A program made the translations under genes and the position numbers. Source: an uncultured bacterium (lineage in GTDB: Bacteria > Acidobacteriota > Thermoanaerobaculia > Thermoanaerobaculales > Thermoanaerobaculaceae). From it: a stretch of 64,000 nucleotides of DNA. How positions within the stretch are numbered: position 1 is the first letter of the stretch; each line of letters starts with the position of its first letter. The stretch is from the NCBI GenBank assembly GCA_937924755.1, contig CALEVZ010000001.1:1-64000 (forward strand), in the 5' to 3' direction. Below the pieces are notes generated by a model. That model was not told the DNA's origin and made no database searches. It saw only the letters and a list, made by a program, of their open reading frames with translations. Shown here piece by piece: positions 1-64,000 of the stretch.

Positions 1-215
1 CGCCGGCTGAAACGCTTGATCGGCACTGCCCTGTCACTCATCGGCGGCCTCATCCCCGCCTCCCACCTCGCAAAGCATGCTCTCCAACCAACCGGCTTCG
101 AATCGTTTCGTACCTGAGGCAACGATTCCACGTCGAGTCGATCTCCGATGAAGCAACGCGGGCGCTTGATACGAAAGAGAGAGAATCCGCCCACCATCCG
201 AGTCGCCCGATCGAC

Positions 216-860
216 TCACGAGGAGGATGGAATGAAGAGCTTCATCTCCCGCTCGACCCAGAAGATCCGCTTGACCGCGGAGGAGAGGTTGTCATAGACG
301 ATCCGCCACGGGACAGCACCGAAGTGGGCGAACGCTCGGACGTGGCCATCGGAAAACGCAAGCTGGTCGCAGCTCTCCTAGATCCACGCCTCATCCCGCC
401 CCGAGTACATCAACCGCGGGACGAGCTTCCACGCCTTGCGCACCATCCCGGCGACCTCGACGGTGACCTCGAAAAAGTCGACCTGGGCCTCGTCCCCGGG
501 ACGATGGACGAGAGGAATCATGACCTCCGAGCGCTGCCGCCGTCGCTCGGCGAGCACCTGCCGCAGGGTCGTGATGCCGGTCCGCAAGCCCTCCTCAACC
601 AGCTGCCGATGCACACGCGTCCCGGTGATCCGCTGCTTGGCCGTGGTCCCTGGACCCCATTCCTCCATCGGCTTCTCGATGCGCCTCGCAATCCGCGCCA
701 GCACTGGCCTCGGCCGCGGGCCGCTCTCCCGCCGGACCGGCTGCGAGGTCCCGAGGCGGCTGCGCACCACCTGCCGGCTGACTCCCGGCTCCCGCGCCAC
801 TCTCCGGATCGAGAACCCCTCCACCAACACAATGACGTGTACCCGATCCATCCTCGGCAT
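216..860 (-). pseudogene. IS21-family transposase (IstA-like), N-terminal part, broken
   Basis: The minus-strand frame reads like the front half of an IstA transposase: an N-terminal helix-turn-helix (VAREPGVSRQVVR), then the start of the DDE core with GDEAQVDFFEV, whose Asp is the first catalytic residue. An in-frame TAG at 378-380 falls where IstA proteins usually carry a Tyr or Leu just before the ERCDQLAF segment. The same frame continues past it as [16 protein letters not shown] and [11 protein letters not shown], then ends at 216 before the second and third catalytic acids. No IstB ATPase gene follows. It is therefore a truncated remnant and should be inactive. Family assignment is fairly sure; the exact element cannot be named from this alone. 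Confidence 0.75.
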
Positions 861-911
861 CGTTCCTCCGGTGGCTTGCCGCTGCGCGCCAAGCCACCGG
901 ACCCCTGCCGA

Positions 912-953
912 GGGTGGTCAACTTTCCGAACGTTGGATGGTCCACTTTCTGAC
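912..953 (-). repeat. Paired direct repeats at the presumed left end of the IS21-like element
   Basis: Two imperfect 19-bp direct repeats lie about 50 bp upstream of the IstA remnant: on the minus strand GTCAGAAAGTGGACCATCC (935-953) and TTCGGAAAGTTGACCACCC (912-930). IS21-family elements carry multiple short terminal repeats at each end, where the transposase binds, so these probably mark the surviving left terminus. No matching right end or target duplication was seen in the window. Confidence 0.5.
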
Positions 954-1029
954 CGGTGAGCGCAAGTCGCGGAACCGGCCGCACGGCCGTCTGCCTTCAC
1001 GCCGCGCGGGTTTCCACCGGCGCCGAGCC

Positions 1030-2244
1030 TCACCCCTGGGACGACGGGGTTGGCAGAGGAGCCTCCACGTCCAGGCCCAGGGCGCGGGCGCGGGCGGCCC
1101 AGCGCTGGCGGGCCAGGGCCTGCAGATCCTCGACCGTGTCCACCTCGTCCACGATTTCCATGCCCAGGAGGGTTTCCACCACGTCCTCGAGGGTGACGAG
1201 CCCCTTGACCTCCCCGTACTCCCCCACCACCAGGACGATGTGCACGCGCTCCTGGAGCAAGAACTCCAGCAGCGTGGACAGCGGCATGCCGCCGCTGACG
1301 CTCTTGATTTCCCGGGCCAGCCTCGATACCGGTAGATCACCTCGCCCCTGGGCCTGAGCCAGCAGAATTTCGTCCTTAATCACAAACCCCGTGACCTGGT
1401 CGATCTCACCCCGGTAGAGCAGCAGGCGGGTAAAAGGTGTCTGCCCGTGCCGGGCTACCGCCTCTGCCACGGTGAGGTGATCCGGTAAGGCCTGGATGAC
1501 CGGCCGCGGGGTCATGATGTCCCTCGCTTTCAACGAGCCAAAGCGGAAAAGATTCTTGAGGATGCGCGACTCCTGCTCGTTCAACTGCCCCGCTCGCTCC
1601 CCCACGCCGGCCATGGCCAGGAACTCCTCCCGGCTGAAGGTCTGGGCCGGCGCATGGCGGGAGAGGGAGCGGGTCACCTGCTCGGCCACCAGAATCAAAG
1701 GAAAAAGGGCCACTACCAAGCCGCGCACGAGAACCGCCACGGGCACTGCCAGCGACTGCCAGTACAGCGCCCCCAGGGTCTTGGGGATGATCTCGGAGAG
1801 GAAGAGGATGGCCAGGGTGAGGGCAGCCGAGAACACCCCCACCCAGAAGGAGCCGAACACCACCGCCGCCTTGGCACCGGCGCCCACGGCCCCGGCGGTG
1901 TTGGCGATGGTGTTGAGGGTGAGGATGCCGGCCAGGGAGCGCCCCAGCTCGTCCTGGCGCACGCGCTTGAGGCGCGCCGCTTGACGGGGGTGGCGCTCGC
2001 CCAGGGCGGCGATGAAAGCCTGGGTGGTGCTCAGCAGGGTGGCCTCGGAAACCGAGCACAGAAAGGAAAACCCCAGCGCCAACAGCACCCACGCCAACAG
2101 TGCGGCCACATCCGCACCACTGGCCTGATGGAGCAAATCATCGGCGGCCATTGCCCCTGCCGGGCGGAGCAGGACAACCGCGGCTATCGACCCAAAGGCC
2201 AGAACTCGCGGCAGGCGTCCTGGGGGTTGAGGCGCGTCCTCCAC
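1030..2244 (-). CDS. CNNM/HlyC-CorC-like membrane protein with CBS pair
   Basis: About 404 residues. A hydrophobic N-terminal segment is followed by a DUF21/CNNM membrane domain with the typical SEATLLS motif (about residue 65) and LSEIIPKTLGA (about residue 149). A cytosolic CBS-pair begins near MTPRPV (about residue 244). This family is linked to magnesium or other divalent cation transport, and CBS domains usually bind adenine nucleotides. The C-terminal CorC_HlyC domain of longer homologues seems to be absent. The GTG at 2244 is used because upstream residues look non-coding; the frame is open to 2319, and the internal ATG before AADDLLHQ would also be possible. It lies 138 bp downstream of the metal ECF operon in the same direction, so a metal-homeostasis role fits but is unproven. 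Confidence 0.8.
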   Translation of the reverse strand: MEDAPQPPGRLPRVLAFGSIAAVVLLRPAGAMAADDLLHQASGADVAALLAWVLLALGFSFLCSVSEATLLSTTQAFIAALGERHPRQAARLKRVRQDELGRSLAGILTLNTIANTAGAVGAGAKAAVVFGSFWVGVFSAALTLAILFLSEIIPKTLGALYWQSLAVPVAVLVRGLVVALFPLILVAEQVTRSLSRHAPAQTFSREEFLAMAGVGERAGQLNEQESRILKNLFRFGSLKARDIMTPRPVIQALPDHLTVAEAVARHGQTPFTRLLLYRGEIDQVTGFVIKDEILLAQAQGRGDLPVSRLAREIKSVSGGMPLSTLLEFLLQERVHIVLVVGEYGEVKGLVTLEDVVETLLGMEIVDEVDTVEDLQALARQRWAARARALGLDVEAPLPTPSSQG

Positions 2245-2382
2245 GTGCTGGGGTGATCTTACCCTACCCACCCCCCGGTACCTGGTATCGCTATTTTTTT
2301 TGCCCAGGCCCCCGGCCAACTCCCCCCCCTCGCTCGGCTGCGCGACGGAACTCCCAAGGACCCCTCGGCCCGGCCCACGCGC

Positions 2383-3048
2383 TCACCCCGGCCCGCCGGC
2401 GAAGCGGCTGATGTCCAGGGACTGCCGGCGATGCACCAGCGCCTGGAGGAAGTCGCGCTGGTGGGAGACCAGGATCATGGCCTGGGGCAGGGCGGCCAGG
2501 ATTTCACCCACGCGCTCGCAGGAGGCCTCGTCCAGCCCGTTGGTGGGTTCATCAAGCAGCAGCACCTCCGGCTCCATGGCCAGCACCGCTGCCAGGGCCA
2601 CGAGGCGCTTCTCCCCATAGGAGAGGTGGTGAATCAGGCGCCCGCCCAGCTCACCGCACCCCACCCGGGCCAGCGCGCCCGTCGCCGCCGCCAGTGCCTT
2701 CTCCCGCGGCCACCCCAGGTTCAACGGCCCGAAGGCCACATCTTCCAGCACCGTCGGGCAGAAGAGCTGGTCGTCTGGGTTTTGAAACACCAAGCCGACC
2801 CGCGCCCGCACCTCGGCAAAATCGCGCTCCCGCCCCCTCTCCCGCCCGAAGGCCCAGACCACTCCAGCCTGGGGGTGAAGCAGCCCCACAATCAGGTGAA
2901 GGCAGGTGGTCTTGCCGCTGCCGTTGGGGCCCACCAGGCCCAGCCGTTCCCCGGGGTGCAGCTCCAGGTGGACATCGGCAAGCACCGGATGACCCGGCTT
3001 GTAGGCGAAACTCACCCCTTCCAAGCGAATCAGAGGCTCGCCCGCCAC
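2383..3048 (-). CDS. cbiO: ECF transporter ATPase CbiO/NikO
   Basis: ABC ATPase of about 221 residues that powers cobalt or nickel uptake with CbiM and CbiQ. Walker A GPNGSGKTT lies near residue 40, the Q-loop sits in VFQNPDDQLF, the signature is LSYGEKRL, Walker B reads LLLDEPTNGLD, and the H-loop His is in ILVSHQRD. NPDDQLF is characteristic of ECF ATPases. The GTG at 3048 leaves a normal N-terminus and overlaps the end of cbiQ by 19 bp; a second GTG 9 bp upstream is an alternative, and the longer open frame to 3162 gives an implausible Pro/Gly/Cys leader. Last gene of the operon. Only one ATPase is present, as is usual for group I nickel/cobalt ECF systems. Confidence 0.9.
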   Translation of the reverse strand: MAGEPLIRLEGVSFAYKPGHPVLADVHLELHPGERLGLVGPNGSGKTTCLHLIVGLLHPQAGVVWAFGRERGRERDFAEVRARVGLVFQNPDDQLFCPTVLEDVAFGPLNLGWPREKALAAATGALARVGCGELGGRLIHHLSYGEKRLVALAAVLAMEPEVLLLDEPTNGLDEASCERVGEILAALPQAMILVSHQRDFLQALVHRRQSLDISRFAGGPG

Positions 3049-3785
3049 CCCAGCCACCCCACCACCAGCAGCGCCGCCGTCCAGCCCACCGCAAAGGCAA
3101 CATTCCCCCGGCCGGGGACGGGGGCAGCCAGCAGGTGAAACCGCCCGTCGAAGCCGCGGCAACGCATGGCCGCCAGGATACGGTCGGCCCGCTCCAGGCT
3201 GCGCAGCAGCAGTTGCCCGATCAGGTAGCCGAAGGTTCTCAAGGTGTGTCGGTTAGCCCGGGGTCGAAAGCCCCGCAGCGCGAGGGCGTCGGCCAGCCGG
3301 TGGTATTCTTGGTGGATGACCTCAATGTAGCGCACCAGCAGGAAGAACAGCACCACTATCCGGCGGGGGGCTCCCAGACCTCGCAGAGCCAACCCCAGGC
3401 GCACCGGGTCCAGCGTCGCCAGCAGGGCGAAGGCGGCCAACATCACCGCGTTGGCCTGCAGGGCGATGCGCCCCGCCCGGACAACTCCCTCCCGGCTCCA
3501 GGCCAGACTTCCCAGGGCCCCCAGGGGCTCCCCGGGCACCCCCAGAGGGACCACCGCCACCACCATCACCATGAAGAGGTTGAGCGCCGCCAGCCGGCGC
3601 AGGGTACGGCCTGGCGGAACCCGCGCCAGCGTCGCTACCCCCGCGGCGAGTCCCAGCGCCGCCGCCGCCCCCACCGGGGAGGGCACGGCGTAAAGCAGCA
3701 AAGCCAAAAGCAGCACCGCCGCCAGTCGCAGGCGAGGGTCCACCCCTAACAGCGACCCTCCCCCCTCATGATCGAAGATGATCAC
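3030..3785 (-). CDS. cbiQ: ECF transporter T-component CbiQ/NikQ
   Basis: 251-residue polytopic membrane protein. It shows clustered hydrophobic helices and, in the C-terminal half, the two Arg-Gly coupling motifs of ECF T-components (ALALRGF and AMRCRGF) that dock on the ATPase. It connects the substrate-binding component CbiM to CbiO for energised metal import across the inner membrane. The GTG start at 3785 overlaps the stop of the preceding nikL-like gene by 4 bases, and its own 3' end overlaps cbiO, so translation is probably coupled through the operon. Confidence 0.9.
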   Translation of the reverse strand: MIIFDHEGGGSLLGVDPRLRLAAVLLLALLLYAVPSPVGAAAALGLAAGVATLARVPPGRTLRRLAALNLFMVMVVAVVPLGVPGEPLGALGSLAWSREGVVRAGRIALQANAVMLAAFALLATLDPVRLGLALRGLGAPRRIVVLFFLLVRYIEVIHQEYHRLADALALRGFRPRANRHTLRTFGYLIGQLLLRSLERADRILAAMRCRGFDGRFHLLAAPVPGRGNVAFAVGWTAALLVVGWLGWRASL

Positions 3786-4399
3786 CGGCGGCCTTCCCCC
3801 CGGTGCCGGGCCAAGAGGTAGGCCGCCAACCCGGCCAGCCCCAGCAGGTACCCCAGCCCGCCCAGCACGTCCCGGACGGCGATACGCCCCTCCAGGCGAG
3901 CCAACCGTTCCGAGATGGGTTCCAGTTGCCGGGCCAACTCGGCGCCCACCTGCTCGACCACCAGGCGGGTCAACTCCTCTTCACGGAGTTGGGGGGCAAC
4001 CACCGGCTCACCCTCCAGCGCGGGGGGCAGCGCCTCCGCTGCCACCCGCGCCCTGGCAGCGTGACCGTCAGCGGTGAGCACCACCACTTCCAGGGCCTCC
4101 CGCCGGCTCACCGGCAGCGCGAAGCGACCCTCCCCATCAGTGACGGCGGTGGACTGCACGTCCCCACTGGCCCCGCGCAGCTCCACCACCGCCCCGGTTA
4201 CCGGGCGGCCGCCGTGAAACCGGGCCGATCCCTCCACGGTGCGACCCACGACCCGCACCGCCACATTCACGCGGTGGGCTTCGGCGATACCCACGGTCAG
4301 CCAAAGCAGCGCCGCCAGCAGGCACGGTCCCACCCCCGGCGCCGCCCCGCTGGCGAGGACAGCCCGCCCACAGCTCTTCCGTCCCGAGCGCGTCTTCAT
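3782..4399 (-). CDS. NikL-like auxiliary component of the metal ECF transporter
   Basis: 205 residues: a signal-peptide-like N-terminus ending near AEAHRVNVAV, then a carboxypeptidase-regulatory-like beta domain (VTGAVVELRGASG, TDGEGRFALPV) that would be exported. A predicted helical/coiled segment (EEELTRLVVEQVGAELARQL) and a C-terminal membrane helix (GLGYLLGLAGLAAYLLA) ending in basic residues follow. Nickel ECF systems often encode an extra component, NikL, with this layout between NikM and NikQ. The start ATG overlaps the cbiM stop (ATGA at 4396-4399). Two histidines, HRVNV at the mature N-terminus and one in ADGHAA, could contact metal, but this is inference. Its presence slightly favours nickel over cobalt as substrate. 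Confidence 0.7.
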   Translation of the reverse strand: MKTRSGRKSCGRAVLASGAAPGVGPCLLAALLWLTVGIAEAHRVNVAVRVVGRTVEGSARFHGGRPVTGAVVELRGASGDVQSTAVTDGEGRFALPVSRREALEVVVLTADGHAARARVAAEALPPALEGEPVVAPQLREEELTRLVVEQVGAELARQLEPISERLARLEGRIAVRDVLGGLGYLLGLAGLAAYLLARHRGEGRR

Positions 4400-5028
4400 G
4401 TCCCACCCTCCCTGCCGCGTCGGCGGCTGACCGGCAGTAGTTCTGGCCGCACCCGGGAGAGAAACGACAGGCCCGCCGCCGCCACCGCCGCTTCCACCGC
4501 TACCAGCGGTAAGTGAGTGGCCGCCACCACCGCCGCGGCGGGCAGGAACTCCCGGCCGCTGGCTGCCAGCGATGCCCCCAACAGAGCGACGCCCGCACCG
4601 ACGCCCATCGCGCCGGCGAGCGCCCCCCGGACGGCGGCGGCCTTAGCCCCTTCTCGAGGGGACCGCCCCAGGGCGAACACCCCGCGGGCGGTCAGGGCCG
4701 ACACCCCCAGGATGAGCACGTTGGCTCCCAAGGAGGTGATCCCGCCGAAGCCAAAGAAGACCGCTTGCAGCAGAAGCGCCGCGACCAGGGCCGGAAACAC
4801 GCTCCACCCCAGGAGCACCCCCATAACTCCGTTGAGTACCAGGTGGGCGCTGGCGGGCCCCACCGGCACGCGAATCAGGGATGCCACGAAAAACGCCGCC
4901 GCCAGAAGGGCAACCCGCGGCACTTCTTCGGCTGCCATGCGGCGAGCCCCCACGCCAATGGCCGCAACCGCTCCCACCCAGCTGACCGCCACCACCGTCG
5001 GGGAGAGCACCCCTTCCGCCACGTGCAT
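4396..5028 (-). CDS. cbiM: ECF transporter substrate-binding membrane protein CbiM/NikM
   Basis: 210 residues, strongly hydrophobic. It begins MHVAEGVLSP, the hallmark CbiM/NikM N-terminus whose His2 is known to bind Co2+ or Ni2+ inside the membrane. The conserved HLVLNGVMGVLLGW segment follows at mid-length. It forms the metal-specific S-component. Its ATG is only 3 bases after the stop of the upstream LOV-phosphatase gene, so there is no room for a cobalamin or nickel riboswitch directly before it. Whether the metal is Ni or Co cannot be decided from the sequence. Confidence 0.9.
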   Translation of the reverse strand: MHVAEGVLSPTVVAVSWVGAVAAIGVGARRMAAEEVPRVALLAAAFFVASLIRVPVGPASAHLVLNGVMGVLLGWSVFPALVAALLLQAVFFGFGGITSLGANVLILGVSALTARGVFALGRSPREGAKAAAVRGALAGAMGVGAGVALLGASLAASGREFLPAAAVVAATHLPLVAVEAAVAAAGLSFLSRVRPELLPVSRRRGREGGT

Positions 5029-5031
5029 GCC

Positions 5032-6249
5032 TCACCTCTCCCCACCTGGACTGGCGCAACCCTCCAGCACCAGCACCGAGATATCATCGTGAGGGGCGCC
5101 CCCCGCCCACCGCACTCCCGCCTCCGCCAGCGCTTCCACCAGCTGCTCCACCCGCCGCCCCGCCGCCCCCGTCACCACCTGCACCACCCGTTCAAACCCC
5201 AGCTCCTCCCCGCCCGGGGAGAGGGCCTCGGTGAGGCCGTCGGTAAACACCACCAGCCGGTCACCGGCGCGCAGTTCCAGCGTGCCCTCGGTGTAGGAAG
5301 CGGCCTCACTTACCCCCACCGGTGGCCCTGTGGCCGCCAGCCGGCGGGCCACCCCCTCGGCCGGCGCCACCAACGCCAGAGGATGCCCGGCAGAGACGTA
5401 CCGCACCCGCCCGCTGGAGGGGGTGAGAAGGCCGTAGAAAAGGGTGAAGAACTGCGGCGCCGCCGGATCCAGGGGAAAGCGCCGGTTCAGCTCCGCCGCC
5501 ACCTGCGCGGGCGGGGCGGGAAACCAGTTTTCCCCGGCCGCGCGCAACAGGCAGGACTGCCCCGGAACCGCCGCCAGGGTGTGGGCCAGGGTGAAGGACA
5601 GCAGCGCCGCCCCCACCCCGTGGCCGCTCACGTCCAGGACGAAAAAAACCACCGTGTCGGTGTCCATGGCGAAGACGTTGAGCATGTCCCCGGCCAGCTC
5701 CTTGCAAGGGCGAAAAGTCCAGGCCACCCTCGCCCCCGGTAGGCGGGGTGGGACAGCCGGCAGCAGACTCATCTGAATCCGTGCCGCCGCCTCCAGGTCC
5801 CGCCGCATCTGCCGGTTGGCCGCCTCCAGCCGCTCCTGGGCCAGCCGCCGCTCGGTGACATCCGACTGCACGCCGATGAAATGCGTCACCTCTCCCGCCT
5901 CGTCGAACACCGGGGTGATGCTCAGGCGATTCCAAAAGGGCGTGCCGTCCTTCCGGTAGTTAAGGAGCTCCACCACCACTCCGCGGCGCTCGGCCAGGGC
6001 CGTGCGTATCGCCGCCAATGCCGCCGGGTCGCTTCCTGGCCCTTGGAGAAATCGGCAGTTGCGTCCCAGCGCCTCCGCCCGGGTGTAGCCCGTCACCCCT
6101 TCGAAGGCGGCATTCACGAAGATCAGCGGCATGTCCGGCAGACGGGCGTCGGCGATGACGATCCCCTCCCCTGCCGCCCCCAGGGCGCGCTCCAACAGCG
6201 CCGGCGGCAGGGCCGACCGGAGATCGCCCCGTTCCCGCTGATCGGTCAT
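5032..6249 (-). CDS. LOV blue-light sensor fused to PP2C/SpoIIE-type phosphatase
   Basis: 405 residues. Residues 20-135 form a LOV-type PAS domain with the intact signature GRNCRFLQG (photoactive Cys65), the flavin-contacting Asn residues in NYRKDG (Asn97) and FWNRLSITPV (Asn107), and Gln128 in FIGVQSD. A linker helix leads to a SpoIIE/RsbU-type PP2C phosphatase with metal-binding Asp in CKELAGDML (Asp188) and LDVSGHGVG (Asp206), plus FTDGLTEA and PHDDISVLVL near the end. Such proteins dephosphorylate anti-sigma-factor antagonists in other bacteria; no partner switch gene is next to it here. The ATG at 6249 is chosen because everything upstream is intergenic repeat. A -10-like TATCGT lies 8 nt before the start. 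It is the first gene of the metal ECF operon. Confidence 0.88.
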   Translation of the reverse strand: MTDQRERGDLRSALPPALLERALGAAGEGIVIADARLPDMPLIFVNAAFEGVTGYTRAEALGRNCRFLQGPGSDPAALAAIRTALAERRGVVVELLNYRKDGTPFWNRLSITPVFDEAGEVTHFIGVQSDVTERRLAQERLEAANRQMRRDLEAAARIQMSLLPAVPPRLPGARVAWTFRPCKELAGDMLNVFAMDTDTVVFFVLDVSGHGVGAALLSFTLAHTLAAVPGQSCLLRAAGENWFPAPPAQVAAELNRRFPLDPAAPQFFTLFYGLLTPSSGRVRYVSAGHPLALVAPAEGVARRLAATGPPVGVSEAASYTEGTLELRAGDRLVVFTDGLTEALSPGGEELGFERVVQVVTGAAGRRVEQLVEALAEAGVRWAGGAPHDDISVLVLEGCASPGGER

Positions 6250-6296
6250 GCCCGGCAACGATAGCAGAGACGACGGACGAAGAACCGCCCCGCGGC

Positions 6297-6432
6297 CTGG
6301 CACGGACACGGACACCGGGCACGGTCACGGACACCGTCACCGACCCGGAAACGGGCACCGTTCCAGCCGGCAAAAAAGCATACCGACCGTGAGGGCGGGC
6401 CAGAGGCCCGCGCAGCAGCACGGTCACGGTCA
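6297..6432. repeat. Intergenic hexamer/hairpin repeat, copy A
   Basis: Between the LOV-phosphatase start and the cusA end lies a stretch of CACGGA/CACGGT-type hexamers (6301-6360). A conserved core CCGACCGTGAGGGCGGGCC follows, with a perfect 7-bp hairpin GCGGGCC-AGA-GGCCCGC (6395-6411), then more hexamers. The same layout recurs near 17.6 and 25.2 kb. It could act as a terminator-like or REP-like element; the function is unknown. Confidence 0.8.
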
Positions 6433-9400
6433 CTGGCCCCGGTCGCCGGTCCTCCCCGAGGCACTCCGGCGGACGAGGCGCTCCGCCCACCAGCAGTAGA
6501 GCACCGGCACGGTGAACATGGTGAGCAGCGCCCAGCTCATCCCCCCCACGGTGGGGATGGCCATGGGGATCATCACGTCGCTGCCCCGCCCGGTGGAGGC
6601 GAGGACCGGCAGCAGGGCCAGGATCGTGGTGGCCGAGGTCATGAGGGCCGGGCGCACCCGGCGGGAGCTGGCAAAGATCACCTCGCAGCGAATGCGTTCC
6701 ACCGTGTCCGGGCGCACCTCCACGAAACGCTGCCGCAAGTAGGTGGCCATCAGCACCCCATCGTCCACGGCAATGCCAAACAGGGCCAGGAAGCCCACCC
6801 ACACTGCCACCGATAGGTTGACCGGGTGGAACTGAAAGATTTCCCGCAGGTTGGCCCCCATGAGGGTGATATCGGCAAACCACGGCTGGGCAACAAGGTA
6901 AATCATCACGAAGCCCCCCGCCCAGGCCACGGCGATGCCGGCAAAGATGAACAGGGTAGTGGCCAGAGAGCGGAACTGAAAGTACAGGATCAACAATATG
7001 ATGAAGAGTGCCAGAGGGAGTACCAGGCGCAAGGTAGCGGCGGCCCGCAGCTGGTTCTCGTACGCCCCGGAGAAGCGCCAGCTCACCCCCGGTGGTACCG
7101 GCAGTTCCCCCGACCGCACCTGGGCCTCCAACGCCGCCCGGGCAGCTTCCACCACCTCCACCTCCGCCAGCCCCGGCTGGCCGCCGAAGGTGATGTAGGC
7201 GGTGAGGAAGGTGTCCTCGCTGCGGATCATGTCCGGCCCCCGTACGTAGGCAATTTCGGCCAGTTGCCCCAGGCGCACCTGTGCGCCATCCCTGCCCGCC
7301 ACCAGCACCCGCTCCAAGGTCTCCAGGTCCCCCCGCCGCTCCCGGGGGTAGCGCACCCGCACCGGGTAACGCTCCCGTCCCTCCACCGCGGTGGTAACCG
7401 CCAGCCCCCCCACGGCGGCGGCCACCGCCCGCTGCACCTCGGCGGCGTTGAGGCCGTGACGGGCGATGGCCCGGCGGTCCACGCGGACCTCCAGGTAGGG
7501 CTTGCCCATCACCCGCTCGGCGTTGACCGTCTCCGGCCGCACCACCGGCACCTTCTTGAGGGCCAGCTCCAGGTCCACCGCCATGCGATCCAGAGTCGCC
7601 AGATCGGCGGCGCGCAACTTGAGCCCCATGGGGGCCCGCATCCCGGTTTGCAGCATCACCTGCCGGGTCTCGATCGGCTGCAGTTTGGGGGCGGAGGTGG
7701 TGCCGGGCATGGCCGCCGCGGCGGAAATCTCCTCCCAGATGTCCTGGGGGGAACGGATGTGATCCCGCCACTGCCGGAAGGGGCGCCCGCGAGAATCGGG
7801 AATGAGGCGGCCCTCGGCGTCCCGCAGGAACTCCCCGCGGCGGCGGTCGTAGCGGAAGGTGAGCCGCCGCCCGGTCTCGTCGGTGAGGTATTCGCTCTTG
7901 TAGGTGATCAACGTTTCGATCATGTTGACGGGAGCCGGGTCCAGGGCGGTTTCGGCCCGCCCCAGCTTACCCACCACCATCTCCACCTCCGGGATGGCGG
8001 CAATGGCCCGATCCTGATGCTGCAGCACCTCCAGCACCTCCCCCAGGGAGGCGTGGGGCATGGTGGTGGGCATCCACAAAAACGACCCCTCGTCCAGGGG
8101 AGGCATGAACTCCCGCCCCAGCCCGGGGAGGTGGTGCACCGCCCATACCCACGGCACACTGGTGCGCAGCGCCTGGCCGGGCAGTCCCAGCCGCTCCAGT
8201 CCCGCTGGCACGAAGCCGAAGAGACGGCCGAACCCCAGCCAGATGGTGGAGCCCAGCACCACCAGCAGGGCGGGCACGGCCAGGAAGACCCCCTTGTGGG
8301 CCAGGCACCACCCCAGCAGGGCGGGGTAGGCCCGTTGCACCGCCAGGAACAGGCCCAAAAGCCCACCCACCAGCAGCACCACAAAGAGAGCGTTGCGCAT
8401 CGCCCCCTGCTCCGGCCCCAGGGGCTCCCAAACCCGGGCCAAGACTACCGCCACGGCCAGCGCCGCCAGCAAGGAGACCGCGCGGGGCCCTCCCAACCAT
8501 ACCGGCAGGCGGGGGCGCACCAGGCCCAGCGCCGTCCCGACCAGGACCACCAGTGCCGCCGCCGTCACCCCCCTCCACCCCTGGAGGACGGCCACCCCCA
8601 GCAGCGCGGCGCCGCCCACCATGACCCCCAGGCGTCCCCACCGCCCAGCCCCCGGGGCGTCCAGCCGGGGCGCCACCACCGCCTGGAGCAGCGTCGGTAC
8701 CACAGCGACGGCCAGAATCACCGCCGCCAGGAGTACGAAAGTCTTGGTGAAAGCCAGGGGAGTGAACATCTTTCCCTCCGCCCCGGTCATGGTGAAGACA
8801 GGCAAGAACCCCACCACCGTGGTGGCGATGGCGGCCAGCACCGCTGAAGCTACCTCCCCCACGGCTCGCCGCACCACCACCGCCCGGGGCTGCCCCGGCG
8901 GAGCTTCGCCCAGGTGTCTCAACACGTTTTCGGTGATGATGATCCCCATGTCCACCAGGGTGCCGACGGCAATGGCGATCCCCGCCAAGGCCACCACGTT
9001 GGCCTCCACCCCGGCGAGCTTCATGGCGATGAAGGCCCCCAGCACCGACAGAGGCAGGGTGGCGCTGATCAACGCCGCCGCCCGCAGGTGTGTCACCATC
9101 ACCACCACCACCAGGACGGTGATGAGGATCTGCTGCACCAAAGCGTCGCTCAAGGTGGCCAGCGTCTCCCGGATCAGTCCGGTGCGGTCGTAGAAGGGGA
9201 CCACGGTGAGTTGACTCGCGGTCATCCACTCGGGCCAGGCCGCGCGGGGGTTGGCGCGCAGCCAGCTCACCCACCCGTCGTGGTTGAGCCGACCGCCGCT
9301 GAAGGCGGCAAAGCCATGGGCGGCGGCAAAGGCCTCCACCCGCCCCCGGTCGGTGCGGGTCCAGTCCACCACCGCCCGGGCCGGCAGGCCCGGCGCCAGC

Positions 9401-10419
9401 TCGGCGAGGACGGCCTTGACACTCTGGATGGTGGTGAGCGGGTTGGCCCCTTCGCGCACGATCACCACCCCACCAACCGCCTCACTGCCCGCCACGGTGA
9501 GCGCCCCCCGGCGGGGGGCGGGGCCCAGCCGCACCGCCGCCACGTCGCTCACCCGGATGGGCACCCCCCGCGGGCCCAGCTTGACCACCGCGTGCTCCAG
9601 GTCCCCCGCCCCAGCTATGAGACCCCGGCCACGCACCACGTACTCCACCCGATTCTCCTCCAGCACCCCCGCTCCCACGTCCAGGTTGGAGTTCTCCACC
9701 GCTTCCAGCACCTCTTCCAGGGTGACCCCGTACACCGCCAAAGCGTCGGGATCCACCTCCACCTGGTACTCGCGCACGTAGCCGCCAATGGATGCCACCT
9801 CCGCCACGCCCTCGGCAGCCAGCAGTGCCGGGCGCAGGTAGAAGTCCTGCGTGCTCCGCAGCTCGTCCAGATCCCACCCCCCCACCGGACGCCCCTGGGG
9901 GTCCCGCCCTTCCAGGGTGTACCAGAACACCTGCCCTAGGGCGGTGGCGTCGGGCCCCAGGGTCGGCACGGCATCGGCGGGCAGCAGCCCCGGCGGCAGG
10001 GAGTTGAGCTTCTCCAGAATGCGCCCGCGAGCCCAGTAGAACTCCGTGTCCTCGTCGAAGACCAGGAACACCATGGAAAAGCCGAACATGGAGGTGGAGC
10101 GCACCTCCTTCACCCCAGCCACCCCCATGAGTGCAGCACTCAAGGGGTAGGTCACCTGCGCCTCCACGTCCTGAGGGGAACGGCCGGGCCACTCGGTGAG
10201 GACGATCTGCTGGTTCTCCCCCAGATTGGGGATGGCGTCCACCGGCACCGGCCGGCGCAAAAGCAGCTGAGTGTCCCAGTCGAAGGGGGCCACCGCCAAC
10301 CCCCAACCCACCAGGGTGGCCAGCAGTAGCGCCACCACCAGGGGGTTGGCCAGGAAGAAACCTATCACCCTGTCCATGGGCGACGGGGGCGGCGACGGGG
10401 AGGGGGGCGGGGCGCTCAT
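6430..10419 (-). CDS. cusA: Copper/silver efflux RND pump CusA
   Basis: 1329-residue inner-membrane heavy-metal RND transporter. Seen: N-terminal helix after MDRVIGFFLANPL, the heavy-metal motif GTLVDMGIIITENV in TM4, REFMPPLDEGSFLWMP at the start of the second half, GMRAPMGLKL and the C-terminal FGIAVDDGVLMATYL. It would expel Cu+ or Ag+ through CusB and CusC. It is roughly 280 residues longer than E. coli CusA; the extra length lies mainly in a Leu/Val-rich block after TM6 (about nt 8310-8650) and a short insert near nt 9200-9350. The ATG at 10419 overlaps the cusB stop (ATGA), which fixes the start; the frame is open further upstream but that is cusB coding sequence. Confidence 0.93.
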   Translation of the reverse strand: MSAPPPSPSPPPSPMDRVIGFFLANPLVVALLLATLVGWGLAVAPFDWDTQLLLRRPVPVDAIPNLGENQQIVLTEWPGRSPQDVEAQVTYPLSAALMGVAGVKEVRSTSMFGFSMVFLVFDEDTEFYWARGRILEKLNSLPPGLLPADAVPTLGPDATALGQVFWYTLEGRDPQGRPVGGWDLDELRSTQDFYLRPALLAAEGVAEVASIGGYVREYQVEVDPDALAVYGVTLEEVLEAVENSNLDVGAGVLEENRVEYVVRGRGLIAGAGDLEHAVVKLGPRGVPIRVSDVAAVRLGPAPRRGALTVAGSEAVGGVVIVREGANPLTTIQSVKAVLAELAPGLPARAVVDWTRTDRGRVEAFAAAHGFAAFSGGRLNHDGWVSWLRANPRAAWPEWMTASQLTVVPFYDRTGLIRETLATLSDALVQQILITVLVVVVMVTHLRAAALISATLPLSVLGAFIAMKLAGVEANVVALAGIAIAVGTLVDMGIIITENVLRHLGEAPPGQPRAVVVRRAVGEVASAVLAAIATTVVGFLPVFTMTGAEGKMFTPLAFTKTFVLLAAVILAVAVVPTLLQAVVAPRLDAPGAGRWGRLGVMVGGAALLGVAVLQGWRGVTAAALVVLVGTALGLVRPRLPVWLGGPRAVSLLAALAVAVVLARVWEPLGPEQGAMRNALFVVLLVGGLLGLFLAVQRAYPALLGWCLAHKGVFLAVPALLVVLGSTIWLGFGRLFGFVPAGLERLGLPGQALRTSVPWVWAVHHLPGLGREFMPPLDEGSFLWMPTTMPHASLGEVLEVLQHQDRAIAAIPEVEMVVGKLGRAETALDPAPVNMIETLITYKSEYLTDETGRRLTFRYDRRRGEFLRDAEGRLIPDSRGRPFRQWRDHIRSPQDIWEEISAAAAMPGTTSAPKLQPIETRQVMLQTGMRAPMGLKLRAADLATLDRMAVDLELALKKVPVVRPETVNAERVMGKPYLEVRVDRRAIARHGLNAAEVQRAVAAAVGGLAVTTAVEGRERYPVRVRYPRERRGDLETLERVLVAGRDGAQVRLGQLAEIAYVRGPDMIRSEDTFLTAYITFGGQPGLAEVEVVEAARAALEAQVRSGELPVPPGVSWRFSGAYENQLRAAATLRLVLPLALFIILLILYFQFRSLATTLFIFAGIAVAWAGGFVMIYLVAQPWFADITLMGANLREIFQFHPVNLSVAVWVGFLALFGIAVDDGVLMATYLRQRFVEVRPDTVERIRCEVIFASSRRVRPALMTSATTILALLPVLASTGRGSDVMIPMAIPTVGGMSWALLTMFTVPVLYCWWAERLVRRSASGRTGDRGQ

Positions 10420-12248
10420 GGCCGCACCTCCCGGGCCCCGGCGGCGGTGTCCGTCGCGATGGTCTCGGAAATCTCGCCGCAGGAGTACATGCGGGCGCCG
10501 TGGTAGGGGTTGGTGATGGGCCTGTCCGCCTGCAGCCAATAGGCCCGGCGCCCCTGCACCATGGGGCAGACGGCGCGGTACACCGGCCCCTCGGTCCCCG
10601 GCCCGAAGCGCCGCACCGCGTCGGTCAGGGCGTCGGAAAAGACCTCGAAGTGCCGCCGCATGGCCTCCAGCTCCCGCTCCGCCGCGAGACCTGCGAGCCC
10701 CGCCCGCAGGCGGGCCGCCAGCGGCCGCCACAGGTCGGCGGTGACTCCCGCCGGCACCCTGCGGTCCACCCCTGCCAGCGCTTCCTGCAGCGCCAGGGCG
10801 GCAGCGCCGGCGGCGGCGGGGTCGTCGTCAGAGAGTGCTTTGACCAGGCGGAAGTTCCCCTCCACGAGGGAAGCCAGAGAGAGGCCCGCCACCGCCGCGG
10901 GCGGGGTTGTCTGGCCCACCGCCGGCGCACCCCCCTTTCGGCCGGCCATCATGCTGGGGCGACCTCGGATCTGCAGCTCACTGTCTAGCTTAAAGTTACC
11001 TCGCACCACCACGAGTTCACCGGCGGTAAGCCCCTCCCGTACTACCACCTCGTCCCCGGCGCGGGGGCCGAGAATTACTTCCCGGGCATCGAAGGTGGGT
11101 AACCGTGGGTCGGACTGCACGTACACCACCGCCCGGCGGCCGGTGATGAGCGCCGCCGAAAGGGGAATGACCAGCTCCTCCTCCGCCTCGGTAGGGGGAA
11201 GCAGCCGGGCGGTGACGAACATCCCGGGTTTGAGCCGCCGCCCGGAGTTGGCCGCCTCCACCCTCACCCCCACCGTCCGGCGGCTCTCCTCAACCACTGG
11301 CTCCAGCAGGGCCACCCGCCCGTCGAGGTGTTCTCCGGGCAGCCCGGCGGCGGCGATGCGCACCTCCACCCCCGGCCGCACCCACGCCAGGTCCCGCTCG
11401 TGCACCTCCAGCCGTACCCACACCCGCCCCAGGTCCGCCACGGTGAACAGCCGCTCTCCCCGCTCCACCACCATTCCTTCGGTGGCCTCCCGCTCCAGCA
11501 CCACCCCCTCGGCGGGCGACATCAGGGTGACGCGGTCTTCCAACGTGCCCCGCGTCTCCAGTGCCTCCACCTGCTCGGCGGTCATCCCCAGCAGGCGCAG
11601 CTTGTCCCGGGCCGCCGCCAGCAGCGCCTCCGCCCCCGCTCGGTGCGAGGGCGCGGCAGACTCCGGCAGGCGGGTCATAGCCCCCTGGGCCTGCAGCAGC
11701 TCCTCCTGGGCCGCCACCAGGGCGGGGGAATAGATCTCTACCAGCGGCTGCCCCGCCTGCACCGCCACGCCAGTCTGGTTCACATGGAGTTTCTCCAACC
11801 GGCCGCCCACCCAGGCGGTGATGTGGTGCAGCCGCCGGGAGTCCACCTCCACGGTGCCGTATACCTCCAGAGCGGTACGCACCGCCCGGCGCTGCACCGG
11901 GGCCGTCTCCACCTGAGCCAGCGCCAGCGCTCGGGGGGAGAGCGTCAGGCGGGGCAGGCCCGCCTCCCCCTCCCCCTGGCCGTCCCCGGGGACCGGGATG
12001 AGATCCATCCCGCAAAGGGGACATTTCTCTTTGGGATCACGGCTGCGCACCTGCGGGTGCATGGAGCAGGTGTACAGCCGGTCGCTCCCCACCTCTGCGG
12101 CGGCGGCCATGGGGGGAGCGGGCTCCCGCCCACCCCCTGGCCGCGTGGCTCGCCCCAGCCAGAAACCGACCAGCAGCAGCGCCACCGCTGCCCCGATCGC
12201 TAATTTCCACCGCCGCCCCCCCGTCCCGCCCGCGGCTCGCTCACTCAT
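10416..12248 (-). CDS. cusB: Cu/Ag efflux periplasmic adaptor CusB with metal-binding and DUF3347-like domains
   Basis: 610 residues. After an N-terminal membrane anchor comes a heavy-metal-binding segment YTCSMHPQV...CPLCGMDL, then the membrane-fusion core (biotinyl-lipoyl, beta-barrel: GGRLEKLHVNQTG, ADLGRVWVRLEVHERDL). A C-terminal domain with CPMVQ, YWLQADRPITNPYHGARM and SCGEI resembles DUF3347 domains found fused to CusB in other phyla. It links CusA to the outer-membrane channel and probably hands Cu+ to the pump through its Met/Cys sites. ATG 12248 overlaps the end of cusC by 8 bp; an alternative GTG start at 12278 exists. Confidence 0.9.
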   Translation of the reverse strand: MSERAAGGTGGRRWKLAIGAAVALLLVGFWLGRATRPGGGREPAPPMAAAAEVGSDRLYTCSMHPQVRSRDPKEKCPLCGMDLIPVPGDGQGEGEAGLPRLTLSPRALALAQVETAPVQRRAVRTALEVYGTVEVDSRRLHHITAWVGGRLEKLHVNQTGVAVQAGQPLVEIYSPALVAAQEELLQAQGAMTRLPESAAPSHRAGAEALLAAARDKLRLLGMTAEQVEALETRGTLEDRVTLMSPAEGVVLEREATEGMVVERGERLFTVADLGRVWVRLEVHERDLAWVRPGVEVRIAAAGLPGEHLDGRVALLEPVVEESRRTVGVRVEAANSGRRLKPGMFVTARLLPPTEAEEELVIPLSAALITGRRAVVYVQSDPRLPTFDAREVILGPRAGDEVVVREGLTAGELVVVRGNFKLDSELQIRGRPSMMAGRKGGAPAVGQTTPPAAVAGLSLASLVEGNFRLVKALSDDDPAAAGAAALALQEALAGVDRRVPAGVTADLWRPLAARLRAGLAGLAAERELEAMRRHFEVFSDALTDAVRRFGPGTEGPVYRAVCPMVQGRRAYWLQADRPITNPYHGARMYSCGEISETIATDTAAGAREVRP

Positions 12249-13497
12249 GCCCCACCTGCCTTTCTCCTTCCGGCCCACCGGCCAGCCGTTCCAGCTCCGC
12301 CCAAGCGCCGACAGCGTCGGCCCGGGCCCGCGCCAGGGCCAGGCGCAGCTCCTGGCCCAGCCGGGCGGTTTCCAAAAGGTCGGCGAAGCTGACTTCGCCC
12401 GCGCGGTAGGCTGCGGTCATGGCTGTCACCGCCTGCTCCGCCTGGGGCAGCAGCCGGTCGGCGATGAGCCCCCCCTTGCGCCGGGCGTCGGCCAGGCGAA
12501 AGTCGGCCAGCCGCGCTCCTGCCGCCACCTCCAGCGCTTTGGCTCTCACCTCTGCGGCTGCCGCCTCGGCCTTGGCCGCCGCCTCCACCACCTCGTTGCG
12601 GCAGCAGTCCCGCCAGATGGGCAGGTTGATCCCCGCCATCACCCCCACTCCGCTACGCCGCATCTCCCTGTTGTGCGTCACCTCGAACCCCAGGGTGAGA
12701 TCCGGCACGCGGATCAGGCGAGCCAGCTCCAGCCGCCGGGCCGCCGCCTCCTGCTGACGAGCCAGGGCTTCGAGCTCCGGGTTGGCCGCCTCGGCCTCCA
12801 GTTCCCCCTTAAAGACCGGATCAGGCAGCTCCGTCGGCGGCGGCAGGGGTTCCCTCACTTCCCGCCCGAGGGCGGCGTTGAGGCGAGCGGCGGCCGCCGG
12901 GAGCAGCTCCTCCAGGGTACGTACCTCATCCTCCGCCCGCCCCACCTCCACCTGAGCCCGCACGACATCGGCGAAGGGGGCCAGCGCGGTGCGGTAGCGG
13001 GCCCGGGCCACCCCCTCGAGTTGCTGCACCAGCTCAAGCTGCGCCATGGCCACGACGCGGGCCTGGTGCAGGTACCACCACTCGGCAAAGGCCGCCGTGG
13101 CCTCGGCCACTACCTCCCGGGCGGCGGCCGCCGCCACGGCCTGCGCGGCCGCTGCCTCGGCCGACGCCGCCGCCGCCCGCAACCCCCGCTTGCCCGCCAA
13201 GGGGAACGACTGCGACACCCCGACCCCCACCTCCCGCTCCATGGAGCGCAGGGACACCCCCAGCATGGGGTCGGGGGGGGTGCGGGCCGGCACTACGCGG
13301 GCCTCGGCGGCAGCCCAAGTGGCGCGAGCGGCGGTCAAGCGGGGGTGATGCGCCCGGGCATGAGCTCTCACCCCCTCCAGGGTGGCCAGAGCGTCGCGGG
13401 GCGCCGCCGTGGCGCTCGCCGCCGTCAGAGCGAGACACGTCACAAGCATGAGGTGCTTACCTCCTGCGGCGATTCGAACTGTCTTATGGGTCACCAT
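12241..13497 (-). CDS. Outer-membrane efflux protein, CusC/TolC-like
   Basis: 418 residues with a signal peptide (LMLVTCLALTAASATAAP) and two long Ala-rich helical halves typical of OEP/TolC proteins: HPRLTAARATWAAAEARV, SQSFPLAGKRGLRAAAA, and the repeat-half PDLTLGFEVTHN, INLPIWRD. It would form the outer-membrane duct of the tripartite Cu/Ag efflux pump with CusB and CusA encoded just downstream. GGAGG lies about 10 nt before the ATG. No lipobox was seen, unlike E. coli CusC. Confidence 0.88.
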   Translation of the reverse strand: MVTHKTVRIAAGGKHLMLVTCLALTAASATAAPRDALATLEGVRAHARAHHPRLTAARATWAAAEARVVPARTPPDPMLGVSLRSMEREVGVGVSQSFPLAGKRGLRAAAASAEAAAAQAVAAAAAREVVAEATAAFAEWWYLHQARVVAMAQLELVQQLEGVARARYRTALAPFADVVRAQVEVGRAEDEVRTLEELLPAAAARLNAALGREVREPLPPPTELPDPVFKGELEAEAANPELEALARQQEAAARRLELARLIRVPDLTLGFEVTHNREMRRSGVGVMAGINLPIWRDCCRNEVVEAAAKAEAAAAEVRAKALEVAAGARLADFRLADARRKGGLIADRLLPQAEQAVTAMTAAYRAGEVSFADLLETARLGQELRLALARARADAVGAWAELERLAGGPEGERQVGHE

Positions 13498-13630
13498 GTT
13501 CTGCGACCTCCACGACCGACCTCCGGCCGGGACTACTCCCGGTCCTCAGGCCTTCAAGCTCTTCGCTGCAAGGAACGGGGCCGTCAGCCGCCTGGCCGGC
13601 GGCCGGGAACCGACGTCGGCTCGGGTCGCT

Positions 13631-13990
13631 TTAACAGAGGAAGGCGCAGGCCAGAAGGAAGGCTGGAGGTCGCTCTTCGGGAGCTCGTGTCACCGTGAGC
13701 GGGGCGGGGGCCATCATCCCCCCCGCCGGCTGCGGGGAGGCGCTCGCCGATTCGGCGACATGCTTCTCGAGGGCAGGAACGGCACCCACCGGGAGGGCCG
13801 GCGCCGCCGGTCGCGGTTCCGAGCCCTGGCAACAGCAGGCCGGCCGGCCGCCGCCGCAGCAGGCCGCCCGAGGGGCGCAGCCGCACCCCGAGGCACAGGA
13901 GGCCCCGCCGCCGCACCCCGGCCCCCCGGGCGCAGGCAGCCCCGCAGCCACTACCAGCGCCACCGCCAGGAACACTCCACCGAGCTTCAT
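13631..13990 (-). CDS. Small exported Cys-rich protein heading the cus operon
   Basis: 119 residues. An uncharged hydrophobic segment (GGVFLAVALVVAAGLPA) acts as a signal peptide or anchor. It is followed by nine cysteines in about 30 residues (GCGGGASCASGCGC, AACC, ACCC), then a Pro/Ala-rich tail ending in a second hydrophobic piece with two more Cys (LLACAFLC). I do not recognise a named family. The Cys spacing and its place as first gene before cusC suggest binding of Cu+ or Ag+ in the periplasm; this is inference. The start is supported by a -10-like TAGACT 7 nt upstream of the ATG and no Shine-Dalgarno. The frame is open upstream to 14119, but that part runs through the operator palindrome. 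Confidence 0.65.
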   Translation of the reverse strand: MKLGGVFLAVALVVAAGLPAPGGPGCGGGASCASGCGCAPRAACCGGGRPACCCQGSEPRPAAPALPVGAVPALEKHVAESASASPQPAGGMMAPAPLTVTRAPEERPPAFLLACAFLC

Positions 13991-13997
13991 GTTGTTC

Positions 13998-14038
13998 AGT
14001 CTACCAGGGCGCGTTCGGAGACAACACACACTGTTGTC
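13998..14038 (-). promoter_or_regulatory. cus operon promoter and palindromic operator
   Basis: Reading the minus strand, a perfect 7-bp inverted repeat GACAACA-N5-TGTTGTC (14020-14038) is followed 16 nt later by TAGACT (13998-14003), which is 7 nt before the ATG of the Cys-rich gene. The palindrome covers the position where a -35 element would be, as expected for a repressor or metal-responsive activator site. No copper regulator gene is adjacent, so the binding protein is unknown. Confidence 0.5.
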
Positions 14039-14039
14039 A

Positions 14040-14311
14040 GAACCGACCACGCCCCCTGCGCCATTCCAGCGGCGGGCCGGCGGCTCGGCGAGACGGTTAC
14101 ACCCCCCGGAGAGAAACACCCATGTGAGCCGTCAATGGGAATAGATTTGCTTCTCGGCCTCGAGCCCCCCCAGAGAGGCACAGTCATGCCCGAAAATGGT
14201 CGAACGAGGGAGCGCCCACCCCAGTGGCCTCCCTGGCCGGGGTTGCAAGACATCGTCAAACACCACTGGAAAACCTAACGAAAATCGAGAAGAAGGCCAT
14301 GGCCGGTACCC
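14040..14311. other. Intergenic stretch without recognised features
   Basis: Between the cus promoter and the 3' end of the lpxC fusion gene. No convincing reading frame, RNA or repeat was seen. Confidence 0.5.
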
Positions 14312-15604
14312 TCAATGGGCGGCGAGAATGGTGCGCCCGATAGCGATGTTCTCGCGATGGCCGGTGAAGCGAGCGGTGACTTTGCCGCGCAGCGGATACC
14401 CCAGCAGGTAGAGGTCGCCGATGATGTCGAGGATCTTGTGACGCACGAACTCGTCCGGCCAACGCAGCTCGGTGTTGATGATGTTGTCCTCCCCCACCAG
14501 GATGAAGTTGTCGAGCCGCCCACCCGCCCCCAATCCAAGCTCGCTGAGCATCTTGAGGTCGCGCATGAAACCGAACGTGCGGGCTGGCGCGATCTCCTCG
14601 CGGTACGCCTCGGGGCCGGTGAGGACGAAGTGAAAGAACTGCTCACCGATGGGCGGCGGGTAGCGGAGGTGATAAGACACCTCCAGGCGCTCCGCCGGTT
14701 CGATAACCAGCAGCTTTTCCCCCACTCCCTCGAGGGCGTAGCGACGGTCGATCACCACCTCTCGCCGCGGGGCATCCTGGTCCACCAGGCCGATCTCCTC
14801 CAATTTGCGCACCAGCTCCACCGCCGACCCGTCCAGCGCCGGAATCTCCCCGTGCACCTTGACCAGCAGGTTGGTCACCCCGAGGGCATGCAGCGCCGAC
14901 AGCAGGTGCTCCACCGTACGGATCTCCTCCCCTTCGCGGGTCAACGTCGTGGCGTACTCGGTCTCCCCGACGGCGCTCAAGTGGGCCGGGATGGCGGTGC
15001 CCGTGGGCAGGGTGAGAAAGTGCACGCCCCTGCCCGGCGGCAGGGGCCGCAGCGCCATGCCGGTGCGGGTCCCCGAGTGCAGGCCGTGCCCGTAGATAAC
15101 CCCGGGGGCGGCGATGGTGCGCTGGGGCAGCTCGGTCTCTTTCACGATGGGCAACAGTGGTGGTGCGGCAAAGGGGCGCTCCAGCTCCTCCCGTTCCGCC
15201 CCAATCTCGAGAAACGCCGTGCTCAGCGGTCGCGGCGCGGAAAGGTCGGCGAGCGCCGCGCGCAGCGTCTCCACCGTGCGATCGTACGAGAGGGGCTTCT
15301 CCAGGTAATCGAAGGCGCCCATCTTGATGGCCTTGACCGCGGTACGGGTGGTGCCGTGCCCGGAAATCATGATGACCCTGGCCTCGGGGTCGAGCTCCCG
15401 GATGGCCGCCAGTGCCTCCAATCCATCGCGGTCGGGCAGCCACACGTCCAGAAAAACCGCCGCCGGCCGCCGGCGCCGGTACAGCTCCAGGGCCTCCTCG
15501 CCGCTGCCCGTGGCGATCGTCTCGAACCCCTCGTCCTCGAGGATGTGGGACAGGGTGGTGAGGATTCCCGGCTCGTCGTCGACGATGAGGATCAGCTCTC
15601 TCAT
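14312..15604 (-). CDS. lpxC: Response-regulator receiver domain fused to LpxC deacetylase
   Basis: 430 residues. Residues 1-120 are a complete receiver domain of NtrX/NtrC flavour: acidic pair Asp9-Asp10, phospho-acceptor Asp53 in FLDVWLPDRDG, Ser81 in MISGHG and Lys103 in YLEKPLS. Residues 160-430 are a full LpxC, the zinc UDP-3-O-acyl-GlcNAc deacetylase that commits lipid A synthesis: GHGLHSG, TVEHLLSALHALG (Glu232, zinc ligand His233), EIPALDGSA, RTFGFMRDL, FVRHKILDIIGDLYLLG (zinc ligands His389 and Asp393) and catalytic His416 in FTGHREN. All catalytic residues are present in both parts. The ATG at 15604 starts directly at the receiver strand; frame upstream is non-coding. Phosphorylation could gate lipid A production. 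No histidine kinase gene is adjacent. Confidence 0.92.
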   Translation of the reverse strand: MRELILIVDDEPGILTTLSHILEDEGFETIATGSGEEALELYRRRRPAAVFLDVWLPDRDGLEALAAIRELDPEARVIMISGHGTTRTAVKAIKMGAFDYLEKPLSYDRTVETLRAALADLSAPRPLSTAFLEIGAEREELERPFAAPPLLPIVKETELPQRTIAAPGVIYGHGLHSGTRTGMALRPLPPGRGVHFLTLPTGTAIPAHLSAVGETEYATTLTREGEEIRTVEHLLSALHALGVTNLLVKVHGEIPALDGSAVELVRKLEEIGLVDQDAPRREVVIDRRYALEGVGEKLLVIEPAERLEVSYHLRYPPPIGEQFFHFVLTGPEAYREEIAPARTFGFMRDLKMLSELGLGAGGRLDNFILVGEDNIINTELRWPDEFVRHKILDIIGDLYLLGYPLRGKVTARFTGHRENIAIGRTILAAH

Positions 15605-15719
15605 GACCCCCGCAGTCTGAAGCCGCACCGGCGCAGAATCAAGACGCCGCCGATCGTGTATGCTTTCGTCGAGCGTCAGTCGGTCGCAGCGTTCGGCAAC
15701 GGGAGGCAGGGAGAACACG

Positions 15720-17495
15720 ATGAACGCCCGTACCATCATCGACCTGTACCGCGCCAGCATCGCCACGCCGCGGGAGGAGTACGCCACCCACTACCTGCCG
15801 GGGGTCTCCCGCCCCTTCTCCACCCAGGAGTTCCACCAGCGCACGGTGGCCCTTGCCGCCCGCCTGCCCGACCTGGGAGTGAAGCGGGGCGACCGGGTCC
15901 TGCTCCTCTGCGAGAACCGGCCCGAATGGCACATCATCGACGTCGCCACTCTCGCCGTCGGCGCCGTCAACGTCCCCGTCTACCCGACCCTGACCGCCGC
16001 CCAGCTCGCCTATCAGCTGCGCGACTCCGGCGCGATCGTGGCGATCGTGGAAAACGCCGAGCAAATGCAGAAGTTCCTCGCCATCCATGCCGACTGCCCC
16101 GATCTCAAGCACCTCATCCAGATCGAGGGGGCTTGTGCACCCGGGGTGCACAGCCTGGCGGAGATCATCGCCGCCGGGCAGGGGCCGCGGGCCGAGGACG
16201 CCTTCTGGGCCGCCGCCGCGGCCATCGACGAGGACGACCTGGCCACCATCGTCTACACCTCCGGCACCACCGGCGAGCCGAAGGGTGTGATGCTCACCCA
16301 CCGCAACTTCGTCTCCAACGCCCTGCACATCCTGCCCCGCCTGCCGGTCACCGCCGACGACCTGGCGCTGGAGTTCTTGCCGCTGTGCCACGTCTTCGAA
16401 CGGTGCGCCGGCTACCTGTACTTCGCGGTGGCCGCCCGCCGCGCCTACTGCACCGTGGCCACGGTGGGCGAGCTGCTGACGACGATTCGCCCCACCGCCT
16501 TCTGCTCCGTGCCCCGAGTGTTTGAGAAGGTGTACGACCGCGTGCACTCCCGCGTCGCCACGGCGCCAACGTTGCGCCGCAAGCTCTTTCACTGGGCGCT
16601 GGAGGTCGGCCAGCAGGCCTCCCGCCACCGCCTCGCCGGCACACCCATGCCGGCCGGGCTGCGGCTTCGCCACCGGCTCGCCGACGCCCTGGTGCTCAAG
16701 AAGATCCGCGCCGCCTTGGGCGGTCGCGTCAAGGGCATTATTTCCGGGGCCGCGCCGCTGCCCCTGTACGCCAACGAGTTCTTCCACGCCGCCGGCATCC
16801 CCGTGCAGGAGGGGTATGGCCTCACCGAAACTTCCCCGGCCATCGCCGTCAACGGCTATCTGCCGGGCACCAACCGCCTGGGTTCCGTCGGCCGGGCGCT
16901 GGATAATCTCGAGGTCAAGCTGGCCGCGGACGGAGAACTCCTGGTGCGCGGCCCCAGCGTGGCCAAGGGGTACTGGAATAAGCCCGAGGCCACCGTCGAG
17001 GTGTTTGATCCCGACGGCTTCTTCCACACCGGTGACATCGCCCGCATCGACGAGGACGGGTTCATCTACATCACCGACCGCAAGAAGGACATCATCGTCA
17101 CGGCGGGGGGCAAGAACGTCGCCCCCCAGCCCATCGAGAACCGCCTCAAGCAATCGCCCTGGGTGGACAACGCCGTGCTCATCGGGGATCGTCGCCCCTT
17201 CATCGTCGCCCTCTTCTCGCCCAATCTTGAGGCACTGGCCGCCTTCGCCCGCGACGAGGGCCTGCCCGCGGCCGACGTCGGCACCCTGGTGACCTGCCCG
17301 GAGGTGATCGCCCTTTACGACGCGGTGGTCCAGGAGGTCAACCAGGACCTGGCGCGCTACGAACAGATCCGCAAATTCCGCGTGCTGCCGGTGCAGCTCT
17401 CCATCGAGAGCGGACACCTCACCCCCACCGTCAAGATTAAGCGCCGCGTGGTGGAAAAGGATTTCGCCAACCTCATCGAGGAGATGTACTCGTAG
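15720..17495 (+). CDS. fadD: Long-chain acyl-CoA synthetase (AMP-forming)
   Basis: 591 residues, ANL superfamily. The ATP/AMP motif YTSGTTGEPKGVMLTHRNF, the adenylate motif GYGLTETSPA, and the hinge region TGDIARIDEDGFIYITDRKKDIIVTAGGKNV with the catalytic C-terminal Lys region (TVKIKRRVVEKDF) are all present. It activates fatty acids to acyl-CoA at the inner membrane for beta-oxidation or lipid remodelling. ATG 15720 has GGGAGG/GGGAGA just upstream; a -10-like TATGCT lies at 15659-15664. It is divergent from the receiver-LpxC gene, which may be coincidental or link lipid supply with lipid A control. Confidence 0.9.
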   Translation: MNARTIIDLYRASIATPREEYATHYLPGVSRPFSTQEFHQRTVALAARLPDLGVKRGDRVLLLCENRPEWHIIDVATLAVGAVNVPVYPTLTAAQLAYQLRDSGAIVAIVENAEQMQKFLAIHADCPDLKHLIQIEGACAPGVHSLAEIIAAGQGPRAEDAFWAAAAAIDEDDLATIVYTSGTTGEPKGVMLTHRNFVSNALHILPRLPVTADDLALEFLPLCHVFERCAGYLYFAVAARRAYCTVATVGELLTTIRPTAFCSVPRVFEKVYDRVHSRVATAPTLRRKLFHWALEVGQQASRHRLAGTPMPAGLRLRHRLADALVLKKIRAALGGRVKGIISGAAPLPLYANEFFHAAGIPVQEGYGLTETSPAIAVNGYLPGTNRLGSVGRALDNLEVKLAADGELLVRGPSVAKGYWNKPEATVEVFDPDGFFHTGDIARIDEDGFIYITDRKKDIIVTAGGKNVAPQPIENRLKQSPWVDNAVLIGDRRPFIVALFSPNLEALAAFARDEGLPAADVGTLVTCPEVIALYDAVVQEVNQDLARYEQIRKFRVLPVQLSIESGHLTPTVKIKRRVVEKDFANLIEEMYS

Positions 17496-17527
17496 GTGCG
17501 CTCAGCCAGTTTGCTGTCCCACCCCGC

Positions 17528-17760
17528 CGGCACTGGCACGGACACGGACACGGTCACAGTCACGGAGATGGGGAGGGCAGGCTTTCTTGCCTGTGCGGGT
17601 GGGGGCGGCCGTGGCCAGACAGGAGTGTCCGGCTGCCCGCGGCACGGACCCCGACACGGGTATGTCCACCGACACCGGGTCGGCCGGGATACCCCGTTTC
17701 GACCGTGAGGGCGGGCCAGAGGCCCGCGCATCCAGAAGCACGGGCACGGTCACGGGTGCC
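17528..17760. repeat. Intergenic hexamer/hairpin repeat, copy B (composite)
   Basis: Lies between the convergent fadD and Omp85 genes. A CACGGA/CACGGT hexamer array (17536-17565) is interrupted by about 70 bp holding its own hairpin, CAGGC-TTTCTT-GCCTG. More hexamers follow, then the core GACCGTGAGGGCGGGCCAGA with the perfect 7-bp hairpin at 17711-17727, then CACGGGCACGGTCACGG. Same orientation as copies A and C. Confidence 0.8.
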
Positions 17761-17774
17761 GGCGGACCGAACGT

Positions 17775-20477
17775 TCAGAACGGGTTGCCCAGGGAGAAAA
17801 AGAGCTCGCCGGCACTCTCTCCGGCCTTGCGATCCAACTTCCACCCGTACTCCAGCCGGATGGGTCCCACCGGGGTCTCGAAGCGCAGCCCCACCCCAGC
17901 ACCCCAGCGCATATCATCGAGGTCCACCTGATTACGCCCAGCCCAGACGTTGCCGCCATCCACGAAGAGGTTGAAACCCACCACTCCGGTCAGCCGCCGC
18001 CGCCACTCCAGATTGGCCAGCAGCAGGGCCGCCCCGCCCACCGGCTTGCCCTGAGCGTCCAGCGTCTGGCCCGGCACTCCCAGGCGGTCGAGGGCGAAGG
18101 CGCGGTGGGAGACCTGCCCGCCGGCGAAGAAACGCACGTTGATGGGCAGGAGCAGGTTGTCGGCGGTGCTGTCGGCGCCGTGCCGCGGCACGGCGACTCC
18201 GGCCCGCAGGGCGCCCGCCAACGTCCCGCGCGACACCGGACGATAGCCGGCCACCGACAGGTTGAGCTTGTCGAAGTTGGCGTCGGCCAGGAACACCTTG
18301 AAGGCGCTCTGCAGCTCTGCCCGCGCCAGCACCCCGCGGCGCGGGCTGAACAGGTCATCGCGGCTGTCCCACACCACGTAAGGAATCACCGATGCGATTT
18401 TCAGGCTCTGCTTCTCGCGCTCCAGACCGGAGAGGATTTCGGGCGGCGCCTCCGGGTCCACGATCTGGTAGTCGTAGCGCACCATCAACCGACCCGGGCG
18501 GCGCTCCCGGTCCCCCATCTCCAGCCACATCCCCCGTTCCAGCAGGCTAAACGTGTCGAAGTTGGCGTCATACCGATAGATGGACAGCCACAGGGGAACT
18601 CCGAAGAGGCCCAGGGGGCTGGGCTCCCGGTAGGTGAGCTGCAACCGCTTGCGGCGCCCAGAGTAGCTCCCCTCGGTAAACAGCGCCCCACCCGTGCCCA
18701 GCGGGTTCAGGTGCGACCACGACGCCGACGCTCGCAGCCCCGCCTCGGTGTCCCAGCCGAGGCCGAAGCCGTAGGCGCGCAGGGGGGCTTCCTTGAGGTC
18801 GATGACCATGCCCCGCCGCGGCCGCTGCTCCTGTCCCGGGATCGGGCGCACTGCCGCGCTCTGGAAGATGCCCGGGCTGAGCAAGCGCCGCTGGGTCTCC
18901 AGCTGCTGCGCCGCCCCCAGGGGCTCACCCACCTTCAAGGTGGAAAGGCGATGCACCACCCTTTCGGAGGTGTGCACCAGCCCGGCCACCACCACCCTGT
19001 CCAGTACCACCAACAGACCGGGGGTGACCACTATCCGCACGGCGCACGTGTCGGCCTCACACTCGCTGCTCACGGCCGCCCGAGCATCCAGGTACCCGGC
19101 ATTGCGCAGGGCCCCCTCCAGCAACGCCCGCGACTCCTCCTCCCCGGTGCGGCTCCACGGACCGCCGCGAACCAGGGGCAAGGGGGGCAGCGCGACCCCC
19201 TCCAGCATGCCCTCGACGACCACCTCGGAGACCGTCCTGCGAGTCCCCATGGTGACGGGGAAGGTGACGATCACCCCGCCGTCAGCACGCTCCAGGCGCG
19301 GCGCCTCCACCCGAGCCTCGGCCCACCCCTCCCGTTGCAGCACGGTCAAGATAGAAAGCCGATCCCACTCCAGCGTCTCGGAGGTAACCGGCTCGCGCCC
19401 CCACACCCAGGGCCGGCCGCGACGGGCGCCGATCTTCTCGCGCAACGCCTCGGCGGCAACGCCGCTCAGACCCTCGAACTGTACCTCCCTGATGGGACGC
19501 TTCTCCGTCCCGGTCACAGCGATGCGTAGGACGCGCTCCTCTGGTTCCGCGATCACCTCCCCGCTCACCGTCGCCAGGAGCCGACCCTCCTCCTGGCAGT
19601 GCAGCGAAAGGCGGTTCAGAACCGACTCCAGGTCCGACTCCTCGAACGGCTCGCCGCCACGCACGAAGGGCAGCGCCGCCTCCAGCAACGCCTTGCCGGG
19701 TTTCAGGCCGGCCAGCTCCAGGCGATAACGGGGGCCGCGGTCCACCTCGAGAACGACCACCGTTCCATCATCGCCGGATGCAACACGGGGAAGACGCACG
19801 TCCGCCGACCACCACCCCTGCCGCCGCAGGTAGGCGGCCAGGCGCCGGCGGCCTCGCTCCAGGCGCTCGTCCGAGAGAATGACTCCCGTCCGCAAGCCGC
19901 TGATTTCCTGCAGCTTCTGGCCAGACAAAGCAGTCGATGGTGCCACCAGGCGAGCGAGAACGAGGGGAGCGCCCAGGTGGGCGACCACCCGAATCCCCAC
20001 CGCCGTGCCCCCCGGGGCCGGCTCCTGCTGCACCTCCAGCCGGGCGTCGGGATACCCCGCGGCGCGCACCACCCGGCGGGCCTCGGCCAGCGCCCCCTCC
20101 AGCGCCCCCTGATCCAGCACCGCCCCCGCTCTCAGGTCCAGTAACCCCTCCACCCGCCGCCGGAGCGACCCGGGCAGCCCCTCGACGCGCACCTCGGCCA
20201 CCCGCTGTGCGGGCGTCACCTCCACCTCCAGCACCACGCCCGCCGCAGTCATGTCGGCGCGCACCACCGCATCCACGAACTCGCCGGAGGCGAGCAGCGC
20301 CTGCACCCCCTCGCGCACGTCGGTGCGCGTGACCAGCTGACCAGGGGTGAGAGCCAGCAACTTCTCGGCCCGCCGGCTGAACTCGGCGGGAGCCACGACG
20401 CGCACATCATGCAAGGGGACCTGCCCCCACGGAATCGCCGCCCGCATCACGGCGAGGGCTAGTAGCGCCGTTGCCAC
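17775..20477 (-). CDS. Omp85-family outer-membrane assembly protein (TamA/BamA-like)
   Basis: 900 residues. A short hydrophobic leader is followed by several POTRA-like repeats (about residues 20-500; for example VAEVRVEGLPGSLRRRVEGLL and VSEVVVEGMLEGVALP). A C-terminal beta-barrel of the bacterial surface antigen type follows, with VRFFAGG, NLFVDGGNVWAG and GLRFETPVGPIRLEYGW, ending in the aromatic C-terminus GNPF expected of outer-membrane barrels. The GTG at 20477 overlaps the end of tamB by 19 bp and has GGAGG 4 nt upstream. Pairing with tamB points to the TamA role in translocation or assembly. The POTRA region looks longer than the three domains of TamA, so a BamA-type assignment cannot be excluded. 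Confidence 0.85.
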   Translation of the reverse strand: MATALLALAVMRAAIPWGQVPLHDVRVVAPAEFSRRAEKLLALTPGQLVTRTDVREGVQALLASGEFVDAVVRADMTAAGVVLEVEVTPAQRVAEVRVEGLPGSLRRRVEGLLDLRAGAVLDQGALEGALAEARRVVRAAGYPDARLEVQQEPAPGGTAVGIRVVAHLGAPLVLARLVAPSTALSGQKLQEISGLRTGVILSDERLERGRRRLAAYLRRQGWWSADVRLPRVASGDDGTVVVLEVDRGPRYRLELAGLKPGKALLEAALPFVRGGEPFEESDLESVLNRLSLHCQEEGRLLATVSGEVIAEPEERVLRIAVTGTEKRPIREVQFEGLSGVAAEALREKIGARRGRPWVWGREPVTSETLEWDRLSILTVLQREGWAEARVEAPRLERADGGVIVTFPVTMGTRRTVSEVVVEGMLEGVALPPLPLVRGGPWSRTGEEESRALLEGALRNAGYLDARAAVSSECEADTCAVRIVVTPGLLVVLDRVVVAGLVHTSERVVHRLSTLKVGEPLGAAQQLETQRRLLSPGIFQSAAVRPIPGQEQRPRRGMVIDLKEAPLRAYGFGLGWDTEAGLRASASWSHLNPLGTGGALFTEGSYSGRRKRLQLTYREPSPLGLFGVPLWLSIYRYDANFDTFSLLERGMWLEMGDRERRPGRLMVRYDYQIVDPEAPPEILSGLEREKQSLKIASVIPYVVWDSRDDLFSPRRGVLARAELQSAFKVFLADANFDKLNLSVAGYRPVSRGTLAGALRAGVAVPRHGADSTADNLLLPINVRFFAGGQVSHRAFALDRLGVPGQTLDAQGKPVGGAALLLANLEWRRRLTGVVGFNLFVDGGNVWAGRNQVDLDDMRWGAGVGLRFETPVGPIRLEYGWKLDRKAGESAGELFFSLGNPF

Positions 20478-23400
20478 TTCACCTCCGCCCAGAAGGAGCC
20501 GTCGCTTTCCCGATTCAACTCAAAGAACACTCCGGGCGCCACTCGCCAGCGGCTCTTGACGAGATCGTCGCGGTTGGACGCCAGGTTGGTGGAGTAGGTC
20601 ACCGTCCAGGCCTGGGAGATGCGCTTGACCACGGTCACCCGCGCCGCAGGGGTGTTGGTCTCGGAGGACAGGTAGGGGTCGAGGCGGAGCTGGTCCACGT
20701 CCAGCAGAGTCCGCGCCCGCCGCGCCACCGTACCGGCGATCTGATCCGACAGGAAAGAGGTGGCGAGCGCCCCCGCCGATGTCTCCCCTCCCACTCCCGA
20801 GGGTGTCCCCAGGGCCAGGAGGGAGAGGATATCCATCTCGGTCAGGGGAGGGTTGGAGGAGAAGCTGGAGGCCAGATGATCCAGCGTTCCCTGCAAAGAG
20901 ACGCTGATGTCGATGGAGCCCACCGTAGTACGGGCGTGCACATCGAGGAACGGATCGATTCGCTCGGGATTGGAGAAGCTCACCGTCCCCCGCTCCAGCT
21001 CGTAGCGGTTGACACCTAAAGTCAGCTCTCCCCCGGGCAAGACCTCGACCCGCCCGAGCACTCCCGGTTGCGCCGAGGTACCAACCACCCGCAGATCGCC
21101 GCGCAGGCCCAAACGGGCGAGCGCCGTCTCCACCTCCAGGGTGCCCGGGATCCGCACGCCCACGTTGAGTCGCACCGCCCCCTCGCTGGTGGGCGCCGCG
21201 CGTACCGGACTCAGGAACTGCTCCAACACCAGGCGTTGCAGATCCAGATCCCGCCGGTACACCGTCGGCTGTACCTCCAGCTCGCCGGTGGCGAAGAGCT
21301 CCTCCACCGGGCCAACGAGCCGCAATTCACCGCGCAGACTGGGAGCGAGCGCCGTGGCAAGGGCGAAGCGGACATCGCTGAACTCGAGGGCAAGATCCAG
21401 CTCCACTCTAGGGTCGAGGGCAATCCTGCCGCGCGCCGCACCCTGGCCGCCGCTGTAGGCGAAGACCACGTCGTGCAAGCGTAGCGCCTCGGGCACGAAT
21501 TCGATGACGCCGTTGATCCGCGTCAGTGGTGCGGAAAGCCCCGGCACTCGCAGCGACCCATCGAACACCCGTGCTACCCCTTCAAACGAGGGGTTTCTGT
21601 CGGTCCCCAGGATGGCGCCGAGCAGCTCGAGGCGGCCGGAGGGCCGGGCTTCGGGCCACACCACCGCCATCAAGGCCGCCGGCAGTTCGCCGGCGACGTT
21701 GCCGTGTAACATGCCGTTCTCCTGCCTGCCACCGCGCACGAACAGACGTGCCGTACCCCCCTCGAAAAGCACCCCCGGGAGGTTGATCTCGCCCCCCACC
21801 ACGGTGAACGGGGCCGGTTCCGACAGGCTGGCTGATTCCCCCTCCACTAGCACGTCGAATCGGGTGAGGGTCCCATCCAGCCGGGGCGGCTGCCGCGGAG
21901 CCAGGGTGATGCGCCCACTCCCCTCCACTCGCCCCTCCACCGGCACATCCTCCTCTGCCAGATCGACCATCAGTTGCCGTAGCGACTTCACCCCGAAGGA
22001 GAACTCTCCCGCAAACCCCTGTCTGGCGCGGGACAGGTGCGCCCCCAGCGACCACACCTCCGGCCTGGCTAGGGCGATGTTGAGGCGCTGCGGGTCGAGC
22101 TCCACGAACCCCGCGGCGCCGTCTCGACTGGTCACCGCCAGCCGGCCCACCGGCTGGTCGAAGGGAAACTCCCCGCGCAGCTCGCAGTCCAGCGCCCCGC
22201 CGGCCAGTCGCGCCAGGGGCGGCCACACCGCCTCCAGGCCGAGACTCTTGAGAGACGCTTCCAGCTTAGCGCGCCGACCGAGGACATCAATGCGGGTCGA
22301 GGCGCGCAGCCCGCCGACTTCGAAATCGGCCACCGTCACGACCCCCTGTCGCACCGTCACCGCGGCACGCCCGTCGCCGAGCTGCAGCCCCGCGACCGAA
22401 ACCCCCCGCAATCGAAGGGACGCGTCGACTTCGGGGGAGGCCAGGGTGCCCGCCAGCGTCCCGCGCAGCGCCACCCGCCCGGCGAGGGGCGCATGCACCC
22501 CGGCCCAGGTCGCCACCCGGTCCACCGGGATGCCCTGACCCGAGAAGGTGAACGCCAGTCCCTCGTCGCTGCCATAGTGAAACACCCCCGACAGGGTGGC
22601 CACACCCTCCCCCACCCACACCGTGGCGTCGCTCACCTCCAGCTCGCCCTGCGCCAGGCGGAACGAACCGGCGATTCCGTCGGTGTCGATGGGACCCAGG
22701 GCCACCGGCGCCACCGCCACATCGCCCACCACCGTGGGGTTGTCGAAGGGACCGCGCAGGCGCACATCGAACACCGCCTCGCCCTGCAGATCCTGAGGCA
22801 GCACGTCCTCCCCCACCCAGCCGCGCAGCAGGGTGGCGATGACGACGAGCGGGACATGATCTCCGCGGATACTCCAGTTGGGGATCCAGCGTCCGAGCGT
22901 CAACCCTCCCTCCCACTGCACCTCAGCGCCCGCAACGGTCACCCCCGAGGTACTGATACGCAGCACCCCATCGCGGGCCAATCGCAGCAGCACCCTCCCC
23001 GCCGCCGGCGCCTCGCCCCCCCGCGGACGCAGATCCACCACCGCCGCGCCGCTGCCCTCGCCAACGCGCTCCCCGTCCCACGACAGGTTGGCCGTCAGGG
23101 CGCAGGCCGCCGCCAACCCGGCAGGTTCCACGTCGATGGTGCGCAAGAACCCGGCCAGGTCCAGCCCCGTGCCCCGTGCCGCCACCCGATGCCGCCAGGG
23201 CGGGCGAAAACCTTCCAGAACGTATGAGCCCTCCACCGCCCCCCCGGCGAAGGTGCCTCGAGCCAGCGACGCCTCCAGCCCGTCGTTGGTGATATGCGCC
23301 TCTGCCTCCACATCGTGGAAGGCGAAGCCAACCACCTCCACCAGCTCGCCGCTCGCCCGGGCATCAATGACAAACTGGTCGCCGGTCAGCGTGGCCTCCC

Positions 23401-24205
23401 CCGCAACCCGCACCGCTCCTGCCAGATCGGCCTCCACGTGCAAGAGTCGATCCAGCTCCGCGAGCGAAACCTCGGCCACGCCTTCGGCGCGCAGGGTGCG
23501 ACCGCCGAGCGTCCCCTTCGCCTCCAGGCGGCCCCACGAACCCGAGGCGACCAGGCGCGCCACCTCGAAACCCCGGGGGGTTAGTTTCCCTCGCGCCTGT
23601 ACGGCTGCCGCCACGGGCTCGATTCCCGGCGCCGTGAGGGAAACCGTGCCGGCGTGCAGGACCACCGCCTCCAGGGGGGTGCGGCGGGAGCCGGTCCAGC
23701 GCACCTCCAGATTGCGCGCCGCCAGACTCATCCCCTCCCCCAGCGTCAGAGTATCGATCCGAGCCTCGGTCAACTCCAGCTGACGCACCACTACCCGCAC
23801 CCACCCCCCCTCACCCTGCCCAGTCCCGAAGCTGGGCAGCTTTTCCCCCCGCAGCCGCAAGCCCTTAAGGCGGAGCTGGTTGATGACCACCTCCCGCTCG
23901 GCCACCAGTACGCGGCCCAGACCAACCTCCACCAGGCCGACGTGCAACAGGGGCTCGGCCGGGGCGCCCAGGCGCACATCCCGCAGGGTCAGGCGAGGCG
24001 GGTACAACGTGATCTCGAGGTCGGCCACATCCACGGATTGACCCAGGGCGACGGCGAGCTGCGCCGACAGTCGCGCCGCCGCCCAACCCCGCACCCCCGG
24101 CTGCTGCACGAACCAGCCCATCGCCGTCAGCAGCAGCACCCAGGCCAGGCCGAGGGCGGCTAACGCGATGACCGTGCGCACTAGATGGGGACGCCTGCGG
24201 CCCAC
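20459..24205 (-). CDS. tamB: TamB-like translocation/assembly module protein
   Basis: 1248 residues. An N-terminal membrane anchor (TVIALAALGLAWVLLLTAMGW) is followed by a long beta-rich AsmA/TamB-type body with repeating LTLRDVRLG-like strands. The conserved C-terminal DUF490 part includes FSNPERIDPFLDVHART, LEVQPTVYRRDL, and LTEMDILSLLALG. TamB-type proteins bridge inner and outer membrane in the periplasm, and are linked to lipid transport and outer-membrane protein assembly. GTG 24205 starts 1 base before the nadK stop codon region (24207), with GGGAGAGCTGAG upstream; its 3' end overlaps the Omp85 gene, so nadK-tamB-Omp85 is probably one operon. Confidence 0.88.
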   Translation of the reverse strand: MGRRRPHLVRTVIALAALGLAWVLLLTAMGWFVQQPGVRGWAAARLSAQLAVALGQSVDVADLEITLYPPRLTLRDVRLGAPAEPLLHVGLVEVGLGRVLVAEREVVINQLRLKGLRLRGEKLPSFGTGQGEGGWVRVVVRQLELTEARIDTLTLGEGMSLAARNLEVRWTGSRRTPLEAVVLHAGTVSLTAPGIEPVAAAVQARGKLTPRGFEVARLVASGSWGRLEAKGTLGGRTLRAEGVAEVSLAELDRLLHVEADLAGAVRVAGEATLTGDQFVIDARASGELVEVVGFAFHDVEAEAHITNDGLEASLARGTFAGGAVEGSYVLEGFRPPWRHRVAARGTGLDLAGFLRTIDVEPAGLAAACALTANLSWDGERVGEGSGAAVVDLRPRGGEAPAAGRVLLRLARDGVLRISTSGVTVAGAEVQWEGGLTLGRWIPNWSIRGDHVPLVVIATLLRGWVGEDVLPQDLQGEAVFDVRLRGPFDNPTVVGDVAVAPVALGPIDTDGIAGSFRLAQGELEVSDATVWVGEGVATLSGVFHYGSDEGLAFTFSGQGIPVDRVATWAGVHAPLAGRVALRGTLAGTLASPEVDASLRLRGVSVAGLQLGDGRAAVTVRQGVVTVADFEVGGLRASTRIDVLGRRAKLEASLKSLGLEAVWPPLARLAGGALDCELRGEFPFDQPVGRLAVTSRDGAAGFVELDPQRLNIALARPEVWSLGAHLSRARQGFAGEFSFGVKSLRQLMVDLAEEDVPVEGRVEGSGRITLAPRQPPRLDGTLTRFDVLVEGESASLSEPAPFTVVGGEINLPGVLFEGGTARLFVRGGRQENGMLHGNVAGELPAALMAVVWPEARPSGRLELLGAILGTDRNPSFEGVARVFDGSLRVPGLSAPLTRINGVIEFVPEALRLHDVVFAYSGGQGAARGRIALDPRVELDLALEFSDVRFALATALAPSLRGELRLVGPVEELFATGELEVQPTVYRRDLDLQRLVLEQFLSPVRAAPTSEGAVRLNVGVRIPGTLEVETALARLGLRGDLRVVGTSAQPGVLGRVEVLPGGELTLGVNRYELERGTVSFSNPERIDPFLDVHARTTVGSIDISVSLQGTLDHLASSFSSNPPLTEMDILSLLALGTPSGVGGETSAGALATSFLSDQIAGTVARRARTLLDVDQLRLDPYLSSETNTPAARVTVVKRISQAWTVTYSTNLASNRDDLVKSRWRVAPGVFFELNRESDGSFWAEVKWQRRY

Positions 24206-24206
24206 C

Positions 24207-25088
24207 TCAGCTCTCCCGCTCCCCCCACTTCAGCTTGTGGTGCAGGATCGAAAAGAACGTGCTTCCCGTGTTGCGAATCAAGGACAACGGTTCATCCGAG
24301 GCGGACACCTCCACCCGCATCGACCCGCTCATGGGCAAGCCCACCTGGCCGTCCAGCGTAAGGTGAACCTCGGCATCGGAGTTTTCGATCCACACCCGCA
24401 GGCGGCTCGAAGGGGGCAGCACCAACGGCCGAACCCCCAGGGAGTGGGAGCAAATGGGCGTGACCAGCATCGCCGGCAGCGCCGGGTGAACGATGGGACC
24501 GCCAGCCGACAGGTTATACGCCGTGGAACCCGAGGGGGTGGCCACGATGAGCCCGTCGCCACGGTAACGGGAGAGCAGCTCGCCGTCCACCTCGGCGACG
24601 GTGGTGACGATGCGGGCCAGCGACGACTTGTTCACCACCACGTCGTTGAGAACCAGTAGCTCCCGTGCGGCCTGGGGCTGCCGCACGACCACCTTCAGGC
24701 GCTGCCGCTGCTCGATCCGGCACCGCCCGGCAAAGATTTCATCCAGCAGGGAGAACGTCCCCTCCGGCGCGTGTTCGGTGAGAAAGCCCAAAGTGCCCAG
24801 GTTTACCCCGGCCACCGCAGTGCTGGCCGGGCAACCCCGGGTTACCGACAGGAAAGTCCCGTCACCGCCCAGCACCAGGATTACATCCGCATGGCGCCCC
24901 AGCTCCCCGCGCGGTGGCCCCGGCGGGACATCCAACGCCCCCGCCGAGTCACGGTCCACCACCGCCTCGGCCCCGCGCCGCTGCAACTCCTCGATCACCC
25001 GGCGGCCCAGCTCCACAGCCTGGGGGTTGGAAAATTTCACCGCCACCCCGACTCGGCGCGGCGGCAGTCGCAAATCGTTCCCGGCCAT
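24207..25088 (-). CDS. nadK: NAD kinase
   Basis: 293 residues. Shows the GGDG motif in LGGDGTFLSV, the NE/D motif region LVLNDVVVNK and the glycine-rich GDGLIVATPSGSTAYNLSAGGP block of ATP-NAD kinases. It makes NADP+ from NAD+ in the cytoplasm. The ATG at 25088 is chosen because the family alignment begins there (VGVAVKFSN) and a -10-like TACAAT ends 6 nt before it. The same frame stays open upstream to 25316 but is the translated repeat sequence and not protein-like. First gene of the nadK-tamB-Omp85 unit. Confidence 0.93.
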   Translation of the reverse strand: MAGNDLRLPPRRVGVAVKFSNPQAVELGRRVIEELQRRGAEAVVDRDSAGALDVPPGPPRGELGRHADVILVLGGDGTFLSVTRGCPASTAVAGVNLGTLGFLTEHAPEGTFSLLDEIFAGRCRIEQRQRLKVVVRQPQAARELLVLNDVVVNKSSLARIVTTVAEVDGELLSRYRGDGLIVATPSGSTAYNLSAGGPIVHPALPAMLVTPICSHSLGVRPLVLPPSSRLRVWIENSDAEVHLTLDGQVGLPMSGSMRVEVSASDEPLSLIRNTGSTFFSILHHKLKWGERES

Positions 25089-25094
25089 TCTTGT

Positions 25095-25100
25095 ATTGTA
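25095..25100 (-). promoter_or_regulatory. -10 element of a leaderless nadK promoter
   Basis: TACAAT on the minus strand ends 6 nt before the nadK ATG and there is no Shine-Dalgarno in the 6-nt gap (ACAAGA). Transcription would begin at or within a base or two of the start codon. Confidence 0.5.
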
Positions 25101-25137
25101 GCCACGCACCCGATCAGAGAACGGCGGCATCGACACC

Positions 25138-25290
25138 GAGCCGGTCGCAGTCACGGACGCGGGCACGGACACGGTCACCGACACGGCCACGGATACCGTT
25201 CCGGCCGGGACAAACCGCACCGACCGTGGGGGCGGGCCGGAGGCTCGCGCACCCAGGAGCACGGTCACCGGGTACGGACTCGGTGACCGA
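25138..25290. repeat. Intergenic hexamer/hairpin repeat, copy C
   Basis: Lies between nuoI and nadK. GTCACGGAC/GACACGG-type hexamers (25150-25195) precede ACCGTTCCGGCCGG and the core CCGACCGTGGGGGCGGGCC. A hairpin GCGGGCC-GGA-GGCTCGC (25232-25248, one G-T pair) and a trailing AGCACGGTCACCGGG follow. More diverged than copies A and B, but same order and orientation. Confidence 0.75.
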
Positions 25291-25349
25291 GGCGACCGCA
25301 TGGGCACGCCCCGCAAAACTGCCAGGAAGGTCGTACCTGGTTCGGGGCG

Positions 25350-25970
25350 TCAGGGGGTGGCGGCCAGGTCGGGACGGGGCGCCTTTGGCGCCGGCTCGAC
25401 GCGCACCGGAATGGGGAGGGTGATGGGGCGGCTCTCGCGTCCGTAGTAGGGCCGGTAGCCCAGGTCAATCCTGTCAATGGGGCCCTTCTGCAGCAGCGTG
25501 TCGATGGTCGCCACCGCCTCCTCGCGGCCGGTGAAAGCCATTTCGTGGTGACGGGTCATGATGATGGCTTCCTTGGGACAGGCGTCCACGCACAGCCCGC
25601 AGAAGACGCAGCGCAGCAGATCGATGTTGAAGACTTTGGGGCGCTTCTCCCACTCCACGGTGGAGGTGGGGTCCTCCTCGGCTTCGATGTGGATGCAGTC
25701 GGCCGGGCAGGCGGTCTCGCACATGTAGCAGGCCACGCAGCGGGGGGAGCCGTCCTCCCGGGTGAGCAGCACGTGGCGGCCGCGCAGACGGTCGGAGTAC
25801 TCCCGCTTGACTTCCGGCCACTCCACCGTGACCGTGTACTTGCGGCCAAAGAGGTTGCCCAGAAAGTGGCGCAAGGTCACTCCCAGCCCTTTCAGTACCT
25901 CCACGAGATAAAAGCGCTGCCAAAAGCGCAGCGGCTTGGGATCGCACACGACAACGTCGGTGTTCCTCAT
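25350..25970 (-). CDS. nuoI: NADH-quinone oxidoreductase subunit I
   Basis: 206 residues. Two [4Fe-4S] motifs, CVACYMCETACP and CVFCGLCVDACP, each followed by the distal Cys, mark the ferredoxin-like subunit that carries clusters N6a and N6b in the peripheral arm of complex I. The C-terminus has a Pro-rich tail (PIPVRVEPAPKAPRPD). The ATG overlaps the nuoCD stop (ATGA). Last gene of a nuoB-nuoCD-nuoI unit. Confidence 0.93.
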   Translation of the reverse strand: MRNTDVVVCDPKPLRFWQRFYLVEVLKGLGVTLRHFLGNLFGRKYTVTVEWPEVKREYSDRLRGRHVLLTREDGSPRCVACYMCETACPADCIHIEAEEDPTSTVEWEKRPKVFNIDLLRCVFCGLCVDACPKEAIIMTRHHEMAFTGREEAVATIDTLLQKGPIDRIDLGYRPYYGRESRPITLPIPVRVEPAPKAPRPDLAATP

Positions 25971-27661
25971 CGGTCGAGCTCCCCGGCAATGATGTTGAGG
26001 CTTCCGAGAATGGCGATGGAATCGGCGATCATGTGCCCCTCCAGCATGTGCGGGTAGGCCTGGAAGACGGCAAAGCAGGGCGGCCGGCAGTGCAGCCGGT
26101 AGGGGGAGCCGCCGCCGTCGGAGATGGTGTAAAAGCCCAACTCCCCGTTGGCCCCCTCGGTGAAGCCGTAGACCTCCCCCTTAGGTACCTTCATGCCCTC
26201 CATGATCAGCTTGAAGTGCCAGATGAGCGCCTCCATCTCGGTGTACACCTTTTCCTTGGGGGGAAGGGCGACGTGGTGGTTGTCGGTGATGATGGGCCCG
26301 GGCGCCAGACGCTTGAGCGCCTGCTCGACGATCTTCAGGGACTGGCGGATTTCCTCCACCCGCACCAGGTAGCGGGCGTAGGTGTCGCCGGTGGTGGCGA
26401 TGGGCACCTTGAAGTCGTAGGTCTCGTACCCCAGGTAGGGGTTCGTCTTGCGCACGTCGTAGGGCACCCCCGAGGCGCGCAGGCAGGGCCCGGTCCATCC
26501 CCAGTCCACCGCCTCCGCGGCCGAGAGCTTGCCAATCCCTTCGGTGCGCTGTCTGAAGATACGGTTTTCGGTGATCAGCCGCTCCATGTCGTCCACCAGT
26601 GGCGGGATGCGGCGCAACAGGTAGCGCACCGCCTCCTCGAACCCCTCGGGCACGTCGTTGGCCAGACCGCCGACGCGCACGTAGGAAATCGTCAGGCGAC
26701 CGCCGGCGCACGCCTCCAGCAGCGAGTAGATCTCCTCCCGCGCCTGGTAGACGTAGAGGAACGGCGTCATGGCGCCCACATCGTTGAGGTTGGCGCCGAT
26801 GCAGACGATGTGGTCCATGATGCGGGACAGCTCCGAGAGGATCACCCGGATCACCTGGGCGCGGGGAGGTGCCTCGACGCCCAGGAGCTTCTCCACCGCC
26901 AGGGCGTACCCCACCCCGTTCATCATCGCCGAGCAGTAGTTGAGGCGGTCGGTGTAGGGAATGATTTGATTCCACGTGTGCCGCTCGGACATCTTTTCGA
27001 AGCAGCGGTGCAGATAGCCGATCTCGCACTCCGCCCGGGTGATCACCTCGCCGTCCAGGCGCACCACGGTGCGCAGAGTGCCGTGGGTGGCCGGATGGGA
27101 AGGCCCCAGGTTGAGCACCTGGGTCTCGAAGTGGTCCTCGTCCTCCTGCACCTCCCGCGCCCACGAGGGTTCGTCTTGCTCACCCTCGCGCAGCAGCCAG
27201 CGCTGCCCGGGGTCGTAGTCCTTGCGCAGGGCGTGCCCCTGAAAGGAAGGGTGGCAGAGGATGCGCTTTAGGTTGGGGTGGCCGGAGAAGCGCACCCCGA
27301 ACATGTCGAACACCTCCCGCTCGAACCAGTCGGCGGCCCTCCACACCCCGTACACCGACGGAACCACCGCATCTTGCTCGCTCACCGGCACCTTGAGGCG
27401 CAGGCGGTGGTTGTGGGTCAACGAATAAAGGTGATAGACGACATCGAAGCGGGCCTGCCGCTCCGGCCAGTCCACACCGCACACGTCCGACAGCATCTTG
27501 AAGTCGAAGTCGGGGTCGTCCTTGAGCCGGCGGGCCAGCTCGGGCAGCAGCTCGCGCTCCACCTGGAAGGTGGGGATGTCCTGGCCCGGGATCTCCTCCA
27601 CCCCCCGCGACGGCGGGAAGGCACGCCGAAAGGACTCCAGCTTCTCCTGGCTCATGCTCAT
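25967..27661 (-). CDS. nuoCD: NADH-quinone oxidoreductase fused subunits C and D
   Basis: 564 residues. The N-terminal part (to about residue 180) is NuoC (30-kDa subunit: [38 protein letters not shown]). The C-terminal part is NuoD (49-kDa: [37 protein letters not shown], ending [12 protein letters not shown]). The 49-kDa subunit lines the quinone site next to NuoB. The C-D fusion is known from several phyla. ATG 27661 overlaps the nuoB stop (ATGA). Confidence 0.94.
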
Positions 27662-28236
27662 GAAACCGCCCCCTTGGCTTTCGCCCGCGCCGCCGCGACC
27701 ATGCGCTGATAGTGGGTTTCGCCCGCGGCGATCATCTCCTGCAAGCGCAGCAGGCCCTGCAGCAGTGCCTCCGGGGTGGGCGGGCAACCCGGCACGTAGA
27801 CGTCCACCGGGATGAACTCGTCGATTCCCTGGACGACGTGGTAGGCCCGGTAGAAACCCCCGGTGCAGGCGCAGGCGCCCATGGAAATGACGTATTTGGG
27901 CTCGGCCATCTGCTCCCAGATGCGCACCATCACCGGTGCCATCTTGTCGGTGACCGTGCCCGCCACGATGAGCAAATCCGACTGGCGGGGCGAAAAGCGC
28001 ACCACCTCGGCGCCAAAGCGGGACATGTCGTAGTGGGACATGATCGTCGACATGAACTCGATGGCGCAGCACGCCGTCCCGAAGGGAAATGGCCACAGGC
28101 TGTTCTTGCGTGCCTGATCGATGAGTCTGTCCAGCTTGGTGGTGAGAAAGATGTTGCTCCCATCGCTCACCCGTGGACCCGCCGGCGGTTTGCCCGCCAC
28201 CGGCAACATCGGCTTGCCGACGCTTGCCTCACTCAT
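27658..28236 (-). CDS. nuoB: NADH-quinone oxidoreductase subunit B
   Basis: 192 residues. The N2 [4Fe-4S] ligands are visible as the Cys pair in [10 protein letters not shown], then MGACACTGG and [30 protein letters not shown] is classic NuoB. It passes electrons to quinone with NuoCD. ATG 28236 is preceded by GGGGAGGG. A TATAAT lies about 70 nt upstream, inside the end of the transglycosylase gene. Confidence 0.94.
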
Positions 28237-28304
28237 GGTTTTTCCCTCCCCACCCTCAGGGAACCGTCCCGACGGCCGAGGCTCTTCCCTGCGCGGCCTC
28301 GAGC

Positions 28305-28310
28305 ATTATA
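28305..28310 (-). promoter_or_regulatory. Candidate -10 element for the nuoBCDI unit
   Basis: A consensus TATAAT on the minus strand, about 70 nt upstream of nuoB. No good -35 was found at the expected spacing, so this is tentative. Confidence 0.4.
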
Positions 28311-28317
28311 CGGACTT

Positions 28318-29088
28318 TCACAAACCCTCGCCCTCCTGCCACGGGCAGAAGCGGGACAGGATGCGCTGCAGGTAAGTACGAGTCTCGCGGTACGGCGGTA
28401 TCCCTCCGTAGCGCTCCACCGTCGTGGGGCCGGCGTTATACGCCGCCAGGGCCAGGGACAGCTCGCCAAAACGTTGGTGGAGCCGCTTGAGGTAGGCGCT
28501 GCCCACCCGCAGGTTCCCCTTCACGTCATGGGGGTTGGCGAGCCCCGCCGGGATCCACACCGAGGGCATGAGCTGCATCAGTCCCCGCGCCCCCACCCGC
28601 GACACCGCCCGGGGGTCGTAGCGGGATTCCGCCTCCACCACTGCCGCCACCAGCCAGGGGTGCAGCCCCGCCGCCCGCGCCGCGGCCTCGATTTCGGCGG
28701 CAAAGGGTGTGCCCTCGGGCAGGGGATGCTCCTCCCACTCCGCCGAGCACTTCGGTCTTGCCACCGGTTCCGGCTCGGGCTCGACGAGCGCCTCCACCAC
28801 CGCCTCCAGCCGCCGGGCGGGCAGCTCCAGGCGCCCTCCCCCGGGCAACTCCAGGCGCACGGTGCGGTCATCCAGCAGGCTGGCCCCGGTCACCGACAGC
28901 ACCCGGCCATCGGTGAATACCGCCAGGTACTGGGCGGCAGCCGGCGCGAGGAAAAAAAAGATATTGAAGACAAGCATTGTCAGAGAAATGAATACCCAGC
29001 GGGCCGCAGGCCCCCTGCCCGTCGCCGGTTCCCCGTTGCCGGCAGCGGGGAGGCCCTTGCGACCCGGCACGTGGGGTGTCTCGGGCAT
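28318..29088 (-). CDS. Lytic transglycosylase (SLT domain)
   Basis: 256 residues. N-terminal signal anchor (VFISLTMLVFNIFFFLAPAAA), a short beta region, then a C-terminal SLT/goose-lysozyme-like domain. The domain holds the catalytic Glu in VVEAESRYDPRAVS, GARGLMQLMP, VGSAYLKRLHQRFG and ALAAYNAGPTTVERYGGIPPYRET. It cleaves peptidoglycan glycan strands in the periplasm. ATG 29088 is used; a GTG one codon upstream also fits. It starts 7 bases after the end of the recombinase gene. Confidence 0.88.
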   Translation of the reverse strand: MPETPHVPGRKGLPAAGNGEPATGRGPAARWVFISLTMLVFNIFFFLAPAAAQYLAVFTDGRVLSVTGASLLDDRTVRLELPGGGRLELPARRLEAVVEALVEPEPEPVARPKCSAEWEEHPLPEGTPFAAEIEAAARAAGLHPWLVAAVVEAESRYDPRAVSRVGARGLMQLMPSVWIPAGLANPHDVKGNLRVGSAYLKRLHQRFGELSLALAAYNAGPTTVERYGGIPPYRETRTYLQRILSRFCPWQEGEGL

Positions 29089-29095
29089 CACCTCA

Positions 29096-30013
29096 TCACG
29101 CCCTCGGATGCGCCCGATCGTAGAGCTGGCGCAGCCGCTCCCGAGTGACGTGGGTGTAAATCTCGGTGGTCGAGATATCGGTGTGGCCCAGCATGGCCTG
29201 CACCGCCCGCAGGTCGGCGCCGTGCTCCAGCAGGTGGGTGGCGAAGGAGTGGCGCAGCACGTGGGGCGACAGCGGCGAGGCGATGCCCGCCCGCCGCCCG
29301 TACTTCTTGATCGTGTACCAGAACGCCTGCCGGGTCATGGGCTCGCCGCGAGAGGTGAGGAACAGTTCGGCGGCGCGCTGGCGGTCGTGCCGGGGGCGCA
29401 CCTCCTCCAGATACCGGCCAACCCACTCCCGCGCCGAGGAGCCCAGCGGCACCACCCGCTCCTTGGAGCCCTTGCCCAGCACCCGCACGAAGCCGGGGTC
29501 CAGCCGCAGGTTGGCCAACTTCAGACTCACCAGCTCAGACACCCGCACCCCGGTGGCGTACAGGGTCTCCAGCATGGCCCGGTCGCGTAACCCGAGCGGT
29601 CGCTCCGTGGGTGGCGCCGCCAGCAACGCATCCACCTGTTGGAAGGAAAGAAAGCGGGGCAAGCTGCGCAGCAGGCGGGGGCTTTCCAGCTCCTCGGTGG
29701 GGTCCTCCCGGCGAGCCTCCACGTTGACCAGAAAGCGGAAAAACGAGCGCAGCGCCGCCAGGGCGCGCGCCGCCGAGCGCGACGACAGTCCCTTCCCCCG
29801 CAGCTCGGAGAGATAGCGGCGCAGGTCGGCCCGATCGCACTCCAGCACGTCGCCTTGCCGCTTATCCAGCCAACGGCCGAATTGCTGCAGGTCACCCCGG
29901 TACGAGGCGACCGTGTGAACCGACAGACCCCGCTCCACCACCAGGTGCGCCAGATACTCCGGCAGCCAGGTGCCGGCGAGTCCGCCCCCGCGCGTTGCTC
30001 TTGACTCCGTCAC
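29096..30013 (-). CDS. xerD: Tyrosine recombinase XerC/XerD
   Basis: 305 residues. SAM-like N-terminal DNA-binding domain (LVVERGLSVHTVASYRGDLQQF), then the catalytic core with Arg in YATGVRVSELVSL, Lys in GKGSKERVVPL, HVLRHSFATHLL (His and Arg), LGHTDIST (His) and the nucleophile Tyr in TTEIYTHV. Length and motifs fit the chromosomal dimer-resolution recombinases. Which of XerC or XerD it is cannot be decided here. The GTG start at 30013 leaves only 1 base after the broken kinase gene upstream. Confidence 0.88.
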   Translation of the reverse strand: MTESRATRGGGLAGTWLPEYLAHLVVERGLSVHTVASYRGDLQQFGRWLDKRQGDVLECDRADLRRYLSELRGKGLSSRSAARALAALRSFFRFLVNVEARREDPTEELESPRLLRSLPRFLSFQQVDALLAAPPTERPLGLRDRAMLETLYATGVRVSELVSLKLANLRLDPGFVRVLGKGSKERVVPLGSSAREWVGRYLEEVRPRHDRQRAAELFLTSRGEPMTRQAFWYTIKKYGRRAGIASPLSPHVLRHSFATHLLEHGADLRAVQAMLGHTDISTTEIYTHVTRERLRQLYDRAHPRA

Positions 30014-30014
30014 G

Positions 30015-30773
30015 CTACCGACTCAGCATCCGCAAGCCACCAGCGAACGAGCAGGCCGGCGCCAGCCGTTGGGCGCGGGCGAGGTGCTCCGCCGACCTGC
30101 GCTCGTCGCCGGCCCGCTTCTCCACCATCGCCAGCAACCGTTCCTCCGCCGCCTGCCAGAACCTGGCGGACAGCGACCACCGTGCCCGGCGCTCGAGCTC
30201 GCGCGTCAGCCGTTCGACACGCCCGCGGCTCACCGCCGTCTCCTCCCCCGCCACGCTCATGGCGGCGAAAACCAGGCCGGCAGGCAGCGGCGCGTCCAAG
30301 GACGCGGCCACCTCTTCCAACTGCTCGCGCAGGCCACCGCTCTCCTCCTGCCGGCGCCAGCGCGCCCACAGCTGGGCGATCTGCGCGCCGGTCACCATAT
30401 TACCGGGGTCCGGGGTGAAAGCCGCCGCCACCACCCAGTCACCGCGGCGCGCGGCCTCGACGCAGCGCAGGTGAGCGCGGATAAAGCCGCCTCCATCGGC
30501 GGACTCGACCTCAGGACCGGCGAGTTCGGAGGCGGTCCCCCCACCGACAAGCATGCCGGTGAATCCAAGGTCCACCAACGCGTCCGCGGGGGACCGCCCG
30601 CTCAGTTTGGGGCGCATCGCCTTTTGCAATGCGATTCTACCGGCCTCCACCTCCCCGGCTAGCATCTTCTGTTCTCCGCACCGCACCCACACATCCCACA
30701 CCTCCCCGTGGCGGGCGGCAGCCGAGCACAGAAACGTGGCCGCTTCCCGGTGATTTCCGGCTCGCGCCCACAA
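30015..30773 (-). pseudogene. C-terminal helical fragment of the broken kinase gene
   Basis: 252 residues of Ala/Arg/Leu-rich, TPR-like helices (AEHLARAQRLAPACSFAGGLRML at the end). No convincing start codon context of its own; its first residues overlap in another frame with the preceding fragment (VLVIGVCG...), so it is best read as the last part of the degraded gene. It could still be translated as a free protein. Confidence 0.5.
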
Positions 30774-31147
30774 ACCCCGATCACGAGCACTGCGGCCACC
30801 TGGCTGCCGGGCTCGGCGAGCACCTCGGGATACGCCCCGTCCAGCTCGGCCAACACCTTCTCGGGATCGACCCTGCCCGCCTGATCGACCCCCCGGCGGG
30901 CCAACTCCCGCCAGAACCTCCGGCGCATCTCACCCCCCCCGCCGAAACAGTGGTGAACCCACGGCATTGCCCTCGGCATCCAACCGGATCCGCCGCTGCC
31001 CCGCCCGGATCACGATCTCCCCCGGCGAGGCGGCCCCCACCACCGCCTCCTCCATCCACTCCCCGAGGGGCACGTAGACCCTCGGCTCGCTCGCCTGGGA
31101 CGCCACCCGCTCCGAGAAAAGCGGCACGTGGTCCGGCGAAACCGCCC

Positions 31148-31573
31148 TCAAAGGCCCCCCGGTCCTGGGGGACCGTCGACGATCGCGGCGATGTTCTGGT
31201 AGCCCAGCCGATTGTTAAACCCCGCGGTGACCGCCTCGCGGCGGCCGTCGCCGTCCAGGTCCGCCCACGTCACTCCCGAGAGATGACCGGAGTTGATGAA
31301 CAAAGTCTCCGCCTGTGACTCCGGCGTCTGCCACCAGACCTCGATGGCGCTGGGAAAGAAGTAGTGCTTGGCCAACCAGGACAGCTCCTCGCGGCCATCC
31401 CCGTTCACGTCGACCGCCGCCAACCTCTCGGCGCTCGCGTAGTCTCCGAAATCGGGGTAGAGGCCGGAGAGCTCCGGGGCGACGGCAAAGCGAAGCAGTT
31501 CCTTGCCTTCAGCGTCGAACTGGAGAAGCAGGCCGCGCTCCGGTGAGGCCAGCCGCGGCGCCGACGTGGCCAC
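31148..31573 (-). pseudogene. FG-GAP-like fragment of the broken kinase gene
   Basis: Open after the TAG at 31574. Contains two calcium-type repeats, VDVNGDGREELSW and ADLDGDGRREAV, typical of FG-GAP/VCBS propeller blades, which in bacterial kinases form the extracytoplasmic sensor part. Confidence 0.65.
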
Positions 31574-31732
31574 CTACACTCGCGTGCCGTGCCCCGGTGA
31601 CCGGATCAGCGCGGCGTCTTTCACCCCCACCGGGTATACCTTCTCCCAGAGCAGCCGGTCCCGGCGGTCGACCGCCGTCACCCGCCGGCCGTCGCGCACG
31701 TGCACGGCGGTGGGGCCCGTGGCGAGCTGCCC

Positions 31733-32414
31733 GCTCCCCCCCCCACCCAAGGCATACCAGGATCGCGAGCCCCCCGGCCCTCGCCGCCAGCCGTCGGCGA
31801 CGCGCGGAGAGCACCGGTGAGCGACGCTTTCGAACCACCTCGAGAACGTCGGCGGCACTCTTGAATCGATCGCCGGGACGCTTGGCAAAAAGGCGCATGA
31901 CCAGGCGCGCCAGCCAGGGGGGACAATCGGGGCGCCAGCGGCGCGGGTCGGGAACCGGCGCGGTCAGGTGCAGACGGGCCAACTCGAAGGCGCTCTCGTG
32001 CTCGAAGGGGGGGCGCCCGGCGAGCAGGTGGAAGAGCGTTGCTCCCAGGGAGTAAAGGTCGCTGCGGGGCAGCGGCCTTTCCCCCCGCACCTGCTCGGGG
32101 CTCATGTAGCGCGGGGTGCCCAGGGTGGTGTGGCCTTCGGTAAGCGTCTCCCCGCCTTCCCAGTGGCGAGCCAGCCCCAGATCGGCCACCCGCACGTGGC
32201 CCTCGCCATCGATCAGGCTGCCCCCCGGCACGAACTCCATCACCACCACCAGGCGCTCTTCGAGCTCAAGCACCTCGAAAACCCGCACCAGACCGGGATG
32301 CTGCAGCGCGCGCCCGAGGCGGTCTTCCCTTCGCATCCGCTCGCGCTGCAGAGCCGATGGCGAATACCTTACACCGCCACCGGCGCCCCGAAGACCAGGT
32401 CCGTGGCCAACCAC
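31733..32414 (-). pseudogene. Surviving kinase-domain fragment of the broken kinase gene
   Basis: Holds LVVVMEFVPGGSL, then directly the DFG-equivalent ADLGLARHW, the activation segment LGTPRYMSPEQVRGE and SDLYSLGATLFHLLAGRPPFE. The Lys and HRD motifs are missing, so it cannot be an active kinase. Confidence 0.75.
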
Positions 32415-32580
32415 ACCCCGCCCTGACCCCCTCGCCCCAGCTCATCGACGACCTGGGAGCGCGGCGGCAGTGGGGGCGGCGTTTTCTCCCACCTCGCCGC
32501 GGAGGATCCGGTCATGGTGACGGTGGGGTCGATCCTCGGCATCTTTTCAACTCGACCGTCTCACCCCGCCGGGCCCGGGC

Positions 32581-34656
32581 TCACTCGATCGTCAGCCCTG
32601 CCCCGCGGTAGCACTCGCTGACGTCGAGAGGCGGCATCGGGCCGTCCAGGGGCCTGGCGTCGCGCACGTAGTGGTCGTACCAGGCCAAGTGCCGGCAGAG
32701 CACATCCAGCCGCCCCGGTTGCCTGGCGTTGCCGTGCCCCTCGCCGGGGTAAAACACCAGCCGGGTGGCCGGGTGGTTGTTCATCTTCAGGCGCCGGTAG
32801 AAGGCCAGGCTCTGGGAGGGGTGGACGCGGGTGTCGCTGTCGCCGTGCATGATCAACACCGCGGTGCGGCTCTGCCTGGCCCAGAAGATGGGGCTGCGCT
32901 CCCGCATCAGCTCCCACACCTCCTCCAGGGGCTTGCCGATGTGCACCAGCTGGTCCTCCCAGGGGATGTCGGTGGTGCCCACCTTGGCCACCAGATCCGA
33001 TATCCCCACGAGCATGGCCACCGCCCGCACCAGTTTGGTGTAATACGTGGCGAACCAGGCCGCCGCATAACCGCCGTAGGAGCCCCCGCCCAACCCCACC
33101 CGCTCCCCGTCGGCCAGCCCAAGTTTCACCAGGTGAGCGACGCCGTCGGCGATGTCGTCGAACTCCCGGCCGGCGGGATCGCCGAAGCCGGCCATGGCGA
33201 ACTCCACCCCGTAGCCGGTGGAGGCGCGGTAGTTGGGGTAAAACGACAGGTAGCCGCGCGCCGCCAGCACCTGCGCCGGGTCGAGGTAGCGGGTGAGCCA
33301 GCCGTTGGAGAAGTGCGCCTCGGGGCCGCCGTGCACCGAGACGATCAGGGGGTAGCGCTTGCCCTTCTCATAGTTCACGGGGTACACCAGGATCCCCTCG
33401 ATCTGCAGGCCGTCCCGGGCCGGGTAGCGAAGCACTTCCTGCCGCCCCAGCCGGCGCTCGGCCAACCATGGATTGCGCGTCGTCAGCTGGCGCAGCTTCC
33501 CCCGCGGCTGCCAGAGGAACACCTCCGAGGGCAGGCTGGCCGTGCTGCCGGTGAACGCAAACAGCGAGCCGTCGCGACTGCGCGAGGGGACTCCCAGCAC
33601 CACCCCGGCGGCACGGCCGTCCAGCAGCGGGCGCCAGGCCCCGCCGACCAGGGGGAGAAGACGCAGGTGGTTCCACACCCCCTCCGAGGTATGCACCAGC
33701 AGCGTTGCGTCGTCCTGCCAGGCCACCTCGTTGACGTGGCCGGGGAAGTCAGCGGGGGTGAGGCTGCGGGCCGCCCCCCCCGCCAGTGGGATGACCCACG
33801 CCTGGCTGGCTGCGTGGTCGTGCACGTCTCGGGCGCCGGCGAAGGCGACGTGGCGGCCGTCGGGGGAAACGGCGAAGTTCCCCATCTTGCCCTCATGCAG
33901 GGTGAGCTGGCGCAGCTGCGCTTCGGCCAGGTCCAGCACGTACAGCTGCTGGAACATGTACTCGTGATCCACCAGGTTCCGGGGCGAGGCGGCCAGCACC
34001 ACGGCGCGGCCGTCGGGGGTGGGTTCGAGGTCCCACACGGTGATGTCCCTGGTCAGCTGAGTGACCTCGCCGCCGCTCAGAGGCTGCGCGTAAAGGTTGC
34101 GGTGGCGCAGATTTTCCTCGTACACCACGAAGCCGTAGCCCTTCTTGGCCAGCTCCTGGGCGCGCTTGGGCTCGGGCTCCTGGGCGATGAACAAAAGCCG
34201 CTGGCCGTCGGGGTGCAACCGGAACGCCAGCACGTCGCTCTCCGCCCCGCTCACCCGCCGGGCTTCCCCGCCGTCCACCGGGATGCTCCAGACCTGAAAG
34301 AACTTGTCTTCCCCCCGCTTGGTGAGGAAGTAAACGGCCCGCCCGTCGGGGCTCCAGCGCGGGCTGCGCACGTTCACCTTGCCGGTCACGAAGGGCAGGC
34401 TGCGGCCCGAGCCGACCTCCGCCACGTGCAGCTCCGAGTACGCCGCCCCCGCCTCGTCATCCAGCCTCCGCGGAACGCTCACCAGGTAGGCCACCCGCGA
34501 CCCGTCCGGGCTGGCCTGCACCGACCCACAGGTCTCGATGCGCATCACATCGGCGATGGTGAGCCCGCCCTCCACCTCCGCCCCGGCGGGCCACCCGCCC
34601 ACGGCCAACACCAGCGCCAGTACTGCCCCCAGCGGGCGAATCCGACCCACCGACAT
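32581..34656 (-). CDS. S9-family prolyl oligopeptidase/acylaminoacyl peptidase, exported
   Basis: 691 residues. Signal peptide (AVLALVLAVGGWPAGA), a seven-bladed WD/PD40-like propeller (SPDGRAVYFLTK, SPDGRHVAFAGA) and a C-terminal alpha/beta-hydrolase domain. The triad is visible: Ser in GGGSYGGYAA (about residue 525), Asp in MHGDSDTRV (about 606) and His in PGEGHGNA (about 640). It would trim oligopeptides in the periplasm. ATG 34656 is chosen for its Shine-Dalgarno (GGGAGGACACGAGC) and because it begins the signal peptide. It is divergent from the malic enzyme gene. Confidence 0.9.
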   Translation of the reverse strand: MSVGRIRPLGAVLALVLAVGGWPAGAEVEGGLTIADVMRIETCGSVQASPDGSRVAYLVSVPRRLDDEAGAAYSELHVAEVGSGRSLPFVTGKVNVRSPRWSPDGRAVYFLTKRGEDKFFQVWSIPVDGGEARRVSGAESDVLAFRLHPDGQRLLFIAQEPEPKRAQELAKKGYGFVVYEENLRHRNLYAQPLSGGEVTQLTRDITVWDLEPTPDGRAVVLAASPRNLVDHEYMFQQLYVLDLAEAQLRQLTLHEGKMGNFAVSPDGRHVAFAGARDVHDHAASQAWVIPLAGGAARSLTPADFPGHVNEVAWQDDATLLVHTSEGVWNHLRLLPLVGGAWRPLLDGRAAGVVLGVPSRSRDGSLFAFTGSTASLPSEVFLWQPRGKLRQLTTRNPWLAERRLGRQEVLRYPARDGLQIEGILVYPVNYEKGKRYPLIVSVHGGPEAHFSNGWLTRYLDPAQVLAARGYLSFYPNYRASTGYGVEFAMAGFGDPAGREFDDIADGVAHLVKLGLADGERVGLGGGSYGGYAAAWFATYYTKLVRAVAMLVGISDLVAKVGTTDIPWEDQLVHIGKPLEEVWELMRERSPIFWARQSRTAVLIMHGDSDTRVHPSQSLAFYRRLKMNNHPATRLVFYPGEGHGNARQPGRLDVLCRHLAWYDHYVRDARPLDGPMPPLDVSECYRGAGLTIE

Positions 34657-34772
34657 GCTCGTGTCCTCCCAGCGGAAAACGGTAGCACGATTACCTCCCC
34701 CGGCTGCAGACGGGAGGCGGGAATTCCTTGCTATGCTCGCAGTCACCGCAGCGAGCGGCGGAGGCACCAGAC

Positions 34773-36494
34773 GTGAAAACCTTCGATTTCAAGATCGACC
34801 CCCTCACCGGAGAGCAGTACTACGAGGTGTACCTGCGGGGGCAACAGCTGCTCACCGACCCGCTGCTCAACAAGGGTTCGCACTTCACCATCGAGGAGCG
34901 CGCCACCCTGGGCCTGACCGGCCTGCTCCCCCACGGCGTGTCCACCCTGGAGGAGGAGGTCGCCCGCTCCCTGGAGTCCTACCGCCGCAAACCCGACGAT
35001 CTGGAGCGCTACCTCTTCCTGCTGGGGCTGCTCAACCGCAACGAAACGCTGTTTTATCGCCTGCTGATGGAAAACCTCAAGGAGATGCTGCCCATCGTCT
35101 ACACCCCCACGGTGGGGCTGGCGTGTCAGCTGCTGTCCAAGATCATGCGGCGCGCCCGCGGCGTCTACGTGCACCCGGACAACATCGGCGCCATCGACCA
35201 AATCTTTCGCAACGTGCCGCTTCCCAAGGTGCGCCTGCTGGTGGTCACCGACGGCGAGCGCATCCTCGGGCTCGGCGACCTGGGCGCCGACGGCATGGGG
35301 ATCCCGGTGGGGAAGGTGAGCCTTTATGTGGCGGCCGGCGGCCTGCACCCGGCGTGTTGCCTCCCCGTGTGTCTGGACGTGGGCACCAACAACCAGCGGC
35401 TGCTGGACGACCCCCTCTACCTGGGCTACCGCCATCCCCGCCTGGAGGGGGAGGCCTACTGGAACTTCATCGAGCGCTTTGTGTTGGGAGTCAAGCGCTC
35501 CTTCCCCGATGCGGTCATCCAGTGGGAAGATTTCGCCAAACACAAGGCCTTTACGCTGTTACAGCGCTACCGCGAGCGGGTGCTGTCCTTCAACGACGAC
35601 ATCCAGGGCACCGGGGCCACCGCCTGCGCCGCCCTGCTCACCGCCATGCGCATCAAGGGCAGCCGTTTTTCCGATCAGCGTTTCGTGGTGGCCGGCCTGG
35701 GTCAGGCAGGCTTCGGGACGGTCCAGCACATTCGCACGATTCTCGAGGAAGAGGGGTTGTCGCGCGACGAGATTCGCCGGCGGGTTTTCGCCCTCGACTA
35801 CCAGGGTCTCCTGTTCGAGGACGACCCCGTTTTGGACGACTGGCAACGCCCCTGGGCGCAGCCCCGCTCGGTCGTGGCCGACTGGAAACTGGACGATCCC
35901 AACCGCATCACCCTCGCCGATGTGGTGCGCAACGCCCGCGCCACGGTCCTGATCGGCGTCACCGCCCAGACCGGCCTGTTCGACCGCACCATCCTGACCC
36001 AGATGGGCGAGAACGACCCCCGTCCGGTGATCATGCCCCTGTCCAACCCCACCGCCAACTCCGAGTGCACCCCCGAGGAGGCCCTGCGCTTCACCGGCGG
36101 CCGCGCCCTGGTGGCCACCGGCAGCCCCTTCCCGGTGGTGCACGTGCGGGGGCGGCAGGTGCGCACCTCCCAGTGCAACAACCTCTACATGTTCCCCGGC
36201 GTGGGTCTGGGCGCCCTGGTGTCCCGCGCCGCCCGCATCACCGACCGTATGTTCGTGGCGGCGGCCAAGCGCCTGTCCGCCATGGTGACGCCGGCGCAGG
36301 AGGCAGAGGGGTTGCTGCTACCTGAAATGCAGAATATCCGCGACGCTTCCCTGGAAGTGGCCAAGGCCGTGGCCCTGGAAGCACGTGACGCCGGCATAGG
36401 GCGACTGGCCGGCGACGAGGAGTACGACCGCCTGCTGCGCAACGCCCAGTGGCAACCGCACTTCGCACCCTACCGGCCGGGAGTTCTGGGATAG
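34773..36494 (+). CDS. maeA: NAD-dependent malic enzyme
   Basis: 573 residues, large malic-enzyme type. The malate site YTPTVGLACQ, TDGERILGLGDLGADGMGIPVGK, metal-binding NDDIQGTGA and the dinucleotide fold FVVAGLGQAGFG are present, as is SNPTANSECTPEEAL. It oxidatively decarboxylates malate to pyruvate. The GTG start at 34773 has GGAGG 8 nt upstream; the open frame to 34728 lacks any better start. A -10-like TATGCT lies at 34732-34737. The nucleotide-binding loop reads GLGQAGFG where GAGAAG is more usual, so cofactor preference (NAD or NADP) is not certain. Confidence 0.9.
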   Translation: MKTFDFKIDPLTGEQYYEVYLRGQQLLTDPLLNKGSHFTIEERATLGLTGLLPHGVSTLEEEVARSLESYRRKPDDLERYLFLLGLLNRNETLFYRLLMENLKEMLPIVYTPTVGLACQLLSKIMRRARGVYVHPDNIGAIDQIFRNVPLPKVRLLVVTDGERILGLGDLGADGMGIPVGKVSLYVAAGGLHPACCLPVCLDVGTNNQRLLDDPLYLGYRHPRLEGEAYWNFIERFVLGVKRSFPDAVIQWEDFAKHKAFTLLQRYRERVLSFNDDIQGTGATACAALLTAMRIKGSRFSDQRFVVAGLGQAGFGTVQHIRTILEEEGLSRDEIRRRVFALDYQGLLFEDDPVLDDWQRPWAQPRSVVADWKLDDPNRITLADVVRNARATVLIGVTAQTGLFDRTILTQMGENDPRPVIMPLSNPTANSECTPEEALRFTGGRALVATGSPFPVVHVRGRQVRTSQCNNLYMFPGVGLGALVSRAARITDRMFVAAAKRLSAMVTPAQEAEGLLLPEMQNIRDASLEVAKAVALEARDAGIGRLAGDEEYDRLLRNAQWQPHFAPYRPGVLG

Positions 36495-36533
36495 GCGGCG
36501 AGCTCCAGCCCCCCGACTCACGCCGAGGGCGGG

Positions 36534-36968
36534 TTACTTCCCGGCGGCCTCCTTCAAGACGTCCCCCAGCTCTTCCAGGAACGCCGGCGCCGGCAAAAAG
36601 CCCGGGATGCGCGCCACCTGTCTCCCCGTGGCATCGAGAAAGGCGATCACCGGGAAGGAGTTGACACGAAAGCGGGCCGCCTCGGCGCGACCGTTGCCCT
36701 CGGCGTTGAGCCGCACCGGGACGAGGCGGGTTAATTCTGCCTGCACACGGGCGTCGGCGAAGGTGTTCTGGTCCATACGCCGGCACCAGCCGCACCAGTC
36801 AGTATAAAAGAACACCATGACCAGCTTCTTCTCCTTGCCGGCGCGCTGCAGCGCAGCCTCCAAGGATTTTTCCCACTGCACCCCGGTCGCCGCCGGACTC
36901 GACTCTGGAGACGCGCAGGCCAACGAGGCAATCACCACGGTGGCCGCCACCAATGCTCGTGTTCCCAT
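36534..36968 (-). CDS. Thioredoxin-fold lipoprotein with CGWC motif
   Basis: 144 residues. The N-terminus is a lipoprotein signal (IASLAC with Cys19 as the likely lipidated residue). A thioredoxin_7/DsbD-gamma-like fold follows with the redox motif FYTDWCGWCRRMD and the cis-Pro in VNSFPVIAF. It probably acts as a periplasmic thiol-disulfide reductase. It sits next to the cytochrome c maturation genes, where a CcmG-type reductant of apocytochrome would be needed, and no other ccmG or ccmH is present; that link is inference. Confidence 0.85.
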   Translation of the reverse strand: MGTRALVAATVVIASLACASPESSPAATGVQWEKSLEAALQRAGKEKKLVMVFFYTDWCGWCRRMDQNTFADARVQAELTRLVPVRLNAEGNGRAEAARFRVNSFPVIAFLDATGRQVARIPGFLPAPAFLEELGDVLKEAAGK

Positions 36969-37032
36969 CCTCGTTACCCCCCCCCAGTTCACCTCTTGCC
37001 GACGCGTACTATGCCATGTCCTTTCGACCATC

Positions 37033-37488
37033 TCACCCCAGGCGTGGACCCCAACGCTCCAGGGGAGTGGTCAGGCAGATCTCGGTGGCCGAGCGCTTGA
37101 ACCCGGTGACCTGATGCACCCTGGTCACCAGCAACTCCTGCAGGTGCGCCGTGTCGCGGGCACGCACCTTGACCACCAGGTCGTAGTCGCCGCTGACCAC
37201 GTGGATCTCCTCCACCTCGGGGATAGCCTTGAGCTCCTCCAAAGTCCGCTCAAAATCGTTGGCCAGCTCGATGGTCAGGTGAATGAGGGCCGTCACTGAG
37301 TATCCCAGCTTGGCCGCATCCAGGCGCGCGGAAAACGACACCAAGACACCGCTGCGACGCAGTTTCGCCAGCCGCTCGTGAACAGTAGCTGGGGCGGCGT
37401 TGATTCTCTTGGCGATGGCGGTCAGGGACATCCTGCCGTTCTCCTGCAGCGCCGCGAGAATCCCCCGGTCCAGATCGTCGAGCTTCAT
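37033..37488 (-). CDS. Lrp/AsnC-family transcriptional regulator
   Basis: 151 residues. N-terminal HTH (LDRGILAALQENGRMSLTAIAKRINAAPATVHERLAKLRRSGVL across two helices), then a RAM effector domain (VSGDYDLVVKVRARDTAHLQELL, TRVHQVTGFKRS). It likely senses an amino acid and binds DNA as an oligomer. The ATG at 37488 is preceded by TATACT ending 6 nt upstream, with no Shine-Dalgarno. It is divergent from ccmA. Confidence 0.9.
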   Translation of the reverse strand: MKLDDLDRGILAALQENGRMSLTAIAKRINAAPATVHERLAKLRRSGVLVSFSARLDAAKLGYSVTALIHLTIELANDFERTLEELKAIPEVEEIHVVSGDYDLVVKVRARDTAHLQELLVTRVHQVTGFKRSATEICLTTPLERWGPRLG

Positions 37489-37494
37489 TCTTGG

Positions 37495-37500
37495 AGTATA
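37495..37500 (-). promoter_or_regulatory. -10 element of a leaderless lrp promoter
   Basis: TATACT on the minus strand with 6 nt (CCAAGA) to the ATG of the Lrp gene. No Shine-Dalgarno fits in the gap. Confidence 0.55.
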
Positions 37501-37605
37501 CAGAGGTAGTTGCGGCCACCACCCAAACTCTCCCGCGACGGCCCTGGGGGGTGCGCCTGCTTGATCCCAAAAGCAGGAAGCATCGGGTGCTATGCTTTGC
37601 GGGCC

Positions 37606-38232
37606 GTGTCGACCGTCCGCATCACCTTCTCCGCCCTCGGTAAAAGATTCGGGGCCCACAGCGTCCTCAAGGGGGTGAGCGGAGAACTCCGGCCGGGGTG
37701 TGCGATGGTCATCACCGGCCCCAACGGCTCCGGGAAGTCGACGCTGCTCAATCTTCTGGCCGGCGTGATGCGGCCCTCATCGGGGGCGATCGACTACCGC
37801 CAAGGCGAAACCCCCCTCCCCCGCCACCTCTGGCACACCGTGGTGGGCATGGCAAGCTCGGACATGGCCGTGTACGAGGAGCTTTCGGCGCTGGAGAACC
37901 TGCACTTCTTCGCTCGCCTGCGCGGCCTTGGCCGCAGCCCGGGAGAGCTGGAGAGGCTGCTCTGCGAACTGGGGCTGGAGGCCCGCGACCTGCGTCGGCC
38001 GGTGAGCACCTATTCCTCGGGGATGAAGCAGCGGGTCAAGCTGGCCCAGGCGGTGGTGCACGAACCGCCGGTGCTGCTACTGGACGAACCCTCCTCCAAC
38101 CTGGATGAACGCGGACACGAGACCGCCGCCTCTCTGGTGAAGAGGTTCCGCCCGCATGCCGCGCTGGCGGTGGCCACCAACGACCCGCGGGAAATGGCCT
38201 GGGGTGATGAGCGCATCCACCTGGGCCAGTGA
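37606..38232 (+). CDS. ccmA: Haem exporter ATPase CcmA
   Basis: 208 residues. Walker A GPNGSGKST, signature YSSGMKQRVKLAQAV, Walker B VLLLDEPSSNLDERG. CcmA with CcmB and CcmC releases holo-CcmE during cytochrome c maturation. GTG 37606 follows a TATGCT (37591-37596) by 9 nt and begins the usual family N-terminus; no better start is seen. Its end overlaps ccmB by 26 bp. First gene of the ccmABCDEF operon. Confidence 0.9.
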   Translation: MSTVRITFSALGKRFGAHSVLKGVSGELRPGCAMVITGPNGSGKSTLLNLLAGVMRPSSGAIDYRQGETPLPRHLWHTVVGMASSDMAVYEELSALENLHFFARLRGLGRSPGELERLLCELGLEARDLRRPVSTYSSGMKQRVKLAQAVVHEPPVLLLDEPSSNLDERGHETAASLVKRFRPHAALAVATNDPREMAWGDERIHLGQ

Positions 38233-38896
38233 GGCGCTTGCCGTGTTCGCCAAGGAGGTGCGCTCCGAGCTGCGCGCCCGCGTGGCAGTCAACGCCATCG
38301 GGTTGTTCGGCCTGACCACGCTGGTGGCGGTTGCCTACCAGATCGGCCCGTATCAGATTCATGAGCAGGACCGCCCCCACCTGCTCGCCGCCCTGCTGTG
38401 GATCATCCTCTTCTTCGCGGCGCTTTCGGGGCTGCAGCGGGTCTTCGTTAAGGAAGAGGACGCCCACACCGCCAAGACCTTGCGGCTGGCTGCTAGCCCG
38501 CTGGCGGTGTGGGGGGGGAAGCTCGCCTTCAACGTGGCCTTGTTGGCCGCCCTGGAGACGTTCCTGGTACCCCTGTACTGCATCCTCATGAGGATGATGG
38601 TACAAGGGATCCTGCCCCTCATCGCCCTGCTGGCGGTGGGATGCCTGGCCATGGCGGCCACTGCCACCATGGTGGCGGCAATCATCGCCCGCGCCGCGGG
38701 TTCCGGGACTTTGTTCGCCATCCTCGCGGTGCCACTGATGCTACCCTTGCTGGTGATGCTGATTCAGGGCACCCGCATGGCCATGACGAGCCCGGCCTGG
38801 GGCGACATCCTGCCGGCCCTGCAGGGGGTGGGAGCGCTGGCCGGGGTTACGGTGGTCACATCCATCTACCTCTTTCCGGTGGTCTGGCATGATTGA
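38207..38896 (+). CDS. ccmB: Haem exporter membrane protein CcmB
   Basis: 229 residues, six hydrophobic segments. Conserved features include VFAKEVRSELRAR at the N-terminus and a FFAALSGLQRVFVKEEDAHT loop matching the CcmB family. Permease partner of CcmA. ATG 38207 overlaps the ccmA end. Confidence 0.88.
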   Translation: MSASTWASEALAVFAKEVRSELRARVAVNAIGLFGLTTLVAVAYQIGPYQIHEQDRPHLLAALLWIILFFAALSGLQRVFVKEEDAHTAKTLRLAASPLAVWGGKLAFNVALLAALETFLVPLYCILMRMMVQGILPLIALLAVGCLAMAATATMVAAIIARAAGSGTLFAILAVPLMLPLLVMLIQGTRMAMTSPAWGDILPALQGVGALAGVTVVTSIYLFPVVWHD

Positions 38897-39572
38897 GAAA
38901 ACAACCTGGAGCATCTGGCACTGGCTGTTGGGCGCGTGGATGCTGGTAGTGGTGTACGGCGCCTTCTTCTACGCGCCGACGGCGCAGGGGTTCGTGGGCG
39001 AGTCGGCGCGCATCGTCTTCTTCCACGTTCCCCAGGCGTGGGTGGCTGTGCTGGCTTTCTGCGTCAACCTGTGGGCCTCCCTGCGCTACCTGGCGCGCCG
39101 CGATCCGCTGGATGACGCCCGCGCCGCCGCCGCTGCTCGGCTGGGGCTGGTGTTCTGCGTCCTGGCCACCCTCACCGGCTCGCTTTTTGCCAAGGTCATG
39201 TGGGGGGAATTCTGGAACTGGGACCCGCGACAAATTTCCATCGTCATCCTACTGCTGGTATACGCGGCCTATTTCGCCCTGCGCGAGGCCGTGGCCGATG
39301 AGGAGCGCCGCGGTGGCTTGGCGGCCGCCTACGCCGCTTTGGCTTTCGTCACCATGCCCTTCCTGGTGTTCGTTGTACCACGGATTTACTTCTCACTGCA
39401 CCCGGATACTCTGATCAACGTGCGCGGCGAGATCGACATGGACGGCCGCATGCTGCAGGTCTTGCTCGCCGCGTTAGTGGGCTTTACCGGGGTGTTCATC
39501 TGGCTTTATACTCTCGAGGTGAGGGTGGCGCGGGTGCTGATGGCCCGCCGCCGGCGAGAGGAGAACGTATAG
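38889..39572 (+). CDS. ccmC: Haem-handling protein CcmC (WWD domain)
   Basis: 227 residues, six membrane helices. The tryptophan-rich periplasmic haem-binding loop WGEFWNWDPRQ is intact, with the conserved His residues in FFHVPQAW and FSLHPDTL. CcmC loads haem onto CcmE. The gene overlaps ccmB by 8 bp. Confidence 0.93.
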   Translation: MIEKTTWSIWHWLLGAWMLVVVYGAFFYAPTAQGFVGESARIVFFHVPQAWVAVLAFCVNLWASLRYLARRDPLDDARAAAAARLGLVFCVLATLTGSLFAKVMWGEFWNWDPRQISIVILLLVYAAYFALREAVADEERRGGLAAAYAALAFVTMPFLVFVVPRIYFSLHPDTLINVRGEIDMDGRMLQVLLAALVGFTGVFIWLYTLEVRVARVLMARRRREENV

Positions 39573-39574
39573 CA

Positions 39575-39697
39575 ATGCCCAAGGCCGAAAGCCTGGTATG
39601 GGTGGCAGCCGTAACGGCCATCATCTGGGTGGGTCTGTTTGCCTACTGCCTGGCCCTCACCCGCCGGGTGCGCCGCCTCGAGGAGCACGAAGAATGA
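39575..39697 (+). CDS. ccmD: CcmD-like small membrane protein
   Basis: 40 residues: one membrane helix (WVAAVTAIIWVGLFAYCLAL) followed by a basic segment (TRRVRRLEEHEE). Position between ccmC and ccmE, size and topology match CcmD, which helps release haem-CcmE from CcmABC. It is too short to show family motifs. Its TGA overlaps the ATG of ccmE (ATGA, 39694-39697), which supports it as real. Confidence 0.8.
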   Translation: MPKAESLVWVAAVTAIIWVGLFAYCLALTRRVRRLEEHEE

Positions 39698-40095
39698 ACC
39701 GTCGCACGACGTGGACACTGGCCGGCATCGGCTTGATTGGCGGCTTCATCGCCTTCGGCGCCGGCGCCTTCAAGTCCTCCCTCACCCCCTATGTGAGCTT
39801 CGAGGTGGCGCGCAGCGCCCGGGGCGCCGTGCAGGTGGCCGGCAGCCTGGTGCCCCACAGCACCCGCTACGATCCCGAGCGCGGCGCTCTCCTCTTCACC
39901 CTCGCCAACGAGGGGGGCGATACCCTGGCGGTCACCTACAAGGGCGTGAAGCCTGGAAACTTCGAGGAGGCGACGCAAATCGTCGCCATCGGCCGCTTCA
40001 ACGGCTCGGCATTGGAAGCCGAACGTTTGCTCGTCAAGTGCCCGTCCAAGTATCAGGGGGTCGAGGAGAAGGGGTACGACTCCAACTCCTCGTGA
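39694..40095 (+). CDS. ccmE: Haem chaperone CcmE, CxxxY variant
   Basis: 133 residues: N-terminal anchor and an OB-fold periplasmic domain (VQVAGSLVPHSTRY, NEGGDTLAVTYKGVKPGNFEEATQIVAIG). At the haem site, where most CcmE have HxxxY, this protein has CPSKY: Cys116 and Tyr120. CxxxY CcmE proteins are known from archaea and some bacteria such as Desulfovibrio (System I*) and bind haem through Cys. The C-terminal tail is short. Start overlaps ccmD. Confidence 0.92.
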   Translation: MNRRTTWTLAGIGLIGGFIAFGAGAFKSSLTPYVSFEVARSARGAVQVAGSLVPHSTRYDPERGALLFTLANEGGDTLAVTYKGVKPGNFEEATQIVAIGRFNGSALEAERLLVKCPSKYQGVEEKGYDSNSS

Positions 40096-40134
40096 GGCGG
40101 CGCCTGACGCCGCACGCGACAGTAAGGGGGGGAC

Positions 40135-42708
40135 ATGTTCATTCCAGGGGTCGTTGCCCTGTGGGTGGCCGCCGGCGCGTTGGTGGGGTCCACTGTTTTC
40201 TACGGGCGGAGCTGGCGGGGCGACGAGGCGGCGCGGACGTGGGCGCGCCAGCTGTATGGCCTGATGGTCTTCGCCGTCGCCGTAGCCAGCGCCGTGCTCA
40301 TGTATCTGATCATTACCCATGATTTTCGACTGCACTACGTGTTCTCCTACTCCGACCGGGAGCTGCCGCTACCTTATCTGGTGTCGAGCTTCTGGGCCGG
40401 CCAGGAGGGGTCGTTCCTCCTGTGGCTCCTGTGCGGTGCGCTGATCGGCCTGCCCCTGGCCAGATTCGCGCGGCACTACGAGGATCGTGCTTTTCTCATC
40501 TACAACCTCACCCTCTTCGGCCTGCTGCTGCTCCTGCTTATCTCTTCACCGTTCCGGTTTCTGGAGGGGCTGCCGCCCGGTCAGATGCCGTTCGACGGCC
40601 AAGGGCTGAACCCGTTGCTGCAGAACCCCTGGATGACCATCCACCCGCCGGTGATGTTCCTGGGCTATGCGGCAACCGCGGTGCCCTTCGCGCTGGCCAT
40701 TGCCGCCCTGTGGGAGCGGCGCTACGACGAGTGGATCCGCGTCGCCCTGCCCTGGGCTCTCGTCTCGGTGGTGTCGCTGGGTGCCGGCATCTTCCTGGGC
40801 GGGTATTGGGCCTACGTCACCCTGGGGTGGGGGGGGTACTGGGGCTGGGATCCGGTGGAAAACGCCTCCCTGGTTCCCTGGCTGACCTCCGTCGCCTTGG
40901 TGCACGGCATGCTGCTGCAGAAGGCGCGCGGCCGCTTCCGCAAACTCAACTTCGCCCTCGCCTGCCTGTCCTACGTGCTGGTGGTGTACGCGACCTTCCT
41001 GACGCGTTCCGGCGTGCTGGCCAATTTTTCCGTCCATTCCTTCGTGGACCTGGGGATTACCGGCTGGCTGGTGGGGATACTCGGCGCCGCTCTGATGCTG
41101 GGTCTCGGCGCCCTGCTGTGGCGGTGGCGGGAGATACCGTCGCACCCCGGCGACGAGCCGTTTCTGTCGCGGACGGTGTTCTCCGTCATGGCCATCGCCG
41201 CCCTCCTGGGGGCGGCACTGGTGGTTGCCCTCGGAACCTCCTCGCCCCTGATCACCCGCCTGTGGGGTGAGCCGGCCCAGGTGGGGACGGATTTCTACAA
41301 CCGCGTCACGCTCCCCGTCGGCATCGCCCTGGCCCTCCTGCTGGCGGTGGTGCCCTACCTCAACTGGCGGGGATCGGCGCCGCAGCTGCGGCGACGGCTC
41401 CTGGTGGCCTTCGCCGGCGCCACGGTGACCACCGTGGTGGCGGCAACACTTGGCGCCTCGGGCGCACTGTTCCTCGCCTTTCTCTTCGCTTCGACGCTGG
41501 CCCTCCTCGCCAACGTCATCAAGACCGCGGAAAAGACCCGGGAAAGCGGACTGGCAGCCGCCGGCGGCCATCTGGCCCATGTGGGTCTGGCGCTGATGCT
41601 GATGGGCATCATCGCGTCGTCGGCATGGGACCGCACAGTCAAGGTCACCTTGCCGATGGGTGAGACTCAAGAAGCCCTCGGGTACTCCCTGACTTTCAAG
41701 GGGGTCGAGCAGCCCACCCGCTCTGCCCGCCCGGCCATGCTGGTGGAGGTGAGCCGAGGCTCGGCGCGCTTCCTGTCGCGCCCGCGCATGTTCAGGAGCA
41801 CCAAGTCGAACCAGCTGGTCGCCAACCCCGATGTGCACCCGCGTCTCACCCACGATGTCTATGTTGCACCGGTGGAGTACGATCCCGGGCGGCCAGGAGA
41901 ACATGGGCAGACCGTCGAGCTGGGCAAGGGCGAGTCGGCCACCGTGGGGCCGCTTGAGCTCGCTTTCACTGGCTTCGATCGCAGCGCTGCCGACCACGGA
42001 GCGGGTGGGGAGATCGCCGTTGCTGCCATCGTGCAGGTCGCCGCCCCGGCGGGCCAGACCGAGGTGAGACCGACCCTGCGGTCCACCCCAGCGGGTTTCG
42101 AAGGACCGCCGGCGGAAGTACCGGGAGCCCCCGGGGTCACCGTGCAGCTTACCGGCGTCAACGCCGCCGCCGGCAGGGTGCGTCTAAAGATCAACGGCAT
42201 AGGAGGGGGGGTGGCGGCGCGCGCCTCCCTCAAGGGGGGTGAGACGTTCACATACCAGGGGACCGGTCTGAAGTTCGTGGATCTCGAGCTGGCTGGACCC
42301 GACCACCAGGGTGGCCGCTTCGACGTGGGAGCCGTCTTCGAGGTGGTCAGGGAGGGCGCCGAGCCGCACCGCATCATGCCTGTACTCCGCGACCCCGTTG
42401 GCCATCCTCGCCCGGCGGACGTCGCCGTGCCCGGGCTCGATGGGGTCCTTCTGCGGCTGGCGCAGGTCAACCCCGAGGCGCGCACCGTGGAGGTGGCGAT
42501 TCTCGATCCGCGGGCACCCGCCGACCCGGGTCAGCCCCCGCGGTTTTCCGCGGATGTGAGCGTCAAGCCGATGATCACCCTCGTCTGGATCGGCCTCATC
42601 GTGCTGCTGGCCGGAAGCGCCTTGGCCGTGGTGCGGCGTGGCCGCGAGTTCGCGGCTGTCGTGACGGGAAGAGCACCCGGCTCGGGGGAAGCCTCCCTTT
42701 CGGCTTGA
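40135..42708 (+). CDS. ccmF: Cytochrome c haem lyase CcmF, enlarged
   Basis: 857 residues, many membrane helices. The WWD loop GWGGYWGWDPVENASLVPW and conserved WMTIHPPVMFLGY and TFLTRSGVL segments are present. With CcmE it attaches haem to apocytochrome c. It is about 200 residues longer than typical CcmF. The extra part is a periplasmic region near the C-terminus that contains two similar modules (about residues 593-690 and 698-792). The last helix is VWIGLIVLLAGSALAVV. No ccmG, ccmH or ccmI follows. Confidence 0.93.
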   Translation: MFIPGVVALWVAAGALVGSTVFYGRSWRGDEAARTWARQLYGLMVFAVAVASAVLMYLIITHDFRLHYVFSYSDRELPLPYLVSSFWAGQEGSFLLWLLCGALIGLPLARFARHYEDRAFLIYNLTLFGLLLLLLISSPFRFLEGLPPGQMPFDGQGLNPLLQNPWMTIHPPVMFLGYAATAVPFALAIAALWERRYDEWIRVALPWALVSVVSLGAGIFLGGYWAYVTLGWGGYWGWDPVENASLVPWLTSVALVHGMLLQKARGRFRKLNFALACLSYVLVVYATFLTRSGVLANFSVHSFVDLGITGWLVGILGAALMLGLGALLWRWREIPSHPGDEPFLSRTVFSVMAIAALLGAALVVALGTSSPLITRLWGEPAQVGTDFYNRVTLPVGIALALLLAVVPYLNWRGSAPQLRRRLLVAFAGATVTTVVAATLGASGALFLAFLFASTLALLANVIKTAEKTRESGLAAAGGHLAHVGLALMLMGIIASSAWDRTVKVTLPMGETQEALGYSLTFKGVEQPTRSARPAMLVEVSRGSARFLSRPRMFRSTKSNQLVANPDVHPRLTHDVYVAPVEYDPGRPGEHGQTVELGKGESATVGPLELAFTGFDRSAADHGAGGEIAVAAIVQVAAPAGQTEVRPTLRSTPAGFEGPPAEVPGAPGVTVQLTGVNAAAGRVRLKINGIGGGVAARASLKGGETFTYQGTGLKFVDLELAGPDHQGGRFDVGAVFEVVREGAEPHRIMPVLRDPVGHPRPADVAVPGLDGVLLRLAQVNPEARTVEVAILDPRAPADPGQPPRFSADVSVKPMITLVWIGLIVLLAGSALAVVRRGREFAAVVTGRAPGSGEASLSA

Positions 42709-42737
42709 TTCCAGGCGGGGGTATACTCGTGCCGCAA

Positions 42738-43337
42738 ATGTTGCCCTTTTCCGTGCTGCCTCTCTTCCCGCTCACCGAAGCAGTACTGCTGCCGGGCGAA
42801 GAGCGGCAACTCCCCCGGCCACCGGCGCCGTGCAGCGCCATCCAGCACGCCGAGCGGGGCGGCGGTTTGCTGGTGGCGTCGCTTTTAGACGGCGACAGTG
42901 TTCATGAGATCGGCGTCCGTGCCCAAATTCTGGAGAGCGACGAGCAGGCTCTCTCCCTGAGGGGAGTAGCCCGCTGCCGTCTGCTCGCCCTGGAGGACCC
43001 CTCGGTGCCTCTGGTGCGGGTCGAGGAGTACCCGGACGCCCAAGAGGACAATCACCGTGCCAACGAGCTAACCCGCCTGCTGATGCGACGCTACCTCCGC
43101 CTGTGCGCCAACCTGGGGCGACCCGCGCGGCTGCCCGGCAACCCCTCGCTGAGTAGCCTCACCTGGCGCATCCTCGCCGACAGTGGCCTCAGCGCGGAGC
43201 ATCAGCAGGGGTTCTTGAACGTTCCCGGCCCGGTGACCCGCAGCCGACTTCTCCTGGTCGTCGTCCGCGATTTGGAGCGACGGGAGCGGTTCTTGCGCGG
43301 CTGGGCGCATTTGCGCCACGGCGCGGAATGGAACTGA
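42738..43337 (+). CDS. Lon N-terminal-domain (LAN) protein
   Basis: 199 residues. Starts LPFSVLPLFPLTEAVLLPGEERQL, as in the Lon substrate-binding (LON/PUA-like) domain, and continues with GVRAQILESDEQALSLRGVARCRLL. It has no ATPase or protease part, so it is a stand-alone LON protein; the role of these is poorly known. TATACT (42722-42727) lies 10 nt before the ATG. A GTG three codons upstream is another possible start. Confidence 0.75.
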   Translation: MLPFSVLPLFPLTEAVLLPGEERQLPRPPAPCSAIQHAERGGGLLVASLLDGDSVHEIGVRAQILESDEQALSLRGVARCRLLALEDPSVPLVRVEEYPDAQEDNHRANELTRLLMRRYLRLCANLGRPARLPGNPSLSSLTWRILADSGLSAEHQQGFLNVPGPVTRSRLLLVVVRDLERRERFLRGWAHLRHGAEWN

Positions 43338-43340
43338 GCG

Positions 43341-44381
43341 ATGACCACCACCGACTACCGCTTGGAGGCCTATCGCATCATCAGCGACAACCTCACCCGC
43401 ATCCGTGCCGTGCTGCGGGAGGGCCTGCAGCAGCTCCACGGGCCGGGGTGGGAGGCAGTGGTGGAGCCCGCCGATCGCCGCACCTACCTGGCGCAGCGCC
43501 GAGAACGGGAAATCAGCATCAACTGGCGGCGGGCCACCACGGATGACCTGCTCCAGTACGGGAACTTCTCAGATCTCTATGAGTTTGCCGCCGCCGATCA
43601 GCGGCTCCTCCAGCGCTTCGCCACCCTAGCCAGCAACGAGGAGGTGCTCCGCCTGCGCTTCTTGGAGGTGGATGCCGTCTTCAACCGCGTCGCCTACGCC
43701 CGCTCCATCTCCGACTCCGAAATGGAGCTACTGATCAACTTCGACGAGCGCCTGCGCCGCCTTTTCGACGGCGCGCCGGCAGGGGACACGGCGGTCGAGG
43801 TGCCCCTCACCCCGCCCCCACCAACCCCCGCAGCCAAGGTATCGCCACCGCCGCCTGAGCCGCCTACCGCCTCGAGGGCCGAGGTACGGCCCAAGGCGCA
43901 GGAGAATTCTCCGGTGGCCCCCCAGGCGCCCCAGCCGCCGGAACCCCGGGCCGCACAAGCCGCCCCGCGGCCCTCAGCCCCAACGGTGCCGCCACCGGGA
44001 ACCACTCCCCCTCCGGCGATGATCTCGCCGTCCCGACTGCGCGACGCCCTCCAGACCGGGGACAACGCCACCGTGCTCGCCGGACTATACGGGGAGGTGA
44101 CCGCCATCGCCGACGGCCTGTGGAGCGACAACTCCTGCCCCTCGCCGCGATTGTGGGAGCTGGTCCGCGAGTCCCCGTGGTACAGCGAGAATTTCACCAC
44201 CCTGCGCCTGAAACCGCTGTCCGATTTCTACGACCTCGCCAACTCAGCGCGGCAGCGCCTGCTCGAGGGGATCTCCCGCAAGCAACTCCAGGACTTCCTG
44301 AAAGAGCATAACTTCGCGCAGGTCCTCCTGGCCCTGCGCGATCTTTTTCGCGCCCACCTGCCGGGACCCCCCACCAACTGA
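43341..44381 (+). CDS. Unknown protein with HEPN-like N-terminal domain and Pro-rich linker
   Basis: 346 residues. The N-terminal helical domain (about 1-150) includes WEAVVEPADRRTYLAQRRERE and ends in VFNRVAYARSISDSEMELL. This resembles the end of Swt1-like HEPN domains but with Tyr in place of the RNxxxH His. A Pro/Ala linker of about 80 residues (150-230) leads to a C-terminal helical domain (LYGEVTAIADGLWSDNSC, LKPLSDFYDLANSARQRL). No signal peptide or membrane helix. It starts 3 bases after the LON gene. Function unknown. Confidence 0.5.
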   Translation: MTTTDYRLEAYRIISDNLTRIRAVLREGLQQLHGPGWEAVVEPADRRTYLAQRREREISINWRRATTDDLLQYGNFSDLYEFAAADQRLLQRFATLASNEEVLRLRFLEVDAVFNRVAYARSISDSEMELLINFDERLRRLFDGAPAGDTAVEVPLTPPPPTPAAKVSPPPPEPPTASRAEVRPKAQENSPVAPQAPQPPEPRAAQAAPRPSAPTVPPPGTTPPPAMISPSRLRDALQTGDNATVLAGLYGEVTAIADGLWSDNSCPSPRLWELVRESPWYSENFTTLRLKPLSDFYDLANSARQRLLEGISRKQLQDFLKEHNFAQVLLALRDLFRAHLPGPPTN

Positions 44382-44491
44382 TCCACGGCCAACAATCATA
44401 CCCTCAGCATTTCAGGGCTTCGCTTTCCACCGAGGAAGGGGACGCCAAAGACGTCCACCAGCGGGCACAGGGATTCCCCCGATGGGGTTCC

Positions 44492-46084
44492 CTACCCCGA
44501 GGGGAGGAGCGGTTTGCGGCCTACGAGCACCCAGTCCCTGGGGGCCGAGAGGAGGGCATCCAGACGCGCCGCCACGGCCTGCAGGTCGGCCGACATGCCC
44601 GGGACCGCCAGCATCTGCTCCGGGGGGAAGGGGTGGAGCAGGGTGTTTTCCACCACCTCCAGCCCCAGCGCCCGCATGACGAAGGCCAGCGCCTGGCGAT
44701 GCACCGGGGCGCGGTGGGTGGGGTCGATCCAGAACAGATCGGCGCCGACGCGCAGGGCCTCGGGGTTGGGGCACTCCACCAGCACCACCCCCCCGGCTTT
44801 GAGCGCCGCTGCAGCCGCCTGGAGAATACTGGCCCAGGTGCCGGCGGGGAGGTGCTCGAACAGGTGCAGCGCCGTCACCGCCCCCAATGAGCCCGGTGGC
44901 TGCGCCGCCAGGACCTCCAGGGCGTCTCCCTGCACCACCTCGAGGCCGCGCCGACGGCAGGCCGCCACCATGGCTGGATCCGCATCCACGCCGCGGGCCT
45001 CCACCCCCGCCCGCTGGAGCGCCTCCAACAACTCGCCCCTGCCGCACCCCAGATCCAGGACGGGTGCATGTCCCTCGAGGCGGCTCACGTGATCGCCCAC
45101 GCGCTCCAGAATCTCCTCCCGCCCGCCGCGGAACTCGTCGACGAATGCCAAATGAGCACGACGCAGCGCCTCCGGGAGCGCCGCTTCCACCGCGGCAGGC
45201 GTCGCGATGCGCAGCGGCTCCCGCGCCAGCAGGCGGTCGAGAAGCCCGGCGGTGGCCTCACCCTGCTCGTGGAGGCGCGAAAGCAACGCGTCGTAACGCC
45301 CCGCCAGGGCTGGAAGGCGATGGTCGCGCAGCTCTTCACCCAGCTGCTGCAGCTCACTCACCCCGCGCTGGAGCAGAGCAAGGACCTCCTGCACCCGAGG
45401 CAGCTGCGCGTCGCGGACGGCCAGCACCTCGCCCTGCAGATCGTCAAAGGCCGCCTGCAGCGCCGCCAGATCGCGCATGGCCGCCGGTACCCGCTCATCC
45501 CGCAGCCTTTCCATCTCACCTTGCACGGCTTCAATGGCTGCCTGCACCTCCCGCAGGTTCGTCGCCAGCCGGGTGCCGTCCAGCTCCAGCCGCGCCACCC
45601 GCACCGCGCTCACCTCCTCCAGAGCCTGCTGAAGAGTCGTCAGCTCTCGTTGCCACTTGCCGGTGGTCGCCTCCAACACCGGCACCCGCTGGTCGCGGAC
45701 CTCCTCGAACTCCCCCCGCGTCGCCAGGAAGGCGCCGCGCAGCTCCGCCACTTCGGCAGCGAGTTGAGCGGTCATCGTTTCCAGGTGGGCTTGCAGTTCG
45801 AGACGCGCGCGCTGGACCACCTCGAACCGCTGCGCGAGATCCCCGCTCAGTGCTCCCACAGCCGCAGACAGCTCCTGCTGCCCCCGTGTCAGCAGGGCCA
45901 GCACCGCCAGTTCCGACCGTTGCGAGGCGAGATCCGCCGTCAGGCCGTCGAGAGCCCCCTGATGCGCCGCAAGACCCCGGCGCATCTCGTCCACTTCCTC
46001 GCGCAGCAGCGCGAGCAGCACGCGCCGCAGCGCCCGCGCCACCACCCCGCGGCGCCTGCCGGCCGGCGGGGGCTCGAAGGTCAC
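44492..46084 (-). CDS. Coiled-coil protein with C-terminal SAM-dependent methyltransferase
   Basis: 530 residues. Residues about 30-330 are a long charged helical/coiled-coil region. The last 190 residues form a class I methyltransferase with VLDLGCGRGELLEAL (SAM loop), EARGVDADPAMV (acidic ribose contact) and VTALHLFEHLP. Similar coiled-coil plus methyltransferase layouts occur in surface-polysaccharide chain-modifying enzymes, but substrate cannot be told. Its ATG overlaps the rplI stop (ATGA at 46081-46084), so it is cotranscribed with the S6-S18-L9 genes. Confidence 0.75.
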   Translation of the reverse strand: MTFEPPPAGRRRGVVARALRRVLLALLREEVDEMRRGLAAHQGALDGLTADLASQRSELAVLALLTRGQQELSAAVGALSGDLAQRFEVVQRARLELQAHLETMTAQLAAEVAELRGAFLATRGEFEEVRDQRVPVLEATTGKWQRELTTLQQALEEVSAVRVARLELDGTRLATNLREVQAAIEAVQGEMERLRDERVPAAMRDLAALQAAFDDLQGEVLAVRDAQLPRVQEVLALLQRGVSELQQLGEELRDHRLPALAGRYDALLSRLHEQGEATAGLLDRLLAREPLRIATPAAVEAALPEALRRAHLAFVDEFRGGREEILERVGDHVSRLEGHAPVLDLGCGRGELLEALQRAGVEARGVDADPAMVAACRRRGLEVVQGDALEVLAAQPPGSLGAVTALHLFEHLPAGTWASILQAAAAALKAGGVVLVECPNPEALRVGADLFWIDPTHRAPVHRQALAFVMRALGLEVVENTLLHPFPPEQMLAVPGMSADLQAVAARLDALLSAPRDWVLVGRKPLLPSG

Positions 46085-46548
46085 GCCGACGCCGTCCCTC
46101 CCCCGGTGAGGGCGGTCACGTGCAGGGTAATGGGGACCCGCACCTCGCGGTGCAGATGTAGTTCGATGTTGTACGTACCGATCCGCTTGATGTGCTGGGG
46201 CACGACGATCTTGCGCCGGTCGACCTCGAACCCCTGCTGCTTGATCGCCTCGGCGATATCCGCCGCGGTGACCGAGCCGTACAGGGTGTCACCCTCGCCG
46301 GCCCGCCGAGCAAAGGTCAGCTCGAGGCCGGCCAGCCGCTGCGCCAGGGCCTCGGCACTGCCCTTCTCCTTGGCCTGCTGGGTCAGCCAGCGCTTCTCCT
46401 CCTGCTGAAATCGAGCCATCATGGCAGGCGTTGCTTCGTATGCCAATCCTTTTGGTATCAAATAATTGCGCGCGTAGCCCGGCTTGACCTCACAAACCTT
46501 GCCGCGCTCCCCCAGGTGCTCTACCGCCTCGTTCAGAATGACCTTCAT
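46081..46548 (-). CDS. rplI: Ribosomal protein L9
   Basis: 155 residues. Typical L9 start MKVILNEAVEHLGERGKVCEVKPGYARNYL with the connecting helix and C-terminal domain (GEGDTLYGSVTAADIAEAI, RIGTYNIELHLHREV). Binds 23S rRNA at the L1-stalk base. Confidence 0.96.
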   Translation of the reverse strand: MKVILNEAVEHLGERGKVCEVKPGYARNYLIPKGLAYEATPAMMARFQQEEKRWLTQQAKEKGSAEALAQRLAGLELTFARRAGEGDTLYGSVTAADIAEAIKQQGFEVDRRKIVVPQHIKRIGTYNIELHLHREVRVPITLHVTALTGGGTASA

Positions 46549-46554
46549 GTTCCT

Positions 46555-47514
46555 CTAACTCCCCTCTTCGTCTCGACTGCTGCGGCGCAGGGGCACGAAG
46601 GTATCGGTCAACCCTGCCGCCGCCACCACCAGCGCCAACGGCATCTGCACCGCAAGCACTCCCACCACCACCCTGACCAGCCGGTTGGCGGCCAGCCGCC
46701 GCCCCAGATAGTGGTGGATGATAGCCAGCCCATGTACGAAATACAACCCGACAACAACCACCAAGAGATTGACTGAAATCCACTTTGCCAACCCGGAGGC
46801 GAACACCCAACCGAGACCTCCGGCAACGAAGGCAACGGGCAGCCACTCCTCCGACGAAAACGCGGCGAACGGTTCCCGCCCGACGGGCAGTCCCAGGACG
46901 GGCAGTCGTGGCCGCAGCCACAGGGCGACCGCCGCCACGTACAGTGCCGCGATGGCGGGCGCCAGCGCGGACACCGCCGTCAGGGCCGACGCCATCATCG
47001 CTTCGCCAGCCCACCGGCTGACCCCCAGCATCCTGGCCAGGTCAGGCGAGGTGGCGGCCGAGGGAGCGAGCAGCCTCTCCACCGTGGCGGCGGGCGACTC
47101 CGGATGGGACAGGGCGATGAGCACTCCCACGAGAACCGCCAGCGCCCCACCGCTGACCACCGCCAGCCAGCGGCCCGTACCCCACCGGCGCCACACCCAC
47201 AGCTCCACCGAGAACGCGGGCCAAGCTGCTACCACCAGGTAGCCGGCCGCCACCCCGAGTACCCACGGCCAGGTTGTAGCCAGCGCCAGGCCGACGAGGG
47301 CGATCATCACCCACCCCCAACCCAACACCGTTCCGCCGGACACCGCCAGCAGCTGAACCAGGGGGAGCGGAGAGAGGATCGCCGTCAACACCCCGAGCAG
47401 CGGCACCAGCGGCAGACTGAGGAAAACCAGCAGAGAGAGCGCCCCGGCTAGACCCGGCCCCAGCCGGCGAAACAGGGGCGGCAACCGCGCAGCACCCACG
47501 TCGCCGCCGTGCAT
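46555..47514 (-). CDS. DUF2232 (YybS-like) membrane protein
   Basis: 319 residues, about eight membrane helices. Position between rpsR and rplI and the conserved C-terminal pattern (GLAKWISVNLLVVVVGLYFVHGLAIIHHYL) fit DUF2232/YybS proteins that often lie here. Function unknown. Confidence 0.7.
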   Translation of the reverse strand: MHGGDVGAARLPPLFRRLGPGLAGALSLLVFLSLPLVPLLGVLTAILSPLPLVQLLAVSGGTVLGWGWVMIALVGLALATTWPWVLGVAAGYLVVAAWPAFSVELWVWRRWGTGRWLAVVSGGALAVLVGVLIALSHPESPAATVERLLAPSAATSPDLARMLGVSRWAGEAMMASALTAVSALAPAIAALYVAAVALWLRPRLPVLGLPVGREPFAAFSSEEWLPVAFVAGGLGWVFASGLAKWISVNLLVVVVGLYFVHGLAIIHHYLGRRLAANRLVRVVVGVLAVQMPLALVVAAAGLTDTFVPLRRSSRDEEGS

Positions 47515-47525
47515 GGGCGACGCCT

Positions 47526-47756
47526 TCAGTCCCCCACAAACGGCAGCAGCGCCATCAGCCTCGCCCGCTTGATGGCGCGCGTCAGCTTGCGCTGGTAAAT
47601 GGGGTTAGTGCCGGAAACGCGACGGGGCAGGATCTTCCCGGCGACCGGGGTGTACTGGCGCAACAGGTCGATGTTCTTGTAGTCGATGTACTCGATCCCC
47701 TCCGCGGAGAACTTGCACACCTTCTTGCGCTTGACGTAGAATTTCTTTTTCCCCAT
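47526..47756 (-). CDS. rpsR: Ribosomal protein S18
   Basis: 76 residues. [34 protein letters not shown] and [17 protein letters not shown] are classic S18. Start ATG is 1 base after the rpsF stop. Confidence 0.95.
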
Positions 47757-47757
47757 G

Positions 47758-48144
47758 TCACTCCCCCTCGGAGACAGGCAGACCAGCGGCTCCGGTGGCC
47801 GCCTTTTTGGCCTTGCGGGCAGCGCGTACACGCTCCATCTTGTGGCTGCGCTGGAGCTCTCGATCCATGTTGAGGACCAGGTGTCGGAGAACCTGGTCGG
47901 AAATGCGCAGCTTATACTCGATGGGGGCGACCACCGCGCCCGGAGCGTGGAAGGTCCAGAAGGTATAAAACCCGTCCCGCTTGTGTTTGATCGGGTAGGC
48001 GAGGGAGCGTCTTCCCCACTCATCCTCCTTGACGATTTCTCCCCCAGCCCCGACAATCAGCTGGCGGACCTCACCCAGAAAAGCTTCTCGCTCCTCTCCC
48101 TCCAGCTCGGGGGTCAGAACAATACCGAGTTCGTACGTTGGCAT
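47758..48144 (-). CDS. rpsF: Ribosomal protein S6
   Basis: 128 residues. [18 protein letters not shown] start and the [19 protein letters not shown] core match S6. First gene of the rpsF-rpsR-DUF2232-rplI unit. GGAGAGG lies just before the ATG. Confidence 0.94.
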
Positions 48145-48226
48145 CGCCTCTCCTTTCGGCCTGCGGCCCTCACGGCTCATGGTGAGAGCAAGGATGACCG
48201 CCTTGGGGGGCGGTCGCTGAAGTCTA
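48145..48226 (-). promoter_or_regulatory. Promoter and structured leader of rpsF
   Basis: A -10-like TAGACT (48221-48226 on the minus strand) precedes a leader of about 70 nt that can form two hairpins: GACCGCC-CCCCAA-GGCGGTC, and GCTCTCAC-CATGAGCC-GTGAGGGC. Many bacteria regulate rpsF by an S6:S18-binding leader; whether the second hairpin is that motif needs a covariance-model check. Confidence 0.45.
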
Positions 48227-48261
48227 GCGGCTTCTGCTGAAAACGCAAGGGGCGGGGAGGC

Positions 48262-48858
48262 TCACTCTGCCTTCGGGGTCTCTAGGCGCGCCGCTGCGTC
48301 GGCGTTGAAGGTGGTTGCTGCCCGGGCCAGGCCCTGATGGAGAACCGTCTCCACGCACTCGCAGGCCCGCGCCACCATGGTCTCGACTGTCTCCAGTTCG
48401 GCGGGCTCGAAGGGCGCCAGAACGTAACTGGCTAAATCCCGCCAGGAGGTCGAGCCCCGCACCCCCAGCCGCAGCCGTGGGAACCCTTCGCCGATGCTCT
48501 CCACCACCGAGCGCATCCCGTTGTGCGTCCCCGCGCCCCCCCGGGCCCGCAACCGCAGGCAGCCGAGGGGCAGGTCCACATCGTCGACCACCACCAGCAG
48601 TTCACCCGGCTCCACCCCCACCGCGCGGCAAAACGCCGCCACGGCGCTCCCCGACAGGTTCATGTAGGTCTGAGGCTTGACCAGCCACAGCGGGCGAGCA
48701 CCGCCGCGCCGCCCGAGGAGAGAAGAGAATCGATGCTGCCATTCGCCAACGCGCCAGCGGCCGGCGAGTGCGTCAACCACGCGGAATCCAATGTTGTGTC
48801 TGCTACTGGCGTACTCGGCACCGGGGTTGCCCAACCCGATGATGGCGGCAAGGTCCAT
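48262..48858 (-). CDS. pth: Peptidyl-tRNA hydrolase
   Basis: 198 residues. IIGLGNPGAEYASSRHNIGF (catalytic His), VKPQTYMNLSG, VVVDDVDLPLG and GGAGTHNGMRSV are typical Pth. It recycles peptidyl-tRNA. Confidence 0.95.
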   Translation of the reverse strand: MDLAAIIGLGNPGAEYASSRHNIGFRVVDALAGRWRVGEWQHRFSSLLGRRGGARPLWLVKPQTYMNLSGSAVAAFCRAVGVEPGELLVVVDDVDLPLGCLRLRARGGAGTHNGMRSVVESIGEGFPRLRLGVRGSTSWRDLASYVLAPFEPAELETVETMVARACECVETVLHQGLARAATTFNADAAARLETPKAE

Positions 48859-48897
48859 GGCTTCCCGGAGACCGGCAGGTGGGGCGGGTGCCGTCGC

Positions 48898-49572
48898 CTA
48901 GTCGCCGGGTTCCTCCGCGCCCTTGCCACGGCGAATCACCTCGGGCTCTGCGGGCTCCTCGGCAGCCGCCGCCGTCTCCTCGACCCCGCCCTCCGCCGCC
49001 TCGGCCACCTTCACGCCGTGCGCTTCGACGGCCACGACGACGGTGTGGGGATCCTCCAGCAACTTCGCATCCCCGGGCAAGGGCACATCTCCCGCCGCCA
49101 GGTGATCGCCCAGCTCCAGGTTCGACAAATCGATGGTGATCGCCGCCGGGATCTGATCGGCCGGACACTCCAGGGAGAGGGACCGGGTTGGCCAGTTCAA
49201 GAACCCCCCCACCTTGACCCCCGGCGCCTCACCATGGAGATGCACCGGGACTTCCACCTTGACCCGCTGTCCCTTCATGACGCGGACGAAGTCCAGATGC
49301 ACGTACTGCCGCGTCCGGGGATCCACCTGAGCATCCCGCAGCATCGCCAGACGCTCCAGCTTCGTGCCCTTCATCTTGAGCAGGAACACGGTGTTACGAC
49401 CGGTCTCCTGGCGCAGCAGTTCAGTGACCGCGTGTCGATCGACGACCACCGGCACCGTTTCTTTCCCGCCGCCGTACACCACAGCCGGGATGAGGCCCCG
49501 CTGCCGCAGCCTGCGGCTGGGACCCTTGCCGGCGCTCGTCCGACGCTCCACCTCGATGACCAAATCACTCAT
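48898..49572 (-). CDS. rplY: Ribosomal protein L25 (CTC/TL5 type)
   Basis: 224 residues. N-terminal L25 domain (GKGPSRRLRQRGLIPAVVYGG) plus the C-terminal TL5/CTC beta domain (VKVEVPVHLHGEAPGVKVGG), ending in an acidic Ala/Glu-rich tail. Binds 5S rRNA. Confidence 0.93.
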   Translation of the reverse strand: MSDLVIEVERRTSAGKGPSRRLRQRGLIPAVVYGGGKETVPVVVDRHAVTELLRQETGRNTVFLLKMKGTKLERLAMLRDAQVDPRTRQYVHLDFVRVMKGQRVKVEVPVHLHGEAPGVKVGGFLNWPTRSLSLECPADQIPAAITIDLSNLELGDHLAAGDVPLPGDAKLLEDPHTVVVAVEAHGVKVAEAAEGGVEETAAAAEEPAEPEVIRRGKGAEEPGD

Positions 49573-49644
49573 GACCCGACCTCCTGCTGCGCTCGCCGCG
49601 CTAGCTCACCCGGCGAGGGCGCGTACTCTACCACAGTGTGGACC

Positions 49645-50592
49645 TTAGACAAAGAGGCTGGACACCGACTTGGCTTCGTGAATGCGCCGAATCGCTTCCC
49701 CCAGCAGTTCCGCCACGGAGAGCTGGCGGATCTTGGGACACGCGACCGCCTCGGGGCGCAAGGGGATGGTGTCGGTGACGATCACCTCCTCGATCTCGGA
49801 GGCGGTGATCCTCTCAAGCGCCGGTCCCGACAGAACCGGGTGCACGCCCATGGCAAACACCCGCGCCGCCCCCCGGGCTCGCAGCGCCTCGGCGGTCTTC
49901 ACCAGCGTACCGGCGGTATCGATGATGTCATCGACGATCACGCAGGTTCGCCCGGAAACATCGCCAATGACGTTCATCACGTCGGCCTGGTTGGGGCTGG
50001 TGCGGCGCTTGTCGACGATGGCCAGCCCCGCCTCCAGCCGCTTGGCGAAGGCCCGCGCCCGCTCGACTCCGCCGGCGTCGGGAGAGACCAGCACCAGATC
50101 GGGCAGAGCCATGCGTTTCAACTCATCGATCAGGACCGGCGCGGCGAACAAATGATCCACCGGGATATTGAAGAACCCTTGGATCTGCCCGGCGTGCAGA
50201 TCCATGGTGAGAATGCGGCTGGCCCCCGCGGCGGTGAGTAGATCGGACACCAGCTTGGCGGTGATCGGCACCCGCGGGCGGTCCTTGCGGTCCTGGCGAG
50301 CGTAGCCGAAGTAGGGCAACACCGCGGTGACGCGCGAGGCCGAGGACCGCCGGCAGGCATCCAGCATGATCAGCAGCTCCATCACCGTGTCGTTCACCGG
50401 GGGGCAGGTGGACTGCACCACGAACACATCGCCGCCACGCACGTTCTCGTCGATCTGGCAGCCGGTCTCGCCGTCGGAGAAGGTGAACAGGCGAACCTCC
50501 CCTTGCGGAATCTGCAGGTAATCGCAGATGCGCTCGGTGAGCGCCGGGTTCCCGCGACCGGAGAAGATGACCAGTGGAAGTTGCTCGAGCAT
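49645..50592 (-). CDS. prs: Ribose-phosphate pyrophosphokinase
   Basis: 315 residues. FSGRGNPALTERIC, YFGYARQDRKD, the flexible loop and the PRPP motif VIVDDIIDTAGTLVKTA identify PRPP synthase. Provides PRPP for nucleotides, His and Trp. It starts 57 bp downstream of tRNA-Gln. Confidence 0.96.
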   Translation of the reverse strand: MLEQLPLVIFSGRGNPALTERICDYLQIPQGEVRLFTFSDGETGCQIDENVRGGDVFVVQSTCPPVNDTVMELLIMLDACRRSSASRVTAVLPYFGYARQDRKDRPRVPITAKLVSDLLTAAGASRILTMDLHAGQIQGFFNIPVDHLFAAPVLIDELKRMALPDLVLVSPDAGGVERARAFAKRLEAGLAIVDKRRTSPNQADVMNVIGDVSGRTCVIVDDIIDTAGTLVKTAEALRARGAARVFAMGVHPVLSGPALERITASEIEEVIVTDTIPLRPEAVACPKIRQLSVAELLGEAIRRIHEAKSVSSLFV

Positions 50593-50648
50593 GGCGTTCC
50601 TGTCGCCCCCTCACTTCCCCTGCACCGGGGATCGCGGCCGGTGAGGCC

Positions 50649-50724
50649 TGGCTGGGGCGGCAGGACTCGAACCTGCACATGCGGGATCCAAAGTCCCGTG
50701 GCTTACCAGTTTGCCGACGCCCCA
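50649..50724 (-). tRNA. tRNA-Gln (anticodon TTG)
   Basis: Minus strand folds as a complete cloverleaf: acceptor TGGGGCG/CGCCCCA, anticodon stem-loop CGGGA-CTTTGGA-TCCCG with anticodon TTG, T arm GCAGG-TTCGAGT-CCTGC. U1-A72 and G73 are known Gln identity features. CCA is encoded (50649-50651). Confidence 0.95.
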
Positions 50725-50901
50725 GTCGGGTCGCAAGTCTAGTACGCCCAGGCCGAGGTGTAAACCTAAAACCGGACGCTCTGCACACCTTCGCGCCACG
50801 GGGGACGAGCGCCCCGGTCCATCGGGCGCGGGTCGAACTCCTTCGTCCGTCTCCGTCTCACCCCCCCCGGCATCCGGCCGCTCGGCTCAACCTCCCCGCC
50901 C

Positions 50902-51267
50902 TCACTCGTCGGGCGTCGGCTCGTTGGTCCAGTACTCCTGCGCCAAAAACCGCGCCGAGAGCTGCTGCGAACGGGAGCGGCCATTGCCGTCCTCGCCCGG
51001 CTCGCCGTGCTCCGCCAGGATCCGCTCGTACTCCGCCAGGATCCTCGCCTCCAGCATGCGCCGCGTCTCGGTGTTGAGCGGGTGGGCCACATCCCGAAAC
51101 GACCCGTTGCGCAGGCGCCGCGAGGGCATGTTCACCAGCAACGTGCCCTCCTTCCCCTCGGCCACTCGGATGTCCCCCACGAGAAAACAACCGTCGATGA
51201 CGATCTGGGCGAACGCCCGCACCTTTCCCCCGCGATTCAAGGTGATCCGGACATCGGTAATTTCCAC
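50902..51267 (-). CDS. spoVG: SpoVG-family regulator
   Basis: 121 residues. VEITDVRITLNRGGKVRAFAQIVIDGCFLVGDIRV and VNMPSRRL match SpoVG, which in some bacteria binds nucleic acids. It has a longer C-terminal tail than the Bacillus protein. GTG 51267 has GGAGG upstream; its 5' end overlaps the end of ispE by 31 bp. Confidence 0.9.
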   Translation of the reverse strand: MEITDVRITLNRGGKVRAFAQIVIDGCFLVGDIRVAEGKEGTLLVNMPSRRLRNGSFRDVAHPLNTETRRMLEARILAEYERILAEHGEPGEDGNGRSRSQQLSARFLAQEYWTNEPTPDE

Positions 51268-52163
51268 GTTTCCTCCCCCGGCAACGGGCGGAGCCGCGAC
51301 GCTTCCCGAGTGAGCAGAGGGGCCACTAGCGCCCCCCGACCAGCGCATCGGCCGGCACACGCCCGCGCCCCTGTCTCGTCAGCGAAAAGGGCAAACACCG
51401 TGCCCCCGCTCCCAGAAAGCATGGCCAACCGTGAACGCTCGCTCGACAGCGCCTCGAGGCGCTCCCTCACGTCGGGAAACCGCGCCATGACCGCCGGCTC
51501 CAAGTCGTTTCGGCAGGACCCCAGCGGCAATTCGCCGCCCTGCCTGACCCAATCATATATCGGCGAGGGGAGTGCCGGACGCAAGGGGGGGGCGTTGAGA
51601 GAAGCGTAGACCTGGGCGGTGGACACCGGCCCCTGGGCGGGGAGGAGGACCACCCACCAGGGCGGCAAATCGGGCAGAGCTTGCAGCTCATCCCCCCTTC
51701 CCGTACCCCACGCAGTCCCGCCAACAAGGAAGAACGGGACGTCGGCGCCCAGGCCGCTCGCCATCGCATGCAGCTCCGCGGATCCAGCGCCGACGCCCCA
51801 CAGGTGGTTGAGCGCCACCAGCGCCGCCGCGGCGTTGGAGGAGCCACCCCCCATCCCGCCCGCCACCGGGATGCGCTTGTGCAGGATCAACCGCGCGCCC
51901 AGACGCGTGCCACTGCGCCGCTGCAGTTCGCGGGCGGCCCGCACCACCAGGTTGTCCTCGCCCGCCGGTACTACTCCCGCCGGCTCCACCTCCAGGGTGA
52001 CGCCCTCGTCGGCGGCCTCGCAGATCAGGGTGTCCCAGACCCCCACCGCGGCCAACAGCGTCCGCACCTCGTGGTAGCCGTCCCCCCGCCTGCCCAGCAC
52101 CTCCAGATGGAGGTTAACCTTGGCCGGGCAGCGCACCAGAGACCGCTTCGCCCCCGCGGTCAT
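51237..52163 (-). CDS. ispE: 4-(cytidine-diphospho)-2-C-methyl-D-erythritol kinase
   Basis: 308 residues. CPAKVNLHLEVLGRRGDGYHEV (catalytic Lys) and the GHMP ATP loop PVAGGMGGGSSNAAAALV are intact; LSGSGGTVFALF closes the fold. Fourth step of the MEP isoprenoid pathway. ATG overlaps the preceding lipoprotein stop (ATGA). Confidence 0.93.
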   Translation of the reverse strand: MTAGAKRSLVRCPAKVNLHLEVLGRRGDGYHEVRTLLAAVGVWDTLICEAADEGVTLEVEPAGVVPAGEDNLVVRAARELQRRSGTRLGARLILHKRIPVAGGMGGGSSNAAAALVALNHLWGVGAGSAELHAMASGLGADVPFFLVGGTAWGTGRGDELQALPDLPPWWVVLLPAQGPVSTAQVYASLNAPPLRPALPSPIYDWVRQGGELPLGSCRNDLEPAVMARFPDVRERLEALSSERSRLAMLSGSGGTVFALFADETGARACAGRCAGRGALVAPLLTREASRLRPLPGEETWKLPMSGSP

Positions 52164-52855
52164 GGGCCACACCGCGGCCAGCTCAGCCAATCCGGGGCGA
52201 CCACAGCGGGGCCAGGCTGCCACTCTGCCAGCTCCAGCGTCAGCCACTGTGAGCCGGCTTTCGCCCGGATCCTCCCCGGCACCCGGCCGTGGTGTCGATC
52301 CAGGCGCATCACCACCCCCGCTGACCCCTCCTCCTCCAGGCGAATCTCCAGGCACCGCAGGGGCTGGCCGGCGCAACGCGCCAATAGCTGTCCCTCACCC
52401 AGGCGGCCCACCAGCCACCCCGGGCGACCCTGAAGAGGCACCACTCCGAGGGGCAACCGACCGGCCAGCAGGGTCGCCCACAGCGAGGCGTCGACGGGCA
52501 GGCTCACACCCCCGGGCAGCTGCAGGCGGTCGCTGGGCAAAGGGGAGACACAACGATCGCCGCGGTTGTGCGCCGCGCCCCCGTCAGCGTCGAACCAGGC
52601 CTCCCACGCGACCCCGGCGGGAGGCATGGACACCGCGACCGCCAGTCTTCCCGGCTCGAAGCGCACCACCATCGGCAGGTCCCGCTGCCCGCAGCAGGTG
52701 AGACGGTACAGGGCCGCGAAGGCTGCCGGCTGCCTCGCCAACTCTTCCCACTCCGGGGACAGCGGTTCGTCCACCGCGACCGTGCGGCAACCCGTCGCTG
52801 AAAGCAGCAGCAGAGCCGCGGAGCTGACGCACCGCAGCCAGCTAGCGCGGGGCAT
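52160..52855 (-). CDS. Putative LolB-like lipoprotein
   Basis: 231 residues. Lipoprotein signal (ALLLLSATGC; Cys23). The body is beta-rich (VVRFEPGRLAVAV, LEIRLEEEGSAGVVMRLD) and lies just upstream of ispE, where LolB is found in many Proteobacteria. Sequence similarity to LolB is not obvious by eye, so the call is positional. Confidence 0.55.
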   Translation of the reverse strand: MPRASWLRCVSSAALLLLSATGCRTVAVDEPLSPEWEELARQPAAFAALYRLTCCGQRDLPMVVRFEPGRLAVAVSMPPAGVAWEAWFDADGGAAHNRGDRCVSPLPSDRLQLPGGVSLPVDASLWATLLAGRLPLGVVPLQGRPGWLVGRLGEGQLLARCAGQPLRCLEIRLEEEGSAGVVMRLDRHHGRVPGRIRAKAGSQWLTLELAEWQPGPAVVAPDWLSWPRCGP

Positions 52856-54761
52856 CCGCCTCCAGCTCCGCGAGTTTGGCTCTGATCCGTTCCTCCTGGC
52901 CGTCCTCCTCGAATCGCATGGTCAAGGCCTGCCGGTAGGCTGCGGCCGCCGCCTCGCGCTCCCCCCGCCGGGCATGCAGGTCCCCCAGGTGCTCATGCAC
53001 CGTGGCGTCGTGGGGTTCCAGGCGTACCGCCTCGCGCAGATACTTTTCGGCGCGCTCCAGATCACCCAGGCGGAAGTACACCCACCCCAGGGAATCCAGG
53101 TACGCTCCCGAGGTGGGTTCCAGCTCCACGGCGCGCGAGATCATGGTGAGCGCCTCGTCGAGGTGGACGCTGCGGTCGGCGAACATGTAGCCCAGGTAGT
53201 TGAGCGCCGCGGCGTTGTTCGGCTGCCGCTGGAGCAAGGTACGGAACTCCTGCACCGCCTCGTCCCAGGAACCCGACCGTTCCAGGGCCGCCGCCAGGGC
53301 GAACTGGACCGAGTCGGCCTCGCCCAGGCGCGCGCGCGCCACCCGCGCCTGCTGCACCACCTCCAGGTAGCGGCGGCGACGCTGCAGCGCCCCCAGAGCC
53401 GAACTCACATCCTCCTCGCTCCCCGCCAGCAGGGGCGCCAACAGGGCCTCGGCCGCGGCTTCCTCGCCCAGCGCCAGGAGAAACTCGGCGCGCAACGACT
53501 GGGCCAGGCGGGCTTCCTCGCCGGCAACCTCGCTGCCCAGCGAATCGAGCCACGCCAGGCCCTGCCGCCACTCTTCCCGAAGCCGGAAGTACTCCCCCCA
53601 CAGTGCCAGCACCCGCCGGGAAGGGGAGGACCCGGCGAGGCGGTCAAGCCACTCCCGCGCCGCCTCCGGCCGGCGATCCACCAGCTCGATGGTGGCCCGC
53701 TCCTGGGCGATTTCGAGGCCAATGGCGGCGGCCTGGACCCCGGCGTTGATCGCGCGCTGCCAGAGCCCGTTCAGCAGCTGCCGAGACTCATCCAGATGGC
53801 GGGTGTCCAGCAACAGCCTGGCCAGACCCATGGCAGCGTCGGCATCCTCGGGATCGGCGGCCAAAAGCGCGCGAAAGTACTGCTCGGCGACGTCGATCTT
53901 GCCCTTTCCGGCGTTGAGCAGGGCGCCCAGGAACAGCGCCTCGCGCTGCTGCGGATCCTTGGCGAGCACCTCCTCCACCACCGCCAGCGCCTTGTCGCGC
54001 TCACCGGCTCGGGCCCACAGCATCGCCAGCCGGCTGAGCCCGGCCAAGGTCGTGCCCTCCCTGGCCAGGAACTCTTCCATGAGCTGCGCCGCCTCTGCCA
54101 CCTTGCCGTCGTTGGCGAGCGCCTCGATCAGCTCCGCCGTGGCGGGTTGGCGGGTTTCCCCCGCCTGACGCGCTCGATTCAGGTATTCCTCCGCCTCCTG
54201 CGGGCGCCCGGCCAGGCGCAGCGCCGACCCCGCCAGCAAATTGAAGCGGGGGTTGCGCGGCTGGTCGGAAAGCAGAGGCTGCAGCGCCTCCAGCGCCTCT
54301 TCTCCCCGGCCCAGTTGCAGCAGCGCCTGCGCCAGCATCAGGCGCGCCGCCTCCCCCTCGGGCACCGCCGTCAGCCCTTGGCGGAGCAGGGGGATTGCCT
54401 TCTCCATCTGCTGGGGCGAGGTGGCCGAACGCGCCAAGAGCATCCCCAGCACCGCGTTGGCCGAGCTGGAGCGCCGGCTCAAGGCGGACAGCTCGGCCAC
54501 CGCCTGCTCCGTCAGACCCACCGAAGCCAGGGCGAGCCCCAGCTCCTCCCGCAGCTCCTCGTCGCCGGGCCGCAGCGCCACCGCTTCCCGCAAGAGCTGC
54601 AAACCCTCGCCGATTTCCCCGGCCTCCAGCCGCATCTGGGCGCGCGCCACCAGCGCCAGCTCGGCGCCCCTGACCGGTACCGCCGACGGCGGAACGGCGG
54701 TCGAGGCACACCCCAGCATGCCTACCGCGGCAATGACGATCCATGACCTCAGTCGCACCAT
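52842..54761 (-). CDS. TPR-repeat lipoprotein
   Basis: 639 residues. Lipobox VGMLGC, then some 14 TPR-like helical pairs (for example ALNYLGYMFADRSVHLDEAL and YLDSLGWVYFRLGDLERAEKYLREAV). Probably an outer-membrane-anchored scaffold. ATG 54761 has GGAGG before it and a TACAAT at 54775-54780. Its end overlaps the LolB-like gene by 14 bp. Confidence 0.85.
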   Translation of the reverse strand: MVRLRSWIVIAAVGMLGCASTAVPPSAVPVRGAELALVARAQMRLEAGEIGEGLQLLREAVALRPGDEELREELGLALASVGLTEQAVAELSALSRRSSSANAVLGMLLARSATSPQQMEKAIPLLRQGLTAVPEGEAARLMLAQALLQLGRGEEALEALQPLLSDQPRNPRFNLLAGSALRLAGRPQEAEEYLNRARQAGETRQPATAELIEALANDGKVAEAAQLMEEFLAREGTTLAGLSRLAMLWARAGERDKALAVVEEVLAKDPQQREALFLGALLNAGKGKIDVAEQYFRALLAADPEDADAAMGLARLLLDTRHLDESRQLLNGLWQRAINAGVQAAAIGLEIAQERATIELVDRRPEAAREWLDRLAGSSPSRRVLALWGEYFRLREEWRQGLAWLDSLGSEVAGEEARLAQSLRAEFLLALGEEAAAEALLAPLLAGSEEDVSSALGALQRRRRYLEVVQQARVARARLGEADSVQFALAAALERSGSWDEAVQEFRTLLQRQPNNAAALNYLGYMFADRSVHLDEALTMISRAVELEPTSGAYLDSLGWVYFRLGDLERAEKYLREAVRLEPHDATVHEHLGDLHARRGEREAAAAAYRQALTMRFEEDGQEERIRAKLAELEADAPR

Positions 54762-54848
54762 CGCCTCCGCGGGCATTGTACCTTCGATGGCGCGCGCCGT
54801 CGTGCTTCCGACGGTCGCCCTCACGCCGATCGAGCCTTCTCATTCCTT

Positions 54849-54854
54849 TATACT
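54849..54854 (+). promoter_or_regulatory. -10 element of a leaderless DEAD-box helicase promoter
   Basis: TATACT followed by 7 nt (TCCTCGG) and the GTG start; no Shine-Dalgarno fits. Confidence 0.5.
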
Positions 54855-54861
54855 TCCTCGG

Positions 54862-56088
54862 GTGAGCACTCATACCCTCTTTTCGCACCGCACCTTCAGC
54901 GACTTCAACCTGCCCGAGCCAGTCCTCCAAGGCATCCGCGACGCCGGCTTCGAGCGCTGCACCCTGGTGCAGGCGGAGGTGTTGCCCTTGACCCTGGCCG
55001 GCCGGGATGTCGCCGCCCAAGCCCAGACCGGTACCGGCAAGACGGCCGCCTACCTGTTGACGGTCTTCACCCGGCTGCTGTCCAGGCCAGCCGAACACCC
55101 GGGTGAACCCCGCGCCCTGATCGTTGGTCCCACCCGGGAGCTGATCGTGCAGATCGCCCACGACGCCCAGCTGCTGGGGCGCCACACCGGCCTCAGCACC
55201 CTGGCGGTGTTCGGCGGCATGGATTACCGCGGCCAGCGGGAGGAACTCTCCCACGGCGCCGACGTCCTCATCGGTACGCCGGGCCGCCTGCTGGACTACC
55301 TGCGCCAGGGGATCACCTCCCTGCGCAGCGTCGAGGTGTTCATCGTCGATGAGGCGGACCGCATGTTCGACATGGGGTTCGTGGACGACATCCGCGCCAT
55401 CGCCCGGCGCCTGCCGCGACCCGGCAAGCGGCAGACGCTCTTCTTCACCGCCACCCTGTCGGCCCGCGTCCTGGGGCTGGGGTGGCGGGAGATGCGCAAC
55501 CCCGCCGAGATCGTCGTCAACCCCGAAGAGCTCACCCCCGAACGACTGGAGCAGTGGCTTTATCACGTCGGCTCGCGGGAGAAGTTCTCCCTCCTGCTGG
55601 GACTCTTGCGGCGCGAGGCGAGCGAGCGCACCATGGTGTTCGTCAACACCCGCGAGGAAGCGCGCCGCCTGACCGAGCGCCTGTGCGCCAACGGCTTCGC
55701 CGCCCGTGCCCTCACCGGCTCGGTGATCCAGAAGCGCCGACTCAAAGTTCTCGACGACTTCAAGGCCGGCACCCTGCCGGTCCTGGTGGCCACCGACGTG
55801 GCTTCCCGGGGCCTGCACATCGAGGGGGTCAGCCACGTCATCAATTACGACCTGCCCTTCGACCCGGAGGACTACGTTCACCGCGTCGGTCGCACCGCCC
55901 GCGTAGGCGCCCGCGGCAAGGCCATTTCACTGGCCTGCGAAAACTTCGTGTACTCCTTGCCGGCCATCGAGCGGCTCCTGGGGACGCCCATCCCGGTGCG
56001 CTGGGCCGACGACGAGCTGCATGTGCGGCCGCTGGACTCCCCTCCCCGCCGCGCGCACCGTCGCGGCTCGCGCCGGGGGCGCCGCTAG
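54862..56088 (+). CDS. DEAD-box RNA helicase
   Basis: 408 residues. Q motif (FSDFNLPEPVLQGI...LVQAEVLP), motif I AQTGTGKT, GTPGRLLD, VDEADRMFDMGF (DEAD), TATLS, and the C-terminal ATDVASRGLHIEGV and HRVGRTAR. RhlB/RhlE-like. The basic C-terminal tail (RRAHRRGSRRGRR) likely binds RNA. GTG 54862 is chosen because upstream frame is intergenic. It may act in RNA decay or ribosome assembly. Confidence 0.9.
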   Translation: MSTHTLFSHRTFSDFNLPEPVLQGIRDAGFERCTLVQAEVLPLTLAGRDVAAQAQTGTGKTAAYLLTVFTRLLSRPAEHPGEPRALIVGPTRELIVQIAHDAQLLGRHTGLSTLAVFGGMDYRGQREELSHGADVLIGTPGRLLDYLRQGITSLRSVEVFIVDEADRMFDMGFVDDIRAIARRLPRPGKRQTLFFTATLSARVLGLGWREMRNPAEIVVNPEELTPERLEQWLYHVGSREKFSLLLGLLRREASERTMVFVNTREEARRLTERLCANGFAARALTGSVIQKRRLKVLDDFKAGTLPVLVATDVASRGLHIEGVSHVINYDLPFDPEDYVHRVGRTARVGARGKAISLACENFVYSLPAIERLLGTPIPVRWADDELHVRPLDSPPRRAHRRGSRRGRR

Positions 56089-57020
56089 CTTTGTCCCGGC
56101 TCTCTCCACGACTCCGACATGGGCCCGACCGCATGGCGCAGCAGGGCGAGGCCGATGGCCCCTGGCACTGCAACCTCCCCAGCCAGGCGCCGACCGCCGC
56201 GATCCCACACGCCAAGACCGCGCTCATCCAGCACCAGCACGGTCCCGCCACTGATGGCGAGGGCGCGGGGCGGGCGCGGTAGCGGCTGACGCCAGCGCTC
56301 CTTGAAAGGGGGAGAGGCACCGGGGCGGATACGCAGCCGCACCAGCCCTTCCCGACCGTCCCCCTGGGTGACGGCGGCCAGCAGCTCTCGGCCGGACTCG
56401 TCCACCGCCATGGCGGCGATCTTACTTCCCACGGCCACGACCTCCGTGCCGGCTCCTGCGATGCCCGCCAGCGCCAACCGCCCACCCGTGCACCCCACCG
56501 CCAGCCACTCGCCGCCGGGTGCCAGCGCCACGCGCTCGGCGAGGCAGGGGACGGCCACGGGGATGAGCCGCCCCTCGCCCCCGGCCACCACTATCCACGC
56601 GCCAGGCGACTCGGGAGCCGCGCCCACCAGCGCCACCGCCAGCCCGTTGGCGGTCACCGCCGCATGCCGGATCGCCACAACCCCGGGAAGGGGAATCTCG
56701 CGGATGGCCACCCGCTGCGGATAGGCTAGAAGTGCCAGCTGCTCCGGCATGACCACGAACATGCGATCGAACTCATCGAAAAACAGAGGAAACAGCCTAC
56801 CCTGCTCCACCTTCACCCTGCCGTCAACGCCCACCACCGCGGTCGCATCGGTGTGGGCCAGGGGGACGATGACCGCCCCATCGGGGGCGGCGAACACCGC
56901 CGCACCCGGCTCGGGCAAGGGCACCCGTGCCCGCACCGACGGGGTGGCAAGCTCCACCAACACCACCTCGCCGGGCCCCAAAACCGCCGCCACCGCTGCC
57001 AGGAGGAGGGCCCCGCTCAC
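56085..57020 (-). CDS. Putative beta-propeller protein
   Basis: 311 residues. Hydrophobic signal-like start followed by repeating four-strand units (LPEPGAAVFAAPDGAVIVPLA, APGGEWLAVGCTGGRLAL, AMAVDESGRELLAAVTQ). No enzyme motif seen. The start is GTG 57020 with TATCCT ending 6 nt upstream. Its end overlaps the helicase end by 4 bases (convergent). Function unknown. Confidence 0.6.
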   Translation of the reverse strand: MSGALLLAAVAAVLGPGEVVLVELATPSVRARVPLPEPGAAVFAAPDGAVIVPLAHTDATAVVGVDGRVKVEQGRLFPLFFDEFDRMFVVMPEQLALLAYPQRVAIREIPLPGVVAIRHAAVTANGLAVALVGAAPESPGAWIVVAGGEGRLIPVAVPCLAERVALAPGGEWLAVGCTGGRLALAGIAGAGTEVVAVGSKIAAMAVDESGRELLAAVTQGDGREGLVRLRIRPGASPPFKERWRQPLPRPPRALAISGGTVLVLDERGLGVWDRGGRRLAGEVAVPGAIGLALLRHAVGPMSESWREPGQS

Positions 57021-57026
57021 AATTTA

Positions 57027-57032
57027 AGGATA
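57027..57032 (-). promoter_or_regulatory. -10 element of a leaderless propeller-gene promoter
   Basis: TATCCT on the minus strand with 6 nt (TAAATT) to GTG 57020; no Shine-Dalgarno. Confidence 0.45.
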
Positions 57033-57067
57033 TCCCAAGCGTTCTCCTGCACGTCCGCCCGGCCCGC

Positions 57068-57073
57068 TACACT
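57068..57073 (+). promoter_or_regulatory. -10 element of a leaderless queG promoter
   Basis: TACACT followed by 7 nt (GCTCGGC) and GTG 57081; no Shine-Dalgarno. Divergent from the propeller-gene promoter 36 bp away. Confidence 0.5.
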
Positions 57074-57080
57074 GCTCGGC

Positions 57081-58081
<1,001 letters not shown>

Positions 58082-58085
<4 letters not shown>

Positions 58086-58110
58086 CACCGCGAGTCACGA
58101 GGACTATAAC
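58082..58110 (+). promoter_or_regulatory. Strong sigma-70-type promoter for the envelope cluster
   Basis: TTGACA (58082-58087), a 17-bp spacer, and TATAAC (58105-58110): the best housekeeping promoter in the window. It overlaps the queG stop and would produce a leader of about 185 nt before the Ala-rich lipoprotein gene. Confidence 0.7.
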
Positions 58111-58116
58111 AACGCA

Positions 58117-58303
58117 GTCAGGGGGGGTGGTGCGGCTCCCCCGGGAGGAGTGGTCAAACCACGAAGCCTGAGATGGGCTGCTTCACCCGCTCGTACCAAC
58201 GGCTCGTTTAACTAAAACGCCCAATGCTGCCGAGACCGGCAGCAGAGGGAAGGAATACGTCGAAGTTGTTCCCCTCTCTTGAGAAGGAGGAAAGGAGAAA
58301 ACG
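58117..58303 (+). other. Long structured 5' leader
   Basis: The leader can form several hairpins in a row: GGGGG...CCCCC (about 58123-58142), GTGGT-CAA-ACCAC, GAAGC...GCTTC, and GCTGCCG-AGAC-CGGCAGC (58226-58243). It ends with a strong GGAGG/AAAGGAG Shine-Dalgarno. It may stabilise the mRNA or act as a regulatory element; no known riboswitch was recognised. Confidence 0.45.
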
Positions 58304-58915
58304 ATGTCGAGGAACACGGTTTTCGTCGGTGTTGCGTTGCTCGCGGTGGCGATGTTCACAGTGAGCTGCGCCAAACCCCCGCAGCAGGAGATCGACCAGG
58401 CCAAGGCCGCCCTCGCCGCCGCCGAGCAGTCGGAGGCCGCCAAGTACGCTGCCGACGCCTACGATCAAGCGCAGCGCGCGATGAATGCAGTCAACGCCGA
58501 GCTGGAGGCGCAGAACGCCAAGTTCGCCCTCTTCCGCTCCTACACCAAGACCAAGCAGCTGATCGTCGATGCCACCAACGCTGCCAACGCCGCCAAGGAG
58601 GCCGCGATCGCCGGCAAGGAACGCGCCAAGAACGCTGCTCAGGCCGCCATTGACGCCGCCAAGGCCGCCCTCACCGCCGCTGGTGAGGCGATGACGGCGC
58701 TGGAGAATTGCCGCCGTAAGCCCAAGGATCTCAAGAAGGACTTGGAGATGATGAAGGGCAATCTGGACGCTTTCACCGGACAGATGAGTGCCATCGAGGG
58801 GGCCTTCGCGCGCGAGGACTATTTCGGCGCCAAGGCCCAGGCCGAGTCGCTCCAGGGCCAGGTCGACGCCATGACCACCGAGTTGGCGGAGGTCAAGGCC
58901 AAGATCAAGTGCTGA
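58304..58915 (+). CDS. Ala-rich coiled-coil lipoprotein (Lpp-like)
   Basis: 203 residues. Lipobox AMFTVSC (Cys22), then an almost continuous Ala/Lys/Glu/Gln helix (AKAALAAAEQSEAAKYAADA, AAIDAAKAALTAAGEAM) with heptad character. The C-terminus is KAKIKC. With a strong promoter, strong SD and two L,D-transpeptidases directly downstream, an abundant envelope-spacing lipoprotein is likely. Murein linkage would need a C-terminal Lys; here Lys is followed by Cys. Confidence 0.8.
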   Translation: MSRNTVFVGVALLAVAMFTVSCAKPPQQEIDQAKAALAAAEQSEAAKYAADAYDQAQRAMNAVNAELEAQNAKFALFRSYTKTKQLIVDATNAANAAKEAAIAGKERAKNAAQAAIDAAKAALTAAGEAMTALENCRRKPKDLKKDLEMMKGNLDAFTGQMSAIEGAFAREDYFGAKAQAESLQGQVDAMTTELAEVKAKIKC

Positions 58916-58929
58916 GCACGACGATCGAG

Positions 58930-60030
58930 ATGTCTGCCAGGCCGGCGACCCGGACAGGTCGCCGGCCTGTTGCTTCCTGGGCGGTCCTTTTTACCACGGT
59001 TCTGGCCGCCGGGTGCGGCCGCTCTGCACCTGCCCCGGAAGAGATGCAGGGCGCCCGCGACGCGGCGCAGCGGGCCATCCGGCTGGTGCGCCAGCGACAT
59101 CCGGAACAGGCCCGCTACTTGCAGACGCTGCTGGCGCAGGCCGAGGTCGTGACGGCAGTGGAGGCCGCCGCACCGTTCTGGCGGCGCACTCCAGGCAGAA
59201 CCGAAGCCGCCTGGCTGCGGGTAGCGACCGCCGCGGCTCAGTCGGCGCGCAGCTTCCGCCAGCAGAACGAGCGGGAGCAGGAAGCCTACAGGGCAGCCCT
59301 GGGTCCCGCGTTGCTGGCAGTGCAGCGAGCCCGGCAGCAGATCCGCGAAACCGGCCTGGGCCGGCGAGAAGCTGCTGCCTTCGCCCGCGCCACCGCCACC
59401 TACGAGGCCGCTCTACGGCTCGCCGAGCTGGGCGACTGGCAGGGAGCGACGCAGGCCCTCGGCGAGGCGCGACAGGCAGCGCTGGTGGTACATGGCTCGT
59501 GGTCCGACTTGCACAGCCGCTTCGCCGACCCCGACCTGCGTCGCCAGTGGCAGTCCTGGGCCAACGAGGCCATCGCCCATTCGCGGCTGCATGGAACCAC
59601 CGTGATCCTGGTGGACAAGCTCAACCGCCGGCTCGATCTCTACACCGGCGGGGCGCGCGTGCGCTCCTTCCCAGCCGAACTGGGAGCCAACGGCCTGCGC
59701 CGCAAATCCCACTCCGGTGACCGAGCAACCCCCGAGGGGATCTATCGCGTTGTGGACCTGAAGAGTGGCCGCCGTACCAAGTATTACAAGGCATTGCTGA
59801 TCGACTATCCCAATGAAGAGGACAAGGCGCGCTTCGAGGCGGCGCGCCGCCGCGGCACCATTCCCTGGCGGGTGGGCATCGGTAACCTCATCGAAATTCA
59901 TGGCGGCGGCGGCGAGGGTACCGACTGGACCGACGGCTGCGTCGCCCTCACCAACCAGGACATGGACGAGGTGTTTGCCGCCTCCCGCCTTGGTACACTG
60001 GTGGCGATCGTGGGGACGTATGTCCGCTGA
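58930..60030 (+). CDS. L,D-transpeptidase (YkuD), lipoprotein form
   Basis: 366 residues. Lipobox VLAAGC, a helical N-terminal half (VRQRHPEQARYLQTLLAQAE...), then a YkuD domain (about 215-366) with ATPEGIYRV, IEIHGGG and the active-site TDGCVALTNQDMDEV (Cys). It would cross-link peptidoglycan or attach lipoproteins. A GTG at 58909 is an alternative start. Confidence 0.85.
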   Translation: MSARPATRTGRRPVASWAVLFTTVLAAGCGRSAPAPEEMQGARDAAQRAIRLVRQRHPEQARYLQTLLAQAEVVTAVEAAAPFWRRTPGRTEAAWLRVATAAAQSARSFRQQNEREQEAYRAALGPALLAVQRARQQIRETGLGRREAAAFARATATYEAALRLAELGDWQGATQALGEARQAALVVHGSWSDLHSRFADPDLRRQWQSWANEAIAHSRLHGTTVILVDKLNRRLDLYTGGARVRSFPAELGANGLRRKSHSGDRATPEGIYRVVDLKSGRRTKYYKALLIDYPNEEDKARFEAARRRGTIPWRVGIGNLIEIHGGGGEGTDWTDGCVALTNQDMDEVFAASRLGTLVAIVGTYVR

Positions 60031-60718
60031 GCTTGAGCCCCTCGCAGCCGCTCCACCACCCCCAGTGCGCCGGCGCCGGCTGCGGGTCATCGCCATCCCT
60101 TGCCTCGCGGTTGCCGTCGTCGTGCTGGGTGTGTGCGCCGTGCTGGCGCGCTTCGGCCACGCCTACACGGCCTACCCGTTCCTGCACGTGGCAGCTGACC
60201 GCACCCCCACCGGTGATGCGCAAACCCTGGCGCAGCGGGCCGCGCGCGCCGCCACTGCGCTCCAACGGCTACGACCCACCGGGACTTACCTGGTCGTGGA
60301 CACCTACCGCAACCGCCTGCACGTGTACCGCGACGGCGAACTGCTGCGTACCGCCATCTGCTCCACAGGTACTGGCATCGTCCTGCGCGACCCCAGAACC
60401 GGCCGGGAATGGGTGTTCGACACCCCTTTGGGCGAACGGATCATCGAAACCAAGCGGCGCAACCCGGTGTGGGCCAAGCCGGACTGGGCCTTCATCGAGG
60501 AGGGGATGCTGCCCCCCAAAGACCCCAACGAGCGCTTCGATGACGTGTCCCTGGGGAAGTACGGTCTCTACATGGGGGATGGCTACATCATTCACGGCAC
60601 GCTTTTTAAGAGCTTGCTGGGCCGCCGGGTGACCCACGGCTGCATCCGACTCGGAGACGAGGACCTTGAATTCGTCTACAACACCACACCCATCGGCGCT
60701 CGTGTTTTTCTCTACTAG
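60020..60718 (+). CDS. L,D-transpeptidase (YkuD), membrane-anchored
   Basis: 232 residues. One N-terminal membrane helix (IAIPCLAVAVVVLGVCAVLA) and a YkuD domain with LVVDTYRNRLHVYRDGE, HGTLFKSLLG and the active site VTHGCIRLGDEDLE. It overlaps the first transpeptidase by 11 bp, so the two are cotranscribed. Confidence 0.88.
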   Translation: MSAELEPLAAAPPPPVRRRRLRVIAIPCLAVAVVVLGVCAVLARFGHAYTAYPFLHVAADRTPTGDAQTLAQRAARAATALQRLRPTGTYLVVDTYRNRLHVYRDGELLRTAICSTGTGIVLRDPRTGREWVFDTPLGERIIETKRRNPVWAKPDWAFIEEGMLPPKDPNERFDDVSLGKYGLYMGDGYIIHGTLFKSLLGRRVTHGCIRLGDEDLEFVYNTTPIGARVFLY

Positions 60719-61376
60719 CCTGCTTCTGGCGGCGGCAGGTTCAGTGGGCGCTGGAGACGTCCCCGTGCGCGCCACCCAGGTGGCCGCACTGGAACTGGAG
60801 CTCTCCCTGGCGCGGCGGCCCGACGTTTATCTGGTGTTGAATACCACCGCTCGCCAGCTCGAGGTGAAGGTTCGCGGCGTGGCTGTCGATCGCATTCCCC
60901 TCAAGGGCGTCGAGAAACTCCTCCACGTGCCGCTCCTGTCGCCCAGCTCGCCACCCCCCTTCCCCCTGCCGGCGGTGTGGAGGGTGGTCGACGGTCCCGG
61001 CGACAGCGACCGCGAATACGTCGCGCCGGCAGAGCTCCGCCCTTACAAGGCGGAGGGCTACGACGATCCCCCGGCCGCGGCGACTCCCACTCGCCCGGCT
61101 GGCCCTCCCCCGACCGCCACGCCGATTCCCGAACCGCCCGCCTCCTACCGTGCGCAACTCGATTGCGGGTGGGATTTGTGGATCACCGAAACTCTCCCGC
61201 CGCAGGGCTTCCTCGCCCGTACCCGCGCCGCCGTACGTGACGGGTGGGAGCGGCTGCGCGGTCGCGGCACCCATCCTCGGCCGGCCATCACTCTCGCCAT
61301 GGACCGAGAGGACGCCAAGAGACTGCACCACCTCATGCGCAGCAACATGCCCGTGCTAGTCCTTGCCGACCCCTAG
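60702..61376 (+). CDS. Exported protein of unknown function in the L,D-transpeptidase cluster
   Basis: 224 residues from a GTG that overlaps the transpeptidase end. Signal peptide (FFSTSLLLAAAGSVGAGD), a beta region (PDVYLVLNTTARQLEVKVRGVAVDRIPLKG) that echoes the strand pattern before YkuD domains, a Pro/Thr-rich linker and a helical C-terminus. No catalytic HxGC motif. Not recognised. Confidence 0.6.
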   Translation: MFFSTSLLLAAAGSVGAGDVPVRATQVAALELELSLARRPDVYLVLNTTARQLEVKVRGVAVDRIPLKGVEKLLHVPLLSPSSPPPFPLPAVWRVVDGPGDSDREYVAPAELRPYKAEGYDDPPAAATPTRPAGPPPTATPIPEPPASYRAQLDCGWDLWITETLPPQGFLARTRAAVRDGWERLRGRGTHPRPAITLAMDREDAKRLHHLMRSNMPVLVLADP

Positions 61377-61589
61377 AGGCTTTAGCAGCTCCCGCGGGCG
61401 CGTCTTCCGGCTCCGGCCTCGCGGCCGACCTCACACGCGGATGAAAACCAAACTGGTAACCGGCGAGAAGCAGCCAGACACCCTTTCCCTGCCATCCCTC
61501 TACCCTGCGCCTGCCAGGCTTCGAAGGCGCGGATCGCTTCCGCTTGACAGTTCGATCACCCCTGGCGCGGGCCCGTTGCGGCCGCCAGA
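61377..61589. other. Convergent intergenic region
   Basis: Between two converging genes. No hairpin with a T-run, repeat or reading frame was found. Confidence 0.5.
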
Positions 61590-64000
61590 TCAGTTCATGC
61601 GCAGGCGCTCGACGCGGGCCACCACATCACGGAAGCCCGGGTTGCGAGCCAGCACCTCGGCATAGTGGCTGAGAGCCGACGCCGTGCTGCCGCCCGCCTC
61701 CAGGGCGCGGCCCAGCTCGTAGTGCAAGCCGACCTCCACCTCTGGCGGCAAATCTCGGGCCTGCAAACCCTTGGCGAACCACCCGGCAGCCTCCTCATAG
61801 AGACCCTTGTCCACGTAGCAGGCGCCGATCATGCTCACCGCCTCCAGGTAGAGAACAGGCGACTTGAGGGCCAACTGGAATTCGCCGATGGCCTCGTCCA
61901 GCAAACCCATCTCGCGGTAGGCCAGGCCCAGGTTGAAGTGGGTGTCGTAGTCCTCTTCCGAGAGCTGCTCCGCCACACCGCGCTGAAACTCCCGGAAAAG
62001 CTCCTCGATGGACTCCTCTTCCTCCCCGCGCGCCTCTCCCCGCGCCGCAGCGACCAGCTCATCCTCGGCCAGCTCCCGCTCCAGCTCGGCGGCCAGATCG
62101 AAAAACTGCTCCTCTTCGCTGAACAGCTCCGACGCCGATTTCTCCGTCGCGGCGGCCACCAGAGCCGTCTCGTCCCAGCCCCGGCTTTTGAGCAGCGCCT
62201 GCCTGGCCAGTACCGCCGGGTGATCGCCGAAGCTCTCCTGCAGGCGGGCAAGCTGTCGGGCGGCGTCTTCTCGCAACCCTTGTTCAATGAAAAAGTCCAG
62301 CTCCCGAAGCTGCTCATCGCTGGGGCCGGCCAACAGCCCGGAGACTTCCAGCAGCTCGACGCTCTGTTCCTCCGCTGTGCGCTCGGGAGGGGTGGCGTGA
62401 ATCGCGGGCAGGGGTTCGCCCGCAAGCTCGACCACCAGCTCAGGGCTGTCGAGCCCACCGAACTGAGCCGACGCGCCGGCGAGGGGCACCTCGAAGGACA
62501 CCTCCTCGACGGTCCCCCAGCCCAAGGTGGCCGGCGCCGACGCCTCTCCCTCCATGGGCGCTGGCTCGGGCGCTGCGGTCACCGTCGGGCGGCGCGACTG
62601 CTTGGCCGCCTGGAAACCGAGCAAGGCCTCCAGCTCCTCCAACTTCACTCGACCCACGCGGGAGGGTGCCGCGGCTGGAGGTGGCGACGCGGCGGCGCGC
62701 GAGGCTGGCGCAGCCAGCAGGGCATCGAGATCCAGGGTGGGTGCTGGTCGCTGGCGGGTGGGGGCCACAGGCGTTGGTGGGGGGGGAGCTTGCACCGGCG
62801 CGGGGGGCGGGGGCTCCACCTCCACCTCTTCGATCACGCCTCCCCCCAGCTCGGCCAGGAGCTTGCGTCCCGCCTGATGATCAGGGTCGAGGGAGAGCAA
62901 CCGATGAAGGTGGGCGATCGCCTTGTCGGCCAGCCCGTACTTGGCGAACACCGAGGCCTCGGTGAACAGCTCATCGGAGCTGGTCTCCATCGACGGCGCG
63001 CGCGGCTCGAAATGCTCTTGAGCAGGGGGAATGGAGCCAGTGGTGTCCTCGGTCAGCGTCGATGTCAGCGTCGGCTCGGGGAAGTCAAACGACTGGTCTG
63101 ATCGGGACAATGCCGGAGCCACCGGCTCTGACAGCGTGGTGAACTGGGCCGATGGAGCGGTCACGGCTACCTCTGCGTCCCCGAGGTCCACCTCGACGAA
63201 CTCGAACTCGGTGGAGGGCTCGCTGGCCGCCGGAGGTTGAGGGGCGGGTATGTCCTCCACCGGCTTGGGCGGGGGGGTCAGGGGCACATCGACCGGCATG
63301 CCGAGTTCATTCAGGCGCCGCGCAAACAGCCGGTTGTCCGGTTCCCGCTTGTGCAGCCGCCGGTACAGCGCCAGGGCGTCGCTCCGCCTACCGGCGCGGA
63401 AATAGGCATCCGCCAGCGCCGCCTCCATGGTGTCCACCATGTCCGGGTCGCTGCGACGGTCCAGGATCTTGAGAGCGCGCTCCAGCACCTCGATGTCGCC
63501 CGGCGCTCCCCGCAGCAGGCGCTTGAGGAGGCCCTCGGCCCGCGTGCGGTCGCCCGCCGCCAGCAGGCGATCCACAGCGGGGAGGATCTTGTCCTTGGCC
63601 AGGGAAACCTCCCCGCCTCGCAGCATGACGTCCCCGTAAAGCTGGACGATGCGGGTGTTCTCTCCCACCTCGGAGAGGAGCTCCTCCAGCAGGGTGCGCG
63701 CCCGGGAGTGCTCGCCGACTTCCGCCAGGGCCCGCGCCAGCGCCTGGCGCAGCTCGGCCGCCTGGCCACCTTGACGCAAGGCCGACTCCGCTAGATTCGC
63801 AGCATCCTGAGGTCTACCAGCGGTGACCAGCGCGTCCACGCACGGAGCGATGGCGTCAGCCGCCGATGGCCCCAGCTCCAGTGCCCGATGGCAGAGCTTG
63901 ACGGCCTCGTCGAGCATGCCGCGGCCCAGCAAGGCGCGACTCAGGGCCTCGATCTGCAGCCCCACCTCGCGCACGTCTCCCACCTGGATCAGGAGGTCCA
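61590..64000 (-). CDS. Large TPR protein, probably open at the window edge
   Basis: About 800 residues. N-terminal TPR helices (ALLGRGMLDEAVKLCHRALELGPSA), a long Pro/Glu/Ala-rich linker with three or four short conserved blocks (VFAKYGLADKAIAHLHRLLSLDPDHQ), and C-terminal TPRs (YDTHFNLGLAYREMGLLDEAIGEF). The frame is open to the last base; GTG 63981-63983 is a possible start, but the window begins inside xTG GAC CTC, so an ATG just outside is likely. FimV/GspE-like scaffold proteins have this layout; function unknown. Confidence 0.8.
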   Translation of the reverse strand, partial: DLLIQVGDVREVGLQIEALSRALLGRGMLDEAVKLCHRALELGPSAADAIAPCVDALVTAGRPQDAANLAESALRQGGQAAELRQALARALAEVGEHSRARTLLEELLSEVGENTRIVQLYGDVMLRGGEVSLAKDKILPAVDRLLAAGDRTRAEGLLKRLLRGAPGDIEVLERALKILDRRSDPDMVDTMEAALADAYFRAGRRSDALALYRRLHKREPDNRLFARRLNELGMPVDVPLTPPPKPVEDIPAPQPPAASEPSTEFEFVEVDLGDAEVAVTAPSAQFTTLSEPVAPALSRSDQSFDFPEPTLTSTLTEDTTGSIPPAQEHFEPRAPSMETSSDELFTEASVFAKYGLADKAIAHLHRLLSLDPDHQAGRKLLAELGGGVIEEVEVEPPPPAPVQAPPPPTPVAPTRQRPAPTLDLDALLAAPASRAAASPPPAAAPSRVGRVKLEELEALLGFQAAKQSRRPTVTAAPEPAPMEGEASAPATLGWGTVEEVSFEVPLAGASAQFGGLDSPELVVELAGEPLPAIHATPPERTAEEQSVELLEVSGLLAGPSDEQLRELDFFIEQGLREDAARQLARLQESFGDHPAVLARQALLKSRGWDETALVAAATEKSASELFSEEEQFFDLAAELERELAEDELVAAARGEARGEEEESIEELFREFQRGVAEQLSEEDYDTHFNLGLAYREMGLLDEAIGEFQLALKSPVLYLEAVSMIGACYVDKGLYEEAAGWFAKGLQARDLPPEVEVGLHYELGRALEAGGSTASALSHYAEVLARNPGFRDVVARVERLRMN

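Follow-up and report, generated by a model that had tools for sequence, protein, structure and literature searches.

The question raised by this locus is whether a sensory kinase could act directly on LpxC, the enzyme by which lipid A synthesis is limited. To our knowledge, the known controls of LpxC are proteolysis, adaptor proteins, and transcription. In the window, i.e. the entire stretch of 64,000 nt that was analyzed, an LpxC domain is encoded behind a receiver domain in a single uninterrupted frame of 430 residues without internal stop codons (14312-15604, minus strand). The features of this gene are:

14312..15604, minus strand: receiver-LpxC fusion gene, 430 aa, ATG at 15604
15263..15592, minus strand: receiver domain, residues 5-114, NtrX-like (PF00072, trees)
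15575-15580, minus strand: receiver D9/D10, invariant in 48/48 fusions
15446-15448, minus strand: candidate phospho-acceptor D53 of the receiver, invariant in 48/48 fusions
15362-15364, minus strand: receiver S81, invariant in 48/48 fusions
15296-15298, minus strand: receiver K103, invariant in 48/48 fusions
15125..15262, minus strand: inter-domain linker, residues 115-160 (alignment of 27 fusions)
14324..15124, minus strand: LpxC domain, residues 161-427 (PF03331, TIGR00325)
14906-14911, minus strand: LpxC E232/H233, invariant
14438-14440, minus strand: LpxC H389, invariant
14426-14428, minus strand: LpxC D393, invariant
14357-14359, minus strand: LpxC H416, invariant

Both domains were matched over nearly the entire length of their Pfam profiles. 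The receiver (Response_reg, PF00072) spans residues 5-114 and scored 100 bits against a cut-off of 30, and the LpxC domain (PF03331) spans residues 161-427 and scored 265 bits against a cut-off of 27. In addition, the fusion exceeded the equivalog cut-off of the NCBIfam lpxC model TIGR00325 (221 versus 187 bits), and the solved structures of the Pseudomonas and Aquifex LpxC could be aligned along the entire LpxC domain. Based on spacing and structure alignment, we take residues E232, H233, T343, and H389 of the fusion to be equivalent to E78, H79, T191, and H238 of Aquifex LpxC, and K390, D393, D397, and H416 presumably correspond to K239, D242, D246, and H265. The preliminary description of this DNA had reported a complete receiver with Asp53, Ser81, and Lys103, followed by a complete LpxC with all zinc and catalytic residues. 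The three receiver residues were indeed present, D9/D10 were additionally found alongside D53 in the acidic pocket, and all eight LpxC residues were located within full matches to PF03331 and TIGR00325.

Among the response regulator models of NCBIfam, that of NtrX was the best match to the fused receiver, with 106 bits against a whole-protein cut-off of 600. The sigma-54 AAA+ and DNA-binding domains of NtrX are absent from the fusion according to Pfam, with LpxC in their place, and therefore the fusion was not classed as an NtrX. In an alignment of 27 fusions, the linker was the least conserved segment, variable in both length and sequence, apart from its end, where a short proline-rich stretch is conserved (P149, L151); the C-terminal residues were variable as well. 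An AlphaFold model of the fusion, calculated from a 9-row alignment, had a mean pLDDT of 53 and was too poor for use.

The fusion was the sole LpxC found in the source assembly (3.35 Mb, 96.9% complete), and LpxB and LpxK are also encoded in this genome. The sole-copy status and the presence of LpxB and LpxK together imply that the fusion would be active as a deacetylase on UDP-3-O-acyl-GlcNAc, and hence it is expected to be a working enzyme. The preliminary description had envisaged a second, stand-alone LpxC next to an inactive fused copy; no second LpxC was found in the source genome. The fusion resembles other proteins of the LpxC family (PF03331, TIGR00325) in its full domain, its zinc and catalytic residues, and its occurrence as the sole copy together with LpxB and LpxK, and it differs from stand-alone LpxC by an additional N-terminal receiver plus linker of about 160 residues.

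Several other genes were noted in the window. About 2 kb from the fusion, outer-membrane assembly genes encode an Omp85/POTRA protein followed by TamB (17775-24205, minus strand). A gene for a long-chain acyl-CoA synthetase (15720-17495, plus strand) is divergent from the fusion gene, with about 115 bp between the two starts, and a second, similar acyl-CoA synthetase gene adjoins an orphan kinase gene at G000:C1:74.7-78 kb (L172). A heavy-metal type RND efflux set is encoded at 6430-13497 on the minus strand and comprises an AcrB-family pump, a CusB-like membrane fusion protein with an HMBD domain, and an outer-membrane channel.

The preliminary description had suggested a search for the same fusion in relatives, and the fusion turned out to be widespread with conserved residues. 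The full-length fusion was present in 65 genomes from about a dozen families and two classes of Acidobacteriota. Based on a profile built on 27 fusions and applied to Acidobacteriota genomes, it was found in 58 of the 149 genomes of the source class, with four more copies cut at contig ends, and, outside of this class, in seven genomes of one divergent family (f38). D9, D10, D53, S81, and K103 of the receiver and E232, H233, T343, H389, K390, D393, D397, and H416 of LpxC were identical in 48 of 48 aligned fusions, f38 included. An assembly chimera could be ruled out, because the fusion recurs with conserved residues in 65 genomes. Most carriers had no other LpxC, one genus (g2) had both the fusion and a stand-alone LpxC, and other genera and families had the stand-alone LpxC only.

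Eight named public records also encode the fusion, with 63-68% identity, seven of them labelled Acidobacteria (Holophagales, Thermoanaerobaculia) and one labelled Myxococcales. The fusion of the Myxococcales-labelled contig (L008) had its closest counterpart in an Acidobacteria record (L006), and either a mislabelled genome, contamination or transfer would account for this. Apparent fusions in Geobacteraceae, Bacteroidales, and Melioribacteraceae, which had appeared as long partial matches, were ordinary sigma-54 regulators, and no relative of the fusion was found in viral contigs. The genes adjoining the fusion differed among the carriers, and none of these neighbors encoded a kinase. In a few genomes (L148, L149, L004, L009) the fusion was adjoined by glycogen genes, by sequence a branching enzyme, a GH57-type enzyme, and a glycogen synthase, an arrangement that was not conserved across carriers.

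Phylogenetic trees were used to analyze the origin of the fusion. In quick trees of the LpxC domain, calculated without outgroup LpxC from other phyla, all fusions formed one clade with 100% support, separate from the 76 stand-alone Acidobacteriota sequences sampled. In receiver trees, which were based on 122 columns, all fused receivers likewise formed one clade with 95-99% support. Both trees are consistent with one ancient origin of the fusion. The clade of fused receivers adjoined the receivers of operon-encoded NtrX proteins, with 80% support in one tree and 56% in the other. With support that is moderate in one tree and weak in the other, an NtrX ancestry of the fused receiver is likely but not proven.

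An orphan NtrY-like kinase had been proposed in the preliminary description as an object of search. All kinases and receivers of the source genome were listed, and the kinases without an adjoining receiver were examined. Such an NtrY-like orphan kinase is encoded at G000:C28:165487-167592. It has a transmembrane region, as judged from the sequence, as well as HAMP, HisKA, and HATPase domains, and a match to PAS was weak (19.8 bits, below the cut-off of 23.1). A DUF4390 gene is located upstream. Further orphan kinase genes are found at C5:18309, C1:77667, C5:121697, and C19:19753. Genome context makes NtrY the candidate kinase for the fusion. Among the points against this pairing are that no kinase gene lies beside the fusion and that other orphan kinases exist in the genome.

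A class-wide search with NtrY revealed that, in genomes with a stand-alone LpxC, ntrY is located a short way downstream of lpxC. From 90 ntrY loci, the ancestral gene order was deduced to be lpxC - DUF4390 gene - ntrY - ntrX. The DUF4390 match in the operon exceeds the Pfam cut-off, and the NtrX of the operon is a full sigma-54 regulator. This operon is widespread in the class (L194, L253-L271) and represents a physical link between LpxC and NtrYX; in those alphaproteobacteria in which NtrYX has an effect on lpxC, the link is transcriptional.

The fusion-only lineages differed markedly from this arrangement. In stand-alone genomes, 27 of 29 loci had lpxC upstream of ntrY at a distance of at most 1.5 kb, and 25 of the 28 loci with enough sequence had ntrX immediately downstream of ntrY; in two of these genomes (G067 and G478) ntrX was located elsewhere. 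In contrast, neither lpxC nor ntrX was present beside ntrY in any of 50 loci from fusion-only lineages, 44 of which have more than 900 bp of downstream sequence and nine of which stem from incomplete genomes that belong to fusion-bearing groups and yielded no lpxC. A DUF4390 match was retained near ntrY in about 42 of the 50 loci. Because the two lost genes flank ntrY on opposite sides, one deletion cannot explain the pattern. The kinase itself has remained intact: the phospho-acceptor H495, N611 of the N-box, and D639, G641, and G643 of the G-box were identical in 50 of 50 fusion-only NtrY proteins. This conservation indicates that the orphan NtrY is under selection and would thus be in need of another target. 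In our view, the strongest evidence for the proposed direct control of LpxC is that lpxC and ntrX have both disappeared from the operon; neither the operon nor this loss was part of the preliminary description.

In the source genome, the best match to NtrX (4.9e-112) was a distant paralogue and no NtrX orthologue was found, and the best matches in fusion-only relatives of the source order (about 1e-104 to 1e-117) also represented a distant paralogue, whereas the complete NtrX genes of operon-bearing relatives in the order yielded values of 1e-178 to 1e-290. Genomes of family f11, an exception, carry the fusion, an orphan ntrY apart from it and, away from ntrY, an NtrX-like gene; the NtrY of f11 may therefore still have a transcription factor as partner. 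The NtrX-like sigma-54 regulators of this family (L302, L303, L304) are 54-56% identical and have no ntrY beside them.

Intermediate states were also found. Genus g2 has retained the entire operon and carries the fusion elsewhere in the genome. Genus g4 has kept ntrY and ntrX, and its old lpxC lacks the RTFGF and HKxxD motifs and the last catalytic His, all of which are kept in the g4 fusion; in this genus it is thus the stand-alone copy that has decayed, not the fusion. In two genomes, a second, catalytically degenerate LpxC-like frame lies upstream of ntrY (L192/L161 in G411, L160/L193 in G368). It has kept the EH motif but lost the RTFGF and HKxxD motifs and the last catalytic His, and it could be a pseudoenzyme or a gene in decay. 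In the divergent family f38, ntrY has neither ntrX nor lpxC beside it. Seven changes are needed to place the fusion-only state on the NtrY tree, and four of these are forced by well-supported branches. The loci are related, and in the four independent pairs, which are too few for significance, loss of ntrX went along with the fusion-only state in a mean of 3.7 of 4 and in the opposite direction in 0. The proposed association is founded on its consistency over lineages, the intermediate states, and the known biology taken together.

What is known about NtrYX and lpxC in other bacteria is compatible with such a connection. In R. sphaeroides, NtrYX lowers the lpxC transcript level, which rises 8.8-fold in the mutant with an increase in LPS (PMC7240162). 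In C. crescentus, lpxC is repressed by NtrYX (reviewed in PMC12444477), and in D. vulgaris it is controlled by DVU2934 (PMC3333781). In these three species control is transcriptional, whereas in the fusion the regulation would be exerted on the enzyme itself. A DUF4390 protein of Bordetella, PlrP, adjusts how the NtrY homologue balances kinase against phosphatase activity (PMC13001219). The Acidobacteriota loci resemble this PlrP-PlrSR system in having a DUF4390 gene before ntrY and intact catalytic residues of the kinase. Like NtrYX systems with a DUF4390 partner, the ancestral operon has an ntrX of the sigma-54 type; the fusion-only locus differs in that ntrX is missing and the proposed partner, the receiver-LpxC fusion, is encoded elsewhere.

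Taken together, we consider it probable that NtrY phosphorylates the LpxC fusion itself and thereby controls the enzyme directly. Together with a periplasmic DUF4390 partner, the membrane-bound NtrY would phosphorylate D53 of the fusion, and the phosphorylated receiver would alter the activity or stability of LpxC via domain repositioning or dimerization. The envelope state would thereby set how much lipid A is made, with no transcriptional step in between, and an envelope sensor that once acted on LPS synthesis through NtrX would now act on LpxC directly. With somewhat less assurance, we favor the wider formulation that a sensory histidine kinase directly phosphorylates the enzyme catalyzing the committed, normally essential step in lipid A synthesis, and that one gene fusion rewired a two-component system formerly acting via a transcription factor and turned a biosynthetic enzyme into a response regulator. 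As NtrYX represses lpxC in alphaproteobacteria, our guess leans slightly towards phosphorylation lowering the LpxC output. The direct two-component control of LpxC that the preliminary description had raised as a different route from proteolysis thus stands as the best reading of the genomic data, to which the conservation of the fusion in relatives and the orphan NtrY-like kinase have been added.

Four other explanations were weighed. Phosphorylation might govern the stability of LpxC and not its catalysis, so that the receiver would be a switchable tag for degradation or localization, equivalent to control by FtsH in E. coli. The E. coli LpxC is controlled by proteolysis (PMC6339880), and with C-termini that vary among the fusions, the receiver would be the most evident candidate for a control element. 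We regard this as a tentative possibility that overlaps with the preferred explanation, which covers activity or stability; a degron or an adaptor was not found in the fusion system, and the present evidence fits activity control equally well. It appears unlikely that the receiver obtains its phosphate from acetyl phosphate or from some kinase different from NtrY, with the loss of ntrX beside ntrY being a separate event. The invariant receiver residues, the further orphan kinases of the source genome, and the small number of independent state changes would all agree with it; yet wherever a genome has no LpxC besides the fusion, lpxC and ntrX are both missing from the flanks of an intact ntrY, across several lineages, and the nearest receiver models and tree neighbors are those of NtrX.

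Some receivers function without phosphorylation, and the variable linker would suit a receiver that is a fixed module for dimerization or targeting. This is quite improbable, since D9, D10, D53, S81, and K103 are invariant in 48 diverse fusions and unused sites normally decay. Even less credence is given to a reversed flow of information, in which the fusion would serve NtrY as a sink for phosphate or a reporter of status while LpxC activity stays unaffected. A sink would be possible in genus g2, where NtrX, NtrY, the stand-alone LpxC, and the fusion occur together. In contrast, the fusion-only loci lack NtrX and no NtrX orthologue was found in fusion-only genomes of the source order, and therefore a sink would have nothing downstream to signal to. 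Direct phosphorylation of the fusion by NtrY remains our preferred explanation.

Response regulators with enzymatic outputs include CheB, diguanylate cyclases, and HD-GYP regulators. In these, as in the fusion, a receiver is joined to an enzyme domain, but their enzymes make or remove signals, whereas LpxC is an essential enzyme of structural lipid biosynthesis. The principle of an enzymatic response regulator is thus already known, and what is new is LpxC as the putative output together with the retention of NtrY and the loss of NtrX. No report of a receiver-LpxC fusion was found in the open-access literature searched, and a word search of a 2025 review on lipid A regulation (PMC12444477) gave no mention of a receiver, a response regulator or a fusion. 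The architecture may already have an uncommented entry in protein databases such as InterPro.

If the proposal is true, LpxC as a response regulator would rapidly and directly connect an envelope sensor with the lipid output of the outer membrane. It would also be one of the few instances in which a two-component system targets an enzyme of structural biosynthesis. The gene histories, with the intact operon, both forms, the decaying operon, and the fusion only, constitute a natural experiment through which the rewiring of a signaling pathway can be dated and tested. As a kinase and its proposed substrate can be named, the prediction can be checked by standard phosphotransfer and LpxC assays.
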